From Duganella sp. Root1480D1 (lineage in GTDB: Bacteria; Pseudomonadota; Gammaproteobacteria; Burkholderiales; Burkholderiaceae_D), in the NCBI RefSeq assembly GCF_001427305.1, contig NZ_LMFZ01000012.1, positions 62,001 to 126,000 of the forward strand: 64,000 nt of DNA. Direction: 5' to 3'. This document shows positions 1 to 64,000 of this stretch, in pieces (the stretch's first letter is position 1; each line of letters begins with the position of its first letter). The position numbers and the translations under genes are program-made. The notes below the pieces were generated by a model that did not search any database, was not told the DNA's origin, and saw only the letters and a program-made list of their open reading frames with translations.

Positions 1-2
1 GC

Positions 3-857
3 TATGTGTGCCTGCCACTGCTGCGCCTGCGCCGCCTGTCCACTGGCGGCTTCGAACTCGATCCGGGCTTTGTACCGCCAAGCCTGACCATCCGCACGGC
101 CCAGCCCTTGTTCCTGCAATTGCGCCGCCTGCTCGATGCGCTGCAGGCCAAGGTCAATGCGCTGTACGGGCACCATCGCGAGCCAAGCCGCAACGTGATC
201 GAATTCCGCAGCGGCGACATGTCCACGTTCTGGCTGCTGCATACTGCCAGCACCGCTTTCGCCTCGCTGTCGCACTACTACCATAACCCCGAGCTGCATC
301 CGGAACGCTTGTACGAACAACTGCTGTCGCTGGCCGGCGCGCTGATGACGTATTCGCGCAGTTGGTCGCTATCCGACCTGCCGCCATACCGCCACGACGA
401 TCCGGGTCCGGCATTTACACAACTTTACATGATCGTGCGCGAATTGCTGGATACGGTGATTTCCTCGCGCTACTTCGCCATCGCCCTGTCGCAGCCAAAG
501 CCGGCCCACCACCGCGGCATGCTCGATTCCGGCAAGATCAGCGAAGACACCACTTTCTACCTGGCTGTCGGCGCCGAAATGCCGGCCGTGGAACTGGTGG
601 AGGTAGTGCCGCTGCGCTTCAAGGTCGGCGCGCCGGACGACGTCGAAAAGCTGGTGCTGTCGGCCATGCCGGGCGTGCGCCTGGCGCACGCGCCGCAAGT
701 GCCGGCGGCAGTGCCGGTGCGTCCGGACACCTGCTACTTCACGCTGGACTCCAAAGGCCCGCTGTACGAGCGCATGCTGCAGGCCCAGTCCATCGAAATC
801 TATGCCCCCGCCGGCATGCGCGAATTGCGTCTTGAATTGATTGCTGTGAACTCCTGA
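3..857 (+). CDS. tssK: Type VI secretion baseplate subunit TssK, C-terminal part (5' end outside window)
   Basis: TssK is the T6SS baseplate adaptor that links the wedge complex to the TssJLM membrane complex. About 284 C-terminal residues are visible; the frame is open to the window edge, so the gene begins upstream (the family is usually about 445 residues). The visible part has family-like stretches such as the SRYFAIALSQP and KISEDTTFYLAVGAEMP segments, followed by a region ending YEIYAPAGMRELRLELIAV-like in character. It sits 13 bases before tssL in the same orientation, the usual tssK-tssL order. Family assignment is from motif recognition and synteny; the exact start cannot be seen. 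Confidence 0.9.
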   Translation, partial: YVCLPLLRLRRLSTGGFELDPGFVPPSLTIRTAQPLFLQLRRLLDALQAKVNALYGHHREPSRNVIEFRSGDMSTFWLLHTASTAFASLSHYYHNPELHPERLYEQLLSLAGALMTYSRSWSLSDLPPYRHDDPGPAFTQLYMIVRELLDTVISSRYFAIALSQPKPAHHRGMLDSGKISEDTTFYLAVGAEMPAVELVEVVPLRFKVGAPDDVEKLVLSAMPGVRLAHAPQVPAAVPVRPDTCYFTLDSKGPLYERMLQAQSIEIYAPAGMRELRLELIAVNS

Positions 858-870
858 ACCAGAGCAGAAC

Positions 871-1629
871 ATGAACACCATCGCCCCACCTTCACTTATT
901 GCCGAACCAATTGCCGCACCGGCCGCCAACGGCTCCCTGCTGGACATGATGTACGACGGCTTCTACGCCCTGTTCATGCTGAAGAACGGCAGCGCCCCCC
1001 AGGACCACACCGAATTCCAGTCGCGCATGACGCGCTTCCTCGACGACTTCGGCCGCAACGCACGCAAGAAGAACGCCTCCGCCGACGATATCGACGCCGC
1101 CAAATACGCCTTCTGCGCAGCGGTCGACGAGATCATCCTGCGCTCCCACTTCTCGATCCGCGATGCCTGGGAAATGAGGCCACTGCAACTGACCCTGTTC
1201 GGCGACCAGCTCGCCGGTGAAAACTTCTTCAACCGCCTGGACGCACTGCGCACCCGCAGCAGCGAGCACGTGGAAGCGCTGGAAGTGTTCCATATGTGCC
1301 TGCTGCTTGGCTTCCAGGGCCGCTATATCCTGGAAGGCTCGGAAAAACTGGGCTACCTGACCAGCCGCCTGGGCGACGAAATCGCCCACATGAAGGGCCG
1401 CCGCCCAGGCTTCGCGCCGCACGCCGAACGTCCCGACCAGGTGATGCACAAGCTGCGCAGCGACCTGCCGCTGTGGGTGCTGTGCTCCGTGTTCGCACTG
1501 ATTTCCGCACTGGCCTATATCGGCCTGCGCACTTCGCTGTCCAGCCATACGGCGCAGCAAGTGAGCGCCTATAACGACGTGGTGCGCATGGCGCCGCGCC
1601 AGGCCCACGTCACCATCACCCTGCCGTGA
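871..1629 (+). CDS. tssL: Type VI secretion inner-membrane protein TssL (DotU/ImpK family, short form)
   Basis: TssL is an inner-membrane component of the T6SS trans-envelope complex, binding TssM and the baseplate through its cytoplasmic hook domain. The 252-residue product has the DotU features: the N-terminal LLDMMYDGFYALFMLKNG segment, the central AKYAFCAAVDEIIL segment, and a LLLGFQGRY segment, then a single C-terminal membrane helix at about residues 201-219. There is only a short periplasmic tail and no OmpA/peptidoglycan-binding extension, so this is the short form. Its stop overlaps the vgrG start (GTGA), which suggests translational coupling. Confidence 0.92.
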   Translation: MNTIAPPSLIAEPIAAPAANGSLLDMMYDGFYALFMLKNGSAPQDHTEFQSRMTRFLDDFGRNARKKNASADDIDAAKYAFCAAVDEIILRSHFSIRDAWEMRPLQLTLFGDQLAGENFFNRLDALRTRSSEHVEALEVFHMCLLLGFQGRYILEGSEKLGYLTSRLGDEIAHMKGRRPGFAPHAERPDQVMHKLRSDLPLWVLCSVFALISALAYIGLRTSLSSHTAQQVSAYNDVVRMAPRQAHVTITLP

Positions 1630-4568
1630 TGCGGTCGCTGTTTGGAACAGGCCTGGCCCAGCACGGCCGCCTGTTGACGCTCTCCAGCGCCCAGGAATCC
1701 GGCTTGCCGGAAAGCCTGATGGCGGAACGCTTTGTCGGCCGCGAAGGCGTGAATGAACTGTTCTGCTTCGACGTCGACGCGCTCAGCACATCCACCAGCC
1801 TGGACCTCGGCCAGTTCATCGGCGAAGAACTCACCATCCGCCTGTTGCAGCCGGATGGCAGCCGCCGTTCGTGGCACGGCTTGTGCACCCAAGCGAGCTG
1901 GCTTGGCGCCGACGGCGGCGTGGCGCGCTACCGCATGCGCCTGGAACCGGCGCTGGCCCTGCTGCGCCTGCGGCGCGACAACTTCATCTTCCAGGACAAG
2001 TCGGTGCGCGACATCGTGCAGGACCTGCTGGCCGATTACACGCAAATACGGCTCGATTTCGACACCACGCAGGAGCTGGCCCCGCGCGCCACCACCACGC
2101 AATACCGCGAAAGCGACTTCGAGTTCCTGTGCCGCATCCTCGCCTCCGAAGGCTTGAACTGGCGCTTCGAACACGACCAGGACGAACAGGCTACGCAAGA
2201 CGGCCAGTCGCGCCACCGCGTGGTGGTGTTCGACAGCCAGGCCGCGCGTCCGGCCGTGCAAGCCCTGCGCTTCCACGGCGTGCGCGCCACGGAACGCGAC
2301 GACTCGATCGACCAGTTTGCCGCGCGCCGCGCCATCGCGCCGAACGCCATCAGCATCGCAAGCTGGGACCCGGCCCAGGTTTCGGCACCAGCCGCCGAAC
2401 AAACCAGCAACCTCGATGCCGGCGAACTGCCATCGATGTCGATTTACGACGGCAGCGAAGAGCGCAGCTATACCGCCAGCGGCGAGGCGGACGGCCATAG
2501 CCTGCTGATGCTGCAGGCCGCCGAACTGGCCAACAAACAATTCACCGGCGAAGGCTCGGCACGCCGCCTGGCCGCCGGCAGCAACTTCGCGCTGACCGGA
2601 CATGACCGCTTCGACGGCGACGAGTTCACCACGCTGTGGGTGGAACACGAAGCCCGCAACAACTTCACGCCATCGCTGAAAGCCGGACCCGGCGTCGCTC
2701 CTGGCACTTACCGCAACCGCTTCGCCTGCGTGCGCTCCGCCGTTCCGCTGGTGCCGCCTGCCACCGCCCTGCGCGTGCCAGGCGCCGCACTCGGTGCGCA
2801 AACGGCCCTGGTGGTCGGCCTGCCTGGCGCAGCCAACACCACGCAGCGCGGCCAGCAGATCCGCATCCAGTTCCCATGGCAGCGCGGCCCCGGCGCCAAT
2901 CCGGGCGGCGCCAACCACAATACGGACACGGAAGGCAATGCCCCGGGCGACGACAGCTCCGGCACCTGGGTACGCGTCTCCGAAGCATTGGCCGGGCCGA
3001 ATTTCGGCAGCCAGTTCACCCCGCGCATCGGCACCGAAGTGCTGGTCGACTTCATCGAAGGCGATATCGACCGCCCTATCGTGGTGGCCCAGCTCTACAC
3101 CGGCAGCGACCGTCCGCCCTTCTCGGCCGGCGTTGACTCCAGCGCCAACCACGCCGGCGTCATTTCCGGCATCCACAGCCACGCCCTCGACGGCAGCGGC
3201 TACAACCAATGGGTACTGGACGACACCAGCCAACAACTGCGCATGCGCCTTGCCAGCAGCACGGCCGCCAGCCAGTTGAACCTCGGGCACATCGTGCACC
3301 AGGCGCCCGATTCCGCAACCCGCGGCGCGCACCGCGGCACCGGCTTCGAGCTGCGCACCGACGCCTGGGCCGTACTGCGTTCGGGCGAAGGCCTGCTGCT
3401 GACCACCAGCGGCCGCGCAGCGCAAGGCAGCGGCATCAGCTCGACCCAGCTCGAAGTTGACGACGCGCTGGAACGCCTGCGCGCCAGCCAGAAGCTGGCC
3501 GACAGCCTGGCCAAGCCGGCCGCCCAGCAGCACGCCTTGTACAGCGCCGAAGCAATCAAGGCGCAGCAGGACATGCTCAAGCAGCTCGATCCGAAACAAG
3601 ACGGCAAATACGCCGGTGCGGTCAACGGCCACACCGCCCAGCGCGCCCAAGACGGCACACGCGACCTCCATTCCGACAAGCCGGTGGAACGCTTCGCCAG
3701 CGCCGTCGCGGTGATCGACAGCGTGGACAGCATCAACCTCGCCACGCCCGCCTCCACCCTGCTGTTCGCGGGCGAGCAACTGCATTGGACCAGCGGCTCC
3801 GACCTGCACCTGACGGCCGGCCAGACCTATTCCAGCGTGGCAGGCAACGCCACAACCCTTTTCACCCGCGAAGGCGGCATCAAGGCCATCGCGGGCAATG
3901 GCGACGTCTCGCTGCAAGCCAATACCGGCGAACTGGAAATCCTGGCGGACAAGGAAGTTGTGGTCCTCTCTGTCAACGACGGCATTGAAATCAAGGCTAG
4001 CAAGAAGATCGTGCTGCATGCTGGCCAATCTTCCATCGTCCTTGAGGGCGGCAACATCACTTTCGCCTGTCCTGGCAACTTCACCGTCAAATCGGCCAAG
4101 CATGACTTCCAGGGCGCGGCCAGCGCCGGTGCGACGCAGTCCCCACTGCCAGATGGTTTGGTAACACTTCCGGCGGCGTTCAAGTCAGAAGCTGGCCCGC
4201 ACAGCCTGCGCTTTGCATTTGCTGGTGCAGACGACATGGCCAACAGGATGGGGCTAGTCGGCAAACCATATCGCATTGAAGATGCCAAAGGATCGATCTT
4301 AGCGCAAGGCACAGTCGGCGAGGATGGCCGATTGCCGCGCCAGGACTTTTCTGGTCAACACGACCTGCGCCTCGAACTCGGCACCGATGAATGGCGTCCG
4401 TTCACAGTTCCAAATGAGGATGACACGTCATTGAGTCTCGGCCCCATTCAGCCAGAGGATACTGCTGAAGACCCATATTACGATCGTCTAAGCCACGGCT
4501 CCGACTCGTTGCATCTTCCAAGCGCACTCTTGGCGAAGTTGATTGAAGATCCACAAGGAGAGGAATAG
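1626..4568 (+). CDS. vgrG: VgrG/TssI spike protein with DUF2345 and a C-terminal extension
   Basis: VgrG forms the trimeric T6SS puncturing tip that carries effectors. The 980-residue protein has a gp27/gp5-like N-terminal half (residues about 20-520, including an AxYRESDFEFLCRILASEGL-type segment), an OB-fold region (RIQFPWQRGPGAN..., SGTWVRVSEALAGPNFGSQFTPRIGTEVLVDFIEGD), then a DUF2345 beta-helix region about 600-810. The last roughly 150 residues (after GATQSPLPDG) have a different composition and contain a short beta-rich unit (PYRIEDAKGSILAQGTVGEDGRLP) of the kind used to dock effectors. A GTG at 1626 overlaps the tssL stop and an ATG follows at 1629; either may start. The extension leads directly into the effector candidate genes downstream. 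Codon use becomes less GC-rich from about position 3950 onward. Confidence 0.93.
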   Translation: MMRSLFGTGLAQHGRLLTLSSAQESGLPESLMAERFVGREGVNELFCFDVDALSTSTSLDLGQFIGEELTIRLLQPDGSRRSWHGLCTQASWLGADGGVARYRMRLEPALALLRLRRDNFIFQDKSVRDIVQDLLADYTQIRLDFDTTQELAPRATTTQYRESDFEFLCRILASEGLNWRFEHDQDEQATQDGQSRHRVVVFDSQAARPAVQALRFHGVRATERDDSIDQFAARRAIAPNAISIASWDPAQVSAPAAEQTSNLDAGELPSMSIYDGSEERSYTASGEADGHSLLMLQAAELANKQFTGEGSARRLAAGSNFALTGHDRFDGDEFTTLWVEHEARNNFTPSLKAGPGVAPGTYRNRFACVRSAVPLVPPATALRVPGAALGAQTALVVGLPGAANTTQRGQQIRIQFPWQRGPGANPGGANHNTDTEGNAPGDDSSGTWVRVSEALAGPNFGSQFTPRIGTEVLVDFIEGDIDRPIVVAQLYTGSDRPPFSAGVDSSANHAGVISGIHSHALDGSGYNQWVLDDTSQQLRMRLASSTAASQLNLGHIVHQAPDSATRGAHRGTGFELRTDAWAVLRSGEGLLLTTSGRAAQGSGISSTQLEVDDALERLRASQKLADSLAKPAAQQHALYSAEAIKAQQDMLKQLDPKQDGKYAGAVNGHTAQRAQDGTRDLHSDKPVERFASAVAVIDSVDSINLATPASTLLFAGEQLHWTSGSDLHLTAGQTYSSVAGNATTLFTREGGIKAIAGNGDVSLQANTGELEILADKEVVVLSVNDGIEIKASKKIVLHAGQSSIVLEGGNITFACPGNFTVKSAKHDFQGAASAGATQSPLPDGLVTLPAAFKSEAGPHSLRFAFAGADDMANRMGLVGKPYRIEDAKGSILAQGTVGEDGRLPRQDFSGQHDLRLELGTDEWRPFTVPNEDDTSLSLGPIQPEDTAEDPYYDRLSHGSDSLHLPSALLAKLIEDPQGEE

Positions 4569-4573
4569 TTTCA

Positions 4574-5119
4574 ATGATTTTGAAGAAATTTAGCCCAGCA
4601 TTTCTCGCGCTTTCACTGGCTATGGCGCTCGCTATGCCCGCGTCAGTACTCGCAAAGGCTGCGTCTCAAATCATCCCGTCAACAAAGCAAGGCATTCAAA
4701 AGTTCCCGCAGTTTGGCGGCAATCTCATTTTGATCGCGGGCAGCTACCAGGACGTCACCACCTATAACCGCAGCCTTACCTTTTACTTCACCGACAAGGA
4801 TGGCGGCACTTGGAATCACGTTCCAATCTATGACGTTGAAGTTGGCAATACGCTGACATGGACCAGTATTTCGGCGGGGGAAACTACGACTGCTGATGCG
4901 ATTCTCGTCATCAATAGCGATGCAGCCTACCTCGTCATAGCCGAGCGTCCCGCCAAAGGCCAGATCAATGCAACGTGGTTCAAGTTGATCGAGGCAGACG
5001 GCAACACAAACGACGGGCCTGCACACCAATTCGTCAAGATTGGCATGCACAACCATGCCCGCTCCAAGAGCATTGAAGACGTCTTGAAGGCCGAATCGAT
5101 TCTGAAACCAAATAAGTAA
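4574..5119 (+). CDS. Exported protein of unknown function between vgrG and the effector gene
   Basis: The 181-residue product begins with a clear signal peptide (MILKKFSPAFLALSLAMALA..., cleavage likely after ASVLAKA). The mature part has alternating hydrophobic strands (GGNLILIAGSYQDVTTYNRSLTFYF) and a C-terminal WFKLIEADGN...FVKIG...KSIEDVLKAES segment. This distantly recalls the CarG-type exported proteins, but the resemblance is weak and I do not rely on it. The gene starts 5 bases after the vgrG stop and ends 6 bases before the effector, so it is co-transcribed with them. Position suggests an effector chaperone, cargo or immunity role in the periplasm; this is inference only. Confidence 0.75.
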   Translation: MILKKFSPAFLALSLAMALAMPASVLAKAASQIIPSTKQGIQKFPQFGGNLILIAGSYQDVTTYNRSLTFYFTDKDGGTWNHVPIYDVEVGNTLTWTSISAGETTTADAILVINSDAAYLVIAERPAKGQINATWFKLIEADGNTNDGPAHQFVKIGMHNHARSKSIEDVLKAESILKPNK

Positions 5120-5125
5120 TAGAAC

Positions 5126-6844
5126 ATGGCAGCCCGATTCGTTAGCGCAAAGTATGACGTGAAAACGTTCACGGTAGACTACGCCTCAAGTGATGGAACA
5201 CATTTGCTGCGCACCGGTGGCACCGTCGCCTGGCGATTCAACAATCCTGGCAATCTGCGTCCCACCGACAACCTGAAGCCCATCATGGGTGCAATTGGCG
5301 TTGGAACTACGGAAGGCAACGGTTCGTTCCTGATTTTCGCCAGCTATGAAGAAGGCCGCGCGCAAAAGAAGGCCCTGCTACGGCGGAAATATAACAATCG
5401 TACAATTTATACGATGTTGGCCGGTGTTCCGGATAAAAAAGGCAAGCTGATTGAAGGCTATGCACCGGCGGAAGACAACAATGATCCGCAGGCATATGCG
5501 CAAGAGATTAGCGATCATACCGGCCTACCGACAACAACCAAATTGTCCGACATCTCCGATGCAAAGCTCGAGTCTGTACTTGATGCAATGGAGAACAAGG
5601 AAGGATTCCATGGCAGGAAAAAAACCAGGAAAGAAAAGCTCATTCCTACGACGACAGTAACAATTTCAGACGGAGCGTTGCCCAAACCGGACGTGCCCGC
5701 GCGCGTGCAGATTGGGGACAAGACTTACGAGCAAAAGACAGATAAACACGGTCAATTGCCACGGATAGCGCACACCGAACCAGGAGCAACAGTCAAAGTT
5801 CATGTCCCGAATAACAAGGGCGAATGGATTGAAGCGCTGGTATTTGCCATGAATCCGACGTCGGCCGCATTCGTCCTATTCCACGATCTTCTTGCCTACA
5901 CAGGCACTAGCGCACCAAAAGTTGCACCGCGTCCCGAACCTGAAGCTAAGCGCACGCCGATCAGGCACGTCGTCGCCCGCAAGGAAACCTTGGGAAGGAT
6001 TGCGGATAAATTCGAAACCACCATTGCGGAGATCCAGAAGGACAATCCCGAAATAAAGGATCCTGGAAAAATCTACGTGGGCCAGGTTATCGGCATTTAT
6101 GGTCCGGTAAAGCCTATGCCATCTGCGCCGCAACCACCTGCTCGCCCCTCCGCTTCAAAAGAGAAGCCTGCGGCAACCGCGACTGAGACCACTCGCAGCA
6201 AAAAAGGCGAAGGCGCGCCGATTGCCGTGGTGCCAGTAAATCAAAAAGAAGCGCCATGGATGGTCTCCGCAATTGCCGAAGCCAAGACCTGGGCAGGAAA
6301 GAAAGAGAGCGTCATCACAAAGACATCGAACTACCATAAGAAGATCGGCGGGGCTGGGAACATGAACTCTACGCCTTGGTGCGCATCGTTCGTCAACTTT
6401 TGTCTTAAAGAGTCAAACACGCCATTTGAGGCCAGCCAATCGTCACAGTTCCCAACTTCATCGAAGAAGTTCGTCAAGATTACTAAACCTGTATATGGCG
6501 CGCTAATGGTAATGAGAAATTACGTCAAAGCCACGGGAAAGTTCGATGGTACGGGACACGTTACCTTTGTCTATGCAAAAGATAAGAACGAAAAAATCGC
6601 AGCGTTAGGAGGCAACCAAAACGACTCCATCAAACTTTCAGGCTATGCCACGAGCGGGGTTGCATCCGAATTTATGTTGCATGGCGTAAAAATGGAGCAG
6701 CGATTCCACGCTTTTTATATTCCGGCGACATACGTAGAATATGCCAAGAACCAGGAAGACCTGGCTATCGTCGACATCGACACCGCAAACAAGGCATTAC
6801 TGAAGGTAGAAGTCGCTTCTGCCGCGAACGAAGGAACACACTAG
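5126..6844 (+). CDS. Candidate T6SS peptidoglycan-hydrolase effector: P5-like muralytic domain, LysM, CHAP-like amidase
   Basis: The 572-residue protein has no signal peptide, as expected of T6SS cargo. Three parts can be seen. Residues about 35-165 (AWRFNNPGNLR, then FASYEEG, GYAPAEDNNDPQAYAQEI) match the pattern of phage P5-like muralytic domains. Residues 281-326 form a LysM peptidoglycan-binding module (HVVARKETLGRIADKF...). Residues about 375-540 form a CHAP/TIGR02594-like domain with the catalytic-type Cys419 in NSTPWCASFVNFCLKES, His478 in GTGHVTFVYA, and ALGGNQNDSIKLSGY. A linker at about 330-365 is rich in Pro, Ala and Lys. Together this predicts glycan-strand and peptide cleavage in one polypeptide. 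It lies in a vgrG operon and is followed 2 bases later by an exported candidate immunity gene. Cleavage specificities are inferred. Confidence 0.8.
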   Translation: MAARFVSAKYDVKTFTVDYASSDGTHLLRTGGTVAWRFNNPGNLRPTDNLKPIMGAIGVGTTEGNGSFLIFASYEEGRAQKKALLRRKYNNRTIYTMLAGVPDKKGKLIEGYAPAEDNNDPQAYAQEISDHTGLPTTTKLSDISDAKLESVLDAMENKEGFHGRKKTRKEKLIPTTTVTISDGALPKPDVPARVQIGDKTYEQKTDKHGQLPRIAHTEPGATVKVHVPNNKGEWIEALVFAMNPTSAAFVLFHDLLAYTGTSAPKVAPRPEPEAKRTPIRHVVARKETLGRIADKFETTIAEIQKDNPEIKDPGKIYVGQVIGIYGPVKPMPSAPQPPARPSASKEKPAATATETTRSKKGEGAPIAVVPVNQKEAPWMVSAIAEAKTWAGKKESVITKTSNYHKKIGGAGNMNSTPWCASFVNFCLKESNTPFEASQSSQFPTSSKKFVKITKPVYGALMVMRNYVKATGKFDGTGHVTFVYAKDKNEKIAALGGNQNDSIKLSGYATSGVASEFMLHGVKMEQRFHAFYIPATYVEYAKNQEDLAIVDIDTANKALLKVEVASAANEGTH

Positions 6845-6846
6845 AA

Positions 6847-7359
6847 ATGAAATTAAGGCATCTATCAATCGCAGGCCTACTGACAGCCCTTCAGATGGCG
6901 GCACATGCCGGCTCACCTGGCGGCTTACAGCTTGTTGTTTTGGGTACCTCCGGTGCTGCGGACTATAGGGTGAAGGTAGAACAGTTTTTCTCTGCATACG
7001 AGACTGATCCCACTGGATTCGATTGCGACAATCGCCAGCTAAACATTGAGAGTACAGTTCAGAAACCACTGAAAGCGATCACGGCTGACGTAGCCTCGGT
7101 AGCTGCAACCGATACAAAAAAACGACGATCATTTTCCAAAACGATCTCGAAATATCGTGATCGAGACCACGACCGAGGATTTGATGGGGCACTTCTGTAT
7201 GACGTCATAAATGGCAAGCTCGTGTTCTATGGCATCTCAGCCTGGGATAAGGAACCTATTCAAAAAGTCGAGTTGTCGGCAAGTGAGTCGGACGACAAGC
7301 GAAAGTTCAATCTCGCCATTTGCAGGGCGTTACATATGCCGGTGCTGCAAGCTCCATAA
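6847..7359 (+). CDS. Exported protein, candidate immunity protein of the upstream effector
   Basis: The 170-residue product has an N-terminal signal peptide (MKLRHLSIAGLLTALQMAAHA). The mature protein is basic and charged in the middle (TKKRRSFSKTISKYRDRDHDRG) and has a GALLYDVINGKLVFYGISAWDKEPIQ segment that resembles a small beta domain. I do not recognise a family. It starts 2 bases after the effector stop, the usual place for a periplasmic immunity protein that protects against a peptidoglycan hydrolase. The immunity role is inferred from position and export signal only. The DNA around its 3' end (from 7338) is duplicated about 830 bases downstream. Confidence 0.7.
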   Translation: MKLRHLSIAGLLTALQMAAHAGSPGGLQLVVLGTSGAADYRVKVEQFFSAYETDPTGFDCDNRQLNIESTVQKPLKAITADVASVAATDTKKRRSFSKTISKYRDRDHDRGFDGALLYDVINGKLVFYGISAWDKEPIQKVELSASESDDKRKFNLAICRALHMPVLQAP

Positions 7360-7446
7360 TTGCAACCTTGGATTTGAAGGGCTATGGTACGTTCACCTAG
7401 AAGACTGGCGAGGATCTCATTTCTGTTGATGATCGACCGACATAAC

Positions 7447-8235
7447 ATGCCCATAAAATCAGTCTGTGTCTTTACAATCCTTTGTGCCCTCCAATCGTTA
7501 GCACTCGCTCAAACTTCCGCGGCATCAAGCTCCATTTCCAGCGCCGAAGAACCGCAGGATCGTGCTGTGAGAGAAGGCATGGCGAGAATTGAGCGCCTTC
7601 GACACAATGGCGCCGACGAAGAACGTTGGTCGAGTGTTTGGTTATACTCCGAATCAACAAATCCATCTGAGTTGTCAATGACAGTAATCAAAGTAGCTGG
7701 AACGCAGATGGCTTTGGATCCAAACAAGGGCGATATCACCTTCACTGGCAAACAGGCAACGCATCGATTTCATCTGACCTCTGTCAGAGGAGATCCGAAG
7801 TCGGCTTGTCCGGACTACACAGTACGGATAGTCGAAGCCTCCGCTACCTATGCATTGGTTCGCCATACATGCAATACCTTCGAGTACCGACGGAATAAAT
7901 TCATGTCGTCAGTGGACTACTTCCTCTACGACTTGGAAACCGGCAGCATGCGATCGATTTGGGCTAACACCGTTACTGGAAAGGGAGCGCCGCTCCCGTA
8001 TGCAGATCCAGCGCCCGTGCTCAAAGTGACACCTGATGGCTATAAATTTAACTGGAAACCGCGCCCCGAGAATAAAGGTGACCAATTTGAACGTCACATT
8101 AGCTCAACACCTGACACGTGCCGAACCATAACAACTCCTGACAAGAAATCGGACATGAATTCTATCTGCCAGTGCTGCAAACTCTCCATAATCGCTTCCG
8201 TCGTATTTGAAGGGCAATGCTACATTCATCTATAA
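7447..8235 (+). CDS. Exported protein, first copy of a tandem paralogous pair, with a chimeric C-terminus
   Basis: From the ATG at 7447 the 262-residue product starts with a good signal peptide (MPIKSVCVFTILCALQSLALAQ). An upstream in-frame ATG at 7384 is possible, and it is the position homologous to the start of the next gene. The mature region (ERWSSVWLYSES..., MALDPNKGDITFTGK, CPDYTVRIVEASATYALVRHTC, FEYRR, YFLYDLETGSM, TPDGYKFNWK) aligns along its length with the next gene. The last roughly 21 residues (after SDMNSICQ) are read from DNA that matches the region upstream of this same gene, so the original 3' end was lost in the duplication. Function is unknown; a second immunity-type protein is plausible. 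Confidence 0.72.
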   Translation: MPIKSVCVFTILCALQSLALAQTSAASSSISSAEEPQDRAVREGMARIERLRHNGADEERWSSVWLYSESTNPSELSMTVIKVAGTQMALDPNKGDITFTGKQATHRFHLTSVRGDPKSACPDYTVRIVEASATYALVRHTCNTFEYRRNKFMSSVDYFLYDLETGSMRSIWANTVTGKGAPLPYADPAPVLKVTPDGYKFNWKPRPENKGDQFERHISSTPDTCRTITTPDKKSDMNSICQCCKLSIIASVVFEGQCYIHL

Positions 8236-9065
8236 AACTGTCGTGGACCTCACTCCTGTTGGTAATCAACAGTTGGGCTATCGCACAAGTGTCTTCGAGC
8301 AGGGCCGATCTGGCCCTCGCGTGGGATGCCCCTAAATCGAAGTCCAATTGCTCTAGCATTTCTTGTGCAAACACGCCTACCGGCGAACACCCTGGCCAGG
8401 TCGCGCAAAGAAAAGCCGATGAGCTTAACGCTACGATTCGAGCGAGCGATGATGACAGGAAGCGCTGGTCCCGCTTTGTGATTTATGCGGATTCGACGGC
8501 CTCAGAGGATCTTAAGCTCGAAATACATAAGAAAAGCGGTTTGACCATCGAGCTCTCCCCGAGCAAGGGAGACTTGAAGTTCAGCCGCCTTGGAATGGCT
8601 CAGACTTTTCATATCGCGGCCCCCAGAAAAAGTACAAACGATCCCTGTCCTGAATATGATCTAAAGGTCTTAGACGCATCTGCAGATCATGCGGTCATCA
8701 GGAAAACTTGTCCAATTTTCGAATACCGGCCGGGAAGGAAGTATCGAGGCTACGAATATTATTTGTACGATCAAAAAAGTGAAACGATGCAGCAAATTTG
8801 GGCTGCCTCCGCCCTAGAAAACGTACAGCAATTGTTGCTACCGAAACCCGAGCCAATCGTGACGAAGACTCCGGACGGATTTAGTTTCAAATGGAAGAGC
8901 GAATCTCCTGGATCAACTGACTCAGGAGCCATTTACAACAACTTGTACACCCGCACTCGATCAAAAAATGGTGAGGTATTACTTTCCTGCAGAGATCTTT
9001 CTACCCCGAAAGGGGAAGAAGCTGGCGGGACCTGTGAAGGCGGAGTGCTTCCACTGATTAAGTGA
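8217..9065 (+). CDS. Exported protein, second copy of the tandem paralogous pair
   Basis: The 282-residue product has a signal peptide (MLHSSIKLSWTSLLLVINSWAIAQ) and overlaps the preceding gene by 19 bases. Residues about 80-245 align with that gene: RKRWSRFVIYADS, IELSPSKGDLKFSRLG, CPEYDLKVLDASADHAVIRKTC, FEYRPG, YYLYDQKSETMQQIW, TPDGFSFKWK. Conserved Cys pairs suggest a disulfide in the periplasm. Its tail (CRDLSTPKGEEAGGTCEGGVLPLIK) recurs as a decayed copy at 9711-9780. No family is recognised. The paired genes behind a T6SS effector resemble duplicated immunity genes; this is inference. Confidence 0.72.
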   Translation: MLHSSIKLSWTSLLLVINSWAIAQVSSSRADLALAWDAPKSKSNCSSISCANTPTGEHPGQVAQRKADELNATIRASDDDRKRWSRFVIYADSTASEDLKLEIHKKSGLTIELSPSKGDLKFSRLGMAQTFHIAAPRKSTNDPCPEYDLKVLDASADHAVIRKTCPIFEYRPGRKYRGYEYYLYDQKSETMQQIWAASALENVQQLLLPKPEPIVTKTPDGFSFKWKSESPGSTDSGAIYNNLYTRTRSKNGEVLLSCRDLSTPKGEEAGGTCEGGVLPLIK

Positions 9066-9131
9066 GCTGAGATCTCGGTGTGGCTCAATAATCCCCCCTG
9101 ACTTACATGCATAAGATGGCCAGCCAAGCCC

Positions 9132-9689
9132 ATGAACTTGAATAGAACTAACCTGGTCAGCCTCGTGCTGCTACTAACAACCACAACCCCATTTGCGTCA
9201 ACTCTCACTGATGAGCAAATAACGGCAATCAGTTACACCTACCCAACTCCCTTTGGCGACCTGAAGTTTTACAACGAGAGTGGCCAGCTCGGCGTCATGT
9301 CTGCGCGCGTCGATCTGGATTCGAAACCATTTCTCACCCCAAGCCCAATTCCCGATGGTTGGGGCAACACGCTCCAGTTCTTTCCGTTGGACACGATAAA
9401 AGCGATTGACGCCTTCCCTAGAGCAGGCAAAAAAATCGGTCGTCGCCTAACGAAGCGTCTGATCCTAGCCGAAGCTCCAGATGGCAACTGCATTACGCAA
9501 TTCGTCATTCTGGACTTTACTCTCGATAAGCCTTATATAAGCAAGCGCTTTGGGGAAAACCCTGACATGAAATTCTGTCTGATTTTTGAACGTGCAAAAT
9601 GGGGCAAGAGTGAATCGCGCATTGTTCTGGGCAATGGTACTTTCATTTATAAAACCGGCGGAGATCTCACTCCGGTCAACGATGAATGA
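9132..9689 (+). CDS. Exported protein of unknown function
   Basis: A 185-residue product with a signal peptide (MNLNRTNLVSLVLLLTTTTPFAS). The mature part carries ISYTYPTPFGDLKFYNESGQLGVMSARVD, a GWGNTLQFFPLDTIKAIDAFPRAGKKIGRR segment and a C-terminal half with three scattered Cys/aromatic strands. I do not recognise it and see no sequence kinship with its neighbours. It is separated by 66 bases from the preceding gene and followed by a decayed tail of that gene, so it seems to sit between two copies of the duplicated material. It belongs to the same low-GC exported-protein array. Confidence 0.65.
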   Translation: MNLNRTNLVSLVLLLTTTTPFASTLTDEQITAISYTYPTPFGDLKFYNESGQLGVMSARVDLDSKPFLTPSPIPDGWGNTLQFFPLDTIKAIDAFPRAGKKIGRRLTKRLILAEAPDGNCITQFVILDFTLDKPYISKRFGENPDMKFCLIFERAKWGKSESRIVLGNGTFIYKTGGDLTPVNDE

Positions 9690-9710
9690 CGCGAGGGTTT
9701 TGCGCTCCAG

Positions 9711-9780
9711 TAGAGATCTTTCAGCTTCAAATGTAGGAAGCTGGCGGACTTATGGAGGCGGGGCACTTCACCGATTTAAT
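9711..9780 (+). pseudogene. Decayed copy of the 3' end of the upstream exported-protein gene
   Basis: This stretch aligns with 8991-9061, the 3' end of the gene at 8217-9065. Shared blocks include GAGATCTTTC, GAAGCTGGCGG and GAGGCGGGGCACTTC-like sequence ending in CCGATTTAA against CACTGATTAA. In translation it reads SRDLS...GSWRTYGGGALHRF against CRDLS...EEAGGTCEGGVLPLI, with small indels breaking the frame. No start or body of the gene remains. It marks a third copy, now reduced to a tail. Confidence 0.7.
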
Positions 9781-9798
9781 ACAGGAACTCAAACGAAA

Positions 9799-10410
9799 AT
9801 GCGTATCCTCACGATACTCGCCTTATGTGGGGCCTTTTCTGCACAAGCGGCCGATGTGAAAGACTTCGGCTGCACGGCCGATGGAAAGCTACAACGACCA
9901 GGTGCCTCCCTTTGCCTCCCCGCGAAGACCCTGACACTCGACTACCAGCCGAAAACGCGCGCGGTCAACATCGTGATCAACGGCCGCCCTCACACAGTCG
10001 AACGGATCGATAAGAACTATGGCCCAGAGCTGATCGGCATGGCAAAGTACATCCGCTTCCTTCCCATGGAATTGCAGCCATACCTGTCGCGCAATGTGGT
10101 TCTGTTTAACTCCGTTGTGCGCAGCAGCGGCGGCGAGGGGATGGGCCAGTGTGGCTCAGGAGCTGAAAAATATTTGAATGCTGTAAGCATCAGCGGCACC
10201 AAGGTCAAAGTGCTCGGCAAGGTACATGTCGGAAGCTGTTACGAGCCAATAGAACCCGATGGCGAGGCGGGGAACGAAACGGACTTCTCCGCATACTCGG
10301 TCCAGGACGGCAAGCTGGCAATCAAGTTCCTCTATTACCAAGGGTTAATGGACCCGATCGGCGTCCTGTCAAAAGATTTTCAGCGTCTCGAATTTCCCCA
10401 AACCGACTAA
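9799..10410 (+). CDS. Exported protein sharing a domain with the gene at 12301-13473
   Basis: The frame is open further upstream (through the decayed tail), but the ATG at 9799 gives a proper signal peptide (MRILTILALCGAFSAQA) and is taken as the start; the product is 203 residues. From about residue 40 it aligns with the C-terminal third of the gene at 12301: VNIVINGRPHTVERI / ISLTVDGQTVVLERL, PELIGMAKYIRFLPMELQPY / PELVGMDEYIRILPDELQPY, and FSAYSVQDGKL / FSAFVVDDHEKL. Paired Cys residues are kept. The stop shares a base with the next start (TAATG), so translation is coupled. Function is unknown. Confidence 0.7.
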   Translation: MRILTILALCGAFSAQAADVKDFGCTADGKLQRPGASLCLPAKTLTLDYQPKTRAVNIVINGRPHTVERIDKNYGPELIGMAKYIRFLPMELQPYLSRNVVLFNSVVRSSGGEGMGQCGSGAEKYLNAVSISGTKVKVLGKVHVGSCYEPIEPDGEAGNETDFSAYSVQDGKLAIKFLYYQGLMDPIGVLSKDFQRLEFPQTD

Positions 10411-11075
10411 TGAAGACCCAGCACCTTATGGCAGCGCTGCTGGCATACATCGCAGCGGGGCTCAGCCCTGCTGCCGCAAGAACCAACGCGAGCGAGACAC
10501 TGATCATCTTTGATCACTCACGCTTGATTGCCACGACTTCCAGCAAAGGAATTCGCGGCTATTTCAATACGCAGCACCAGATCCTTCATTTATCCTGCAG
10601 CTTCCTGTTCAAGGAAACCAGTCGCCAAGCCGATTCCGCAATCGTCATTAACTCGTTCCCCATTGAGGGCGGAACCAAAGAGGATGACATCCCGGGCAGA
10701 GTTTGGGAAAAGAACGGGGAATGGATCATTCAGACCGACGAACCCCAAGCGGGTTGCGGTAGTGCTGCAGGTACTTTTGACAAAGGCCCGGACGATGACC
10801 ATCCGACACGCTATACCATCGTAAAAAAGATGCCTGCCATCGGTATACGCGTTGTCTTGCGCGCAACAAGGCTTAACGACAAAAGTGGCAGCGCCTTTAA
10901 GGAACGAAAGGGTTTCCTCGTTGCCGGAGACGTAGTTGCGGCACTTGATGATGACGAAGTTTTTACACGCATACGGTACGTACATCCTGCAACCGGTAAA
11001 ACCACAACTGCCTGGGTAAGCACGGGCAACTTAGGTAATCCGTTCACTCCTTCGGCCACAAAAAAATCTCAATGA
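10410..11075 (+). CDS. Exported protein with a possible SH3-like C-terminal region
   Basis: The 221-residue product has a signal peptide (MKTQHLMAALLAYIAAGLSPAAA). The central part is rich in charged turns and includes a GCGSAAGTFDKGPDDDHPTRY segment. Residues about 165-212 (RKGFLVAGDVVAALDDDEVFTRIRYVHPATGKTTTAWVSTGNL) look like an SH3b-type fold, known in many periplasmic proteins that contact cell wall. The start overlaps the preceding stop by one base and its own stop overlaps the next start (ATGA). The SH3 assignment is by eye and moderate at best. Confidence 0.7.
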   Translation: MKTQHLMAALLAYIAAGLSPAAARTNASETLIIFDHSRLIATTSSKGIRGYFNTQHQILHLSCSFLFKETSRQADSAIVINSFPIEGGTKEDDIPGRVWEKNGEWIIQTDEPQAGCGSAAGTFDKGPDDDHPTRYTIVKKMPAIGIRVVLRATRLNDKSGSAFKERKGFLVAGDVVAALDDDEVFTRIRYVHPATGKTTTAWVSTGNLGNPFTPSATKKSQ

Positions 11076-11623
11076 AATCGAGTTCGCTAATGAAGAAAGC
11101 CATCCTGGCATCACTCGCCCTCCTCTTCTGCTGCACCGCGTCGGCGCAAGCGCCAGGATTTGGGATGGAGGGTGAATACAACCTCACATCGTCGACCACC
11201 GCGCCGGTGAGCAACTGGGGCTTCAGCAAGGCCCATATCTCCATCAGGAAGCTGGACGAGAAGCACGTGGTGATCCTGTTTGCCTGCGAATGGAAGCGCG
11301 AACCGAAGGCGGCGTGTGATGATTACTATTTCGCCGAATGGCGGGGTGGCAGCTTCTATCTGCAGGACATGAACACTGATTTCATCCGCATGTACTTCAC
11401 CCCAGCATCGCGCACCTTAACGATGATCAGGCGCGGTGCAGACGAAAAGGCCAGTGTACGGCGCGACGTGTTCTTGCCGGCGGGCGGTGCGCCTGAGGAT
11501 ACAACTCTTGCGCGACGCCTGAAGCGTGCCGAGAAGAGCTACGTGCATCCGGAAAACGTGCGGGTCTTCGGCCCTTACGCCAAGTGGAAATACGAAAACA
11601 ATCGAATCGAAATCCAGAATTGA
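11072..11623 (+). CDS. Exported protein of unknown function
   Basis: A 183-residue product with a signal peptide; a second ATG at codon 7 (MKKAILASLALLFCCTASAQA) may be the real start. The mature protein has EGEYNLTSST at its N-terminus and a beta-rich middle (HVVILFACEWKREPKAACDDYYFAEWRGGSFYLQDMN), then VFGPYAKWKYENNRIEIQN at the end. No family recognised. It is coupled to the gene before it by a 4-base overlap and lies 5 bases before a lipoprotein gene. Base composition here is higher in G+C than in the genes around 7-9 kb, so the array is a mosaic. Confidence 0.7.
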   Translation: MKSSSLMKKAILASLALLFCCTASAQAPGFGMEGEYNLTSSTTAPVSNWGFSKAHISIRKLDEKHVVILFACEWKREPKAACDDYYFAEWRGGSFYLQDMNTDFIRMYFTPASRTLTMIRRGADEKASVRRDVFLPAGGAPEDTTLARRLKRAEKSYVHPENVRVFGPYAKWKYENNRIEIQN

Positions 11624-11628
11624 AAACG

Positions 11629-12111
11629 ATGAACCGAATTCCAGCTGCTGCCACTATTCTGCTGCTAGCGGGATGCTCTTTCGGAGATCCGAAGCCGCAA
11701 TCGGAAGACATAGGCGCGTTACGGGCAATTATCAATATTCCCGCTGCGGCCAAATCGGCCCGCTGGGATATGTTTGAAACTCCCGAGCCGGACGGCTTAA
11801 TCCCTGGACCAACTGACTTCCACACTTTAGTCGCAGAACTGGAGTTGGACCAGGACTGGTTCAGCTCCCTCAAAGAACCGACTGGGGACATTTTCATTGT
11901 TCCGGAAGCCGGCCGCCGCTGGCTCACCAAGGAATTCCGCGATCTCCTGCACAAGAACAAGACCTCGAGAGCCAATTTATCCAGCCAGGCCGACTGCCGC
12001 AAATACTCGACTACGGTCACGCGTTCTGGCCGACAGGTCGATGGATTCGTCTGTAAATCCGCTGATAAAATATTGATGTACCTGCCGCTAGATCCGCCCT
12101 CGGCTTCATGA
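11629..12111 (+). CDS. Small lipoprotein of unknown function
   Basis: The ATG at 11629 begins a type II signal sequence with a lipobox (TILLLAGC), so the 160-residue product should be a lipoprotein with mature Cys17. After the anchor come an Ala-rich helix (SEDIGALRAIINIPAAAKSARWDMF), FIVPEAGRRWLTKEF and a C-terminal part with two Cys (DCRKYSTTVTRSGRQVDGFVC), which may form a disulfide. An upstream in-frame start at 11584 overlaps the previous gene and would bury the signal, so it is not used. No family recognised. Confidence 0.72.
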   Translation: MNRIPAAATILLLAGCSFGDPKPQSEDIGALRAIINIPAAAKSARWDMFETPEPDGLIPGPTDFHTLVAELELDQDWFSSLKEPTGDIFIVPEAGRRWLTKEFRDLLHKNKTSRANLSSQADCRKYSTTVTRSGRQVDGFVCKSADKILMYLPLDPPSAS

Positions 12112-12149
12112 TGAAAAGCTCACCTCTTGCACTGCGCCTCACCATCGAG

Positions 12150-12262
12150 GTCAGAGCAAAATCATTGTCAGGAAAAGCTCCTCGTCCGACGAGAATGCAA
12201 TCGTTAGCCTCTACCTGACTCCTAAGCCAAACGGAGTCGACTACAACGTGAAAAACTATTAG
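12150..12262 (+). pseudogene. Possible 3' remnant of a lost coding sequence
   Basis: The 189 bases between the lipoprotein gene and the next gene hold no intact gene. One frame, ending at the TAG at 12260-12262, reads SKIIVRKSSSSDENAIVSLY followed by LTPKPNGVDYNVKNY, which has ordinary protein composition and no start codon or body upstream. It looks like the tail of a deleted gene in an array that shows other decayed tails. The reading is short, so chance cannot be excluded. Confidence 0.35.
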
Positions 12263-12300
12263 GCGCCTGCGCACCTTCCGCTGGCCCAGCCAAACCCAAT

Positions 12301-13473
12301 ATGTTCTCAAAATTAGCAATTGCCCTGGCCATCCTGAGCTGTCTCCATTCATCCGCTTCAGCCAGTGTCATCGTCTCCCCATCGGTCAAATACCGAGTGT
12401 CTCCTGTCAAGCAGATCAATGGTAAGAAGGTCTCGAAAGACATCCTGATTCAAAAAGTGCAGCTCGACGCAGCATCGGGTATCAGTAATAACGCCATTAA
12501 GGCCATCAACCTCGAACTAGCGCGGGCAGTAAAGGCATTCAAGCGCGATGCGGACGAATGTCATAGCTACGCCGAGGGGAACCCTTGGGGCTATGAATCA
12601 AGAATTGAAAAGATCATGCTGACAAAGAAGTACATCAGCTTTGTCTTTGCGCGCGAAACGGTTTGCGCAGGATCCCCAGATTTCGAAAAGGATCCATTAG
12701 TCTTCTCGACCAAGGACGGAAAGGTCGTCTCCGTGGCAGAGCTCTTCGAAAATACCTTTCCAGGACGGACGGTGCCGGAAGTTCGCGACTATAACAAGCG
12801 GCGCATTGGACTGAGCGCGGAAATGGCCAGAGCGCTCCTCCATGATAGCCAGGCCGCGCTGAAGGACGTCCCCGAGGAATGTGCGTTCTTCTTGAAGGGC
12901 GCCTCCTACATGGCTTGGATGGAAGACAAAGGCATGGCCCTTGTTCCTGAATTCATTCAAGCCGAGTCAATATGTCAAAAGGAATATGTAATCAACCTGG
13001 CGCTTGCCGCTACACCTGGCATCAAATACGACAAAAAGAGTCGAACCATTTCGCTGACCGTCGATGGCCAAACGGTAGTTCTCGAACGCCTGGCTGAAGA
13101 CGAAGCCCCGGAGTTGGTCGGCATGGACGAATATATCCGCATCCTTCCGGATGAACTGCAGCCATACCGTGATCGCGGCATCCTCCTGCTAAACACGACG
13201 GCCAGCAGTCGTTGCGCTAACGGCCCAGGCCAGTGCGACAGGGATTACGAAATGTATTTGCACGCCGTCGATATCGATCACGGTCCGCCACGGCAAGTAA
13301 GCAAGGTTCCGCTCGTGAGTTGCCCCATGCGCGTCCAACCCGATGAATTGAATCGCGGCACTGGCGACTTCTCAGCCTTTGTGGTTGACGATCACGAGAA
13401 GCTGAACGTCTTTTCTTGCGGACGTTCGGCAACGCTTTCAGACGACTTGAGCAAACTCAAATTTGATGAATAA
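12301..13473 (+). CDS. Exported two-domain protein; C-terminal domain paralogous to the gene at 9799-10410
   Basis: A 390-residue product with a signal peptide (MFSKLAIALAILSCLHSSASA). Residues about 25-235 resemble the DUF3298/PdaC-type layout: a KAINLELARAVKAFKRDADECHSY helix, KIMLTKKYISFVFARETVCAGSP, then VFSTKDGKVVSVAELF and a long helix-rich region. Residues about 240-390 match the smaller exported gene upstream (see that entry), so the gene is a fusion of two modules. Cys residues occur in pairs in both halves. No enzyme residues can be assigned. It is the last gene of the array and is convergent with the chitin locus. Confidence 0.72.
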   Translation: MFSKLAIALAILSCLHSSASASVIVSPSVKYRVSPVKQINGKKVSKDILIQKVQLDAASGISNNAIKAINLELARAVKAFKRDADECHSYAEGNPWGYESRIEKIMLTKKYISFVFARETVCAGSPDFEKDPLVFSTKDGKVVSVAELFENTFPGRTVPEVRDYNKRRIGLSAEMARALLHDSQAALKDVPEECAFFLKGASYMAWMEDKGMALVPEFIQAESICQKEYVINLALAATPGIKYDKKSRTISLTVDGQTVVLERLAEDEAPELVGMDEYIRILPDELQPYRDRGILLLNTTASSRCANGPGQCDRDYEMYLHAVDIDHGPPRQVSKVPLVSCPMRVQPDELNRGTGDFSAFVVDDHEKLNVFSCGRSATLSDDLSKLKFDE

Positions 13474-13516
13474 TCGCTGGAGCCTTCGAATACCCATCGC
13501 ATCGAGTTTGTAAACG

Positions 13517-14584
13517 CTACACCTTGATGTAAATTTTCCGTTTGTCCAACCAATACCCTACCAGCCAGCAGGCAAGCATGAACAGCAACGCGAAAGCCAG
13601 CGAAGCCGCTTCTGGGCTGCCGACCGGCTCCAGCGCCGCGGCAAGCGGTGCGTATGTGCCAGTCTTGTCCAGCGCCACCACGGCCACTTGCGACAGCATA
13701 TAGATGAACAGTGTGTTCTTGCCGAACACTTCGAAGAAGTAAGCCCAGCGCCGCGCGCCGCGTACTTCGATAATCCACGCCAGCGCGGCCAGCACGAGCA
13801 ACGCGGTCCCGGTGGAGAGCAGCACATAACTGCCCGTCCACAATTTTTTATTGATCGGCAGCAGCGAGGCCCAGCATAACGCCAGCACAGACAGTACGAC
13901 ACCGGCGGCAGCCAATACGCCGAGCGTGCGCACACTGGCACCGTTCGCGCGCAGGTAGCGGCCCGCGAAGTAACCGCCGATGACGTTCACTGTGGCCGGC
14001 AAGGTACCGAGCAAGCCTTCAGGATCGAAGGGAATACCCTCGCCTTTGTACAGATGGCTGGCGCCAAACACCCAAAGATCAAGGGCTCGCCCCGCGTTGC
14101 CTTCGAGACTGTAGTCGCCGAACAGCACCATGACCAGCCAATGGCCCAGGAGCGCGACAACACTGAACGCCACCGCGCCACGCGCGCCCAGGTAATGCAA
14201 CACCAGCGCAGCGATGCCGAAACACAGGCCAACGCGCTGCAGCACGCCCGCCAGGCGCACTTCGCTTAAAGGTCCTCCCAGCCTGGGCAAAAGGCATAGC
14301 AGCAATCCGAGAGCAATGATGGTAAGGGTTCGCTTGGTGATTTTGGCCAGCACCGCACTGCCGCCCATGCCCTCATAGCGAGGCAAGGTGAACGCAAGCG
14401 CGTTCCCCACCACGAACAGGAAACTTGGAAACACCCAGTCCGTCGGCGTGAAGCCGTGCCACGGTGCATGCAGCAGCGGCGCATAGACATGGCTCCAACT
14501 GCCGGGCGTATTCACAATAATCATCAGCGCGACCGTTAAGCCGCGCAGGACGTCCAACGATTGGTAACGGGTCGCAGTCGTCAT
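13517..14584 (-). CDS. nagX: NagX-like membrane acyltransferase / heparan-alpha-glucosaminide N-acetyltransferase family
   Basis: The ATG at 14584 overlaps the stop of the chitinase gene (ATGA) and gives a 355-residue protein starting MTTATRYQSLDVLRGLTVALMIIVN, the typical opening of this family. There are about ten membrane helices and conserved features such as NTPGSWSHVYAPLLHAPWHGFTPTDWVFPSFLFVVG with the functional His-containing first loop, and a late FGKNTLFIYMLSQ segment. Members are found with GlcNAc/chitin-utilisation genes and are thought to transport or acylate amino sugars at the inner membrane. Being last in a TonB receptor-chitinase-nagX order supports that role. Confidence 0.85.
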   Translation of the reverse strand: MTTATRYQSLDVLRGLTVALMIIVNTPGSWSHVYAPLLHAPWHGFTPTDWVFPSFLFVVGNALAFTLPRYEGMGGSAVLAKITKRTLTIIALGLLLCLLPRLGGPLSEVRLAGVLQRVGLCFGIAALVLHYLGARGAVAFSVVALLGHWLVMVLFGDYSLEGNAGRALDLWVFGASHLYKGEGIPFDPEGLLGTLPATVNVIGGYFAGRYLRANGASVRTLGVLAAAGVVLSVLALCWASLLPINKKLWTGSYVLLSTGTALLVLAALAWIIEVRGARRWAYFFEVFGKNTLFIYMLSQVAVVALDKTGTYAPLAAALEPVGSPEAASLAFALLFMLACWLVGYWLDKRKIYIKV

Positions 14585-15519
14585 TGCGCTGCCTCGCGTG
14601 CAAGTGCGGCGGTTGGTGCCAGGATGCGCTTGTAAGCTCCCGCCGGCACGTTCGCCATCGAGCTGCAGTTTGCTTCCGCCCCCTTGGACGGTTTGCAGCA
14701 CGGCTGGTCGCGGTCGAACGACCAATAGTGAATTCCCGCCATTCCCAACTTGCGTGCTTCGGTGACAGTGAAGTGCGCATCCTCCAGGGTGTACACGTTT
14801 TCCACCACGTCATTCACCCCGATCATTGGTGTCAGTTCTATTTGCGCGTAAGGTACTTTGTACTTGCGATGCACATTGTGCGCAGCCTGCACGGCAGATG
14901 CGCCCATGTTGCAGCGCCCGCGCCGCACAACGCACGCCTTGCGGCTTGCAGGTCCATAATCCATCACCATCAGGTTCAGCACATAATCCTGCACCCCATG
15001 CTTGCGCAGCGCGGCCAGCACCTGCTCGCCTGTCTCGTTAAGGCTGCGCTCACTTCCGTCGGACGCGGCATGGGTGGCGATAGTAAAACTGAAGCGCAAG
15101 TGCGGGTGCGCGCTCTGCGCCAGCACGATGCGGCCGATCAACGAATCGATCTGCGCAGCCGTCTGGCCATGCTCGATGTCGAAGTCAAAGCCGAGCAACT
15201 GCGGCGATGCATAGCGCGATACAAAAGCCTCCATGCCTTCATCGGTGGCGCAGGTGAAGATATTGCCCTGCCCTCCCGTGGAAACGATATAGCCAACGCC
15301 AGCTTGCACAAAGCGCGGCACGTTTTCAGCAGCTACTGCTGCGCCTTCGACCTCGCCCCAGCGCTCTTCGCCGCATTCACCGCGCGCGAAGGCCCAGGTC
15401 TGCACGCCCTGCGCCGGATCCCATGGCGACAGGTATTTATAAGGACTATGGACCACGGCCGGCGCCGCGGCGGCTGCAGTCGAAATGGCGGTGAGCGCCG
15501 CCAGCAATACATTACGCAT
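14581..15519 (-). CDS. Exported glycoside hydrolase family 18 chitinase-like protein
   Basis: A 312-residue protein with a signal peptide (MRNVLLAALTAISTAAAAAP). The GH18 active-site pattern DxxDxDxE appears as LLGFDFDIEHGQ with Asp112, Asp114 and Glu116 as the acid/base triad. VMDYGP and GIHYWSFDRDQPC match the later barrel strands of chitinase family proteins, where the Tyr and Trp bind the N-acetyl group. It has no carbohydrate-binding module, so it may act on soluble chito-oligosaccharides. A strong hairpin terminator lies between the receptor gene upstream and this gene, which would lower its expression relative to the receptor. Confidence 0.85.
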   Translation of the reverse strand: MRNVLLAALTAISTAAAAAPAVVHSPYKYLSPWDPAQGVQTWAFARGECGEERWGEVEGAAVAAENVPRFVQAGVGYIVSTGGQGNIFTCATDEGMEAFVSRYASPQLLGFDFDIEHGQTAAQIDSLIGRIVLAQSAHPHLRFSFTIATHAASDGSERSLNETGEQVLAALRKHGVQDYVLNLMVMDYGPASRKACVVRRGRCNMGASAVQAAHNVHRKYKVPYAQIELTPMIGVNDVVENVYTLEDAHFTVTEARKLGMAGIHYWSFDRDQPCCKPSKGAEANCSSMANVPAGAYKRILAPTAALAREAAQ

Positions 15520-15534
15520 TCAAACTCCGGATAC

Positions 15535-15565
15535 AAAAAAGGCAGGGCCCCGGAGGAACCCTGCC
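15535..15565 (-). terminator. Rho-independent terminator after the TonB receptor gene
   Basis: On the minus strand a GGCAGGG/CCCTGCC stem with a TTCCTCCGGGG-type loop is followed by TTTTTT. It lies in the 70-base gap between the receptor stop and the chitinase start, so it probably ends most receptor transcripts and lets some read into the chitinase-nagX pair. Confidence 0.8.
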
Positions 15566-15589
15566 ATAACACTCTCACATCGGGATCAT

Positions 15590-18241
15590 TTACATCTTGC
15601 CGCGCACGCCGAAGAACAACTGCTTGCCGTTCTTGTAGAACGCGCGTGGCTGGTCACGGGACGTCGCGTAGGACTTCAGGGTTGGATCGTTCAGGTCCTT
15701 GCCTTCCAGCGACAGCGTGATGTTTTCGGTCAGGTTGTAGTTGAACGCAGCGGACAAGGTGCCTACATCATCCTGGTAGATTGCGCTGTTGCGGTCCAGG
15801 CCATTCAGGAACGCCGAGCGGAAGCTGTAGTTGATGCGCGCGCTGAACTTGCTGGTCTCGTAGAACACGCCCAGGTTATAGGAGTTCTTCGAGGTACCGA
15901 TCATGCTGCAGTCGCCCAGGTCCGCACAAGCCGACTTCGGCGCTGCTGCGGTTTCCTTGCCATCGGCGTAGGTGTAGTTTGCGTTCAAGCCGAAGCCGTT
16001 GCCCAGGTCCTGTACATACTGCAGTTCCACGCCACGCACGCGGGCCTTGGTATTGACCGCGGAGCTCATGTTGTAAGTAGTGATCTTGCCGACCGACTGG
16101 TTGAAGAAGTCAGCTTTCGAGGAACCGAAGGTCACATACGAACCCATGTTCATGTTGTAGATGTTCATGCCCAGCAGGGATTTCGGCATGAAGTACCATT
16201 CCAGGCCCACATCCACGTTGTTCGACATGATCGGACGCAGGTTCGGATTACCGCCGGAACCGGAGAAGGTCAGGTCGTTCAGGCTCAACGCACCCAGCGA
16301 ACCGAAGTCAGGACGTGCCAGGGTGCGGCTTGCAGCACCACGCAGTTTCAGGTCCGGCGTCAGGTTGGTGTACAGGTTGATGCTAGGCAGGAAGTCGTTA
16401 TAGGTGTTCGAGCTGTGGGTCGGATTCCAGACGTTGTTCGGCGAGCCGTTGTCCACGTCGATCTTGGTCTTCACGAAGCGCACGCCGACGTTACCGCCGA
16501 AGTTGCCGAACTCCAGGTCACCCATCACATACGCCGCGGTAGCTTTTTCCTTGATCAGGAATTCGCTCTGGTAGGCGTGATTGGCGAAGGTGACATACTG
16601 GTCGCCCCAGGCCTTCATCGACTCGGCGTCGAAGGTCCATGCCTTGTTCAGCAGGTTAGGCAGCGGGCTGTCCGGGAAGGTGGTCAAGCCGGTTGGGCGG
16701 TTGGCCAACTGAGAACCGGCAGGAGCCACGGTGCCGCCCAGCCAGGTCAGGGAGCGCTCGTGGTTCGCATTGCGCACGCCGAAATGCAGGGTCGGCACGC
16801 CGTTCCACTGGGTCTTGTACTGGCCGTCAATCTGGCCGTAGGTTTCCTTGTCCTTTGCGGTTACGTCGGAAGCCCAGCCGCCGAAGAAATCGGCGCCAGT
16901 GCGCGGGTTGAAGGTGCCAGCATTGTCCACGGTCACGGTGGCAGGAGACTCCAGGCCATGGGTGGTCAGGCTGCTGCCCGAGTAGGCAAGCCAGGCTTCG
17001 TAACCGTAGTCGCGGGCGTAGCCGGTACCGCGGGTGGTACCAATCTGGCCTTTGAACTTCAGATCCTGGGTAGGACGGTAGTTGAAGTCGAAGTTGAGGA
17101 ACTTCGAATCGCTATACGAACCTGGGCGGGCAATGATGTCCTGCACCGATGGACCCATCTTCGAGCAGTCCGCCACTGGGCAGGTGCTTGGGAAGGTGAT
17201 CGAGGTGATGGTGTCGCCAGTGACGGTCCACTTGGAAGGGATCACGCCGCCCACGCCGGACCAGTTATTGGTCAGCGGCTGGTAAGGCGCCAGCATGAAG
17301 TTGGCATTGATATTGTCCGCATCCAGGCGGGTGTAGAAACCGTTGATGTCGAAGTCGAACTCTTTGTTGACCTTGACCTGCAGGTCGATCATGCCACCCT
17401 TGCGTTCACGTTCCTGGTTGAACATGGCGGTACCGGTCAGCAGGGAGATGTATTTGCCTGCCACTTCAGGATTGGCGGCCACCCACTGCGGCGCATAGCC
17501 TGCGCTCAGTTTGTCCCACCACAGGAATTCCTGGCCGATACGGCGCAGGGTGCGCTTCTCGTCGAACACCTGGACCAGCACGCCCACGTTGTTCTGTTCA
17601 TTCTTCCAGTTGCCCAGCGCGCTGAATTGCGGATCGGTCTTCTTGGAGCCTTCACTGTACACCCCGGTCACGGCGCCCATGATGGTAAATGGATCCTTGA
17701 AGCTCAATGGCTTGCGGGTTTCGATGTCGACGTTGCCCGATGCGCCGCCTTCGATCAGGTCGGCCTGCGAAGACTTGTGCACGGTTACGCGGCCGATCAG
17801 CTCCGACGGGAACATCGAATAGCTGACGGAACGGCCGCCGTTGGTGATGTTGGAGATATACCAGTCGCCGCTCGACACGGTGTGGCCATTCAGGGTGGTC
17901 AGCGCCAGGTTGGATGGCGTACCTTTCAGGCTGACGCGGTCATTCTCGCCGAAGCCGCCTTCCGAACCGCCGGCCGTGGCAACCGATACGCCTGGCACAC
18001 GTTGCAGCGAGTCAGCCACGCTCTTGTCCGGCATCTTGCCCACGTCTTCAGCGGTAATGACTTCAACCAGCGAATCGGCATTGCGCTTCTGGTTGATCGA
18101 TTGGGCCAGCGCGGCACGCACGCCGGTCACGATCACGACGTTCTGCTCGGCTGGAGCGGCAGCCTGCTGTGCTTGCGCCATGCCAGTGGTGGCGATCAGG
18201 ATGGCGACTGCGGTCGCGATCGGTGTCATATTGCGGTTCAT
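15590..18241 (-). CDS. TonB-dependent receptor, chitooligosaccharide/GlcNAc type
   Basis: The 883-residue outer-membrane receptor has a signal peptide (MNRNMTPIATAVAILIATTGMAQA), a plug domain (VVIVTGVRAALAQSINQKRNADSLVEVITAEDVGKMPD, then LQRVPGVSV, GNVDIETRKP) and a 22-strand barrel ending in the aromatic-rich KQLFFGVRGKM. The opening SINQKR...DVGKMPDKSVADSL pattern is that of the TIGR01782 receptors linked to carbohydrate uptake in gamma- and betaproteobacteria. Flanking chitinase, nagX and a divergent GntR regulator indicate chito-oligosaccharide uptake. The GGGGAG ribosome-binding site lies just before the start. Confidence 0.92.
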   Translation of the reverse strand: MNRNMTPIATAVAILIATTGMAQAQQAAAPAEQNVVIVTGVRAALAQSINQKRNADSLVEVITAEDVGKMPDKSVADSLQRVPGVSVATAGGSEGGFGENDRVSLKGTPSNLALTTLNGHTVSSGDWYISNITNGGRSVSYSMFPSELIGRVTVHKSSQADLIEGGASGNVDIETRKPLSFKDPFTIMGAVTGVYSEGSKKTDPQFSALGNWKNEQNNVGVLVQVFDEKRTLRRIGQEFLWWDKLSAGYAPQWVAANPEVAGKYISLLTGTAMFNQERERKGGMIDLQVKVNKEFDFDINGFYTRLDADNINANFMLAPYQPLTNNWSGVGGVIPSKWTVTGDTITSITFPSTCPVADCSKMGPSVQDIIARPGSYSDSKFLNFDFNYRPTQDLKFKGQIGTTRGTGYARDYGYEAWLAYSGSSLTTHGLESPATVTVDNAGTFNPRTGADFFGGWASDVTAKDKETYGQIDGQYKTQWNGVPTLHFGVRNANHERSLTWLGGTVAPAGSQLANRPTGLTTFPDSPLPNLLNKAWTFDAESMKAWGDQYVTFANHAYQSEFLIKEKATAAYVMGDLEFGNFGGNVGVRFVKTKIDVDNGSPNNVWNPTHSSNTYNDFLPSINLYTNLTPDLKLRGAASRTLARPDFGSLGALSLNDLTFSGSGGNPNLRPIMSNNVDVGLEWYFMPKSLLGMNIYNMNMGSYVTFGSSKADFFNQSVGKITTYNMSSAVNTKARVRGVELQYVQDLGNGFGLNANYTYADGKETAAAPKSACADLGDCSMIGTSKNSYNLGVFYETSKFSARINYSFRSAFLNGLDRNSAIYQDDVGTLSAAFNYNLTENITLSLEGKDLNDPTLKSYATSRDQPRAFYKNGKQLFFGVRGKM

Positions 18242-18522
18242 TTACTCCCCCTAAGTATGGGCTGTCTCAAAGCCCGGTCTATTGTTACCAGTTTCTAAAA
18301 CCACGTTCAAACCAATTGGACGCCAATATACCCCGATTGAATACCAGATCACTACCAATTTTCATATTTTTTTCACATGTTGTACTGAAAAGACATACCA
18401 CTTTTGCCAGAAAGACTGATTGTTAGCGCTATCCCATGGGGAGGCGGAGCGCGAGTGGCAGCATACCGCTGGTCTTAAGGTCTTTTTTGGTATTATCAGC
18501 CGCACCACAAACGGGAGACCAA
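18242..18522. promoter_or_regulatory. Divergent control region of the chitin/GlcNAc locus with repeated ATACCA-type half-sites
   Basis: This 281-base gap is markedly AT-rich and separates the receptor gene from its divergent GntR regulator. Motifs of the form (A/T/C)TACC(A/G) occur at 285-290, 341-346, 352-357, 395-400 and 473-478 (all offset by 18000), and the reverse form TGGTAT at 18488-18493. An ATTGG-ACG-CCAAT palindrome is at about 18315-18327. GntR/HutC regulators of amino-sugar genes bind short TGGT/ACCA palindromes, so these are candidate operators; the exact site cannot be fixed by eye. A GGGAGA site precedes the regulator ATG at 18523. Confidence 0.5.
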
Positions 18523-19263
18523 ATGGCATCGCTCGCGCAGATCATGGAAGACCTGGTGCAGACCAGTAGCCAGCCGCTTTACCAACTTCTGCAACGCGCC
18601 TTGCGTGAAGCGATCAACATGCATGTCTTTGGTCCCGACGAAGCCCTGCCCGCCGAACGCGTGCTGGCTGCCGACCTGAATATCTCCCGCATCACGGTGC
18701 GCAAGGCCATCGACGGACTGGTGGAAGAAGGCTTGCTGGTACGGCGTCCTGGCTCCGGCAACTTCATCAACACCCGGATTGAAAAGAACTTCGCCAAGCT
18801 GACCTCCTTCTCGGAAGACATGCGCTCACGCGGACGCACCCCGCGCAGCGTCTGGCTGAAGAAATCGGAAGGCACCGTGACGCCGGAAGAAGCCCTGCGC
18901 CTGCGGCTAAGCCCGGGCGCTCCGGTGTACCGGTATCACCGCATCCGCTTTGCGGACGAAGTGCCGATGTGCGTGGAATACGCGACAATCGTGGCCGATG
19001 CATTGCCGACGTTGGAGTCGGTGGATGTGTCGATGTATGAAGCGCTGGAAGCGGCTGGCCACCGGCCGGTGCGCGCGCTACAGCGCCTGTCCGCCCTGCT
19101 ACTGACGGGCGAACAGGCCAAGCTGCTGCAGGCGAAGGAAGGCGATGCCGGCCTGGCCGTTGAACGTTTGGGCTTCCTGCGCGATGGCCGCGCAGTAGAG
19201 TTTTGCCGATCCATCTTCCGCGGCGACATGTACGACTTCGTCGCAGAACTCTCTACGCCTTGA
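18523..19263 (+). CDS. GntR-family regulator (HutC/UTRA subfamily), probable regulator of the chitin/GlcNAc genes
   Basis: The ATG at 18523, with GGGAGA upstream, gives 246 residues; an upstream in-frame ATG at 18436 lies inside the promoter region and is not used. The N-terminus is a winged helix (QPLYQLLQRALREAINMHVFGPDEALPAERVLAADLNISRITVRKAIDGLVEEGLLVRRPGSGNF-like layout). A UTRA effector domain follows from about residue 90 (KLTSFSEDMRSRGRTP, VYRYHRIRFADEVPMCVEYATI, ending AVEFCRSIFRGDMYDFVAELS). This subfamily senses phosphorylated amino sugars in NagR/DasR-like proteins. Divergent placement next to the receptor supports local control. Confidence 0.88.
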   Translation: MASLAQIMEDLVQTSSQPLYQLLQRALREAINMHVFGPDEALPAERVLAADLNISRITVRKAIDGLVEEGLLVRRPGSGNFINTRIEKNFAKLTSFSEDMRSRGRTPRSVWLKKSEGTVTPEEALRLRLSPGAPVYRYHRIRFADEVPMCVEYATIVADALPTLESVDVSMYEALEAAGHRPVRALQRLSALLLTGEQAKLLQAKEGDAGLAVERLGFLRDGRAVEFCRSIFRGDMYDFVAELSTP

Positions 19264-19264
19264 T

Positions 19265-20500
19265 ATGACCAGCCTGACGCAAATGATCGATGCATTTTGC
19301 AGCGGACGTCCCGGCAAGGATGCCTATGAGTTGCTGCCAGCGTTCTTGCACAATCCACCCGGCGTGATCGAACAGTTCGTCGATGCCGTTATGGCCACGC
19401 AGCCTGATGGCGGAACATTCCTTGATGCGGCGCTGTCCCACATGCCCGAGGAAGCGTTTGACCGCCTGGCCACCAAATGGCTGCCCCATGCGGCAACCGA
19501 AGGACTGACAGGCGCCATCGAAGCGCTGGTGGCCTATGCCAGCCTGCAGCGTCCAGCTGCCTTAAGCCCTTATCTCGACAAACTGTCCGAGATGGATGCC
19601 AATGGCTCGAGCTACTACGCGTGCTGGCCATGGCGCGCCTCGCCGCAAGCGACCGTTGCCGAACTGCTGGAGCAGGCGCGTACAGGCGCGTCAACGGAAG
19701 AACGGTTGCAGGCATTCGAGCGCCTGCTGGAAACCAGGCAGCCCGCCGCGTTGCAGGCGTGCGCCTCGATTGCGGCAGATATTCCTGTGCCGCATTCCAT
19801 CGGCCTGTATCTTCAGGAAGTCGGTTTTGATGAGAACCAGCGCCAGCTCTTTCCGGACGAGGTGGCGCATGTGATTTTCCCGGCAGCGTATCTTCCTGCT
19901 CCACACGCCAGTTGGAGCCTGCAGGGATTGCATCCAAGCTGGCACCTGCCCGCAACTTCCACTGGTCGCTTTGGCGGAGCGGGTACCGGCACCTGCGGCC
20001 TGTGCGGCGGCAAGCTGCACAACTTGCTGGAAATTCCCGAGAAACAGGCCAGCTTGTCGGATAGCGAACAAGTCGTTTCACTGCAGGCCTGCCTGTCCTG
20101 CCTGGGCTGGGAAAAACCCGTCCTGTATTACCGGCACGGCGGCCCCGGCGAGGTGCTTGCGCTGGACGAGGGAACATGCAGTCCGCAGTTTCCCGCGCAG
20201 GGTCTGCGCGAGTGCACCGCGGAGCTGGCCCCGACACCCGCGCGCTGGCGCTGGCAGGACTGGGCACTCTCCAATTCGCGCGAAAACCTGAACCGGCTTG
20301 GCGGTCATCCCACCTGGGTCCAGGGCGCAGATTATCCGGATTGCCCTTGCTGCAAGAAGAAAATGCGCTTCATGCTGCAGCTTGACTCGCAACTGCCCGA
20401 CCAGGATAGCGAGGAATGGCTATGGGGCAGCGGCGGCGTTGCCTACGGCTTCAATTGCGCCACGTGCCGCACCACCGCCTACATTTGGCAATGCACCTGA
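19265..20500 (+). CDS. Cys-rich protein with DUF1963-like C-terminal region
   Basis: The 411-residue product starts 1 base after the GntR stop. Residues 1-210 are helical and Leu/Ala-rich, with no family recognised. The C-terminal 190 residues contain four CxxC-type pairs (CGLCGG, CLSCLG, CPCCKK, CATCRT), expected to bind two zinc ions, and a NRLGGHPTWVQGADYPDCPCCKKKMRFMLQLDS...WGSGGVAYGFNCATC pattern that is close to the DUF1963/YwqG layout. Its role is unknown. Nothing links it to chitin use except proximity to the regulator. Confidence 0.75.
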   Translation: MTSLTQMIDAFCSGRPGKDAYELLPAFLHNPPGVIEQFVDAVMATQPDGGTFLDAALSHMPEEAFDRLATKWLPHAATEGLTGAIEALVAYASLQRPAALSPYLDKLSEMDANGSSYYACWPWRASPQATVAELLEQARTGASTEERLQAFERLLETRQPAALQACASIAADIPVPHSIGLYLQEVGFDENQRQLFPDEVAHVIFPAAYLPAPHASWSLQGLHPSWHLPATSTGRFGGAGTGTCGLCGGKLHNLLEIPEKQASLSDSEQVVSLQACLSCLGWEKPVLYYRHGGPGEVLALDEGTCSPQFPAQGLRECTAELAPTPARWRWQDWALSNSRENLNRLGGHPTWVQGADYPDCPCCKKKMRFMLQLDSQLPDQDSEEWLWGSGGVAYGFNCATCRTTAYIWQCT

Positions 20501-20507
20501 ACTGAAC

Positions 20508-23201
20508 TTAGCGCTTGGCCTTCGAGGCATCGCTGGCGATCACCACGGACAACTTGGCGGGGTCGATGTGCTTGCGGAACGCGGCACTCACCTGCTCCGC
20601 AGTCAACGCCTTCAGCTTCGCCTCGTACTCCTTGCTCCACACGAAAGTGCGATTCAGGTAGCGGAAGTGCGACCAGGCGCCTGCCACTACGTCATCCTTC
20701 GAACGGTTCTGTACGCGCTGCTGCATCAGGCCCGACTTGGCTCCAGCCACTTCGGCTGCGGTAAAGCCGTTCTTCACAGCGCGCTCCAGTTCCTGGCGAA
20801 TCGCCGCTTCCAGCTTGACCATATTCTGCGGGGCGGCAATCGCTTCAACAGTGAAGCCGCCCGCATCGTCCTGGTCGCCGGCATCGAGCGAGGAACCGCC
20901 GCCGTAGGACAAGCCTTCCTTCTGGCGAATCCGGTCCATCAGGCGAGATTTCAGGCCGCCGTTGCCGAATATGTAGTTCGCCACTTCCAGCGCCGGATAA
21001 TCCGCATCGTCCGAGCGCAGCGGGATATTGATGCGCGCCGCGAACATGCCGTTCTCCTTGTCCGGCGCATCCAGCGTGATGCGGGTCGCCGCCTTCTCGA
21101 CATGCTTGTCCAGGATCGGTGCGTAAGCGGCCTTGCTTTGCCAGCCGGCCAGTTCCTCGCCTACCACCTTGACCAGTTCCGCCTTGTCGAAGTCCCCCAC
21201 CACCGACAACTCGCCGCGCGACGTGCCATAGAACTCGGCGTGATAAGCCTTCACGTCGCCCAGCTTCATCGTCTTGACTGCCTCGATCTGCTCATCGAGC
21301 GTCATTACGCTGCGCGGGTCGCCTTTCGGCCAATGGTCGAAGTATTCAGCCAGCGAGCGGCCGGCCATCGCCTGCGGGTCGTTGCGCGAAGCTTCAATGC
21401 CGACGATCCACTGCTGGCGCATCTGCTCGAATTCCGCTTCAGGGAAGGTGGCATCCTTCAGCACATGCGCCACCAGCCGCAATGCATCACCCAGGTGCTC
21501 GCGCGTCGTTTCAAAGTGATACAGGCTGCCGGACATCTTCAGCTTCGACATCGCATCGGCCAACTGGGCACGCGAGTATTTGCTGGTGCCCCGCGGCAGC
21601 ATCTGGTCGGCCGCTGCCGACAGCATCTGCTTGCCGAACTGGTTCTTTTCATCGCCCCAGTGCAGGCGCATGTCGACTGCCACAGTCTCGCCGCGATTCT
21701 TCTTCGGCAGCAGCGCCAGTTTCAGGCCGCCAATCTCCTTGAGCTCCGTGCGCGCCATGATGTTGTCCTGGCTCGGGTCGAAGTTCTCGGACGTCAGCGC
21801 GCTGGCCTTGCCCTTGTAATCTTTCAGCAGTTCGGCCGCCGTCGGCGACGCCCCGATTTCCGCGCGCTGCGGTGTATCGTCCGGAACGAAGGTGCCAACA
21901 GTGCGGTTATCGCGCTTCATGTAGCGCCCTGCCGCTTCCGCAACCTGTTTGGAGGTGATCGCTGGAAGGCCGTCGCGGCCCTGGAACAGCAGGCGCCAAT
22001 CGCCCAGCGCGATATGCTCGCTCAGTGCCACCCCCACCTGCTGCGGATTGTTCAGCGACTTTTCGATCGCGTTGCTGTACTCGCGGCGCGTGCGCTCCAT
22101 TTCCTCCTCAGTCGGAGGGGCCTTGGCAAAGCCTTCCACCGCTGCAATCAGCTCATCGCGCACCGGTTCGATCGGCTGCCCCATCTTCACCACCGCACCG
22201 AACACTTGCAGGCTTGGCGCGAAGCCAGGCTGGCTCATGGCAAACACCTGCGCCGCCTTGCCGCTTTCTACCAGTTGCTTGTGCAAGCGGCCGTTTGGCG
22301 TGTCGCCCAGCACCTGCCCCATGAAGGCCAGCGGATCGGCATCGTTATGCAGGCCCGATGGAATCTTGTAGCCCACCAGCACGATCTGCACGTCGCCCTT
22401 GCGGTGCACCGTGTACTGGCGCTCGCCGTCCTGCGTCGGCTCCACGGTCCAGAACTGCGGCAGCTTGCGCTTCGGCTTTGGAATCGCGCCGAAGGTCTTG
22501 CTGATCCAGGCCAGCGTCTGCGAGGGATCGAACTTGCCCGCTACCAGCAGCACCGCATTGTCCGGCTGGTAGTAGGTGTGATAGAAGGCTTGCAGGTTCT
22601 CGATCTTGACGTTCTCGATATCGCTGCGGTTGCCGATGGTGGAACGGCCGTAGCTGTGCCAGTCGTAGGCAATGCTTTCCATGCGCTTGTACAGCACTTC
22701 GAACGGGCTGTTCTCGCCGCTCTCGTACTCGTTGCGCACCACGGTCATTTCCGAATCCAGGTCCTTCTTCGCGATGAAGGACCTGGTCATGCGCTCGGCT
22801 TCCATGTCCAGCGCCCACTTCAGGTTTTCCGGACTGGCCTGGAATACTTCGTAGTAGTTGGTGCGGTCCATCGACGTGGTGCCGTTGAATTCCATCCCGC
22901 GCTCGGAGAACTGCTGCGTGATGTTGCGATGGTTTGGCGCCCCCTTGAACATCAGGTGCTCCAGCAAGTGCGCCATGCCGGTCTCGCCGTAGTTCTCATG
23001 GCGCGAGCCGACCAGGTAGGTGACGTTGACGGTCACCGTCGGTTTCGACGCATCGGGGAACAGCAGGACTTTAAGCCCGTTGGGCAGGCGGTATTCGGTG
23101 ATGCCTTCCACGGAGGGGCCCTTGGCAACGCCGGCGGGCAAGGTCTGGGCAAGGGCTGAAGAAGCGGTCAGCAGCAGCGCTGCGACATATCGGATTTGCA
23201 T
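20508..23201 (-). CDS. Periplasmic M16-family zinc metalloprotease (two tandem peptidase units)
   Basis: An 897-residue exported protein (signal peptide MQIRYVAALLLTASSALAQ). The inverted zinc motif HxxEH is seen as GMAHLLEHLMFKG with His78, Glu81 and His82; a distal Glu is expected in the following helix (NEYESGEN). The protein contains two M16 repeats, the second (about residues 450-890) lacking the HxxEH motif, as in clam-shell pitrilysin relatives where that half is structural. Substrates of such exported pitrilysins are usually short peptides. It stands alone, convergent with the preceding gene and 40 bases from a DUF3579 gene. Confidence 0.9.
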   Translation of the reverse strand: MQIRYVAALLLTASSALAQTLPAGVAKGPSVEGITEYRLPNGLKVLLFPDASKPTVTVNVTYLVGSRHENYGETGMAHLLEHLMFKGAPNHRNITQQFSERGMEFNGTTSMDRTNYYEVFQASPENLKWALDMEAERMTRSFIAKKDLDSEMTVVRNEYESGENSPFEVLYKRMESIAYDWHSYGRSTIGNRSDIENVKIENLQAFYHTYYQPDNAVLLVAGKFDPSQTLAWISKTFGAIPKPKRKLPQFWTVEPTQDGERQYTVHRKGDVQIVLVGYKIPSGLHNDADPLAFMGQVLGDTPNGRLHKQLVESGKAAQVFAMSQPGFAPSLQVFGAVVKMGQPIEPVRDELIAAVEGFAKAPPTEEEMERTRREYSNAIEKSLNNPQQVGVALSEHIALGDWRLLFQGRDGLPAITSKQVAEAAGRYMKRDNRTVGTFVPDDTPQRAEIGASPTAAELLKDYKGKASALTSENFDPSQDNIMARTELKEIGGLKLALLPKKNRGETVAVDMRLHWGDEKNQFGKQMLSAAADQMLPRGTSKYSRAQLADAMSKLKMSGSLYHFETTREHLGDALRLVAHVLKDATFPEAEFEQMRQQWIVGIEASRNDPQAMAGRSLAEYFDHWPKGDPRSVMTLDEQIEAVKTMKLGDVKAYHAEFYGTSRGELSVVGDFDKAELVKVVGEELAGWQSKAAYAPILDKHVEKAATRITLDAPDKENGMFAARINIPLRSDDADYPALEVANYIFGNGGLKSRLMDRIRQKEGLSYGGGSSLDAGDQDDAGGFTVEAIAAPQNMVKLEAAIRQELERAVKNGFTAAEVAGAKSGLMQQRVQNRSKDDVVAGAWSHFRYLNRTFVWSKEYEAKLKALTAEQVSAAFRKHIDPAKLSVVIASDASKAKR

Positions 23202-23241
23202 AGGGTTCTGCTCAAGTTGGCAAAACCCTATCCTACGACAC

Positions 23242-23547
23242 TTAGGCCTTTTCGTCAGGAATCAGGCAGGCTTCCACCACCTGCAGCTTGTTATCCTTGG
23301 CGAATTCCTTGACGAAGTTATAAGCCATTGGCTGGATTTCGCGCAGCCCTTCGTTGACGACGACGGCCTTGATGCCGTTGACGACGGTCGGGGTGACATA
23401 GGGCGAGAACTGCAGGTGGGCATGGCGCCCGCCGGAGCCTTCCGGGCGAAAGCACGACAGTACACCGGCCAGTCGTTCCGCCCAGTCGCTTGGACGGAAT
23501 TGTTTGCCGTCGGTCGTAAGCCCAAGAATGAAGAACTCGCTGGCCAT
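23242..23547 (-). CDS. DUF3579 family protein
   Basis: A 101-residue cytoplasmic protein whose opening, FFILGLTTDGKQFRPSDWAERLAGVLSCF, is the conserved start of the DUF3579 family found mainly in betaproteobacteria. Later VKEFAKDNKLQVVEACLIPDE is also typical. The family has no assigned function. It is transcribed toward the M16 protease gene. Confidence 0.85.
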   Translation of the reverse strand: MASEFFILGLTTDGKQFRPSDWAERLAGVLSCFRPEGSGGRHAHLQFSPYVTPTVVNGIKAVVVNEGLREIQPMAYNFVKEFAKDNKLQVVEACLIPDEKA

Positions 23548-23629
23548 ATACCTGAAACCCAGTTGCTGTGAGGAACCCCAGTATTATATCTTATAGAAGA
23601 CTTGAACGGGGTTCGGGGTTCAGGTCATT

Positions 23630-24589
23630 TTAGCCGAGCCAGGACGCTCCGGACAGCAACAGCAACAACATCATCCACAACAGCAGTGCGCGCCACACCA
23701 GGCCGACGGTGCTTTGCAGGGCCCGCACGCCCGGCTCGTCGCCCGGCAACTGGTCCACTTCCATGTCGCTGATGTCGACAGTCGCCGCATCGGAAGGGAT
23801 GATCTTGGCTGCGTTTTCATTCGGCGTTCCCAGGCGCACGCCCATGGCGCCGCCACCGGCCGACAGGATGATGCCGATCGCTTCATCCTTCCAGCGATGC
23901 GCGAAATTGCGCCAGGCGTAGATCGCGTCTTCGAAATTGCCGACCACGGCGAAGGCCACGGCTGTCAGGCGCGCCGGAATCCAGTCGATCAGGTAGAAAG
24001 CCTTGGCGGCGAATTCGCCGAAAGCCTCCTGGCGCATATGCTCAGGCTCGTTCCAGGCACGCGCCAGGTATTCGGATACGCGATACAGGATGGCGCCGCA
24101 AGGACCCAGCGGCATCAGGAACCAGAAGAACACACCGAACACATTGCGATGGGTGGTGACCAGGGCCTTTTCCACGGCAATGCGGGAAATCTCGTTCACT
24201 TCCATGCCCACGGTGTCGATCTTGCACCACTCGGCCAGCAGTGCGCGGGCCTGGCTTTCGTCGCCGCCATTCAGGGCGAGCTGGATCGAAGTGAAGTAAT
24301 GGCTGTAATGGCGGAAGCCCAGCGTCAGGTAGACGATCAGCACGTTCCAGGCAAAGTGCGCCACCATGAAGTTATAGTGCAGCAGCAGCCAGGATACCAA
24401 TCCGGCCGGCAGCGTCAGCGCACCTACCAGCAGGAACCAGCCGATCCGGCCATGGCTCGCATGCCCGGCGTTGAACCACTGCTCCATGCGCACGGCCAGG
24501 CGCTTGAACTCCGCCCAGACCGGGTTGTCCGCGCGCAGGGGCTTCAGTTGCTCAAACAGTAGGGCTACGAGAATGTAAAGAAAAGTCAT
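23630..24589 (-). CDS. CobD/CbiB-family membrane protein
   Basis: The 319-residue integral membrane protein is of the CobD/CbiB family, whose classical members attach the aminopropanol arm in cobalamin synthesis. Visible features are EQLKPLRADNPVW, HYFTSIQLALNGGDESQARALLAEW, VEKALVTTHRNVFGVFFWFLMPLGPCGAILYRVSEYLA, and DWIPARLTAVAFAVVGNFEDA. No other cobalamin-synthesis gene is adjacent, and betaproteobacterial members in this genomic setting are common outside cob operons, so a corrinoid role is not assured. It is followed on the same strand by a DUF3579 gene. Confidence 0.85.
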   Translation of the reverse strand: MTFLYILVALLFEQLKPLRADNPVWAEFKRLAVRMEQWFNAGHASHGRIGWFLLVGALTLPAGLVSWLLLHYNFMVAHFAWNVLIVYLTLGFRHYSHYFTSIQLALNGGDESQARALLAEWCKIDTVGMEVNEISRIAVEKALVTTHRNVFGVFFWFLMPLGPCGAILYRVSEYLARAWNEPEHMRQEAFGEFAAKAFYLIDWIPARLTAVAFAVVGNFEDAIYAWRNFAHRWKDEAIGIILSAGGGAMGVRLGTPNENAAKIIPSDAATVDISDMEVDQLPGDEPGVRALQSTVGLVWRALLLWMMLLLLLSGASWLG

Positions 24590-24633
24590 CTAAATCCTAT
24601 GATTAGCTGTACCGCAATGTCCGCTACGATAGC

Positions 24634-25305
24634 TTATGCGCGCAAGAAATGAAACAGGTTGCGCAGCATGCCGGCGGTTGCGCCCCAGATAAAATAGTTC
24701 TGGTATGGCATTGCGTAAAAAGTGCGGCGCCCGTTCGGCAATTCAGCCGCCAGGCGCTGGTGGTTGGCGCCGTCCATCAGGAACTGGAATGGCACCTCGA
24801 AGATTTCCGCTACCTCGAACGGATCGGCCTTCATGTCGAACGGCGGCGTCACCAGGCCCACCACCGGCGTCACGGCATAGCCGGTGCCGGTGTAATACAA
24901 GGGCAGCGTGCCGATCACGTCGATATGGCGGCGATCCAGGCCGATCTCCTCCTCCGTCTCGCGCAAGGCAGTATCGATCGCGTCGGCATCGCTTGCTTCG
25001 GCACGGCCACCGGGGAAGGCCACCTGCCCTGCGTGATCGTTCAGGTGCGCGGTGCGCATCGTCAGCAGCAGGTAGATGCCGTCTTCGCGCAGCACCAGCG
25101 GCACCAGCACGGAAGCCGGCGTCGGCTCGCCACGATGCAGGCCAAGCGGCGGTTCGGATGGTTCGGGCGCCCATTCCGGCGGCTCGGCAAAGCGCCGGCG
25201 CAGCCAGTCCGGCGCGAGATGTTCCAGCAGCACGGCCGCTTCGCCGGCAATCGCTTCAATCGGTAATTGGGTCGGGTCGAAAGGTGTTTTGGCCATAGTC
25301 GGCAT
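24634..25305 (-). CDS. NUDIX hydrolase, CoA pyrophosphatase (NudL-like)
   Basis: The 223-residue protein carries a NUDIX box GGRAEASDADAIDTALRETEEEIGL (residues about 99-124) preceded by the LLTMRTAHLNDHAGQVAFPGG segment that characterises NudL/YeaB CoA diphosphatases. These cleave CoA and acyl-CoAs to phosphopantetheine and 3',5'-ADP. The C-terminal FEVAEIFEVPFQFLMD and MPYQNYFIWGATAGML segments also fit. A second ATG lies three codons in (25296). It lies downstream of the rplS terminator. Confidence 0.88.
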   Translation of the reverse strand: MPTMAKTPFDPTQLPIEAIAGEAAVLLEHLAPDWLRRRFAEPPEWAPEPSEPPLGLHRGEPTPASVLVPLVLREDGIYLLLTMRTAHLNDHAGQVAFPGGRAEASDADAIDTALRETEEEIGLDRRHIDVIGTLPLYYTGTGYAVTPVVGLVTPPFDMKADPFEVAEIFEVPFQFLMDGANHQRLAAELPNGRRTFYAMPYQNYFIWGATAGMLRNLFHFLRA

Positions 25306-25317
25306 TGTACCAAGCTG

Positions 25318-25346
25318 AAAAAAAAGGACGCCCGAAGGCGTCCTTT
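25318..25346 (-). terminator. Rho-independent terminator of the rpsP-rimM-trmD-rplS operon
   Basis: On the minus strand an AAAGGACGCC/GGCGTCCTTT stem with a TTCGG-type tetraloop is followed by a run of T's. It lies 25 bases after the rplS stop, so it closes the operon. Confidence 0.9.
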
Positions 25347-25370
25347 CCGAATCCGATACCGGGGTATGGA

Positions 25371-25748
25371 TTACTCGGCAGCTGCAACCTTGCGGTTTGG
25401 CAGCTTTTCCTTGATACGTGCGGATTTGCCCGAACGCTCGCGCAGGTAGTACAGCTTGGCGCGGCGAACGTCACCACGACGCTTCACTTCGATCGAAGCG
25501 ATCAGTGGGGAGTACAGCTGGAAAGTACGCTCAACGCCTTCGCCGGACGAGATCTTACGAACGATGAAGTTCGAGTTCAGGCCACGGTTACGACGAGCGA
25601 TCACAACGCCTTCGTAAGCCTGGGCGCGCTTGCGGGTGCCTTCGACTACGTTTACGTTGACGATCACGGTGTCGCCAGGTGCGAACTCAGGGATGTTCTT
25701 GCCCAGGCGAGCGATTTCTTCTTGTTCCAGTTGCTGGATCAGGTTCAT
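25371..25748 (-). CDS. rplS: 50S ribosomal protein L19
   Basis: The 125-residue protein has the L19 pattern: [30 protein letters not shown], then [37 protein letters not shown] and [26 protein letters not shown]19 sits at the 30S-50S interface of the ribosome. It is the last gene of the rpsP operon, 104 bases after trmD, with a strong terminator downstream. Confidence 0.98.
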
Positions 25749-25852
25749 TTTAAACTCCTATTACCATCTTGCCGGCGCCAAAAAGATGCCCGGTAGAGGA
25801 TGGGGTTGAAACACGGCAGGCAACATGCCTGCCACGGTACTACAACGGGTTT

Positions 25853-26599
25853 TTATAAACCCGCCAAAAACTTTTCGTCCTTCTTCGAGAGCAGGCCGGC
25901 CTCGCGGGCCTTCACCAGCAGGTCGGGACGCTTGCGCGCCGTCGCTTCCAGCATGCGCTCACGGCGCCACTTCTCGATCTCGGCGTGGTTGCCGCCCAAC
26001 AGAACGGGTGGCACGGCCTCGCCTTCGTAAATCTCTGGCCGCGTGTAGTGCGGCGAATCCAGCAAGCCGTTGACGAAACTGTCTTCGACTGCGGAAGCAT
26101 CGGTATTCAGCACACCGGGCAACTGGCGCACCACGGCATCCATCAGGGCCATGGCAGGCAGCTCGCCGCCGGACAGCACGAAATCGCCGAGGCTGATTTC
26201 TTCATCGACGCAACGGTCCAGCAAACGCTGGTCCACCGCTTCGTAACGGCCGCACAGGATCACGAGGCCGGACTCCTGCTTCAGCTGCATCACGCGCTCG
26301 TGCGTGAGCTGTTTGCCTTGCGGCGACATGTACACCACGCGCGGCGCCGGCAAGCCGGAAACCACCTGGCGCTGTTTAGCGGCCGCGATGGTCTGCTCCA
26401 GCGGCTTGGCCAGCATCACCATCCCCGGGCCGCCGCCATAAGGGCGATCATCCACGGTACGGTGGTTGTCGGTGGTGAAATCGCGCGGATTCCACAACGA
26501 CAGGCCCCAGCGCTTCTGCTCGAACGCGCGGCGGGTGACGCCGGACTGCGTCAAGGCAGCGAACATCTCAGGGAACAGGGAAATGACGTCGAATTGCAT
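25853..26599 (-). CDS. trmD: tRNA (guanine-N1)-methyltransferase TrmD
   Basis: The 248-residue SPOUT methyltransferase makes m1G37 in tRNAs with a G at position 36, using S-adenosylmethionine. [13 protein letters not shown], the [16 protein letters not shown] and [13 protein letters not shown] segments, the [11 protein letters not shown] knot and [15 protein letters not shown] are all conserved. It lies between rimM and rplS in the standard operon order. Confidence 0.98.
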
Positions 26600-26613
26600 T
26601 GTGCGGTTCCGGA

Positions 26614-27156
26614 TTAGTAATCCAGGCCCCAGTCCACGATGATCTGCTTCGCGTCCTTGTCCACCTTGATAACAAACTGGCTAACAAACGGGATCAGGCG
26701 CTCCTGCGCCTTGCCATCAGCCTGGTACTCGACGCGCAGGATGGATTGTGGTCCATTGCTCATCATGTCCGCGACTGTTCCAAGGCTTTCGCCCTGTTGA
26801 TTCTGAACTGCCAGGCCGAGCAAGTCGCCCCAGTAGTATTCGTCTTCTTCCAGCTGCGGGAAATCGGCGCGCGACACGAACACCGATGCGCCCTTCAGCG
26901 CCTCTGCTTCGTTACGGTCCGTCATCCCGACGATGGTGGTGACGACGTCGCCACCATGCAGCTTAGCCCGCTTGACTTCTACGTCACGCAGGCTTGGCTT
27001 GTCGAGCCACCAGGTGGTGGCGTGCAGCAGCGCATCTGCTTCGGAGTTGAAGGGTCGGACACGGACCCCGCCAGTGATGCCGTAGGCACCGAAAACAAAG
27101 CCGACCTGAACCAGGTCAGCCGGGGCTTGCGCCCCAGATGCGGTCTTGCTGCTCAA
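26614..27156 (-). CDS. rimM: 16S rRNA processing protein RimM
   Basis: The 180-residue protein binds S19 and helps 30S head assembly. [22 protein letters not shown] is the conserved N-terminal barrel; a C-terminal PRC-barrel follows ([48 protein letters not shown]). No ATG is available upstream of the conserved start, so a TTG at 27156 is the most likely initiator. It lies 15 bases after rpsP and 14 bases before trmD. Confidence 0.96.
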
Positions 27157-27171
27157 AACTTGTAGCTACTA

Positions 27172-27417
27172 TTAAGCAGCCTTCTGGCCAGCAACCAGCT
27201 TGGCAACAGCTGGGGACAGCTGAGCGCCAACGCCTTGCCAGTAAGCCAGACGGTCAGCAGCAACGCGGAAGGTTTCTGCTTGGCCGGTAGCCATTGGGTT
27301 GAAGAAGCCGATACGTTCTACGAAACGGCCGTCACGACGATTGCGGGAATCGGTTGCAACGATGTTGTAGAAAGGACGCTTCTTGGCGCCACCACGAGCT
27401 AAACGAATAACGACCAT
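27172..27417 (-). CDS. rpsP: 30S ribosomal protein S16
   Basis: The 81-residue protein begins [20 protein letters not shown] and continues [17 protein letters not shown], the S16 signature. It is first in the rpsP-rimM-trmD-rplS operon. A strong promoter lies upstream (see separate entry). Confidence 0.98.
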
Positions 27418-27458
27418 AATAATTCCAAAAAAGTGTGCTGAGTCGGAAAAAGCCGCAA

Positions 27459-27488
27459 ATTATAGCGCGCTTTAACTCCAACCGGCAA
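27459..27488 (-). promoter_or_regulatory. Sigma-70-type promoter of the rpsP operon
   Basis: On the minus strand a perfect TATAAT at 27464-27459 is preceded, after an 18-base spacer, by TTGCCG (27488-27483). The spacer and position, about 42 bases before the rpsP start, suit the main operon promoter. A GC-rich discriminator follows the -10, as expected for growth-rate-controlled ribosomal genes. Confidence 0.65.
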
Positions 27489-27603
27489 GATTAATCAAAT
27501 TGGTGGGGAATTGGACAATCCAGGATTATCCCCTGAACTGGCCTCGGCGGCAACAGCTTTGTTGTGCGATACTGCCGGCTTTCCGGACTTTTCGGCTGCA
27601 ATC

Positions 27604-28020
27604 ATGTCTGTTTTACACAAGAACAAAACTTTCGCCGCCCTGCTCGCCGCCGTCGCCGGCGGCATCGGCCTGCACCGCTTCTACCTGCGTGGCCTGGCCG
27701 ACAAATGGGGCTGGCTGCATGCCGCCAGCCTGCTGGGTGTCGCCGCCGTGTTTGCGCTGTGGCCGAAAGCCGATCCCTATTTCCTGTTGCTGCCGCTGAT
27801 CCTGTCGATCCTGGTCGGCGTGCTCGAAGCCCTGGTGCTGGGCCTGATGCCCGACGAAAAGTGGGACGCTGCCTTTAACCCAGGCTCAGGCAGGCAATCG
27901 GATTCGCGCTGGCCGCTGGCAATCGTACTGGTGGCGGCACTGATGTTCGGCGCCTTCGGCCTGATCGCAGCCATCGCCCGCCTGAACGACCTGCTGTTCA
28001 CCGGCGGCATCTACGGCTGA
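27604..28020 (+). CDS. Small membrane protein with TM2-type helix pair
   Basis: From the ATG at 27604 the product is 138 residues, starting MSVLHKNKTFAALLAAVAGGIGLHRFYLRG. The GxGLHRFYLRG motif is that of TM2-domain proteins, followed by several more membrane helices (up to about residue 130). An upstream in-frame ATG at 27511 lies in the divergent promoter region and adds an unlikely tail. Function is unknown. Its 3' end overlaps the convergent gtrA-like gene by about 10 bases. Confidence 0.7.
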   Translation: MSVLHKNKTFAALLAAVAGGIGLHRFYLRGLADKWGWLHAASLLGVAAVFALWPKADPYFLLLPLILSILVGVLEALVLGLMPDEKWDAAFNPGSGRQSDSRWPLAIVLVAALMFGAFGLIAAIARLNDLLFTGGIYG

Positions 28021-28403
28021 TCGAAGACGAATCGTTTGGCGGAAATGAAATTGAATGTCATGCCCGCCAGCGAACCTGCCGCCACCCCGGCTGCAGGCGC
28101 CCACCGCGCTTCCGGCAAAAACTGCAGCAACAGCGTATAAGTCCCGAAGTTGATCGCGCCTCCGCCTGCCATCACCGTCAGGTAACGCCACCACTCCTGC
28201 CATGCCGATTCGGTCGCATCGAAAGTGAAGCGCCGGTTCAGGCGCCAGGTGACCCACACGGCGAAGAGAAAAGACAGCAGGCGCCCGAAGTAATACCCGG
28301 AGCCCAGCGCCATTGCCAGGTAGAGTGCCCCCATGTCGGCCGCCAGGCCGGCCACGCCGGTGATAGCAAAGCGCAGGAATTGGCGCGAAGTCTTAGCTGC
28401 CAT
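28011..28403 (-). CDS. GtrA-family membrane protein
   Basis: A 130-residue protein with four membrane helices. The sequence FLRFAITGVAGLAADMGALYLAMALG and VTWRLNRRFTFDATESAW...YLTVMAGGGAINFGTYTLLLQF fits GtrA, which flips or holds undecaprenyl-phosphate-linked sugars for cell-surface glycosylation. It overlaps the glycosyltransferase gene upstream by 11 bases, so the two form a unit for making a lipid-linked sugar and moving it across the membrane. Confidence 0.88.
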   Translation of the reverse strand: MAAKTSRQFLRFAITGVAGLAADMGALYLAMALGSGYYFGRLLSFLFAVWVTWRLNRRFTFDATESAWQEWWRYLTVMAGGGAINFGTYTLLLQFLPEARWAPAAGVAAGSLAGMTFNFISAKRFVFDQP

Positions 28404-29328
28404 GGGCCGGGAAGGCCAGGTAAGCGAAGCGCTTCTGCTCGATACGGGCCTTGGTCACCGCATCGAGGATGATGCCGCAAGCCAGCAAAACCACGCCAAA
28501 CAGCATGATGGCGGAGCACAGTACCGCCGTTGGCTGGCGCGGCACCAGGCCCGTGCTCATCCAGACGCTCACCAGCGGTACCGCCAAGCCGACGGAGAGC
28601 AGGAAGCAGGCCAGGAAGCCCAAGCCGAAAAAGCTCAATGGACGCTCCGACTTGAACAGGCGCAGGATGGTCATCAGGATGCGCCAGCCGTCGCGATAGG
28701 TATTCAGTTTGCTGAACGAGCCTTCCGGACGCGCCTTATACACGGTTTCGACTTCAGCCACCGGCATGCGCAATTCCAGCGCGTGCACAGTCAACTCGGT
28801 TTCGATCTCGAACCCGGTGGAATGGGCTGCAAACGACTTTACGTAGCGGCGCGAGAACACGCGGTAGCCCGACAGGATATCGGTAAAAGTACGGCCAAAC
28901 AGCATCGACACGCAACCGGTCAACAGGTTGTTGCCGAAGCGGTGGCCGAGGCGGTATGCAGCCCGCTCTTCGGTGACGCGATTGCCGACCACCATGTCCA
29001 GGCCTTCGCCAAACAGCTTGGCCACCAGTTGCGGCGCGACGGAAGCATCATAGGTATCGTCGCCGTCCACCATGATGTAGGCGTCGGCCTCGATGTCGGC
29101 AAACATGCGGCGCACCACGCTGCCCTTGCCCTGGTGCGGCACCAGGCGCACGCTGGCGCCCGCGGCACGCGCAATTTCAGCGGTGCCATCGGTGGAATTG
29201 TTATCAAAGACGTACACAGTTGCCTGCGGCAAGCTGGCACGGAAATCGCGCACGATGGCCTCGATAGTAAGCGCCTCGTTATAGCAAGGCACGAGCACCG
29301 CAATGCGCGCAGAAGACAGGTCGGTCAT
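28393..29328 (-). CDS. Family 2 glycosyltransferase (polyprenyl-phosphate sugar transferase type)
   Basis: The ATG at 29328 gives 311 residues starting MTDLSSARIAVLVPCYNEALTIEAIVRDF; an upstream TTG at 29364 is less likely. The GT-A motifs are YVFDNNSTDGT, a DGDDTYDAS metal-binding triad, and a C-terminal pair of membrane helices (about residues 230-290) as in GtrB/DPM1-like enzymes. It should transfer a sugar from a nucleotide donor to undecaprenyl phosphate. It is coupled by overlap to the GtrA-like gene. Confidence 0.88.
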   Translation of the reverse strand: MTDLSSARIAVLVPCYNEALTIEAIVRDFRASLPQATVYVFDNNSTDGTAEIARAAGASVRLVPHQGKGSVVRRMFADIEADAYIMVDGDDTYDASVAPQLVAKLFGEGLDMVVGNRVTEERAAYRLGHRFGNNLLTGCVSMLFGRTFTDILSGYRVFSRRYVKSFAAHSTGFEIETELTVHALELRMPVAEVETVYKARPEGSFSKLNTYRDGWRILMTILRLFKSERPLSFFGLGFLACFLLSVGLAVPLVSVWMSTGLVPRQPTAVLCSAIMLFGVVLLACGIILDAVTKARIEQKRFAYLAFPAHGS

Positions 29329-29479
29329 GAGAAAAATGCAAACAGCAACTATGGCAATCCGCAATTATATAGTCTTTCTTCTACATAACTATCAGCAACG
29401 TCTTGTCACAAATTTGCATTCCATTCGGCAACTATTGACCTATACTCACTATCACCACTACCGTTTTTGGAGAACCCAC

Positions 29480-29893
29480 ATGAAAGTAATTAAATTCCTC
29501 TTGCCAGCAATCTTGGCCGTAACGGTTACCGGCGCTTATGCACAGCCAAAGCGTTCTGTCTGCGCCGATTGCGGCACCGTGACCGCGGTTAAAGTCATCG
29601 AGAAAGATGGTGAAGGCGGCGCAGCCGGCATCGTAGCCGGCGGTATCGCAGGCGGCCTGCTGGGCCACCAGGTAGGCGGCGGCACCGGCAAGACCCTGGC
29701 CACCGTTGCTGGCGCTGCTGGCGGCGCTTACGCTGGCAAGAAGATCGAAGGCAAGATGAACAAAGTCAAGGAATGGCACGTGACCGTCCGCTACGAAACC
29801 GGCAAGGTCGGCACCGTGGTACTGAAGAACGATCCTAACCTGCGCAACGGCGACCACGTTCGCCGCGAAAACGGCGGCCTGGAACGCTACTAA
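29480..29893 (+). CDS. Glycine-zipper 2TM-domain exported protein
   Basis: The ATG at 29480 follows TTTTTGGAGA and gives 137 residues with a signal peptide (MKVIKFLLPAILAVTVTGAYA). Residues about 50-95 form a glycine zipper (GGAAGIVAGGIAGGLLGHQVGGGTGKTLATVAGAAGG), typical of SlyB/Rickettsia 17-kDa-like outer-membrane proteins. The C-terminal part (EWHVTVRYETGKVGTVVL) is the usual small beta domain. It lacks a lipobox Cys, so it is predicted as a soluble or membrane-inserted envelope protein, not a lipoprotein. Confidence 0.8.
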   Translation: MKVIKFLLPAILAVTVTGAYAQPKRSVCADCGTVTAVKVIEKDGEGGAAGIVAGGIAGGLLGHQVGGGTGKTLATVAGAAGGAYAGKKIEGKMNKVKEWHVTVRYETGKVGTVVLKNDPNLRNGDHVRRENGGLERY

Positions 29894-30510
29894 GCCCTCC
29901 GCGACAGCAATAAGCCCATCCCCGCGCCGGCCAGCAGGCCGGCGCACATCCGGTTGAACACTCTCTTCCCGCGCGGCTGCGCGAACCACTTGTGCATGCG
30001 CGCGCCCATCCAGGCGTAAGCTGCCAGCGCCACCACCTCCAGCAGCAGAAACAATACGCCCAACACGAAGAACTGCGCGCCCACCGGCCCGGCAGGATCG
30101 ACGAACTGCGGCAGGAATGCCGTGAAGATCAGGATCGCCTTCGGGTTGCCCGAAGCGACAAAGAATTCCTGCCGCGCCAACTGCCACCAGCCGGCTGCGG
30201 GCGCCGCGCTTGCCATCTGCTCACCTGCTTGCGCGCGCCATAGCTGCCATGCCAGGTAAAACAGATAGATCGCGCCCGCGGTCTTGATTCCGTAGAACAG
30301 CAGTTCCGAGGTATGCAGCACCGCTGCCAGCCCGGCCGACGCCAGGGCAATCATTCCTGCAAATGCCACCAGGCGTCCGGCGCCGGCGAGGCATGAGCGG
30401 CGAAATCCATAGCGCGTGGCATTGCTGACCGATAGCAGGTTGTTCGGCCCCGGCGCCATATTCAGCGCAAAACAGGCGGGCACAAACAGCAGAAGGGTTG
30501 AAGCATCCAT
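29890..30510 (-). CDS. LysE/RhtB-family amino-acid exporter
   Basis: The ATG at 30510 is preceded by a GGAG site and gives 206 residues. The first helix ends ALNMAPGPNNLLSVSNATRYGF, the family signature; about six helices follow, and FFVASGNPKAILIFTAFLPQFVDP is the conserved central loop. Such proteins export amino acids or homoserine lactones. An alternative start four codons upstream would waste that ribosome-binding site. It is convergent with the glycine-zipper gene and divergent from proline dehydrogenase. Confidence 0.85.
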   Translation of the reverse strand: MDASTLLLFVPACFALNMAPGPNNLLSVSNATRYGFRRSCLAGAGRLVAFAGMIALASAGLAAVLHTSELLFYGIKTAGAIYLFYLAWQLWRAQAGEQMASAAPAAGWWQLARQEFFVASGNPKAILIFTAFLPQFVDPAGPVGAQFFVLGVLFLLLEVVALAAYAWMGARMHKWFAQPRGKRVFNRMCAGLLAGAGMGLLLSRRA

Positions 30511-30570
30511 GGCCGGCTCCATATTGAATTTTTAGTTAATATACAACGTCCAATTGCGCAAGGAGACATC

Positions 30571-31560
30571 GTGACAGACATTACCACGCCACACTTCCCG
30601 CCCCAGTGGCAACCGCTGGTCGACCGCGCCGCCAGCGCCTTGCGCGAACTGGCCGTCAATGAAGAGGCCAAGACCCGCTTCCTCGAAGACCCGATGCTGC
30701 GCCCATACATGGAGCGCGTGTCGCAGCGCTATGTTGCCGGCTGCACCGTGGCCGACGCGATCGTGCGCGCTGCGATGATCAACCGGAACGGGCACCGTGC
30801 GTCGGCTGAGTACATGGGCGAGAGCGTGCGCGACGAAGCATTCGCCAACGCGGAAACCAGCGTCTTCCTGCAACTGGCTCAGGCGATCGGCGAGCGGCGC
30901 CTCGATTGCTCGATCTCCTTCGACTTGTCGCACGTGGGCTCGCTGGTGGACCCGGAGCTGGGATATTACAATGCGCGCCGCATCGCGCGGGCGGCAAGGG
31001 AGATTGGCCAGGAAGTGATGATTTCGATGGAGGCATCGGACCGCACCTCCGGCATTTATGAAATCTACGGCCGGCTGCACGAGCAGGACGGGTTGTCCAA
31101 CGTCGGCATCACCGTGCCGGCCAAGCTGCACCGCACTGCGAACGACCTCCCTGCCCTGCTGCGCTATCCGGGCCGCATCCGCCTGGTCAAGGGCGCCATG
31201 TTCGAGCCGGTGGAAATCGCCTATACTCGCAACGGCCCCGAACTGGCTTCGGCCTATCGCCGCTATGCGGCGCTGCTGCTGCGCAGCGGCCATCCATGTT
31301 CGATCGCCACACACGACCGCTCGATCCAGCAAGAGCTGGCGGCCATGATCCGCGCCGAAGACATCGCTGCCGGTCCGTATGAATTCGAATCATTGATCGG
31401 CCTGGGCGAGCAGAACATCGCCGGCCTGCGCGACGCCGGCTTTGCCACGCGCGAATACGCAGTTTTTGGAAAGGAGTACTTCTTGTACGTATTGAACCGC
31501 ATCTCCGAAGAACCAGTACGCGTCTACCAGGCCGTCATCGACGCGCTGGGTGCCGCATGA
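30571..31560 (+). CDS. Proline dehydrogenase family protein
   Basis: The GTG at 30571 follows AAGGAG and gives 329 residues. The barrel motifs of proline dehydrogenase can be followed: SISFDLSHVGSLVDPELGYYNARRI, EVMISMEASDRTSGIYEIYGRL, NVGITVPAKLHRTANDL, RIRLVKGAMFEPVEIAYTR, then CSIATHDRSI and YEFESLIGLG. These enzymes oxidise proline to pyrroline-5-carboxylate with FAD. There is no fused P5C dehydrogenase. The stop overlaps the start of the deacetylase gene (ATGATG), so the two are coupled, although no shared pathway is obvious. Confidence 0.82.
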   Translation: MTDITTPHFPPQWQPLVDRAASALRELAVNEEAKTRFLEDPMLRPYMERVSQRYVAGCTVADAIVRAAMINRNGHRASAEYMGESVRDEAFANAETSVFLQLAQAIGERRLDCSISFDLSHVGSLVDPELGYYNARRIARAAREIGQEVMISMEASDRTSGIYEIYGRLHEQDGLSNVGITVPAKLHRTANDLPALLRYPGRIRLVKGAMFEPVEIAYTRNGPELASAYRRYAALLLRSGHPCSIATHDRSIQQELAAMIRAEDIAAGPYEFESLIGLGEQNIAGLRDAGFATREYAVFGKEYFLYVLNRISEEPVRVYQAVIDALGAA

Positions 31561-32465
31561 TGCGCAGCCTTCTCGCTGCCGCCATCCTGGCCGCTGCCAG
31601 CGCCGCGCAAGCGCAGTCGGTGGCGATTACCATCGACGATGGCCCCAACGCGGGCAGCACGCCGCGCATGTCCGCCCAGGAACGCAACCAGGCCATCCTG
31701 GATGCGCTGGCCAAACATCGCGTTCAGGCGGCGCTGTTCGTCACGTCCGGCTATGGCGCCAGCACGCCGCAAGGACTGCCGCTGCTGCAAGCCTGGAGCA
31801 AAGCCGGACACGCAATCGGCAACCACACCGTGACGCATCCGGACCTGGAAAAAGTCCCGCTGGCCGATTACCAACGCCAGGTGCTGGATTGCGACCGCCT
31901 GATCAGCACCCAGCCGGGCTACCAGAAATGGCTGCGCTTTACCTACCTCCGCGAAGGTAACACGCCGGAAAAAATCGACGGCATGCGCAAATTCCTGCGC
32001 GACCATGACTACCGCAACGCACATGTGAGCCTGGACACCAGCGATTGGCGCCTGAACGAAAAGCTGGAGGAAGTACTGAAGAAGGATCCCAAGGCTGATG
32101 TCAGCGCCATCCGCATCGCCTACCTCGCTCACATCAAGCAACGCGCGCTGGCTTACCGCGACCTGTCGCAGCAACTGCAGGGACGCGATATCTCCCAAGT
32201 CCTGCTGCTGCATCACAACCTGATCAACGCATTGTGGCTGGACGACGTGTTGGCACAGTTCGAGAAAATGGGCTGGAAGATCATCACGCCGGCAGAGGCT
32301 TTTGCCGATCCGGTCTATAAACTGGAGCCGGTACGCAAGGCAGCGGGACAGAGCTTGCTGCTGTCGCTGGGCCGCACCCTGGGCCTTGGCCTGACGCCGG
32401 GCGGCGAACGCCTGGTTGACGACGGCGATTACGAAATCGCTGAACTGGCGAAGCAAGGCCTGTAA
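31557..32465 (+). CDS. Exported polysaccharide deacetylase family protein
   Basis: A 302-residue protein with a signal peptide (MMRSLLAAAILAAASAAQA). NodB-homology motif 1 is AITIDDGPN with Asp27/Asp28 and motif 2 is GNHTVTHPDLE (residues about 92-102) with the two metal-binding His residues. A third motif corresponds to YLREGNTPEK. The C-terminal part (LLLHHNLINALWLDDVL) fits motif 5. Substrate is unknown; N-acetylated polysaccharide in the envelope is likely. Confidence 0.85.
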   Translation: MMRSLLAAAILAAASAAQAQSVAITIDDGPNAGSTPRMSAQERNQAILDALAKHRVQAALFVTSGYGASTPQGLPLLQAWSKAGHAIGNHTVTHPDLEKVPLADYQRQVLDCDRLISTQPGYQKWLRFTYLREGNTPEKIDGMRKFLRDHDYRNAHVSLDTSDWRLNEKLEEVLKKDPKADVSAIRIAYLAHIKQRALAYRDLSQQLQGRDISQVLLLHHNLINALWLDDVLAQFEKMGWKIITPAEAFADPVYKLEPVRKAAGQSLLLSLGRTLGLGLTPGGERLVDDGDYEIAELAKQGL

Positions 32466-32509
32466 TACCCAGCAATAAAAATAGTCGTCCGAATTTCGGT
32501 TGCCGCCCT

Positions 32510-32535
32510 GGCAGGAGGCTCGCTAAGCTCCTGCC
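32510..32535. repeat. Intergenic inverted repeat before ada
   Basis: GGCAGGAG and CTCCTGCC form an 8-bp stem with a 10-base loop in the gap between the deacetylase and ada genes. There is no T-run after it, so it may be a weak terminator or a binding site. I see no Ada-box sequence of the Escherichia coli type in the gap. Confidence 0.5.
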
Positions 32536-32562
32536 ATCACCAATTCGCTTCCCATCCAGACG

Positions 32563-33627
32563 ATGAAATTCACAGATCCCACTGACATCCAGCGCTGCTA
32601 CCAAGCATTGGTCGCACGCTCGCCCGAACACGTCGGCGCTTTTTATGCGGCGGTCAAGACCACAGGCATCTTCTGCCTGCCAACCTGCCGCGCGCGCAAG
32701 CCAAAAGTGGAGAATGTCGACTTCTTCTCCGACATCAAGGAACCGCTGGCGCTTGGCTTCCGCCCCTGCAAGGTGTGCCGTCCCACAGAAGACGCGCCGG
32801 ACGTGCCGCCGCAAGTCGCCCGTGCGGTCGCACTGGTACGCGAACAGCCCAAGCGGCGCATCCAGGATTTCGAACTGCGTGAACTCGGCATCAGCCCGGA
32901 ACTGGTGCGGCGCTGGTTCCAGAAACACCATGGTTTCAGCTTCCAGGCTTACCAGCGCATGTTGCGCATCAACCTGGCCATGGCGGAGCTCAAGGAAGGC
33001 CGCAGCACGACCGATGTCGCGCTCGACAGCGGCTACGAGTCGCTCAGCGGCTTTGCCTACACCTACAAGAAGATGACCGGCAACGCGCCAAGCCATAATA
33101 CGCAGCAGCTGGTGCTGCACCGATTCACGACGCCGCTTGGCCCGATGTTCGTTTGCGCCAGCGAAAAAGGCGTATGCCTGCTGGAGTTCACCGACCGGCG
33201 CATGCTGGAGACGGAGTTCCGCGATTTGCAGCGACTGTTCAAGGCCCGCATCCTGGCAGGGGAAAACGCACACACGCGCGAGGCTGAGATGCAGATCGCG
33301 CAATACTTCGACGGCAAACGCCGGCAATTCAGTGTGACGCTTGATGCACCGGGCAGCGATTTCCAGCGCAGCGTCTGGGACCAATTGCGTGCAATGAAGT
33401 TTGGCGAGGTGACGCATTATGCCGACCTGGCAGCGCGCATGGGGGCGCCCAACTCAGTGCGGGCAGTCGCTGGAGCAAATGGAGCAAACCGGATTGCGAT
33501 CGTCATTCCCTGCCACCGGATTATCGGCAAGGATGGATCGCTGACGGGGTATGGCGGGGGATTGGCGCGCAAGGAATGGCTCCTTGCGCACGAAGGGCGG
33601 CACGATGGCCGCCCTGATACAGCTTAG
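32563..33627 (+). CDS. ada: Ada, bifunctional DNA methylphosphotriester/O6-methylguanine methyltransferase and regulator
   Basis: The 354-residue protein repairs alkylated DNA and activates the adaptive response. The four zinc-binding Cys residues are at 38, 42, 69 and 72, the spacing known for E. coli Ada, with Cys38 the methylphosphotriester acceptor. An AraC-type HTH follows (residues about 85-180: ELGISPELVRRWFQKHHGFSFQAYQRMLRINLAM). The C-terminal O6-alkylguanine domain has IPCHRIIGKDGSLTGYGGGLARKEWLL with acceptor Cys317. All key residues are present. Confidence 0.95.
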   Translation: MKFTDPTDIQRCYQALVARSPEHVGAFYAAVKTTGIFCLPTCRARKPKVENVDFFSDIKEPLALGFRPCKVCRPTEDAPDVPPQVARAVALVREQPKRRIQDFELRELGISPELVRRWFQKHHGFSFQAYQRMLRINLAMAELKEGRSTTDVALDSGYESLSGFAYTYKKMTGNAPSHNTQQLVLHRFTTPLGPMFVCASEKGVCLLEFTDRRMLETEFRDLQRLFKARILAGENAHTREAEMQIAQYFDGKRRQFSVTLDAPGSDFQRSVWDQLRAMKFGEVTHYADLAARMGAPNSVRAVAGANGANRIAIVIPCHRIIGKDGSLTGYGGGLARKEWLLAHEGRHDGRPDTA

Positions 33628-35414
33628 AACTGCTCGACGCTCAGGCCCAGCACGCCTGCGCTGCCATCAACGATAGCGGCGCGCATGCCGGTGGAGCCCG
33701 ACAGGATATGGTCCGCGAAGAAGCGCGCAGTCACGATCTTGGCGTGGTAGAACGATGCATCGCCCTCGTCTGCCGACAGCTTGGACTGCGCGATCAGCGC
33801 GGCACGGCCCATCTGCCAGCCGCCGAACACGATACCGGCCAGCTTCAGGTACAGCACGGAACCGGAGAACACACCCTTGATGTCCGACTTGGCGTGATTG
33901 ACGACATAGTCCACCACTGCCTCCAGGTCGTCGGCGCCTTGCACCAGGTGCTTGCGGATGGCCGCGAAGTCAGGCGAATTCACGCCAGCCAGTTCTTCGG
34001 CAGTCGCGCGCACCTGGGCGATGATCGACTTGGCCAGCGCACCGCCGTCACGCACGGTCTTGCGGCCGATCAGGTCATTGGCCTGGATCGCGGTAGTACC
34101 TTCGTAGATGGTCAGGATCTTGGCATCGCGATAATGCTGCGCCGCGCCGGTTTCCTCAATGAAGCCCATGCCGCCGTGTACTTGCACGCCGTCGCGGGTC
34201 ACGTTCTCGGACATCTCGGTCGACCAGCCCTTCACGATCGGTACCAGGTATTCGTACACAGCCTGGTTGGCCGCGCGAACCTCGGCGTCGGCGTGATGGT
34301 GTGCCACGTCGTGGATGCCGGCAGCCACGTAAGCCAGCGCGCGCGCCGCTTCGGTCTGGGCGCGCATCGACATCAGCATGCGGCGCACGTCCGGGTGGTT
34401 GATGATCGCCACGCCGGCTGGGGAGCCGTTCAGGTCGCGCGACTGCACGCGGTCCTTGGCGAAGGTCACAGCCTGCTGGTAAGCGCGTTCCGCCAGGCCC
34501 ACGCCTTGCATGCCGACGCCGAAGCGGGCTGCATTCATCATGATGAACATGTATTCCAGGCCGCGGTTTTCTTCGCCCACCAGGTAGCCAATGGCGCCGC
34601 CATTGTCGCCGAACTGCAATACGGCGGTCGGGGAAGCCTTGATGCCCAGTTTGTGCTCGATCGACACGCAGTGCGCGTCATTGCGGTCGCCCAGGGAACC
34701 GTCGGCGTTGACCATGAACTTCGGCACGATGAACAGCGAAATGCCCTTCACGCCTGGAGGCGCATCAGGAGTACGCGCCAGCACCAGGTGAATGATGTTC
34801 TCGGCCATGTCATGCTCACCGTAGGTGATGAAGATCTTGGTGCCGAATACTTTGTAGCTGCCATCGCCCTGCGGCACGGCGCGGGTGCGCACGGCTGCCA
34901 GGTCGGAGCCGGCTTGCGGCTCGGTCAGGTTCATGGTGCCGGTCCACTTGCCGGTCACCAGCGGCTCCAGGTAGGTAGCCTTCTGTTCGTCGGAACCAGC
35001 GGTCAGCAGCGCTTCGATCGCGCCGTCGGACAGCAGCGCCACCAGTGCGAACGACAGGTTCGAACCGTGCAGCATTTCCACACAAGGGGTGCCGATCAGC
35101 TTCGGCAGGCCCTGGCCGCCAAACTCGGTTGGGTGCTGCAGGCCTTGCCAGCCGGCTTCCGCGAACTGCTTGAAGGCTTCCTTGAAACCCTTCGAGGTGG
35201 TGACCTTGCCGTCAGCCCAGGAGCTTGGCTCTTTGTCTGCCGCGTGGTTCAGCGGGGCGATCACGCCGCTCACGAACTTCGCGTTTTCTTCCAGTACGGC
35301 TTCCGCGGTTTCCGCGTTTGCATCTTCACAGCCCGGCAGCGCGGATACGCCTGCCAGGTTTGCCAGTTCGTTCATCACGAACAGCATGTCTTTCATTGGG
35401 GCTTGATAGCTCAT
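33624..35414 (-). CDS. Acyl-CoA dehydrogenase, long form with C-terminal extension
   Basis: The 596-residue flavoprotein opens MSYQAPMKDMLFVMNELANL, typical of the betaproteobacterial enzymes related to DmdC/FadE5-type dehydrogenases. It has the acyl-CoA dehydrogenase signatures TMNLTEPQAGSDLAAVRTRA, MNAARFGVGMQGVGLAE and ITEYEGTTAIQANDLIGRK-like C-terminal KILTIYEGTTAIQ. The extra C-terminal domain (about residues 470-596) is that of this subfamily. It needs ETF, whose genes lie just upstream in the same direction (etfB, etfA), which supports electron flow from fatty acyl-CoA to ubiquinone. Confidence 0.9.
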   Translation of the reverse strand: MSYQAPMKDMLFVMNELANLAGVSALPGCEDANAETAEAVLEENAKFVSGVIAPLNHAADKEPSSWADGKVTTSKGFKEAFKQFAEAGWQGLQHPTEFGGQGLPKLIGTPCVEMLHGSNLSFALVALLSDGAIEALLTAGSDEQKATYLEPLVTGKWTGTMNLTEPQAGSDLAAVRTRAVPQGDGSYKVFGTKIFITYGEHDMAENIIHLVLARTPDAPPGVKGISLFIVPKFMVNADGSLGDRNDAHCVSIEHKLGIKASPTAVLQFGDNGGAIGYLVGEENRGLEYMFIMMNAARFGVGMQGVGLAERAYQQAVTFAKDRVQSRDLNGSPAGVAIINHPDVRRMLMSMRAQTEAARALAYVAAGIHDVAHHHADAEVRAANQAVYEYLVPIVKGWSTEMSENVTRDGVQVHGGMGFIEETGAAQHYRDAKILTIYEGTTAIQANDLIGRKTVRDGGALAKSIIAQVRATAEELAGVNSPDFAAIRKHLVQGADDLEAVVDYVVNHAKSDIKGVFSGSVLYLKLAGIVFGGWQMGRAALIAQSKLSADEGDASFYHAKIVTARFFADHILSGSTGMRAAIVDGSAGVLGLSVEQF

Positions 35415-35449
35415 TTATATCTCCACAAATCTCCAGAAACCAGTAAAAC

Positions 35450-35524
35450 GGGGTCTGACCCACAGGGTCAGACCCCGATCAGGCGGCCGTCGCGGGCCAG
35501 TGTCTGACCCTGTGGGTCAGACAC
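35450..35524. repeat. Tandem palindromes of the 'gtctgaccc' intergenic family
   Basis: Two perfect hairpins: 35450-35475 (GGGGTCTGACCC/GGGTCAGACCCC arms) and 35500-35524 (GTGTCTGACCC/GGGTCAGACAC arms), separated by a 24-base GC-rich linker. They lie between the acyl-CoA dehydrogenase and etfA. A terminal ACCGGTTTTAA follows at about 35530-35541. The same motif recurs elsewhere in the window. Confidence 0.8.
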
Positions 35525-35537
35525 TGCATTACCGGTT

Positions 35538-36470
35538 TTAACCCAGTTCCTTGACCAGTTGAGGAACAACCTCGAACAGGTCGCCCACGATGCCGTAGTC
35601 GGCCACGGAGAAGATAGGAGCTTCCGGATCTTTGTTCACTGCGACGATGACCTTGGAATCCTTCATGCCAGCCAAGTGCTGGATCGCGCCGGAGATACCG
35701 ACGGCGATGTACAGGGAAGGAGCAACGATCTTGCCGGTCTGGCCAACCTGCCAGTCGTTCGGCACGAAGCCTGCGTCCACTGCAGCACGCGATGCGCCCA
35801 TGGCGGCGTTCAGCTTGTCGGCCAGCGGTTCCAGGATCTTGAAGGCGTCAGCGGAGCCCATGCCGCGGCCACCGGAAACGATGATCTTGGCAGCGGTCAG
35901 TTCTGGACGGTCCGACTTGGCCACTTCACGGCCGATGAAAGCGGACTTTCCGAAATCGGCAGCGGCAGCCACGGTTTCCACAGCAGCGGAACCGCCTTCG
36001 GCAGCAGCAGCATCGAAGCCGGTCGAACGCACGGTGATGACTTTGACCTTGTCCGACGATTGCACGTAGGCGATCGCATTGCCGGCGTAGATTGGGCGCT
36101 CGAAAGTGTCAGGCGCGTCAACCTTGGTGATTTCGGAGATCTGCGCTACGTCCAGCTTAGCTGCAACGCGTGGCAGGATGTTCTTGCCGTAGGCGGTTGC
36201 CGGAGCCAGGATATGGCTGTAGCTACCGGCGATCGCCAGGATCTGCTCGGAGACATTTTCGGCCAGGCCGTCGGCGAAGTGGGCTGCATCAGCGTGCAGC
36301 ACCTTGGTGACGCCGGCGATTTTCGCGGCGGCAGCAGCGGCGGCGCCGGCGTTCGAGCCAGCGACCAGCACGTGCACTTCGCCTGCGCATTTGGCGGCGG
36401 CGGTAACGGTGTGGAGGGTGCTGCCCTTCAGGGATGCGTTGTCGTGTTCTGCGATTACGAGTGCGACCAT
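35538..36470 (-). CDS. etfA: Electron transfer flavoprotein alpha subunit
   Basis: The ATG at 36470, preceded by AAGGAA, gives 310 residues; an upstream in-frame start is not needed. EtfA carries the FAD of the heterodimer. The C-terminal FAD domain is clear: [90 protein letters not shown] is the family signature. It passes electrons from acyl-CoA dehydrogenases to ETF-ubiquinone oxidoreductase. It is paired with etfB upstream. Confidence 0.97.
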
Positions 36471-36503
36471 GATATTTTTTCCTTGAGTGAAAACCGGCAA
36501 ACC

Positions 36504-36530
36504 GGTGTCTGACCCATTGGGTCAGACACC
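36504..36530. repeat. Single hairpin of the 'gtctgaccc' intergenic family
   Basis: GGTGTCTGACCC and GGGTCAGACACC form a perfect 12-bp stem around ATT. It is flanked by AAAACCGGCAAACC on the left and CCGGTTTTA on the right (to 36545), which are the terminal sequences of the related larger elements. It sits in the etfB-etfA gap. Confidence 0.75.
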
Positions 36531-36554
36531 TGCAGTTCCGGTTTTAGCAAATAA

Positions 36555-37304
36555 TTAGATGACTTTAGCTTCGGTGCGCAGCTTGGACACCAGGGTCGCT
36601 ACGTCAGGCACTTTGATACCAGCGGAACGCTTGGCAGGCTCGGCCACTTTCAGGGTTTTCAGGCGTGGGGTCACGTCGACGCCCAGGTCTTCCGGCTTGA
36701 CGGTATCCAGCGGCTTTTTCTTCGCCTTCATGATGTTAGGCAAGGTCACATAGCGCGGCTCGTTCAGGCGCAGGTCGGTGGTCACGATGGCTGGCAGTTG
36801 CAGTGCCAGGGTTTCCAGGCCGCCGTCCACTTCGCGGGTCACGGTCACTTTGCCGTCGCCCAGTTCAACTTTCGAAGCGAAGGTTGCCTGCGGCCAGCCC
36901 AGCAGGGCTGCCAGCATCTGGCCAACCTGGTTGGAGTCGTCGTCGATTGCCTGCTTGCCCAGGATGATCAGTTGCGGCTGCTCTTTGTCGGCAACGGCTT
37001 TCAGCAGCTTGGCCACCGCCAGCGGCTCCAGCTCAACGCCGGTTTCGATCAGGATGCCGCGGTCGGCGCCGATCGCCATGCCGGTGCGCAGGGTTTCCTG
37101 GCACTGGGTCACGCCGGCGGACACGGCAACCACTTCGGTTACTTTGCCAGCTTCTTTCAGGCGGGTCGCTTCTTCCAGTGCGATCTCGTCGAACGGGTTC
37201 ATCGACATTTTGACGTTGGCGATATCTACGCCAGTGCCGTCGGATTTGACGCGCACTTTCACGTTGAAGTCGACGACGCGCTTGACAGGTACCAGGACTT
37301 TCAT
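36555..37304 (-). CDS. etfB: Electron transfer flavoprotein beta subunit
   Basis: The 249-residue protein begins [51 protein letters not shown], the classical EtfB start. [33 protein letters not shown] is the AMP-binding segment. It forms the ETF heterodimer with EtfA. A TATAAT -10 lies about 45 bases upstream at 37353-37348 (minus strand). Confidence 0.97.
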
Positions 37305-37347
37305 AGGTGTGCCTTTGAAAAAGAGATAAGTAAAATTAGTGGGCTAG

Positions 37348-37353
37348 ATTATA
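37348..37353 (-). promoter_or_regulatory. -10 element upstream of etfB
   Basis: A perfect TATAAT on the minus strand, 44 bases before the etfB start. No good -35 is seen at 16-18 bases, so an activator may be needed, or the -35 is weak. Confidence 0.45.
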
Positions 37354-37379
37354 TGGGAATTCGATATCACTGATCGAAT

Positions 37380-37402
37380 AAAAGCACGGTCGTGCGTTTT
37401 TT
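37380..37402 (-). terminator. Terminator downstream of tusA
   Basis: The GCACG/CGTGC palindrome at 37384-37395 has A's on one side and T's on the other, so it can end transcripts on either strand. On the minus strand it follows the tusA stop by about 50 bases. Confidence 0.55.
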
Positions 37403-37451
37403 AAGTACAATCCGGCGCCGAAAATCAGCAACCGGTAGCATACCGCAGTTT

Positions 37452-37712
37452 TTACTTGCGACGCATCAAAAAGGTAAATTCGGTGCCCTGCTGAATGTGG
37501 GACAACAATGCATTGCCAGTCTGCTTGGCAAAGGCCTGGAAGTCACGCACTGACCCTGGATCGGTAGCCACGATGCGCAATACCTGGCCGCTTTCCAATT
37601 CCGCCAAGGCTTTCTTGGCTTTCAGGATAGGCAGCGGGCAATTCAGGCCGCGCGCGTCGAGGTCCTTATGAAATTCCATGGTCTCGGACTCGAGAGTAAG
37701 AGTTTCGCTCAT
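37452..37712 (-). CDS. TusA-family sulfur carrier protein
   Basis: The ATG at 37712 gives 86 residues; a second ATG at 37679 gives the 75-residue core. The TusA signature is DLDARGLNCPLPILKAKKAL with the active Cys in NCPLP, which carries persulfide sulfur. VATDPGSVRDFQAFAKQTGN is also conserved. Such proteins serve tRNA 2-thiolation or general sulfur relay. No tus partner genes are adjacent; alaS lies upstream on the same strand. Confidence 0.88.
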   Translation of the reverse strand: MSETLTLESETMEFHKDLDARGLNCPLPILKAKKALAELESGQVLRIVATDPGSVRDFQAFAKQTGNALLSHIQQGTEFTFLMRRK

Positions 37713-37830
37713 CAATATCTCGCTTCTGTACAACTGGTTCCGACATACTACTCCAATTTTGTGCGTCTGACGCACTGCACCAAAATAGTTAATGTTGCGT
37801 TGCAAAACCACAACGACCTTGCAATGTCGG

Positions 37831-37857
37831 AAAGGCCCGCCCTAGGAGGCGCGGGCC
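37831..37857 (-). terminator. Terminator of alaS
   Basis: On the minus strand GGCCCGC...GCGGGCC forms a 7-bp GC stem (loop GCCTCCTAGG) followed by TTTCC. It lies 11 bases after the alaS stop. The short T-run makes it a moderate terminator. Confidence 0.6.
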
Positions 37858-37868
37858 ACAGGCAGCTC

Positions 37869-40481
37869 TTAGATACGCGACTCCACCCATGCTGCAACGC
37901 CACCGAGCGCACCTGGCAGTGCGTCCGGGTTGGTGCCGCCGGCCTGCGCCATATCAGGGCGTCCACCGCCCTTGCCGCCCACTTGTTGTGCAACGAAGTT
38001 GACCAGTTCGCCCGCCTTGACCTTGCCGATCGAGTCGGCAGTCACGCCAGCGATCAGGCTCACCTTGCCGTCGCTGACGGAAGCCAGCACGATGGCAGCG
38101 GACTTGAGCTTGTCCTTCAGCTTGTCCATGGTCTCGCGCAGCGCGGTCACGTCGGCGCCTTCCATGGTTGCGGCCAGTACCTTCAAGCCCTTCACGTCGA
38201 CAGCCTTGTTGACCAGTTCGTCGCCCTGGCCGGAAGCCAGCTTGGACTTCAGTGCCGCCAGTTCTTTTTCCAGCGATTTCACCTGGTCTTGCACGGCGCC
38301 GATCTTGGCGGTCAGTTCTTCAGGATTGGACTTCAGTGCAGCAGCGGCTTCGTTCAACTTGCGAGCCATGCCTTGCACCAGCGCCAGAGCGCCTTCGCCG
38401 GTCACGGCTTCCACGCGGCGGATACCTGCTGCAACGCCGCCTTCCGACACGATCTTGAACAGGCCGATGTCGCCGGTGCGGTGCACGTGCACGCCGCCGC
38501 ACAGCTCTTTGGAGGAACCGATATCCATCACGCGCACTTCGTCGCCATACTTCTCGCCGAACAGGGCCATTGCGCCATGCTTCACAGCGTCGTCGAAGGA
38601 CATATTGTGCGACTGGGTCGCAGCGTTAGCCAGGATCTCGGCGTTGACGATGGCTTCGACCTTGGCGATTTCTTCGGCAGTCAGCGGCGCGGTATGCGAG
38701 AAGTCGAAACGCGCCTTGTCAGGATCAACCAGCGAGCCTTTCTGCGCCACGTGGGAACCCAGCACTTCGCGCAAGGCCTTGTGCATCAAGTGGGTCGCCG
38801 AGTGGTTACGGATGGTGCGGCCGCGCGAATGCTGGTCCACAGCCGCGCCGACAGCGTCGCCTACTTTCAGCGAGCCCTGTGCCACCACGCCATGGTGGCC
38901 GAACACGTCTGCCTGGATCTTCAGCGTGTCTGCCACGTCGAAGCGGCCGGTGGCGCCGGTGATCAGGCCCTGATCGCCCACCTGGCCACCGGATTCGGCG
39001 TAGAACGGGGTGGTATCCAGCACGACAATGCCCTGCTCGCCCGTCTTCAGTTCCTGCACCGGTGCGCCATTGGCGTACAGGGCGATTACTTTCGAGTCGT
39101 GCAGCAGTTGGTCGTAGCCGACGAATTTGTTCTTCTCGCCGGAGTATTCAACGTTGGCAGCCATCTTCTTGAACTTGCCAGCGGCCTGGGACATCTTCTT
39201 CTGCGCTTCCATCGCGGCAGCGAAACCAGCTTCGTCCAGCGTCACTTCGCGTTCGCGGCAGATGTCGGCGGTCAAGTCCAGCGGGAAGCCGTAGGTGTCG
39301 TACAGGGTGAAGGCGGTAGCGCCGTCCAGGTTCTTCGGATCCTTGGCTAGTTGCGCTTCCAGGATCTTCATGCCGTTTTCCAGCGTTTCGCCGAAACGTT
39401 CCTCTTCCGCTTTCAGCACCTGGGCAACGCGGTCCTTGGCGTCTGCCAGCTCAGGGTAGGCTGCGCCCATTTCCTTGTTCAGGTCTGCCACCAGCTTGTA
39501 GAAGAAGGCCTTGGTCTGGCCCAGCTTGTGGCCGTGACGCAGCGCGCGGCGGACGATGCGGCGCAGGACGTAGCCGTGGCCTTCGGGGCCTGGAATGATG
39601 CCATCGACGATCATGAAAGCAGCAGCGCGGATGTGGTCGGCGATCACGCGCAGCGATTTGTTTTCCAGGTCGGTCGCGCCGGTTTCGCGGGCGGCAGCCT
39701 TGATCAGGGCCTGGAAGGAATCGATCTCGTAGTTCGAGTGCACGTGCTGCAGGACGGCGGCCAGTCGTTCCATACCCATGCCGGTATCCACGCAAGGCTT
39801 CGGCAGCTTGTGCATCACGCCAGCTTCGTCGCGGTTGAACTGCATGAACACCAGGTTCCAGATTTCGATGAAACGGTCGCCGTCTTCTTCGGCGGAGCCT
39901 GGAGGACCACCCCAGATGTCGGCGCCGTGGTCGTAGAAGATTTCGGTGCAAGGACCGCATGGGCCGGTGTCGGCCATCTGCCAGAAGTTGTCCGACGCGT
40001 AGCGCGAACCCTTGTTGTCGCCGATGCGGATGATGCGCTCTTTCGGCACGCCGATTTCGTTGGCCCAGATATCGTAGGCTTCGTCGTCTTCGATGTAGAC
40101 GGTGACGGTCAGCTTTTCAGCCGGCAGGCCGTAGACCTTGGTCAGCAGCTCCCAGGCGTACTGGATCGCATCGCGCTTGAAATAATCGCCGAAGCTGAAA
40201 TTGCCCAGCATTTCGAAGAAGGTGTGGTGACGGGCGGTGTAGCCAACGTTTTCCAGGTCATTGTGCTTGCCGCCGGCGCGCACGCAGCGCTGCACGGTGG
40301 TGGCACGGGAATACGGGCGCACGTCCTGGCCCAGGAACACATCCTTGAACTGCACCATGCCGGAGTTGGTCAACAGCAGGGTTGGGTCGTTGCCTGGCAC
40401 CAGCGAGCTGGAACGGACAATCGTGTGACCCTTGGATTCGAAGAATTTCAGGAACTTTTCGCGAATTTCAGCAGATTTCAT
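37869..40481 (-). CDS. alaS: Alanyl-tRNA synthetase
   Basis: The 870-residue enzyme charges tRNA-Ala and edits mischarged serine. [29 protein letters not shown] is the class II catalytic start. The editing domain carries the zinc/active motifs [16 protein letters not shown] and [15 protein letters not shown]. The C-terminal DHHA1 region ends [22 protein letters not shown]. Full length and no missing motif. Confidence 0.98.
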
Positions 40482-40519
40482 GTCGTAAAAGGTAGGTTGC
40501 AGGCTGGTGCAAAGGGTTG

Positions 40520-40525
40520 ATTATA
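40520..40525 (-). promoter_or_regulatory. -10 element of the alaS promoter
   Basis: A perfect TATAAT on the minus strand about 39 bases before the alaS start. It lies just after a GCCC...GGGC hairpin (40530-40549 region) that may end the upstream ugpQ transcript. No clear -35 is visible. Confidence 0.45.
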
Positions 40526-40568
40526 CGTGAACAGCCCGCCGTTGCGGTGGGCGTCGGCCTCTAGGCCG

Positions 40569-41321
40569 CTATGTGAAGTCCGGCCCGATCAGGTCGATAC
40601 GGTCGGTGCAAAAGGCGTCCACGCCAAGGCAGAGGATTTCCCGCGCGCGCTCAGGGGTATTAACGGTATAGCAAAACAGGCCCAGGCCCGCCGCCTTCAC
40701 CGCTTTCGCCTGTTCCGGCGTCAAGTACTTGTGATTGGTATGAATCGCCACGGCGCCCAGTTCGCGCGCCGTTTCCAGCCAATTGGCAGGAATCTTATCG
40801 AAAAGGCAAGCTCGCGGCAAATCAGGGGCCGCATCGCGGGCCGCCGCCAATGCAGGCATGCTGAAAGAGGACAGCAAAGGCACAGACGCCAGATTCCCGG
40901 CCGCCACTTCGGCCGCAAAACGGGCACGCGCGGTTTGCGCCACCCAGCGGCCGGTCGCTTCATCGTGGCCTTCGGCGGGCTTGATCTCGATGTTCATCCA
41001 GATCTTGTGCTCTTTGCAGTAATCGACCCACTCCAGGAACAAGGGCACCGGCTCGCCGCGGAACTCCGGGCCGAACCAGCGGCCGGCATCCATCTTCGCC
41101 AATTCGGCCGCCGCGAAGTTGGGCACATAGCCATCGCCATACACGGTGCGGCCGAAATGCGGGTCATGCATCACCACGCCGATGGCATCCGACGACAGCA
41201 TGACGTCGAATTCCACAGCACGGAAACCATAAGCCAGGCCAGCGCGCAGGCCGGCGATAGTATTTTCCGGAGCGAGTGTGCCGCCTCCGCGATGCGCAAC
41301 GATTTTTGGGTAGGGCCACAT
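40569..41321 (-). CDS. ugpQ: Glycerophosphodiester phosphodiesterase
   Basis: The 250-residue cytoplasmic enzyme hydrolyses glycerophosphodiesters to glycerol-3-phosphate and an alcohol. The catalytic features are IVAHRGGGTLAPENTIAGLRAGLAYGFRAVEFDVMLSSDAIGVVMHD, with the HRG...PENT and E.D..H metal and acid/base residues, then MNIEIKP. No signal peptide, so it is the UgpQ type. It lies upstream of alaS on the same strand. Confidence 0.93.
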   Translation of the reverse strand: MWPYPKIVAHRGGGTLAPENTIAGLRAGLAYGFRAVEFDVMLSSDAIGVVMHDPHFGRTVYGDGYVPNFAAAELAKMDAGRWFGPEFRGEPVPLFLEWVDYCKEHKIWMNIEIKPAEGHDEATGRWVAQTARARFAAEVAAGNLASVPLLSSFSMPALAAARDAAPDLPRACLFDKIPANWLETARELGAVAIHTNHKYLTPEQAKAVKAAGLGLFCYTVNTPERAREILCLGVDAFCTDRIDLIGPDFT

Positions 41322-41391
41322 AGGATTAAGACACTAACACGGTTGGATGCGTTAAGCTAACGCTCCCTGAAAACAGTAGGAAGAAGACAAC

Positions 41392-42618
41392 ATGACCCCG
41401 AAGGCCCTTGGACACATTCGCGTACTGGATTTAAGCCGCGTACTGGCCGGCCCCTGGTGCTCGCAGAACCTCGCCGACCTTGGCGCGGACGTGATCAAGA
41501 TCGAGCGGCCAGGCAGCGGTGACGACACCCGCGCCTGGGGTCCTCCCTATGCCAAGGATGCCTCCGGCGCCGACACCACCGAAGCGGCCTACTACCTGTC
41601 CGCCAACCGCGGCAAGCGCTCGGTGACTTGCGACATCTCCAAGCCCGAAGGCCAGGCCCTGATCCGCGAATTGGCGAAGCATGCCGACGTCGTCCTGGAA
41701 AATTACAAGGTAGGCCAGTTGAAGAAGTATGGCCTGGACTATGAATCGCTGAAAGCCATCAAGTCGGACCTGGTGTACTGCTCCGTGACCGGCTTCGGCC
41801 AGGACGGCCCGTATGCGCACCGCGCCGGCTACGACTTCCTGATCCAGGGCATGGGTGGTTTGATGTCCGTGACCGGCGAACGTGACGACCTGCCGGGCGG
41901 CGGGCCGCAGAAAGCCGGCGTGGCACTGACCGACCTGATGACAGGCATGTACTCCACCATTGCCATCCTGGCTGCGTTGACCCACCGTGACCGCACCGGC
42001 GAAGGCCAGTACATCGACATGGCGCTGCTGGACGTGCAGGTGGCGATGCTGGCCAATATGGGTTCCAACTACCTGAATAGCGGCAAGGCCCCCAAGCGCT
42101 GGGGCAATGCCCACGCCAATATCGTGCCTTACCAGACTTTTGCCTGCGCCGACGGCTACATCATCGTCGCCACCGGCAACGATGGCCAGTACCAGAAATT
42201 CGTCGAAGTGGGCGGCCGCTCCGACCTGGCTTTCCACGAACGCTACGCCACCAATCCGCTGCGCGTGAAAAACCGCGACGAGCTGGTGCCGATCCTGGCC
42301 GAGATGGTGAAGTCGCAAGCGCGCGACTGGTGGATCGAACAGCTGGAGGCGGTCGGCGTACCCTGCGGCCCGATCAACGACCTGCACGACGTGTTCAAGA
42401 ACCCGCAAGTGCAAGCGCGCGGCATGATGATTGAAACCGCCCACCCGACCGCCGGCAAAGTAAAGCTGGTGCGCAACCCAATGCGCCTGAGCGCCAGCCC
42501 CGCCGAAACCGACATGGCTCCGCCCCTGCTTGGCCAGCACACCGACGAAGTCCTGCGCGACGTCCTCGGCCGCACTGAAGAGGAAATCGCCACCCTCCGC
42601 ACCAAAGGCATCCTCTAA
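41392..42618 (+). CDS. CaiB/BaiF (class III) CoA-transferase
   Basis: The 408-residue protein opens GHIRVLDLSRVLAGPWCSQNLADLGADVIKIERPGSGDDTRAWGPPY, the signature of class III CoA-transferases. GYDFLIQGMGGLMSVTGE contains the catalytic Asp, which forms an acyl anhydride with the CoA substrate. GEGQYIDMALLDVQVAML and GPINDLHDVFKNPQVQARGM are conserved too. Substrate acids are not predictable; mesaconyl, formyl or succinyl-type CoA exchange are known. The gene stands alone with its own promoter region. Confidence 0.92.
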   Translation: MTPKALGHIRVLDLSRVLAGPWCSQNLADLGADVIKIERPGSGDDTRAWGPPYAKDASGADTTEAAYYLSANRGKRSVTCDISKPEGQALIRELAKHADVVLENYKVGQLKKYGLDYESLKAIKSDLVYCSVTGFGQDGPYAHRAGYDFLIQGMGGLMSVTGERDDLPGGGPQKAGVALTDLMTGMYSTIAILAALTHRDRTGEGQYIDMALLDVQVAMLANMGSNYLNSGKAPKRWGNAHANIVPYQTFACADGYIIVATGNDGQYQKFVEVGGRSDLAFHERYATNPLRVKNRDELVPILAEMVKSQARDWWIEQLEAVGVPCGPINDLHDVFKNPQVQARGMMIETAHPTAGKVKLVRNPMRLSASPAETDMAPPLLGQHTDEVLRDVLGRTEEEIATLRTKGIL

Positions 42619-42632
42619 ATATCTCTACGGCA

Positions 42633-42686
42633 GAGCCCGTGTCACACCCTGGGGTTGCCCCTAGGGGCGAAGTGTGACACGGGCTC
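42633..42686. repeat. Long perfect inverted repeat between two convergent genes
   Basis: Arms 42633-42647 and 42672-42686 are 15-bp perfect inverted repeats (GAGCCCGTGTCACAC and its complement) around a 24-base centre that itself contains a GGGG..CCCC palindrome. It lies between the CoA-transferase stop and the stop of a convergent gene, and can act as a two-way terminator. Its core (GTGTCACACC) is a variant of the 'gtctgaccc' intergenic family. Confidence 0.7.
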
Positions 42687-42699
42687 GGCTGGTGCAGCT

Positions 42700-43029
42700 T
42701 TAGTGCAGGTGCTGTTTGAAGTCGAACAACTCGCGGTGCATGAAATTGACTGCGGCTTTCATCTCGGGCGTCACTTGCATGCGCTCGCTGGCGCAGACGC
42801 GGCGGGCCCTGGCGCCGAGCAGCTCCATGTCGTCTACCAACTTGGGTACGTTGGCGTAGTCTTCACTCACCAGCATTTCGCTGATGTCGTCGGAGCGGCG
42901 ATCCAGCTTTTGGATCGTGTCGCGCAGCTCGCCTGTCAGGTGGCGCTCGGCCGATAGGGCTTGCGCGGCCTGGCTGACGGCCATTTGGATGTTGCTGAGC
43001 CTGATTCGGATTTCCCTGTCGTGCATCAT
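42700..43029 (-). CDS. Small helical protein of unknown function
   Basis: The ATG at 43029 is preceded by GAGGAG and gives 109 residues. The product is predicted helical throughout, with heptad-like stretches (IQMAVSQAAQALSAERHLTGELRDTIQKLDRRSDDISEML), suggesting a coiled coil. I do not recognise a family; conserved short proteins of this kind occur in betaproteobacteria. It is downstream of the MFS gene on the same strand but 74 bases away. Confidence 0.65.
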   Translation of the reverse strand: MMHDREIRIRLSNIQMAVSQAAQALSAERHLTGELRDTIQKLDRRSDDISEMLVSEDYANVPKLVDDMELLGARARRVCASERMQVTPEMKAAVNFMHRELFDFKQHLH

Positions 43030-43102
43030 GACAATCTCCTCGCTCAAAACGGCACCCAGCGTGCCGGTCGGACTTGGAGATCGTTCGCACTCGGCGGTTC
43101 AA

Positions 43103-44302
43103 TCACCCTGCCTCAGCTTTGATCTGGCTCAACATTGGTACGATTGGCGTCAACCGGCGCAGGTGGATTGCTATCGCGACGGCTCCTGCCAGGCAGCTTC
43201 CGAGCAGCATCACTACCCCTGCCCAGCCCGCCCTGCCCCACAATATCCCCGCAGCCCAACCGATCACGCTGGAACCGAGGTAATAGAAGAACAGGTACAG
43301 CGCGGATGCCAACGCCGCCCCGCGGGCGCGCCGGCCAACCCAGCTACTTGTCATCGAGTGCGATGCGAAAAAAGCGAAAGTGAACAGGGCTAACCCGCCA
43401 ATCACCAGCGGCAACCAGCTCGACAAGGTAAGGACGATGCCGGCCAACATCAAACCCAGCACAAGATAGAGGACGCCCTTGCGGCCATAACGGTCAGCCA
43501 GCTTGCCAGCCCAGACCGAACTGAAAATCCCCAGCAGGTACAGCAGCGAAATCCCGCCCACCACGCTCTGGCGCAACTCAAACGGCGCGGCCAGCAGGCG
43601 GTAGCTGATGTAGTTGTAGGCGCTGACCATGCAGCCCATCAACAGGAAGGCCAGGGTGAACAGCCATGGCAGCCCCTCGTCGCTCAGGTGCCGGCGCGCA
43701 TTTTCCGGCAGCGCACGCCAACCGCCGGCCGAAGGACGGAAGCGGCGCGACTGCGGCAGGCTGCGCCAGAACTCGGCCGCTGCCAGCACGCCAGCCACGC
43801 CCATCGCTACCAGCGCCACGCGCCAGGAGAAAAAGTCGCTCAGCACGGAAGTCACCATGCGGCCAACCATGCCGCCGAACGCGCTGCCGCTGATGTACAG
43901 CCCCATCGAAAGCCCCAGTGATTCGGGCTCGATTTCCTCGGCCAGGTAGGCCATTGCCACGGCGGGCATGCCGCCCAACGCTACGCCGAGCAGGACGCGT
44001 GCGGTCAATAACTGGCCGTAGCCTCCGGCGAGCGCGCACAGCAAGGTCATCGCAGCGGAGATGGCTAGCGCGCCTACCATCAAAGGCTTGCGGCCGAAGC
44101 GGTCGGAAATAGCGCTCGATGCCACCAGCGAAACCGCCATCGCGGCTGTCGCCAGCGACAATGACAGGCTGCTTTGCGCCGGCGTCAGCGCGAATTCGTG
44201 GGCGAGCAGCGGCATCAGTGGTTGCACGCAATACAACAGTGCGAAGCAGGAGAAGCCGCCAAAGAACATGGCGCGATTGGTGGGGTGGCTGAGGGCTTTC
44301 AT
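43103..44302 (-). CDS. MFS transporter (YnfM/MdfA-like, 12 helices)
   Basis: The ATG at 44302 gives 399 residues; the upstream extension crosses the divergent promoter. MFS motif A appears as SDRFGRKPLMVGAL after helix 2, and a second half-site as ADRYGRKGVLYLVL. RVLLGVALGGMPAVAMAYLAEEI is the helix 4 signature. Members of this subfamily export drugs or sugars. A divergently transcribed LysR regulator adjoins it, so local control is likely. Confidence 0.88.
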   Translation of the reverse strand: MKALSHPTNRAMFFGGFSCFALLYCVQPLMPLLAHEFALTPAQSSLSLSLATAAMAVSLVASSAISDRFGRKPLMVGALAISAAMTLLCALAGGYGQLLTARVLLGVALGGMPAVAMAYLAEEIEPESLGLSMGLYISGSAFGGMVGRMVTSVLSDFFSWRVALVAMGVAGVLAAAEFWRSLPQSRRFRPSAGGWRALPENARRHLSDEGLPWLFTLAFLLMGCMVSAYNYISYRLLAAPFELRQSVVGGISLLYLLGIFSSVWAGKLADRYGRKGVLYLVLGLMLAGIVLTLSSWLPLVIGGLALFTFAFFASHSMTSSWVGRRARGAALASALYLFFYYLGSSVIGWAAGILWGRAGWAGVVMLLGSCLAGAVAIAIHLRRLTPIVPMLSQIKAEAG

Positions 44303-44378
44303 CGTGAATTCATCATAGGATTGCCCTGTATTACAGTCCAATATATATTTCAGGCGTTATTAATCGCTTTTGAATATT

Positions 44379-45269
44379 ATGGAATTGCGTCACCTGCGCT
44401 ATTTCGTGGCCGTGGCCGAGGAACTGAGCTTCACTCGCGCGGCGGAACGGCTGCATATCGGCCAGCCTCCCCTGTCGCAGCAAATCCAGGCGCTGGAGGC
44501 CGAAGTGGGTGCGCGCCTGTTTGATCGCAGCAAGCGCTGGGTGCGATTGACCGAGGCCGGCAAACTATTCCTGGAGGATGCGCGCGCCATCCTGGCACAA
44601 TCCGAGCGCGCGGCGGAACGGGCGCGCCGGGCGCAGCGTGGGGAGGCGGGCGAACTGCGGGTAGGCTTCACTTTTTCCACGCCCTTTACGCCGCTGTTTG
44701 CGCGCACTATCCGCCGCTACCGCCAGCTTTATCCGGATGTGGCGCTCACCTTGCACGAGATGACGACGCTGCACCAGATCGATGCCCTTGAGGCGCGCAA
44801 GATAGATCTTGGTTTTGTGCGTCCGCCGGAGGTGGCTTTGCCTGAGCACCTGGCGCTGACTACCCTGCGTCGCGACGCGCTGTTGCTGGTGCTCTCCAGC
44901 GATTCGCCGCTGGCTCGCAAGCGCAAGATCAAGGTGGCTGACCTGGCTGAGCTTCCTTGGGTGATGTATCCGAAGGAGTCCGGCGTTGGCATCAACCACG
45001 CGATCTTGAGCATGTGCCGGGCGGCGGGCTTTGTGCCGCAGGTGGCGATGGAGGCGGGTGAGGCGGCGACCATTATCGGACTGGTTGCGGCGGGGATTGG
45101 GGTGTCGGTGTTGCCTTCGCCGTTCCAGTCGATGCATCTGGAGGGGGTGGTGTTTCGGCCGCTGGATGATACGGGGGCGGTCACTTCGCTGCAATTGGCG
45201 CAGCGGCGGGGGGATGGCGGGGCGTTGGTGGAGGCGTTTGTGCGGGTGGCACTTGAAGAAAACCGGTAA
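44379..45269 (+). CDS. LysR-family transcriptional regulator
   Basis: From the ATG at 44379 the product has 296 residues, starting MELRHLRYFVAVAEELSFTRAAERLHIGQPPLSQQIQALEAEVGARLFDRSKRWVRLTEAG-like, the LysR winged-helix signature. The effector domain (from about residue 90) is of the PBP2 type with LPWVMYPKESGVGINHAIL. It is divergent from the MFS gene (76 bases between starts). The gene's 3' part has unusually many G's (long GGGG runs), reflecting a shift to very GC-rich codons. Confidence 0.93.
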   Translation: MELRHLRYFVAVAEELSFTRAAERLHIGQPPLSQQIQALEAEVGARLFDRSKRWVRLTEAGKLFLEDARAILAQSERAAERARRAQRGEAGELRVGFTFSTPFTPLFARTIRRYRQLYPDVALTLHEMTTLHQIDALEARKIDLGFVRPPEVALPEHLALTTLRRDALLLVLSSDSPLARKRKIKVADLAELPWVMYPKESGVGINHAILSMCRAAGFVPQVAMEAGEAATIIGLVAAGIGVSVLPSPFQSMHLEGVVFRPLDDTGAVTSLQLAQRRGDGGALVEAFVRVALEENR

Positions 45270-45272
45270 ACC

Positions 45273-45299
45273 GGTGTCCGACCCATAGGGTCAGACACC
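45273..45299. repeat. Hairpin of the 'gtctgaccc' intergenic family
   Basis: GGTGTCCGACCC/GGGTCAGACACC form a near-perfect stem around ATA. The left flank AAAACCGGTAAACC (45260-45272) and the right end CCGGTTTTA at about 45351-45359 delimit a roughly 100-base element. The interior includes TCTGCTCGGC, also seen after the hairpin at 47941. It separates lysR from the convergent four-gene operon. Confidence 0.75.
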
Positions 45300-45356
45300 G
45301 TCTGCTCGGCTGCCACTGGTGCACTCTAAAGTGTTGGCCGCGAGACCGTGCCGGTT

Positions 45357-46229
45357 TTAGTCGTAATCCGCGTCCAGCTCGGAGCCGGCGTAATTTTCCA
45401 GCTCCGTCCACAGCGTCTTCATTGCGAAGCGCCCTGGCAGCTTTTGCAGCACGGTACAGGTGCGGCGGTACAGGTCGATGCGGTGCAGCAGCACGGGACG
45501 ATGCTGCTCCGGCACTGCGGCGACCAGCGCCTCCCAACCCGCCTCGTAATCCGGCTTGGCCTTGCGCACAGCCTTCACGAAACGTTCGAACTCCTTCTGG
45601 CCGGTGCGGGCGACGATGCGGCCGCCGCCTTCCACCGCGAAGATGATCGCCAGCGCGATCACGCCTTCCGCGTTCAGGTCGGGATCTTTCACCGCGCCTT
45701 CCACGTTATGGCGGCGCAGCCAGTTCGCCAAACGCACCACGGCTTGCACTTCCTGCCTTTGCTTCAACTGGGTCTGGTACTTGGAGGGACCATCCCAGTT
45801 GGCGCCCGGCTCAGTAAAGCAGATATCGAAGAACAGGTCGCGCAGGCGGCGCTGTGCGTACATCGGGTCGCTGTCGTACTCACCGATCAGCGTATCTTCC
45901 GGCATCGCGGCGAGGTCCTTCAACTGGAGGAAGCCGGCCTGGAAGGCCAGTTCCGCGCCCTGCTCCACCAGGAAGTCCAGCGCCAGCTCGTCGGAATCGA
46001 CGGTCAGCACCTGCTCCAGGCCAAGCGACACGCCGCCGACGGTCAGGTTGACCGCCTTCTGGATGCCTTCCGCTGTGCGGTTATTGGTGAACTTGTCCGC
46101 GACCATGGCCGTGATGCCGCTCAATTCTTCGGCCAGGATGACGGCCGCATCTTCGCGGTCGTCGCCAGGCAGCAGTTTGATGGCGCGGGTCAGTCGCGGC
46201 AGGCTTTCTTTGACGAGTGCGGGCAGCAT
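45357..46229 (-). CDS. Protein of unknown function, fourth gene of a J-domain operon
   Basis: A 290-residue soluble protein starting MLPALVKESLPRLTRAIKLLPGDDREDAAVILAEELSGITAMVADKF. It is mostly helical with an acidic end (ELENYAGSELDADYD). DLFFDICFTEPGANWDGPSKYQ stands out as a conserved-looking turn. No signal peptide, membrane helix or recognised motif. The start shares one base with the stop of the preceding gene, so it is translationally coupled. I cannot assign a function; the J-domain gene at the head of the operon hints at a chaperone-linked role. Confidence 0.75.
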   Translation of the reverse strand: MLPALVKESLPRLTRAIKLLPGDDREDAAVILAEELSGITAMVADKFTNNRTAEGIQKAVNLTVGGVSLGLEQVLTVDSDELALDFLVEQGAELAFQAGFLQLKDLAAMPEDTLIGEYDSDPMYAQRRLRDLFFDICFTEPGANWDGPSKYQTQLKQRQEVQAVVRLANWLRRHNVEGAVKDPDLNAEGVIALAIIFAVEGGGRIVARTGQKEFERFVKAVRKAKPDYEAGWEALVAAVPEQHRPVLLHRIDLYRRTCTVLQKLPGRFAMKTLWTELENYAGSELDADYD

Positions 46230-47005
46230 CAGCCGAAGATCCCCGTGCCGATCGAGCGGCGTGCGCGTTCGCGGCCGGTGCCACTGCGGGTGGTCGGCAC
46301 TTGCTTGCGCAGGCGGTACAGCAGCTCTTTGGTGGAGCGCTGCAGGTGCTCCGGCTCTTCGTCCGGATCGTCGCTGAATTCCGCGTCGGCCAGGTCGGCG
46401 CTGTGGCGGAATTCCGGGAACAGTTCGAACAAGGCGCGGTCCCAGCCATCTTCATTGGCTTGTGCCAGCGCGACGGCCACCGGCACGATGTCGTTGTCGG
46501 ACGCGGTCTGGCCGGTCAGGTAGGCCCCTTTGGAAATCACCTCGCCCGCCACTTCCAGCACTTCTTTCGGCGCCAGCGAGAACAGGATCGCGAACGCGGT
46601 GCAGCCCCAATCGGTGGCCGAAGCTTCCTTCAGCAGTTCGGCGCGGCGCTCTTCGTCTTCGGTGCCGAAGACAACGCCGTGAATATGGGCGAACAGCGAT
46701 TCGGCGATGCGCTCAGGATCGTCTTCGATCATATCGTCCGGCCAGGTCGCGGCCAGGTAGGCCAGGCTTTCGGCCCATTGCTTCGGCGGCACCAGCAGGG
46801 TCGCCAGCGACATCTTGCCGCCGTCGAAACCGGACATGTGCAGCGCCGTCACGTGCGGCGGCAGTTCCTGCAGCACTTCGACCACGGCCAGGTCGCCGTG
46901 GGTATCCGCTGCTTCGGCAAAGGCGCGCTCGGCGTGCTCCAGGGAGCCCGCCAGAACGAGTTCGGTGACCTGCTTGCGAATGGCTGGCAGATTCTTGTCG
47001 GTCAT
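46229..47005 (-). CDS. Protein of unknown function, third gene of a J-domain operon
   Basis: The ATG at 47005, with AGGAGG upstream, gives 258 residues; the TTG at 47011 is a weaker alternative. It is mostly helical and acidic in the middle (DDPERIAESLFAH, FGTEDEERRAELL), and its last 30 residues are basic (RLRKQVPTTRSGTGRERARRS). No family recognised and no export signal. It overlaps the next gene by one base and lies 2 bases from the previous stop, so the operon is tightly packed. Confidence 0.75.
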   Translation of the reverse strand: MTDKNLPAIRKQVTELVLAGSLEHAERAFAEAADTHGDLAVVEVLQELPPHVTALHMSGFDGGKMSLATLLVPPKQWAESLAYLAATWPDDMIEDDPERIAESLFAHIHGVVFGTEDEERRAELLKEASATDWGCTAFAILFSLAPKEVLEVAGEVISKGAYLTGQTASDNDIVPVAVALAQANEDGWDRALFELFPEFRHSADLADAEFSDDPDEEPEHLQRSTKELLYRLRKQVPTTRSGTGRERARRSIGTGIFG

Positions 47006-47007
47006 GC

Positions 47008-47508
47008 TCAATCCTCCTGCTGGTCAAAGATGCCGGTGAAGTCGTCGGTTGCGACATCATCCGCGTAATCGTCTTCATCATCGCCTTCGTCGCCTTCAGC
47101 CAGGCGGTCGAGCGAAGTGTCCTCGTCGTCCCACATGCGCGGATGTTTGTGCAGCAGCGCGGTGATGATGGCCTGGCGCGCCAGGTCCGGGTGGTTCTCT
47201 TCCAATGCTTCCAGCAAGCCTTCCGCCTTCGGGCAGGTGGCGGCGCCGAACACGCGCGCCGGGTCGCCGTACTCGAAGTCCTCCGCGTCGGCAAATGCGG
47301 CCTTCGGGTCGTGGAACTCGATCACGTCCACCAGGGCGAACGCCATCATGTTCAAGTCATCGATGCCGCCGCCGTTCAGGTATTCGGTGCGCAGGGCTTC
47401 GACCATCTTCTTGTAGTTCTTGTGGTCAGGCGGATCGCCGAGGATGCCCTCGATCTGCCCTTCCAGTTCGCGCGCCTGGTAGGCGAACTCTGGGTGTACT
47501 TTTCTCAT
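47008..47508 (-). CDS. Acidic-tailed protein of unknown function, second gene of a J-domain operon
   Basis: From the ATG at 47508 the product has 166 residues, MRKVHPEFAYQARELEGQIEGILGDPPDHKNYKKMV and onward. The last roughly 40 residues are strongly acidic (LAEGDEGDDEDDYADDVATDD). It lies 20 bases after the J-domain gene stop. The order J-domain protein, small acidic protein, two helical proteins is not one I recognise. No active-site motif is visible. A chaperone client-adaptor role would fit the context but is inference. Confidence 0.72.
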   Translation of the reverse strand: MRKVHPEFAYQARELEGQIEGILGDPPDHKNYKKMVEALRTEYLNGGGIDDLNMMAFALVDVIEFHDPKAAFADAEDFEYGDPARVFGAATCPKAEGLLEALEENHPDLARQAIITALLHKHPRMWDDEDTSLDRLAEGDEGDDEDDYADDVATDDFTGIFDQQED

Positions 47509-47528
47509 TGCTGCTACTTTCTGTTGGT

Positions 47529-47822
47529 TCAGGCGGCGGGGATCGTCACGCCGTTGACGCTGAAAACGGATCGCCACTGTTGGTAGGCTTCCGCTTCCGG
47601 GTCGATGATGATGCGGTGGTGCACACTCTGGTTGTATTCTTCCCGTTTTTCGGGGTCGGACAACACTTCGTAAGCTTTGACGATGGCCTTGAAGCGGGCG
47701 TCGGCGCCCGGTTCCTGGTTGCGGTCCGGGTGGAAACGCATGGCCAGGGAACGATAGACCTTCTTGATTTCCTCGTCAGAGGCATTGGGCGCGACACCGA
47801 GCACATTATATAAATTTTCCAT
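47529..47822 (-). CDS. Short J-domain (DnaJ-like) protein
   Basis: The 97-residue product is a J-domain (residues 1-65: [64 protein letters not shown]) with the HPD motif intact at about residues 31-33, so it can stimulate an Hsp70 ATPase. It lacks the Gly/Phe region, zinc fingers and C-terminal domains of DnaJ, so it must be a dedicated co-chaperone. A short tail follows ([12 protein letters not shown]). It leads the operon; a GATAAT-like -10 at about 47862-47867 (minus strand) could be its promoter. Confidence 0.9.
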
Positions 47823-47901
47823 ATTGCAACTCCGGGCCGGTTTTTAAACGCGTAAGGACGAATTATCCTATAAAATGCCCTGTTTACGCTGAATATCACC
47901 C

Positions 47902-48074
47902 TAAAACCGGTAAACCGGGGTCAGACCCATGGGTCTGACCCCGTCTGCTCCACCGCCAGGGTTATGGTTTAAGTCCTTTGACTTTCGACGAAGATCAACG
48001 ACGCACAACCCTCACCCAAGGCTTTGGCACATGGGGGGCGGACCCTTGGGTCTGACCCCGGTTTACCGGTTTTA
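47902..48074. mobile_element. MITE-like element with 27-bp perfect terminal inverted repeats
   Basis: Positions 47902-47928 and 48048-48074 are perfect 27-bp inverted repeats (left end opens TAAAACCGGTAAACCGGGG and continues TCAGACCC). A CATGGGTCTGACCCC partner of the left hairpin follows it. The 120-base interior holds no gene. No target-site duplication is obvious. It has the size and ends of a non-autonomous mobile element, and shorter relatives are at 36496-36545, 45260-45359 and 62245-62260. No transposase is present in the window. Confidence 0.65.
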
Positions 48075-48087
48075 AACCAAAACATAC

Positions 48088-49848
48088 ATGAGCAACGACA
48101 AAAAAACTGCTGCCCCGGCCCCTGCGCCGAATTTCCTGCGCAATATCGTTGAAGCTGACCTGGCCTCCGGTGCGCACACCCGCGAAGGCCTGCCGCCGGT
48201 CATTACCCGCTTCCCGCCGGAGCCGAACGGCTACTTGCACGTCGGCCACGCCAAATCCATCTATACCAACTTCGGCCTGGCGCGCGATTTCGGCGGCCGC
48301 TGCCACCTGCGCTTCGACGACACCAACCCCGAAAAAGAAGAACAGGAATACGTCGACTCCATCATCGACAGCGTGCGCTGGCTCGGCTTCGACTGGAACT
48401 ACAAGGGCCCGGTAGGCGCCGGCGATCACCTGTATTACGCCTCCGACTACTTCGACAAGCTGTACGAGATGGCCGAATACCTGATCAAGGTCGGCAAAGC
48501 TTACGTCGACAGCCAGAGCGCCGACGAAATGAAAAACACCCGCGGCGGATTCGGCGTCGCTGGCACCAATTCGCCATTCCGCAACCGCTCGATCGAAGAG
48601 AACCTGCAACTGTTCCGCGACATGAAAGCGGGCAAGTACAAAGACGGTGAGCACGTACTGCGCGCCAAGATCAGCGAAGACGCCATGTCCTCGCCGAACA
48701 TCAATATGCGCGACCCGGCCATTTACCGCATCCGCCACGCCCACCACCACCGCACGGGCGACGACTGGTGCATCTACCCGATGTACGACTACACGCACCC
48801 GATCTCGGACGCGCTGGAGAACATCACCCACTCGATCTGCACCCTGGAATTCCAGGACCACCGCCCGTTCTACGACTGGCTGCTGGAGACCCTGTCGGAA
48901 GGCGGCTTCTTCACCAAGCCAGTGCCGCACCAATACGAATTCGCGCGCCTGAACCTGACCTACATCGTCACCTCCAAACGCAAGCTGCGCGAAATGGTTC
49001 ATAGTGGCATCGTCGACGGCTGGGACGACCCGCGCCTGCCAACCATCGCAGGCATGCGCCGCCGCGGCTTCACTCCTGAAGGCATCCAGTTGATGTGCGA
49101 ACGCACCGGCGTGACCAAGTCCGACGGCTGGATCGATTTCGGCGTGCTGGAAGGGGCTGTGCGTGAAGACCTGGATCCGAAAGCGCCGCGCGCCATCGCC
49201 GTACTGCGCCCGTTGAAGCTGATCGTCGAGAACTTCCCGCAAGGCCAGTCGGTCGAGTGCACCTCGCCAGTCCACCCCCACCACCCTGAACTGGGCCACC
49301 GTACCTTCCCGTTTACCCGCGAACTATGGATCGAAGAAGAAGACTTCATGGAAGTGCCGACCAAGGGCTACTTCCGCTTCACCCCACCGGTCGGCGACCA
49401 GCCAGGCGCCCGCGTGCGCCTGAAGTACGGCTTCGTGGCTGAATGCACCGGTTACGACAAGGATGAAAACGGCAAGGTCACCGCTGTGCGCGTGAAGTAC
49501 TTCGAAGATTCCAAATCCGGCACCCCGGGCGCCGACACCTACAAAGTGAAAGGCAATATCACCTGGGTCAGCGCCGAAGCGGCTTTGGAAGCGGAAGTGC
49601 GCCTGTACGACCGCCTGTTCACCGAAGAAAAACCGGATGCTGGCGGCAAGGAATTCAAGGATTTCCTGAACCCTAAGGCGCTGGAAGTCGTCAAAGCCTA
49701 CCTGGAACCAGGCCTGAAGGATGCCGTTGCCGAGCAGCGCTTCCAGTTCGAACGGCACGGTTACTTCGTGGCCGACCGGGTGCTGTCGCAACCTGGCAAG
49801 CCGGTCTTCAACCGCATCGTCACGCTGAAAGATAGCTGGGCAAAATAA
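48088..49848 (+). CDS. glnS: Glutaminyl-tRNA synthetase
   Basis: The 586-residue class I synthetase charges tRNA-Gln. The HIGH-type motif is FPPEPNGYLHVGHAKSIYTNFGLAR, preceded by VITRFPPEPNG; the KMSKS-type motif is VTSKRKLREMV. LRFDDTNPEKEEQEYVDSI is the GlnRS/GluRS signature. The C-terminal anticodon-binding barrel runs to residue 586 (ending FNRIVTLKDSWAK). The presence of GlnRS indicates direct glutaminylation. The MITE-like element ends just before the start. Confidence 0.97.
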   Translation: MSNDKKTAAPAPAPNFLRNIVEADLASGAHTREGLPPVITRFPPEPNGYLHVGHAKSIYTNFGLARDFGGRCHLRFDDTNPEKEEQEYVDSIIDSVRWLGFDWNYKGPVGAGDHLYYASDYFDKLYEMAEYLIKVGKAYVDSQSADEMKNTRGGFGVAGTNSPFRNRSIEENLQLFRDMKAGKYKDGEHVLRAKISEDAMSSPNINMRDPAIYRIRHAHHHRTGDDWCIYPMYDYTHPISDALENITHSICTLEFQDHRPFYDWLLETLSEGGFFTKPVPHQYEFARLNLTYIVTSKRKLREMVHSGIVDGWDDPRLPTIAGMRRRGFTPEGIQLMCERTGVTKSDGWIDFGVLEGAVREDLDPKAPRAIAVLRPLKLIVENFPQGQSVECTSPVHPHHPELGHRTFPFTRELWIEEEDFMEVPTKGYFRFTPPVGDQPGARVRLKYGFVAECTGYDKDENGKVTAVRVKYFEDSKSGTPGADTYKVKGNITWVSAEAALEAEVRLYDRLFTEEKPDAGGKEFKDFLNPKALEVVKAYLEPGLKDAVAEQRFQFERHGYFVADRVLSQPGKPVFNRIVTLKDSWAK

Positions 49849-49865
49849 CTGACCCGAACTGTGAC

Positions 49866-49892
49866 AAAAAAGCCGCCTTCGGGCGGTTTTTT
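49866..49892 (+). terminator. Terminator of glnS
   Basis: CCGCC/GGCGG stem with a TTCG loop, A's before and TTTTTT after. It follows the glnS stop by about 18 bases and precedes the FNR-type site of the next gene by 10 bases. Confidence 0.9.
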
Positions 49893-49901
49893 ATTGTTAG
49901 T

Positions 49902-49915
49902 TTGATTTCAATCAA
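49902..49915. promoter_or_regulatory. FNR-type binding site upstream of the histidine kinase
   Basis: TTGATTTCAATCAA is a perfect match to the FNR/CRP-family consensus TTGATNNNNATCAA. Its centre (about 49908.5) is about 42 bases before a possible start point near 49951, with a TTGAAT -10-like sequence at 49939-49944, the class II activation layout. The kinase ATG follows at 49969. Confidence 0.7.
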
Positions 49916-49968
49916 AGTGGCGTTTTTGCAACTTGACCTTGAATAGAGGAAATTCTTATAGTCGCGCA

Positions 49969-51753
49969 ATGACCCGCTTACAACTCAGCCTGTTTGCCCC
50001 CGCCAAACCCTTGTGGTGGCTGGGAATTGCGCTGTCGTTGGGTGTTGGTCTCGGCCTGTACGTGGTTGCCACCCGCTCCGTCGAAAGTGAAGCGCAAGCC
50101 CGCTTCCAGAACCAGGCCCGCAATACGCAATTCAATATCAACGCCAGCATCAAGGCCTACACCGACGTCTTGCGCGCCGCTGCCAGCTACTTCCAGGCTG
50201 GCGGCGAGGTCAACCGCGAAACCTTTCACCGCTATGTGCAGGGACTGGACCTCGAACACAATTACCCCGCCATCGACAATATCAATTTCGCCGAGTACTA
50301 CACCGACGCCCAGCGCCCGGCAGCGGAAGCCCGCCAGCGCCAGCTTACCGACAATCTTTACCCTGCCTACCGCATCCATCCCGAAGGAAAGCGCCGCGAA
50401 TATGCGGTACTGACCCTGATCGAGCCCCTCGAAGGCTTCGCCGACCGATATGGCCTGGACATCGCAGCCCGCCCTGGCGTGGCGGACGCCCTGTTCTCGG
50501 CCCGCGACCAGGGCGCCATGAGCAGCTCCGGCCAGCCTATCCCGCTGCGCAGCGCACCAAGCCATGTCGGCATGGCAGTGCGCATCCCGATCTATCGCAA
50601 CGGCATGCCGATAACCTCGGTCGCGGAACGGCGCCAGGCCTGCGTTGGTTCAGTAGGGCTGGGCTTCAGCGTGCCGCGACTGGTCGAAGCGGCATTGGGC
50701 GAAATGCCGGTGCGCACCGTGCGCGTATCCCTGCGCGACAGCAGCAGCATCGGCCGGCCGCCTGCCCTGCTGTTCGACAGCCAGCCCAATACGCCTGCTG
50801 CGGACAGCGACCATTTCATCACCGAGTTGCCGGTGCAGTTCCATGGCCGCACCTGGCATGCCCAGTTCAGCGTGCCGAAGCGCGCACTGTATTCAAACTT
50901 CGACCAGTTCCTGCCCACGCTGGCGGGCAGCATGGGCTTCGGCGCCAGCGTGCTGATATATGCGCTGTTCGTCACGCTGGCCTCGTCGCGCCGTCGCGCC
51001 GTCAAGATGGCGCGCGCCATGACGCGCGAACTGCGCGACAGCCAGGCGCGCCTGCAACTGTCGCACCACCGCTTACGCCGTCTCGCCGCGCACGCGGACC
51101 ACATCAAGGAGGAAGAGCGCAAGCGCATTGCGCGCGAGATCCACGATGACCTGGGCCAGAACCTGCTGGCCCTGCGCATTGAAGCCGACATCCTGTCCAC
51201 GCGCACGGAAAAAACCCATCCGCGATTGCATGCGCGGGCGCGGGCCACGCTGCACCAGATCGACAACACCATCCGCAGCGTGCGACAGATCATCAATGAC
51301 TTGCGGCCAAATGTGCTGGACCTTGGCCTGTCCGCGGCCGTGGAATGGCAGATCGCACAATTCCGCCTGCGCTCCGGCATCAAATGCGAGTTCATTGAAG
51401 ATGCCGTGGCCGACCATGGCGTCGATGACCATTGCGCGACCGCCTTCTTCCGCGTACTGCAGGAATCGCTCAGCAATATCCACCAGCACGCGGCGGCCAC
51501 CGTGGTGCGGGTCGAGCTGCACCAGTCGCATGGCATGCTGCGCATGACCATTACCGACAACGGTATCGGCATCAATACCGCCAGCCGCCACAAGGCCGGT
51601 TCTTTCGGCCTGGTCGGTATCGAGGAGCGCATCAGCCTGCTTGGCGGGAACTGCTCGATCAACAGCCTTCCGCATGGCGGCACCACAGTCAGCATTGCGG
51701 TGCCGGTTGGTTATCGCGTGGCCCCCACCGACGATATGCGCCTCAGCGCTTAG
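49969..51753 (+). CDS. Orphan sensor histidine kinase with CHASE-type periplasmic domain (NarX/HisKA_3 class)
   Basis: From the ATG at 49969 (a start 36 bases upstream is possible) the product has 594 residues. An N-terminal membrane helix (about 16-36) is followed by a CHASE domain (residues about 50-290: YTDVLRAAASYFQAGGEVNRETFHRYVQGLDLEHNYPAIDNINFAEYY), a second helix near 315-335, then a HisKA_3 box IAREIHDDLGQNLLALRIEAD with His392. The HATPase is present (FRVLQESLSNIHQHAAATVVRVEL, ITDNGIGI, GLVGIEERISLLGG). This is the NarX/UhpB class that pairs with NarL-type regulators. No response regulator is adjacent. CHASE domains sense small extracellular ligands such as cytokinin-like or peptide signals. 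Confidence 0.9.
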   Translation: MTRLQLSLFAPAKPLWWLGIALSLGVGLGLYVVATRSVESEAQARFQNQARNTQFNINASIKAYTDVLRAAASYFQAGGEVNRETFHRYVQGLDLEHNYPAIDNINFAEYYTDAQRPAAEARQRQLTDNLYPAYRIHPEGKRREYAVLTLIEPLEGFADRYGLDIAARPGVADALFSARDQGAMSSSGQPIPLRSAPSHVGMAVRIPIYRNGMPITSVAERRQACVGSVGLGFSVPRLVEAALGEMPVRTVRVSLRDSSSIGRPPALLFDSQPNTPAADSDHFITELPVQFHGRTWHAQFSVPKRALYSNFDQFLPTLAGSMGFGASVLIYALFVTLASSRRRAVKMARAMTRELRDSQARLQLSHHRLRRLAAHADHIKEEERKRIAREIHDDLGQNLLALRIEADILSTRTEKTHPRLHARARATLHQIDNTIRSVRQIINDLRPNVLDLGLSAAVEWQIAQFRLRSGIKCEFIEDAVADHGVDDHCATAFFRVLQESLSNIHQHAAATVVRVELHQSHGMLRMTITDNGIGINTASRHKAGSFGLVGIEERISLLGGNCSINSLPHGGTTVSIAVPVGYRVAPTDDMRLSA

Positions 51754-51790
51754 GCATTTTTACCACTCGGTAGGACATTACCTGCCGTCG

Positions 51791-51804
51791 TTGATCCAGA
51801 TCAA
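51791..51804. promoter_or_regulatory. FNR-type binding site (distal) upstream of the AYSGRV-repeat gene
   Basis: TTGATCCAGATCAA, a perfect TTGATNNNNATCAA palindrome, about 160 bases upstream of the predicted start point near 51955 and about 290 bases before the ATG. Confidence 0.7.
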
Positions 51805-51956
51805 ACTCCCTTTCCGCAGCTCAGCAAAAATGCATTTGTAACATTTGTCGGCGCGACAAGCTATTGATTTGAAAGGATGTTCGACTGTGTTGTTTATGCC
51901 GCGCACATTCAAATTGTTACTTGCATTAGTGGGGGCGAAGTCTATACTTGAGCTAG

Positions 51957-51970
51957 TTGATCTACATCAA
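51957..51970. promoter_or_regulatory. FNR-type binding site (proximal) upstream of the AYSGRV-repeat gene
   Basis: TTGATCTACATCAA, a second perfect palindrome. It begins 9 bases after the TATACT -10 element, so protein bound here would block that promoter, or activate a further promoter about 42 bases downstream. Confidence 0.7.
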
Positions 51971-52090
51971 CACGCGTTCCCAACTCCGAACGCCTCAGAT
52001 GCCTGGCACCACAACACCAGCCCCCCAGAACGGCGTCTTCTCTCTCTCAGTCAGTCTTACATTCGCTCACTTTTAAAGGGATTGTCACTC

Positions 52091-53209
52091 ATGATTTCTG
52101 CCGAAAGCTTCAAGGCTATTGCCGACCTGGACCTGGAACCAATCAAGGTGAAACTGATGCACGTGGAATCTGGCGAAGGCTGGTCGCTGGAAAAGGTTAA
52201 CGCAATCGAATTCGAGTACCGCCGTTTCCTCTATCTGATGAAAATGTTCCCTAACGAGCAGACCGCTCCGTTGATGGACGTGGACATTTTCTGGCATTAC
52301 CACATCCTCGATACGATGAAGTACTTCATCGACTGCGAAAATGTGTTCGGCTACTACCTGCACCACTTCCCATACATCGGCCTGCGTGGCGAAGATGACG
52401 AAGAGGCGCACGAGCGCGTGGGTAATCGCATGAAGGAGCTGTATGAAGAAACCTTCGGCGAGGGGTATTTCCGCAGCGCGGTGGCTTATTCGGGCCGCGT
52501 GGCGGCGGAAGCTGCCGCAGACGGCGCCCAGGTCGCCTATTCGGGCCGCGTAGCGGACGAAGCTGGCCAGCAGGTCGCGTATTCCGGTCGCGTTGCCGCC
52601 GAAGCCGGTGCGCAAGTCGCGTACTCGGGCCGTGTCGCCGCCGAAGCCGGCGCGCAAGTCGCGTACTCGGGCCGTGTCGCCGCCGAAGCAGCCCCACAAG
52701 TAGCTTACTCCGGCCGCGTCGCTGCCGAAGCTGCGCCGCAAGTCGCCTACTCCGGTCGTGTCGCCGCCGAAGCCGCACCGAAGGTCGCATATTCTGGCCG
52801 CGTTGCAGCGGAGGCCGCACCGCAAGTGGCGTACTCCGGCCGTGTCGCTGCCGAAGCTGCGCCGCAAGTCGCCTACTCCGGTCGCGTCGCGCTTGCCTAC
52901 TCCGGTCGCGTGGCCGCGGACGCCGCACCACAAGTGGCTTACTCCGGCCGCGTAGCTGGCGAAGCGGCACCGCAAGTCGCCTACTCCGGCCGCGTGGCAG
53001 CCGAAGCAAAGACTGCCTACTCGGGCCGTGTGGCGGCAGGAGCGAAAACGGCATACTCCGGCCGTGTCGCCGCTGAAGCGCAAACTGCCTACTCCGGCCG
53101 CGTGGCCGCCGAGGCCAAAACCGCCTACTCCGGCCGCGTCAGCGCCGAAGCCCAGGCAGCATCGCAATCGCTGTTCTATACCGCCCGTCCACGCCTGGCA
53201 GCCGCCTGA
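52091..53209 (+). CDS. GRDP-like protein with 17 tandem AYSGRV repeats
   Basis: The ATG at 52091, with AAAGGGA at a good distance, gives 372 residues. Residues 1-128 match the pattern of the bacterial GRDP-like domain (DUF1399/PF07173): MDVDIFWHYHILDTMKYFIDC then FGYYLHHFPYIGLRG, with Trp68, His69, His71, His91 and His92. Residues 131-352 are 17 copies of VAYSGRVAAEAxxQ: mostly a 14-residue (42-base) period, changing to 12 residues (AYSGRVAAEAKT) in the last five. One unit (copy 10) is truncated. There is no signal peptide, membrane helix or recognisable enzyme. The tail is QSLFYTARPRLAAA. The core AYSGRV is invariant while linkers and codons vary, which implies selection on the peptide. Its function is unknown. 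Confidence 0.88.
   Translation: MISAESFKAIADLDLEPIKVKLMHVESGEGWSLEKVNAIEFEYRRFLYLMKMFPNEQTAPLMDVDIFWHYHILDTMKYFIDCENVFGYYLHHFPYIGLRGEDDEEAHERVGNRMKELYEETFGEGYFRSAVAYSGRVAAEAAADGAQVAYSGRVADEAGQQVAYSGRVAAEAGAQVAYSGRVAAEAGAQVAYSGRVAAEAAPQVAYSGRVAAEAAPQVAYSGRVAAEAAPKVAYSGRVAAEAAPQVAYSGRVAAEAAPQVAYSGRVALAYSGRVAADAAPQVAYSGRVAGEAAPQVAYSGRVAAEAKTAYSGRVAAGAKTAYSGRVAAEAQTAYSGRVAAEAKTAYSGRVSAEAQAASQSLFYTARPRLAAA
52481..53156 (+). repeat. In-frame tandem repeat array encoding AYSGRV units
   Basis: Seventeen copies of about 42 bases, falling to 36 bases in the final five. Copies 4 and 5 are identical over more than one unit, and the GCTGCCGAAGCTGCGCCGCA segment recurs at 52721 and 52847, a distance of 126 bases (three units), so slippage and higher-order duplication have happened. 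Synonymous codons vary between other copies. Confidence 0.9.
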
Positions 53210-53230
53210 GCCAGATCGAGCGCGCAAATA

Positions 53231-53269
53231 AAAACGGCCGCCACCTGCTAGCAGGTGCGGCCGTTTTTT
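53231..53269. terminator. Bidirectional terminator shared by two convergent genes
   Basis: AAAACGGCCGC and GCGGCCGTTTT-type arms around a CACCTGCTAGCAGGTG inner palindrome form a long hairpin with A's on the left and TTTTTT on the right. It lies 22 bases after the repeat gene and 15 bases from the stop of the convergent DNA-binding-protein gene, and can end transcripts from both sides. Confidence 0.88.
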
Positions 53270-53284
53270 ACATCCGAGCGAAGC

Positions 53285-53527
53285 TTAGTGCGCCATCAGG
53301 TCGCGCAGTTCACGAATGCTGAAATCGCTGATTTCATGCATGCGGATCAGGATCGTTGCGCCGATTGGCAGTGTATTGTGACGGATCTTGCTGATCACTG
53401 GTGGAGCAACTTCCAGCGCACGGGACAGTGCCGCATCATTTTTCAGTTGCAGCTTTTCGATGATGGCGTCCAGAACGCGGTTCGGATTGTAAGACGACGA
53501 TGCAGTAATTTCTTTCAGAGAGCTCAT
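53285..53527 (-). CDS. Small HTH DNA-binding protein (Cro/C1-like)
   Basis: The ATG at 53527 gives 80 residues: MSSLKEITASSSYNPNRVLDAIIEKLQLKNDAALSRALEVAPPVISKIRHNTLPIGATILIRMHEISDFSIRELRDLMAH-like layout, shown by LKNDAALSRALEVAPPVISKIRH as a compact helix-turn-helix. This resembles short XRE-type regulators common in betaproteobacteria. A longer upstream frame has no good start. It is convergent with the repeat gene and shares its terminator; nothing else ties them. Confidence 0.75.
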   Translation of the reverse strand: MSSLKEITASSSYNPNRVLDAIIEKLQLKNDAALSRALEVAPPVISKIRHNTLPIGATILIRMHEISDFSIRELRDLMAH

Positions 53528-53739
53528 GACTAGTACTTTTTCAATGTGTTGCGTGGTCGCAACAAAATTATTGGCGGAATTTTCGACAAAGAGCGCCAGA
53601 AAAAGCCGTTGTTGACGCAATTTTCGGCACACGGACGGTATCATACACCGTTTTATTGCCGTTCGCTTAACGCCGTGAGATTTTGATAGATTCTAGCGCG
53701 CAAAGCTGTGCTAGGAATTCATATAGTTTAACAAAAAGT

Positions 53740-53964
53740 CTACTTCTGGTCGTTTGTTGCTAAAGTAAATGGCAAACAGAGCCAGGCAAACGTGATCCAG
53801 ACGAGGGCGGGCGGGAGATACATCAGGGCAGCCGGCATGGGAGTGTACTCCGAACGCCAGTCAAGGCGGCGCCTGATTTCCTCAGGCGGAGGCGGGGGTA
53901 GGTGGGCGTGGCCACGCTGGGCCAGGTAAGCACGGACTTGCTCCTTGGTGGGATGGCTGTACAT
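53740..53964 (-). CDS. Small membrane-anchored protein of unknown function
   Basis: The ATG at 53964 is preceded by a strong AAGGAGGG site, so it is used over the ATG at 53991. The product has 74 residues: MYSHPTKEQVRAYLAQRGHAHLPPPPPEEIRRRLDW, then one membrane helix (ALMYLPPALVWITFAWLCLPF). The Pro-rich region PPPPPEEIRRRLDW is notable. It is conserved-looking but not recognised. Confidence 0.68.
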   Translation of the reverse strand: MYSHPTKEQVRAYLAQRGHAHLPPPPPEEIRRRLDWRSEYTPMPAALMYLPPALVWITFAWLCLPFTLATNDQK

Positions 53965-54009
53965 GGCGCCCTCCTTGGCAGACATTGGCACAAGATAGCG
54001 CCGCCAGCA

Positions 54010-54894
54010 TCACGGGCGCTTGATGCATCTCAAGGCGGCTGCGACATCCGGGTACAGCAGCCGAACCTGCAACTCTTGCTTCAGGCGCCGGTTCGCCAGC
54101 CTGCGCGACTCCGACATGAAGGACAACAGAGTTGGCGCCACCGCCTGCGCCAGTGCTGCACGGTCCAGGCGGGGTGGGCGCGGCAAGCCGAAATGATCGG
54201 CCACCATGTCGAAATAGTCCCCCATTTTCAGCTCCGTGTCATCCACTGCGTGATACACACGGTTACAAAATCCCTTGCGCAAGGCCGCCAAAACAACGCG
54301 CGCCAGGTCGTCCGCATGGATATGGTTGGTGTAAACATCATCTTCCGGCCGCAGCGCCGGGGTGCCCTGCTGCAGTCGCTTGAGCGGCAAGCGGTCTTCC
54401 GCGTAGATGCCTGGCACGCGCAGGATAGTCAGCCGCCCTTGCGCACGACGCGCCCAGGCCCGCAACACCTGCTCCGCATCGACCCGCCGCAGCGCCCGTG
54501 CATTGCGTGGCGCAACGGGCTGGGTTTCGTCGGCCCAGCGCCCGCCCAGGTCGCCATACACGCCAGTGGTGCTCACATAAACCACTTGCGCCCGGTCAGG
54601 TAAAATGGCGGTCACATTGCGGGTGCGCCGGTCCTGGGCTCCCTCGCCCGGCGGTGGGGCCAGGTGCACGATCTGTTGCGCCAGCCCGGCCAGGCGACGC
54701 AGCGACTCGGGCTGGTCCAGGTTGGCCAGCAACGGCACGGCGCCCGCCGCACGCAATTCGGCAAAGCGCTCGCGCTGGCTGGTCACGGCAAATACGCGGT
54801 AATGCGCGCGCACCAAAGGCAGCAAACGCATGCCCACATCGCCGCAACCAATGACCAGCAGGCGCGGCTTGTTGAATTTTTTACTGATTTCCAT
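54010..54894 (-). CDS. NAD-dependent epimerase/SDR-like protein
   Basis: The frame is open much further upstream, but the ATG at 54894 opens the Rossmann fold directly (MEISKKFNKPRLLVIGCGDVGMRLLPLVRAHYRV), giving 294 residues and an end 12 bases from a divergent start. GCGDVG is the dinucleotide loop, VVYVSTTGVYGDLGG resembles the SDR catalytic Ser/Tyr region, and FRVYHAVDDTELKMGDYFDMVADHFGLPRP is typical of atypical SDRs (YeeZ-like). Substrate is unknown. Confidence 0.82.
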   Translation of the reverse strand: MEISKKFNKPRLLVIGCGDVGMRLLPLVRAHYRVFAVTSQRERFAELRAAGAVPLLANLDQPESLRRLAGLAQQIVHLAPPPGEGAQDRRTRNVTAILPDRAQVVYVSTTGVYGDLGGRWADETQPVAPRNARALRRVDAEQVLRAWARRAQGRLTILRVPGIYAEDRLPLKRLQQGTPALRPEDDVYTNHIHADDLARVVLAALRKGFCNRVYHAVDDTELKMGDYFDMVADHFGLPRPPRLDRAALAQAVAPTLLSFMSESRRLANRRLKQELQVRLLYPDVAAALRCIKRP

Positions 54895-54906
54895 TTTTAA
54901 GATTGT

Positions 54907-55932
54907 ATGTCTTTCCAAATTACTGTTCAGCCTAGCGGCCATCAATTCCTCTGCGAAGACGACGAAACCGTATTGGCCGCAGCCATGCGCGCCGGTGTCG
55001 GCCTGCCATACGGCTGCAAGAACGGCGCCTGCAGCTCCTGCAAGGGCAAGGTGGTATCGGGCTCGGTCAGCCACAAGGCCCACCAGCGCCGCGCGCTGAG
55101 CGAGGAAGAGGAAGCAGCCGGCATGTCCCTGTTCTGCTGCGCGATTCCGCACTCCGACCTGGTGCTGCAAGCGCGCGAAGTGGTGGGCAGCGGCGAATTC
55201 CCGATCAAGAAAATGCCGACCCGCGTCAACTCGCTGGAGAAAATGGCACCCGACGTGATGGTACTCACGCTGCAACTGCCGGCCAACGAAACTTTCCAGT
55301 ACAAGGCCGGCCAGTACATTGAATTCCTGCTGCGCGACGGCAAGCGCCGCGCTTATTCGATTGCCACCGCACCGGAAGGCGGCGCGATCACCCTGCACAT
55401 CCGCCACATGCCGGGCGGCCTGTTCACCGACCAGGTGTTCAGCACCATGAAGGAGCGCGACATCCTGCGCTTCGAAGGCCCGCTGGGCACCTTCTTCGTG
55501 CGCGACGATTCCGACAAGCCGATGGTACTGCTGGCATCGGGCACCGGCTTCGCGCCGATCAAGGCGATTGTCGAACATGAACGCGCCAGCGGCTCGAAGC
55601 GCCCGATGACGCTGTACTGGGGCGGCCGCCGCCCGCAAGACCTGTACATGGACGCGCTGTGCCGCCAGTGGGCGGACGAACTGCCGAACTTCAAATACGT
55701 GCCGGTGGTTTCCGACGCCCTGCCAGAAGAAAACTGGAACGGCCGCACCGGCTTTGTCCACCAGGCCGTCATCGACGACCTGCCGGACATGTCGGGCTAC
55801 CAGGTCTACGCCTGCGGCGCCCCGATTGTGGTTGAATCGGCCAAGCGCGATTTCGTCAGGAATTGCAAGCTGCCGGAAGACGAATTCTACGCAGACGCCT
55901 TCACCTCCGAAGCAGATCTCCAGCAACCTTAA
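54907..55932 (+). CDS. 2Fe-2S/FAD/NAD oxidoreductase, CDP-6-deoxy-3,4-glucoseen reductase-like
   Basis: The 341-residue protein has an N-terminal [2Fe-2S] ferredoxin domain (YGCKNGACSSCKGKVVSG with Cys at about 37, 42, 45 and the fourth near 77, FCC), an FAD domain (RAYSIATAP) and an NAD domain (LLASGTGFAPIKAIVEHE, YACGAPIVVE). This is the AscD/CDP-deoxyhexose reductase layout; in betaproteobacteria such proteins also serve other electron-transfer roles. No deoxysugar genes are nearby, so the specific name is uncertain. It is divergent from the epimerase-like gene. Confidence 0.85.
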   Translation: MSFQITVQPSGHQFLCEDDETVLAAAMRAGVGLPYGCKNGACSSCKGKVVSGSVSHKAHQRRALSEEEEAAGMSLFCCAIPHSDLVLQAREVVGSGEFPIKKMPTRVNSLEKMAPDVMVLTLQLPANETFQYKAGQYIEFLLRDGKRRAYSIATAPEGGAITLHIRHMPGGLFTDQVFSTMKERDILRFEGPLGTFFVRDDSDKPMVLLASGTGFAPIKAIVEHERASGSKRPMTLYWGGRRPQDLYMDALCRQWADELPNFKYVPVVSDALPEENWNGRTGFVHQAVIDDLPDMSGYQVYACGAPIVVESAKRDFVRNCKLPEDEFYADAFTSEADLQQP

Positions 55933-55998
55933 GGCTTTCCCCGCGCTGCGTGCCGTGGGGCGCGCAGCGCTCCACGGCTCTCCCAAGCACGCAAACGT

Positions 55999-57222
55999 AT
56001 GTCATCCAACGGTTTCTCTGTCCTCCGCCACCGCAATTTCGCCTTCTACCTGTCAGCCCGCCTGCTCGGCACCATCGCCGTGCAAATGCAGAACGTCGCC
56101 ATCGGCTGGCAAGTCTATGCGCAGACCAAAAACCTGTACTACCTGGGCATGATCGGCCTGGCGCAATTTGCGCCATTCCTGCTGCTGATCCTGTACGCCG
56201 GCCACGCCGCCGACCGCTACAACCGCCGCAACATCATCGCTACCTGCCTCGGCGCGCAACTGGTGTGCGGGCTGGCGCTGCTTGGCTACACCCACAGCGG
56301 CTTCAGCGCCGTATGGCCGATCTTCGCGGTGCTGGTGCTGTATGGTAGCGCTCGCGCCTTCATGAGTCCCGCTACCCAAGCGGTGCTGGTGAACATGGTT
56401 CCCACCGAAGATTTCAGCCGCGCGGTGGCGCTCTCCAGCTCCACCTTCCAGGTCGCCGTGATCCTCGGCCCAACCCTGGGGGGCCTGCTGTATATCTACG
56501 GCCCGGCCGCCGTGTACACCGTGACTTCGCTCATGCTGCTGGCCGCCGTGGTGCTGATGACGCTCACCCGCCCTGCCCCGCAAGCCACGCGCAAGGAGCC
56601 GGCCACCTGGCATAGCGTGCTGGAAGGACTGCGCTTCGTCTGGTCGCGCCCGATCATGCTGGGCGCGATTTCGCTCGACCTGTTTGCCGTGCTGTTTGGC
56701 GGCGTAACCGCCCTGCTGCCTGCCCTGGCGCATGATGTGCTGCACGTCGGGCCGACAGGTCTTGGCCTGCTGCGCACCGCGCCTGGCGCCGGCGCTGCCC
56801 TGTGCTCGATCGCACTCGCGTTCTGGCCGATCACGCGCCGGGTTGGCGCCTGGATGTTCGGCGGCGTCGCCGTGTATGGCATTTGCACCGTGATCCTGGG
56901 TACCACGTCCAGCTTCAGCCTCGCCCTCGCCTGCCTGCTGCTGCTTGGCACCGGCGACATGATCAGCGTGTACGTGCGTCACCTGCTGGTGCAGTTCGAA
57001 ACGCCCGATGAAATCCGCGGCCGCGTCAGCGCGGTGAACGCGGTCTTTATCGGCGCCTCCAACGAACTTGGCGAATTCGAGTCCGGCGTCACCGCCGGCT
57101 GGCTAGGGCTGACGCGCGCCGTGATCTTCGGCGGTGTCGCCACGCTGGCGGTAACGGGCATCTGGGCCTGGCGCTTCCCTATCCTGTCGCGCATGGACCG
57201 TTTCCCCCATCACGACAAGTAG
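55999..57222 (+). CDS. MFS exporter of the MFS_3/EntS type
   Basis: A 407-residue protein with about 12 helices: MSSNGFSVLRHRNFAFYLSARLLGTIAVQMQNVAIGWQVY is the typical opening of this subfamily. Motif A is AGHAADRYNRRNIIA. Proteins of this branch (EntS-like) export siderophores or small molecules. It starts 66 bases after the reductase and is followed by a DUF1345 gene 13 bases later. Confidence 0.85.
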   Translation: MSSNGFSVLRHRNFAFYLSARLLGTIAVQMQNVAIGWQVYAQTKNLYYLGMIGLAQFAPFLLLILYAGHAADRYNRRNIIATCLGAQLVCGLALLGYTHSGFSAVWPIFAVLVLYGSARAFMSPATQAVLVNMVPTEDFSRAVALSSSTFQVAVILGPTLGGLLYIYGPAAVYTVTSLMLLAAVVLMTLTRPAPQATRKEPATWHSVLEGLRFVWSRPIMLGAISLDLFAVLFGGVTALLPALAHDVLHVGPTGLGLLRTAPGAGAALCSIALAFWPITRRVGAWMFGGVAVYGICTVILGTTSSFSLALACLLLLGTGDMISVYVRHLLVQFETPDEIRGRVSAVNAVFIGASNELGEFESGVTAGWLGLTRAVIFGGVATLAVTGIWAWRFPILSRMDRFPHHDK

Positions 57223-57235
57223 TAAGATTGGCCGC

Positions 57236-57880
57236 ATGAGCTACCACATCGTTCGCAGCCGCCCCCATTTGAGCGCGGCCATCGGCGTCGGCGCGCTGGC
57301 CGGCGTGTTCCTGCCTTCGCACTGGCGGCCGCTGATCCGCGCGCTGTCGGCATGGGACATCGCAGTCTGGACCTACCTGCTCACCGTCGGCTGGATGATG
57401 ATGCGCGCCGACCACCGTGAAGTGAAACGTGTCGCAGCGCGCCAGGATGAACGCGCCGCGACCATCCTCGCCAGCCTGGTCGTTGCCACGGTCGCCAGCA
57501 TGATCGCCATCAGCAGCGAACTGGCCAGCCTGCGCGACATGCCTGCCAACGAACGCGGGCTGCACTATGTTTTCGTGGTGGTGACGCTGGTGGGCTCCTG
57601 GTTCCTGGTCGGCACCCTGTTCTGCTTCCATTATGCCCACCTGTATTACAACGTGGAAGGACGCCAGCGCCCGCTGTCCTTCCCGGGCGGCGAGACCCAG
57701 CCTGATTACTGGGACTTCCTGTATTTCTCCTTCACGATCGCGGTCGCGGCCCAAACCTCGGACGTCTCGGTGCAATCGCCCTCCATGCGCAAGCTGGTGC
57801 TCGGCCAGTCCGTGCTGAGCTTCTTCTTCAATCTTCTTATCCTGGGTTTATTTGTGAATATGGCGGCTTCGCTAATGTAG
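57236..57880 (+). CDS. DUF1345 membrane protein
   Basis: A 214-residue membrane protein starting MSYHIVRSRPHLSAAIGVGALAGVFLP. The family features are DIAVWTYLLTVGWMMMRADHREVKRVAARQDERAATIL and the QPDYWDFLYFSFTIAVAAQTSDVSV segment, which resembles the ion-channel-like selectivity turn noted in DUF1345 proteins. Several helices; function unknown. Confidence 0.85.
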   Translation: MSYHIVRSRPHLSAAIGVGALAGVFLPSHWRPLIRALSAWDIAVWTYLLTVGWMMMRADHREVKRVAARQDERAATILASLVVATVASMIAISSELASLRDMPANERGLHYVFVVVTLVGSWFLVGTLFCFHYAHLYYNVEGRQRPLSFPGGETQPDYWDFLYFSFTIAVAAQTSDVSVQSPSMRKLVLGQSVLSFFFNLLILGLFVNMAASLM

Positions 57881-57934
57881 GAGTAAGATGAAATCGCGTG
57901 GCAACACGTTTTGGTTAACAAACGGGAGCAGCAT

Positions 57935-58291
57935 ATGCAAATCAGTGTGAACACCGACAAAACCATCGAACGTACAGCAGGCCTGGAAGACCATGTGAAG
58001 GAAGTGGTCAAGACTGCACTCCACCGGTTCGGCGAGCACATCGGACGCGTCGACGTCCACCTCAGCGAAGGCAATGCACAGAAGTCCTCTGACGGCGATA
58101 TCCGCTGCATGATCGAGGCGCGCGTCAACGGCTACCAGCCGATTGCCGTCACCGACCACGACGCAACCCTGCATCAATCCATCCACGGCGCAGCAGACAA
58201 GCTGCAACGAGCTATCGATAGCGCATTGGGCCGCCTGAACGATAGCAAACGCCACACCTCGCAACCCAACTTCGAAGAGGCTGAGGAATAA
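57935..58291 (+). CDS. HPF/RaiA-family ribosome-associated protein
   Basis: The ATG at 57935 follows GGGAG and gives 118 residues. It is an S30AE-type protein: MQISVNTDKTIERTAGLEDHVKEVVKTALHRFGEHIGRVDVHLSEGN, then CMIEARVNGYQPIAVTDHDATLHQSIHGAADKLQRAIDSALGRL. Such proteins bind the 30S subunit and protect idle ribosomes in stationary phase. It lacks the long C-terminal dimer domain, so it is the short form. Confidence 0.85.
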   Translation: MQISVNTDKTIERTAGLEDHVKEVVKTALHRFGEHIGRVDVHLSEGNAQKSSDGDIRCMIEARVNGYQPIAVTDHDATLHQSIHGAADKLQRAIDSALGRLNDSKRHTSQPNFEEAEE

Positions 58292-58294
58292 CCC

Positions 58295-59068
58295 TTAGCC
58301 CGCGGCGGCCAGGCCTTTCAGGTACCGGATACCTTGCAGGGCACGGCTGCCGTACCAGGACATCATTTCCCCATCGACCAACTGTACCGGCTTGCCGATC
58401 TGGCGCTCCAGCGCATCCACGTGTTCTTCCGTGAAGCGATAGGGCTCGGACGACAGCAGCACCTGGTCCACTTCGCGCAGCAGCGCATCGCTCCATTGGA
58501 AGATTGGATAGCGCGCGTCCCCGATGTCTGGAATCGACCAGCCGATCAGCGCCAGCATGCGCGCGATATAGGTATCGCGCGACACCGTCATCCACGGGTC
58601 TTTCCAGATGCAGTACAGCACGCGTTGCGGACGGCCTTCCTGCACTTGCGCCAGTTCGCGTTCGAACTCGGTGCACCAGGCGTCTGCCCGCTCCTGGGCG
58701 CAGAACACACCGCCCATCAACTGCACCAGCGCCAGGTTATCGCGCGGCTCGATCGGATGCGTGACCACGATGTTCGGCACAAACTCCGCCAGCTTGTCGA
58801 CGGTAGGCTTTTCGTTTTCGTCGATGTTCACCACCAGGTGGGTCGGCGCCAGCTTGCGGATCTTCTCGATGTTCACATCCTTGGTGCCGCCCACCTTCGG
58901 GATATCGCGCACCACCTGCGCCGGGTGGATGCAGAAGCCGGTGCGGCCCACCAGTTGCGGCGCCAGGCCCAGTTCGCAAAGAAGCTCGGTAATCGAAGGC
59001 ACCAGCGAAACGATGCGCGCGTTTGGAGCGGCCCCGTGCTGCTGGCCGAGGATGTCGGTAAAAGTCAT
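58295..59068 (-). CDS. Cobalamin-binding-type (BtuF/FhuD-like) protein without signal peptide
   Basis: The 257-residue protein has the helical-backbone substrate-binding fold: RIVSLVPSITELLCELGLAPQLVGRTGFCIHP, VGGTKDVNIEKIRKLAPTHLVVNIDENEK, then ARMLALIGW and LLSSEPYRFTEEHVDALE. These match BtuF-type corrinoid or siderophore-binding proteins. It starts MTFTDILGQQHG and has no signal peptide or lipobox, and no ABC transporter genes adjoin. So it may be a cytoplasmic corrinoid-binding protein. The assignment of ligand is uncertain. Confidence 0.8.
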   Translation of the reverse strand: MTFTDILGQQHGAAPNARIVSLVPSITELLCELGLAPQLVGRTGFCIHPAQVVRDIPKVGGTKDVNIEKIRKLAPTHLVVNIDENEKPTVDKLAEFVPNIVVTHPIEPRDNLALVQLMGGVFCAQERADAWCTEFERELAQVQEGRPQRVLYCIWKDPWMTVSRDTYIARMLALIGWSIPDIGDARYPIFQWSDALLREVDQVLLSSEPYRFTEEHVDALERQIGKPVQLVDGEMMSWYGSRALQGIRYLKGLAAAG

Positions 59069-59134
59069 GGGCGATATTGAACCACACTTAGGCTATCATT
59101 AACACCTGTTGATACCGTAGTAAGAAAGTTCATC

Positions 59135-60109
59135 TTGAAACCGATTGGCAGCTTCGGCGCATCCGCTTACCAGATCCAGGCCTTGCAATTATTCCGCGGC
59201 GCCGACAGCCTGCGCATCGCACCGCTGTTGAAAGACTGCCCGGTGGTGCAGGTCGAACAAGGCGAGGTGGTGGCTGACCCGCAGCGCGCACGCTTGTACA
59301 TCGTGCTGCGCGGGGCACTGTCGGTGGCGGCAGACATGAGCACCGGCATGTCCGACGGCAGCACCATCAGCAAAGTGCTGCCCGGCGAAAGCGTCGGCGA
59401 ACAGGCGGTGCTCGACGAAGAAGCCAACCAGGCCGCGATTACCGCGCTGGAGCAAAGTGAATTGCTGGTGATCGAATCGGAACTGGCGTGGGAACTGATC
59501 GATGCCGCCAATGGCGTTGCCCGCAACCTGCTGCGCATGCTGTCTTTCCGCATCCGCGCTGCCAATGCGCAATTGCGGCGCCGCCAAAAGCTCGGTGAAT
59601 TCTATCGCCAGTTATCGATGGTGGATGGACTGACGAGCCTGTATAACCGCGCCTGGCTGAACGACTTCCTGCCACAACTTGTCGCCAGCGCCCAGGCTAG
59701 CGGCCAGCCGCTGTCGCTGATCATGCTCGACATCGACCACTTCAAGAAATTCAACGACAGCCACGGCCACCTGCAAGGCGACGAAGCGCTGCGCACCGCC
59801 GCACAAGTGCTGACCGGCGCCTTGCGGCCGACCGATTTCGCGGTCCGCTACGGCGGGGAGGAAATGATGGTGGTGCTGCCTGACACCAATGTGCAAGTGG
59901 CAGAAGCCGTCGCCGGCCGCCTGTGCCAGCGCATGCGCGAGGCCGTCGTTTTCAGCGACATGCGCCTGCCGCTGCCCCACATCACCAGCTCCTTCGGCGT
60001 TGCCGCCTTAAGCAGCGGCCAGGACGAAACCGCCCTCATCGCCGCCGCCGATGCCGCCCTCTACCGCGCCAAGGAATCCGGCCGCAACCGCGTTGAAGTC
60101 GCAAAATGA
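59135..60109 (+). CDS. Diguanylate cyclase with N-terminal cNMP-binding-like domain
   Basis: A TTG at 59135 starts a 324-residue protein; no ATG lies upstream of the conserved region. Residues about 20-125 look like a cyclic-nucleotide-binding (CRP-like) sensor (VVQVEQGEVVADPQRARLYIVLRGALSV, VLPGESVGEQAVLDEE). A GGDEF domain follows (VDGLTSLYNRAWLNDFL, LIMLDIDHFKKFNDSHGHLQGDEAL). The A-site is GGEEM (residues 240-244) instead of GGEEF, and an RxxD I-site (RPTD, 231-234) sits five residues before it, so c-di-GMP feedback should be kept. It should make c-di-GMP in response to a bound nucleotide or other cue. Confidence 0.9.
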   Translation: MKPIGSFGASAYQIQALQLFRGADSLRIAPLLKDCPVVQVEQGEVVADPQRARLYIVLRGALSVAADMSTGMSDGSTISKVLPGESVGEQAVLDEEANQAAITALEQSELLVIESELAWELIDAANGVARNLLRMLSFRIRAANAQLRRRQKLGEFYRQLSMVDGLTSLYNRAWLNDFLPQLVASAQASGQPLSLIMLDIDHFKKFNDSHGHLQGDEALRTAAQVLTGALRPTDFAVRYGGEEMMVVLPDTNVQVAEAVAGRLCQRMREAVVFSDMRLPLPHITSSFGVAALSSGQDETALIAAADAALYRAKESGRNRVEVAK

Positions 60110-60183
60110 AAGTCGGGGTCAGCTCCGGCAATCGGACATTTGCCTGCGGCAAATGTCCGATTGCCGGAGCTGACCCCGACTTT
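60109..60183. terminator. Long perfect palindrome between convergent genes
   Basis: Arms 60109-60144 and 60148-60183 are perfect 36-bp inverted repeats around a TGC loop. The left arm starts in the stop codon of the cyclase gene (TGA at 60107-60109) and the right arm ends 2 bases from the stop of the convergent DUF5610 gene. It can act as a two-way terminator; the length is far beyond what termination needs. The core (GGGGTCAGCTCCGG...) has the 'ggggtcag' motif of the other repeats. Confidence 0.75.
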
Positions 60184-60185
60184 TG

Positions 60186-60746
60186 TTATGCCACGTTGCC
60201 ACTCTGGGATTCGTCGGTCGAGGACGCCTGCCTTTGATTGGTGGCAAAGGCATCCAGGCCTTTCTGCACCAAGTCGTATGTCTTGTCGATATTGGAAGCG
60301 ATGTCGCCGCCCAGCACTTTCAAGCCCTTCAGGATATCGCGCGCTTCCTTGAAGCCTTTTTCGATGCCGCCCTTGATCGTGTCCATGAAGCGGTTCAGGG
60401 CGTCGTCGCCTTCCAGCTCGGAATGCTGTTGCTGGAAAGCGCTGAAGAAAGCGGTCGATAACGATACAATGCGCCCCGCCGTGCCTTCCGGCGAGTTGTC
60501 CTGGCCGCTAGCGTTCTGGATCGCATCCGGGCCGAAGTCGGCCTCAAGCTGCTCGTTAATCGAGGTAATTGCCGATTTGTAGACCAGCGCCAGCGGGTCA
60601 TTTTCGGAATTCAGCGAAACCGAGGCCGATTCCTGCAGGATCGACACGTTTAGCTGCATCTTGGCGCGGGTGGACGCCGAAATGGCCGTGTCATTGCTCG
60701 CAGTTGCGGGCGTGGCACGGGTATTGACGGAAATGGGATTTGACAC
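60186..60746 (-). CDS. DUF5610 domain protein
   Basis: The GTG at 60746 has AAGGAGGA just upstream and is taken as the start (186 residues); the longer frame reads into the sbcB start region. The C-terminal part (INEQLEADFGPDAIQNASGQDNSPEGTAGRIVSLSTAFFSAFQQQH) carries the DUF5610 pattern. The N-terminal 40 residues are Ser/Thr/Asn-rich, as in secreted or filament-associated proteins, but no signal peptide is seen. Function is unknown. Confidence 0.75.
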   Translation of the reverse strand: MSNPISVNTRATPATASNDTAISASTRAKMQLNVSILQESASVSLNSENDPLALVYKSAITSINEQLEADFGPDAIQNASGQDNSPEGTAGRIVSLSTAFFSAFQQQHSELEGDDALNRFMDTIKGGIEKGFKEARDILKGLKVLGGDIASNIDKTYDLVQKGLDAFATNQRQASSTDESQSGNVA

Positions 60747-60796
60747 AACAGTCCTCCTTGCCTCAGCATTCGATAACGAGAACCAACATTTGCACC

Positions 60797-62242
60797 ATGA
60801 GTAACCATACTTTCCTGTGGCATGACTACGAAACTTTCGGCGCCGTGCCACGCCGCGATCGCCCCGCCCAGTTCGCCGCTATCCGTACCGACGCTGAGCT
60901 GAACGAGATCGGCGAGCCAATCATGCTGTTCTGCCAGCCAGCCAACGATTACCTGCCCGACCCGGTCGCCTGCCTGATTACTGGCATTACCCCACAGCAA
61001 GCTTTGCAGCAGGGTGTGCCGGAACATCAGTTCGCGGCAACTGTCGAGAAGGCCTTTTCGGAGCCTGGCACCATAGGCGTAGGCTACAACACTATCCGCT
61101 TTGACGATGAAGTGACGCGCTTCTTGTTCTGGCGTAACTTGATCGACCCCTATGCGCGCGAATGGCAAAACCAGTGCGGGCGCTGGGATTTGCTGGATGT
61201 GGTGCGGATGACTTATGCGCTGCGCCCCGAAGGAATTGAGTGGCCCCTTAATGATAGCGGCAAACCGAGCTTCAAGCTTGAGCATTTGACCAAGGCCAAT
61301 GGCCTGGTGCACGAGGCGGCGCACGATGCGCTGTCCGACGTGCGCGCCACCATCGCCCTGGCCCGTCTGATCCGCCAGAAGCAGCCGAAGCTGTTTGATT
61401 TCTGCCTGGCCTTGCACAAGAAGGACCGGGTCGCCGAGGAGATCGGCATGCACCTGGCGCGCGAGCTGCGCCAGCCGTTCCTGCACGTGTCGGGCATGTT
61501 CCCGGCGGAGCGCGGCTGCCTGGCGCTGGTGTGGCCGCTGGCGCCACATCCGTCCAACAAGAATGAATTGCTGGTGTGGGATTGTTCGTATGATCCGCAG
61601 GAATTGTTCGCGCTGGATGCGGAGACCATCCGCATCCGCATGTTCACCCGCGCCGATGCCATGCCGGAGGGGATGACGCGTTTGCCGATCAAGAGCATCC
61701 ACCTGAACAAGTCACCGATGCTGGTGTCGAACCTGAAGACGCTGCGGCCGGAAATGGCTCAGCGCTGGGGCTTGGACCTGGAGGCGGCGCGTGCCCATGC
61801 GGCGCGGGCGGCGGCCGGGCCGGACATGTCGGCGATCTGGGAACAGGTGTTCTGGCGTCCGGTCGGCGAGCCGGCGGATGTGGATGAGGATTTGTACGGC
61901 GGCTTCGTCAGCAATGGCGACAAGCGCCTGCTGGAATCGCTGCGGCGCGAGCATCCGGCCAAGCTGGCGGCGGCGTCACCGCATTTCCAGGATGAGCGCT
62001 TGGGCGAGCTGCTGTTCCGCTACCGCGCACGCAACTTCCCCCAGACTTTGTCGGAGGAGGAGCATGAGCATTGGGAGCAGCATCGCGCGGCGCGCCTGTT
62101 CGAGGGCGCCGGCGGGGCACGGACTGTCGATGAATTGTTCTCGGAACTGGATCGCCTGGGGGCGGAGACCGATGAGCGTGGGCAGGAAGTGCTGGCTGCC
62201 TTGTACGACTACGTGGAGATGATTGCGCCGGAGCGCTACTGA
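60797..62242 (+). CDS. sbcB: Exodeoxyribonuclease I
   Basis: The ATG at 60797 gives 481 residues. The DEDDh exonuclease motifs are FLWHDYETFG (catalytic Asp and Glu), GYNTIRFDDEVTRFLFWRNL and AHDALSDVRATIALA. SH3-like and C-terminal ExoI domains follow. It digests single-stranded DNA 3' to 5' and works in recombination and mismatch repair. It is divergent from the DUF5610 gene; the 5' end has an open extension that is not used. Confidence 0.95.
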   Translation: MSNHTFLWHDYETFGAVPRRDRPAQFAAIRTDAELNEIGEPIMLFCQPANDYLPDPVACLITGITPQQALQQGVPEHQFAATVEKAFSEPGTIGVGYNTIRFDDEVTRFLFWRNLIDPYAREWQNQCGRWDLLDVVRMTYALRPEGIEWPLNDSGKPSFKLEHLTKANGLVHEAAHDALSDVRATIALARLIRQKQPKLFDFCLALHKKDRVAEEIGMHLARELRQPFLHVSGMFPAERGCLALVWPLAPHPSNKNELLVWDCSYDPQELFALDAETIRIRMFTRADAMPEGMTRLPIKSIHLNKSPMLVSNLKTLRPEMAQRWGLDLEAARAHAARAAAGPDMSAIWEQVFWRPVGEPADVDEDLYGGFVSNGDKRLLESLRREHPAKLAAASPHFQDERLGELLFRYRARNFPQTLSEEEHEHWEQHRAARLFEGAGGARTVDELFSELDRLGAETDERGQEVLAALYDYVEMIAPERY

Positions 62243-62244
62243 CA

Positions 62245-62260
62245 CCGGTTTACCGGTTTA
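62245..62260. repeat. End fragment of the intergenic element family
   Basis: ACCGGTTTACCGGTTT matches the right terminus of the MITE-like element at 48061-48074 almost exactly. No other part of the element remains between sbcB and pyrF. Confidence 0.6.
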
Positions 62261-63079
62261 AGCGCGGTGCACGTTAATCGCGTCGCGCGTCTCCTGCGCC
62301 ACACGGCGTGCGGCGGCAGCAAAATCCTCCCCACCCTGCGGCGCCGCGTACAGGATCGCTCGCGACGAATTGATCATCATGCCAGTGCCGTTGTAAGTAC
62401 GTCCTGCCTTGACGGTCGCCTCGATGTCCCCGCCCTGCGCACCGATTCCCGGCACCAGCAGCGGCATATCGCCCACAATTCCGCGCACCTGCGCCAATTC
62501 CTCAGGGAAGGTTGCACCAACCACCAGCGCACACTGTCCATTGGCATTCCACTTCTCCGCCACCAGCTTGGCGACGTGCTGGTACAGCGGCTTGCCATCC
62601 ACCTTCAGGAACTGCAGGTCCGAACCGCCCGCATTCGAGGTACGGCACAGGATGATCACGCCGCGGTCGCTCCACTCCATGTAAGGCTCAACCGAGTCGG
62701 AACCCATGTACGGGTTCACGGTCACCGCATCCGCGCCATAGCGGTCGAACGCTTCCCGCGCATACTGCTTGGCGGTGGCGCCGATGTCGCCGCGCTTGGC
62801 GTCCAGGATCAGCGGAATATGCGGGTAGTTTTCCTTGGCATAGGCGCAGATCTTTTCGAGCTGGTCTTCGGCGCCCAGGGCCGCGAAGTAGGCGATCTGC
62901 GGCTTGAACGAGCATGCCAGGTCGGCGGTGGCGTCGATAATCCCGGTGCAGAACTGGTAGATGCCCTGCGGGTTGTTCTGGAATTGCGCAGGCAGGCGCG
63001 CCATGTCCGGATCCAGGCCAACGCACAGCAGGGAATCGTTGGCTGCCCAGGCAGCGGATAATTTTTCGATAAATGTCAC
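62258..63079 (-). CDS. pyrF: Orotidine-5'-phosphate decarboxylase
   Basis: A GTG at 63079, with GAGG upstream, starts a 273-residue protein ([33 protein letters not shown]). Group I/II OMPDC motifs are [22 protein letters not shown], containing the DxKxxD catalytic tetrad, and [12 protein letters not shown] at the phosphate loop. It makes UMP in pyrimidine synthesis. A short MITE-type end (ACCGGTTTACCGG) lies at its 3' border. Confidence 0.95.
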
Positions 63080-63203
63080 AGCGGGCCTCTTTATTCTTTG
63101 CGTTGCAAACCCTACATTATAACGGGCCGGGTGTGTGCACTGCCGCACATGGCCGCCGGCCGATTGCGTGTATATTTCGATAATACGTTCCAAGGAGCGA
63201 ATA

Positions 63204-63794
63204 ATGCGAAACTTTCTGGCAGTGGGTGTGCTGGCAACGGTTCTCTTGTCCGGCTGCGGTTACAACGATTTCCAGGCCAAGGACGAAGCGGTCAAGGCCC
63301 AGTGGGGCGAAGTGGTCAATCAGTACCAGCGGCGGGCCGACCTGATCCCGAACCTGGTCAATACCGTCAAGGGCTATGCTTCGCACGAACGCGAAACGCT
63401 GGAGGCCGTGACCAGGGCGCGTGCTTCGGCCACCAGTGTGCAGGTGACGCCGGAGGTGCTGAATAATCCGGGCGCCCTGCAAAAATTCCAGCAAGCGCAG
63501 GGCGAGTTGACCAACGCCCTGTCGCGCCTGATGGTGGTGGCAGAAAAATATCCCGAGTTGAAGGCCGATGCCAGTTTCCGCGACCTGCAATCGCAACTCG
63601 AAGGCACCGAGAACCGCATCACCGTGGCGCGCCAGCGCTATATCGCCTCGGTGCAGGAGTTCAATATCCTGGCGCGGCGCTTCCCGACCAACCTGACGGC
63701 GAAGATGTTCGGCTATGACGTGAAGCCTAGCTTCACCGTCGAAAACGAGAAATCCATTTCAACCGCTCCAACGGTGGACTTCAACAAGAAGTAA
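63204..63794 (+). CDS. LemA family lipoprotein
   Basis: The ATG at 63204 follows AAGGAG and gives 196 residues. The [49 protein letters not shown] opening is the LemA signature, here with a lipobox Cys (LLSGC), so it is a membrane lipoprotein. The rest is a helical bundle ending [18 protein letters not shown]. LemA proteins commonly precede YgcG/TPM genes, and a further gene starts 9 bases after this one. Confidence 0.9.
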
Positions 63795-63803
63795 GGAGTC
63801 GCA

Positions 63804-64000
63804 ATGGCGACCACGCCACGGCAAACGCGCGGAGGCGGTAAGGCTTCCAGGCGCGACGAGGATCGATTGAGCGATCCGCTGATCGATCGCGACCTGGCGC
63901 GGCGCACGGGCGGGCTGCCTGAGCATGCCCAGCGCTGGCGCATCCTGCCGGGTTCGCCATGGCTGAGGGTCGTGATCGGGCTGGCGATCCTCGCCCTGCT
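63804..64000 (+). CDS. N-terminus of a membrane protein downstream of lemA (cut by window end)
   Basis: The ATG at 63804 follows AAGGAG. The visible 65 residues are MATTPRQTRGGGKASRRDEDRLSDPLIDRDLARRTGGLPEHAQRWRILPG in outline, basic and polar, then the start of a membrane helix (WLRVVIGLAILALL). This is not the usual signal-peptide start of YgcG, so it may be another LemA-linked membrane protein. The rest lies beyond the window. Confidence 0.6.
   Translation, partial: MATTPRQTRGGGKASRRDEDRLSDPLIDRDLARRTGGLPEHAQRWRILPGSPWLRVVIGLAILAL

Follow-up and report, generated by a model that had tools for sequence, protein, structure and literature searches.

An AYSGRV-repeat protein with a GRDP-like domain, encoded beside a CHASE sensor kinase in Duganella, as a candidate fused multi-core peptide precursor

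The window, by which we mean the whole stretch of 64,000 nucleotides that was analysed, contains a sensor kinase gene followed on the same strand by a gene for a repeat protein, hereafter the array gene. The features of this locus are the following:

49902..49915, plus strand: perfect FNR-type box TTGATTTCAATCAA, just upstream of the sensor kinase gene
49933..51753, plus strand: sensor histidine kinase gene (CHASE - HisKA_3 - HATPase), whose stop lies 337 nt before the ATG of the array gene
51791..51804, plus strand: perfect FNR-type box TTGATCCAGATCAA, between the kinase gene and the array gene
51957..51970, plus strand: perfect FNR-type box TTGATCTACATCAA, between the same two genes
52091..53209, plus strand: array gene, 372 amino acids plus stop, with GRDP-like domain, AYSGRV array and C-terminal motif
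52091..52474, plus strand: N-terminal GRDP-like domain (residues 1-128), from conservation and AlphaFold2 (all-helical)
52484..53140, plus strand: 17 AYSGRV units from residue 132, with Ala/Glu/Pro/Gln/Lys linkers and no confident structure
53174..53197, plus strand: C-terminal FYTARPRL (residues 362-369), related to the RP motif of most relatives
53230..53269, no strand assigned: terminator-like inverted repeat with a T-run after the stop codon, seen by eye

The sequence-only reading of this DNA had reported 17 in-frame AYSGRV units in this open reading frame, and the count of exact units gives the same number. The ATG is the start used in the homologues and an AAAGGGA lies upstream of it (by eye). 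The period of 14 and then 12 residues given in that reading is right overall but is interrupted by two odd spacings, the successive distances being 17, eight times 14, 8, twice 14 and four times 12 residues. The 17 cores are written in 15 distinct 18-mers, and the pairwise comparison of their codons yields 435 synonymous and 0 nonsynonymous differences, where 70% of random single-base changes would be nonsynonymous; the AYSGRV core is therefore selected at protein level, and the earlier statement that it is kept as protein while its codons differ is borne out. In the four linker codons that follow the core, 254 differences between units are synonymous and 122 are nonsynonymous. The tail holds 81 Ala and 23 Gly among 241 residues, the whole protein has one Cys (C82), no signal peptide was seen by eye, and the C-terminal RP-type motif is matched in 86 of the 102 genes read among the relatives. 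The terminator scan at the array gene returned one shorter match on the minus strand, with a total not above that of shuffled sequences, the sigma-70 promoter scan did no better than shuffles, and no Rfam or tRNA match was found in the window.

Several candidate features over the array were rejected. The Pfam matches inside it were taken as composition artefacts: "FERM adjacent" exceeds its cut-off, yet no single stretch of it passes, and the other five are all below their own cut-offs. An open reading frame of 380 amino acids on the minus strand was taken as a codon-bias shadow. The idea of an MIO/GFP-like backbone cyclisation of Y-S-G was likewise set aside.

Close relatives of the array gene are found in Pseudoduganella, Duganella, Massilia and Janthinobacterium. 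The search covered 148 genomes, the window's own included, and gave a match in 78; within the genus, 72 of 74 genomes matched, the misses being a genome of 60% completeness and G068. From 76 loci, 50 with one copy and 26 with two tandem copies, 102 genes were read and 101 were taken for the array counts. The array locus is vertically kept. The sequence-only reading had held that a unit number varying freely with broken frames would speak against it: the number does vary, from 2 to 19 across the array genes (10 to 19 exact AYSGRV units in the window and six close relatives), but the frame is intact in 101 of the 102 genes, the other being a second copy with an internal stop.

The constant element of the arrays in the 101 Oxalobacteraceae genes is A-[Y/F/W/H]-[Ser/Cys]-[Gly/Ala], and not the Arg. 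The dipeptide [FYWH][SC] occurs 1037 times in the 101 tails against 157 in shuffled tails, with Ala before it in 993 cases and Gly or Ala after it in 994, and it contains 109 of the 110 Cys residues of the tails. In 95 of the 101 arrays a single dipeptide makes up at least 90%, while the genes differ: YS dominates in 55, HS in 16, WS in 11, FS in 8, FC in 7 and YC in 4. The arrays are thus nearly uniform within a gene and differ between genes; Ser and Cys are exchanged as a block, the aromatic residue is likewise exchanged as a block, and Arg is dispensable. The proposal that an Arg cleaved by a protease is the point of the repeat finds no support, since many related arrays (AYSGVP, AYSGA, AHSGV, AFCGSPE) have none. 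Among the 25 tandem pairs with two readable arrays, 19 differ in dipeptide, and 17 of these have WS or FS upstream and YS downstream. AWCSAPSKPRE and AFCSSPGTPRKA arrays are found in two genomes of another genus of Oxalobacteraceae. A further GRDP relative in the window's genus (L058:8188-9138) carries an array of 13 x AACMN, and its flanks give no CHASE match.

The N-terminal domain has the WHYH and HH expected of the GRDP-like pattern, and it exceeds the Pfam cut-off of the GRDP-like family (PF07173) marginally, with 23.5 bits vs 22.7 over an alignment limited to residues 43-81 and profile positions 101-143 of 143, which upholds the earlier assignment. W68, H69, H71, D74, T75, Y78, H92 and P94 are invariant in both alignments of the close branch, and D81, C82 and H91 are kept at 90% or more in both. 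A remote branch aligns to the close one with an hhalign probability of 98.2% over 76 columns; it keeps neither H71, the second His of WHxH, nor D74, and its proteins at L118, L177 and L178 are below the Pfam cut-off. Judged from the residues, the conserved WH, Cys and HH form a possible metal site. Modelled alone with AlphaFold2, the domain is all-helical with a mean pLDDT of 88.3 and a pTM of 0.84; the full-length model is poor (mean pLDDT 38, 20-35 in the array blocks, and a weaker N-terminal domain than when modelled alone) and serves only for the statement that the array has no confident fold. The domain profile gave no match among PDB sequences up to E 10, and none of 21 Foldseek matches reached E 0.001; PADLOC gave no match, and PHROGs one weak match of unknown function, for the E. 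coli protein described below. Because the domain has no PDB relative in sequence or in fold, a catalytic role would rest on the conserved residues and the context. Plant members of PF07173 have a glycine-rich C-terminal region, and the tail of the array gene, with its composition given above, is not of this type.

The Pfam scan of the window neighbours, from which a minus-strand epimerase-like open reading frame at 54010-55986 was left out, recognised the CHASE kinase, a GlnRS-type synthetase, DnaJ, a 2Fe-2S/FAD reductase, an MFS_3 transporter, DUF1345 and S30AE; two neighbours had no match. As had been stated before, no modifying enzyme adjoins the array gene among these scanned neighbours, and no protease or dedicated exporter was recognised among them. 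The sole candidate exporter there is the MFS_3 gene at 55999-57219, nearly 3 kb from the array gene, and this family is kept at 18 of the 22 loci compared, like the other neighbours. When the window is compared with 18 named loci of twelve kilobases, all 19 have the CHASE kinase clustered with the GlnRS-type gene, and 18 keep the gene that comes next downstream, which has a weak HigA-type match.

The pairing of the array with a CHASE gene, the FNR boxes and the split forms described below go beyond the sequence-only reading. By a profile of the sensor part, 36 of the 36 readable array loci with wide flanks have a CHASE gene as their immediate upstream neighbour in the same orientation, that is 33/33 in Oxalobacteraceae and 3/3 in Variovorax and two Cupriavidus, a count that applies to wide-flank loci only, the other Oxalobacteraceae loci having short flanks. 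The output part of the partner is a histidine kinase in Oxalobacteraceae and GGDEF-EAL in Variovorax and Cupriavidus pinatubonensis, so that the physical pairing is kept across two output architectures. On the replicons of Variovorax (1.24 Mb) and C. pinatubonensis (0.69 Mb), the neighbour of the array is the only CHASE gene; the window's genome has eight. The profile gave no match at 29 wide GRDP loci without such an array, nor at four further ones (L189, L190, L191 and L214). L192, where the contig ends after a single AWS and the upstream gene is TctC and not CHASE, was counted as unreadable and may be an exception to the pairing. With mean differences of 0.54 and 0.28, the sensor part of the CHASE proteins is about twice as variable as the kinase part, and a partial Mantel test relates sensor divergence to array type (r 0.22, p 0.0065), a weak association of a kind prone to false positives from phylogeny. 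To our knowledge, bacterial CHASE sensors have few known ligands, and we know of no peptide ligand for a CHASE-domain sensor. The neighbouring kinase of the window has its CHASE domain in common with plant AHK4 and with PcrK, a bacterial sensor which perceives a cytokinin (PMC7072313).

The FNR consensus is TTGAT-N4-ATCAA. The 6.6-Mb genome contains 17 perfect boxes and 0 matches to the reversed control pattern, and three of the 17 lie within about 2.1 kb at this locus; the box upstream of the kinase gene is kept in 6 of the 18 named loci (L032-L036 and L049). With a relaxed pattern (outer bases T/C and complements), a raw count finds a box no more than 350 nt from a copy in 51 of the 76 loci; it is perfect in 46 of these, often with other inner bases, and at the remaining 25 loci every copy lacks a box over that distance. 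A CRP/FNR-family protein with clustered Cys at its N-terminus is encoded in the genome, and the two marks of an FNR regulon, an upstream box and an FNR-type protein, are thus both present. Judging by these boxes, transcription of the array gene is probably raised by FNR at low oxygen.

Outside the array loci, the survey sampled part of the Pseudomonadota together with plasmid, phage and viral records. The domain profile matched 28 of 398 sampled Pseudomonadota genomes at E 1e-8, and the domain was found in 22 plasmid records and one phage record (tblastn) and in 8 viral contigs. In the close branch it occurs in a split form, with peptides of 42-45 amino acids ending in HCQGxGxW followed by a GRDP gene and a related transporter gene, in Pseudomonas savastanoi, Halomonas and a Burkholderiales genome; the transporters are homologous, with a Pfam MatE match in Halomonas only, below its cut-off, and the Burkholderiales transporter is in pieces in different frames. 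Also in the close branch, Stanieria has a 43-residue peptide with two FCFL. In the remote branch, three Cys peptides with NISGG leaders share a gammaproteobacterial cluster (L118:6774-12059, minus strand) with a pair of GRDP-like proteins, with HlyD and with a C39-peptidase ABC exporter, and a U32 peptidase is encoded upstream of the peptide genes; Aureibacter has a separate 33-residue peptide, GHCSNCGHCSASF; and small E. coli plasmids encode, after a GRDP-like protein with a fused, Cys-rich CGCSGKGCGAGCSC tail, an ABC exporter as well as a JmjC enzyme. Transporters or exporters are thus present at L118, L075, L079, L177 and, broken, at L189. The HCQGxGxW and NISGG cluster types have no other recognised enzyme between peptide and exporter, several of their flanking genes lying outside the Pfam scan, and among the scanned proteins, with flanks scanned in part, no MNIO (DUF692) enzyme was found in or beside a precursor.

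The eight separate peptides (33-45 residues) have 13 of their 20 Cys after F, Y, W or H, residues with a background of 9%; three of the eight are paralogues and three are homologues, so that a binomial p overstates their independence, and their choice by eye among short open reading frames next to GRDP genes, partly with a Cys filter, is a possible bias. Fused Cys tails are AWCSLEAGKP in Variovorax, AYCAREA in Cupriavidus and CWHDCENRCWHAC in Raineya and Sediminibacterium, and other fused GRDP tails end in CR or CP. A TauD gene adjoins GRDP in Raineya, Sediminibacterium, Azospirillum and two further genomes. Many GRDP proteins have Gly/Cys-rich tails with no peptide cluster noticed.

The E. 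coli plasmids (L177, NZ_AP022301.1, and L176) are mobilizable, 7.9 kb long and of pHUSEC41-3 type, and their cluster (L177:3950-7175) is microcin-like. At least 80% of the pHUSEC41-3-type plasmid is present in 29 of 5,426 genomes, and the literature that names pHUSEC41-3, in its available parts, gives no description of such a GRDP/exporter/JmjC cluster.

The model we propose, tentatively and as one that may well be right while falling just short of probable, is that the array gene encodes a fused multi-core RiPP-like precursor in which the GRDP-like domain processes or presents the repeated motif, and which is made at low oxygen and gives a product linked to the CHASE sensor. FNR would raise transcription when oxygen is low. 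The GRDP-like domain would act as, or would recruit, the machinery that modifies the aromatic-Ser/Cys motif, and it would present 17 copies of the A-Y-S-G substrate in cis on an unstructured tail; in the relatives it would work in a split form with separate short Cys peptides. The tail would either yield peptides on cleavage or serve as a polymer, and the resulting product would be tied to the neighbouring CHASE sensor, most simply as its ligand. From synteny alone, the MFS_3 transporter could export it.

The model is supported by the enrichment of the motif, the uniformity of the arrays, the split forms and the fused Cys tails of other lineages, and also by the strict CHASE pairing and the three perfect FNR boxes gathered here. 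As in RiPP systems, the precursor is gene-encoded with a core under protein-level selection, and the split relatives encode short peptides. Of the three ideas of the sequence-only reading (multi-copy peptides, a polymeric scaffold, repeated docking sites), the production of multi-copy peptides comes out best, because relatives of the domain adjoin separate short Cys peptides, some with exporters. The model is weakened by the lack of a recognised protease or modifying enzyme beside the window gene, such as a RiPP cluster would contain along with a dedicated exporter, and by the Ser of most Oxalobacteraceae arrays, to which a Cys chemistry would not apply. It is further weakened by the loss of H71 and D74 in the remote branch, to which the NISGG, Aureibacter and E. 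coli clusters belong, by the TauD or JmjC enzymes that could do the chemistry in other clusters, by the many Gly/Cys-rich GRDP tails without a noticed peptide cluster, and by the broken Burkholderiales transporter, L192 without CHASE and the loci without a box.

Two rivals of this model are the strongest: a domain that serves as a carrier and is not an enzyme, and a multivalent polymer that stays uncut. In the former, which we consider unlikely yet worth serious attention, the GRDP-like protein would be a leader, carrier or immunity protein and the chemistry would be done by other enzymes, such as TauD, JmjC, methyltransferases or the products of genes elsewhere in the genome. The TauD genes that adjoin GRDP in five genomes and the JmjC gene of the E. 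coli plasmids fit this, whereas the HCQGxGxW and NISGG clusters, with no other recognised enzyme between peptide and exporter among the genes scanned, speak against it, and the fused tails argue against a pure immunity role. The polymer, which strikes us as rather unlikely, would be a disordered scaffold left uncut as a condensate, a matrix or a docking platform, with the GRDP-like domain as its anchor, the repeats as sticker motifs of aromatic and small residues, and the Ala/Pro linkers as spacers. The array indeed has such a composition, has no confident fold in AlphaFold2 and varies in the number of exact units among close relatives, and neither a protease nor a dedicated exporter was recognised next to the window gene. 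However, the exchange of Ser and Cys as a block over whole arrays, with Cys nearly confined to the motif, the split short peptides beside the domain, some with exporters, and the strict pairing with a CHASE sensor all stand against a scaffold.

A protein of metal, redox or oxygen response, controlled by FNR and with a metal or cofactor bound to its domain and tail, the repeats being ligand or storage sites and the CHASE sensor merely sharing the stimulus, would account for the His/Cys/Asp set of the close branch, the FNR boxes and the Cys-rich tails of many relatives. Tyr-Ser, Phe-Ser and Trp-Ser are poor metal ligands, though, and arrays of these, together with the exporter and leader peptides of the NISGG split cluster, make this explanation improbable in our view.

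The multi-core, enzyme-fused peptide precursor is already known as an architecture. Microviridin-type systems use separate ATP-grasp ligases, whereas no such ligase is among the scanned window neighbours of the array gene. Their precursors carry several cores on one chain (PMC5934393). In the plant burpitides (PMC11253845), the BURP domain of copper-dependent peptide cyclases is defined by CHX10CHX25-27CHX25-26CH, the fused forms join the catalytic domain to several aromatic-containing cores in cis (SkrBURP has four VLFYPSY), and split forms exist. The GRDP-like proteins described here resemble them in their fused and split forms and their multiple cores in cis, but the array-gene protein is bacterial, has a single Cys and a GRDP-like domain, and gives no BURP match in Pfam. 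Borosins are self-modifying precursors with the enzyme fused to the core (types I-III) and a bacterial split form (type IV) (PMC8429565); in contrast, the array-gene protein has no SAM-dependent N-methyltransferase domain by Pfam. The pattern of fused and split forms seen here matches that of burpitides and borosins, with a different domain. The plant GRDP/DUF1399 protein AtGRDP2, studied for growth and stress (PMC4299439), has its Pfam family in common with the array-gene protein, marginally, and differs in that the latter has an Ala-rich array and not a Gly-rich end; the literature covered gives plant GRDP proteins no role in peptides.

The literature on PF07173/DUF1399 contains, by title, nothing on bacterial peptides, and GRDP together with RiPP leads, in the parts available, to fungal genome work only. 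There was no match for AYSGRV; those for "AYSGR" are unrelated by title, among the matches listed; and JmjC with RiPP leads to biphenomycins only in the accessible parts of the sources. Titles and the beginnings of abstracts, with few subscription journals among them, mention no GRDP-like domain in a precursor role and neither the motif nor the CHASE pairing. The earlier claim that no system of this kind has been described thus stands for the GRDP-like domain in this literature, but not for self-modifying precursors, fused or split, in general.

The clusters around the GRDP-like domain hint at an undescribed family of bacterial peptides. A broader reading, which we regard as doubtful, takes the GRDP-like domains for a new metal-dependent class of peptide processing, acting on aromatic-Cys/Ser motifs in cis or in trans in several bacterial phyla, on plasmids and in large phages, and takes the self-processing arrays of Burkholderiales for a source of low-oxygen pheromones for CHASE sensors. 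The peptides would then be gene-specific, and uniformity within a gene with block change between species would constitute a signal code. If the proposed model is right, a domain mostly annotated as "hypothetical protein" would mark a family of peptides that may escape current mining, clusters on small E. coli plasmids among them; bacterial CHASE sensors would gain a ligand that is genetically encoded and can be tested; and the array protein would offer a natural scaffold of many peptide copies that processes itself.

Some further loci were noted in passing. At L074:6956-14348, L119:217-7183 and L191:742-7966, a GRDP protein with a short Cys tail lies beside a TauD-type oxygenase and a large ABC-ATPase, the latter with a UvrA DNA-binding match at L074 and L119 and none at L191; methyltransferases are present at L074 and L119, and a pentapeptide-repeat protein at L119, and self-protection of a DNA-related kind may accompany the product of these clusters. 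GRDP-like proteins with His/Ser/Gly/Cys-rich tails are encoded on viral contigs of 80-533 kb (L080-L085 and L087). Short GRDP-like proteins ending in GQCSSCET or similar (L172:5661-7199, L173:5725-7239 and L174:125-1766) have as neighbour a protein of 349-353 amino acids ending in SSCSSCSSCSSCSS. Finally, at L200:1532-2096, a gene named by eye as of universal-stress type has one more of the 17 perfect FNR boxes in front of it and lies about 2 kb from a CRP/FNR-family regulator.
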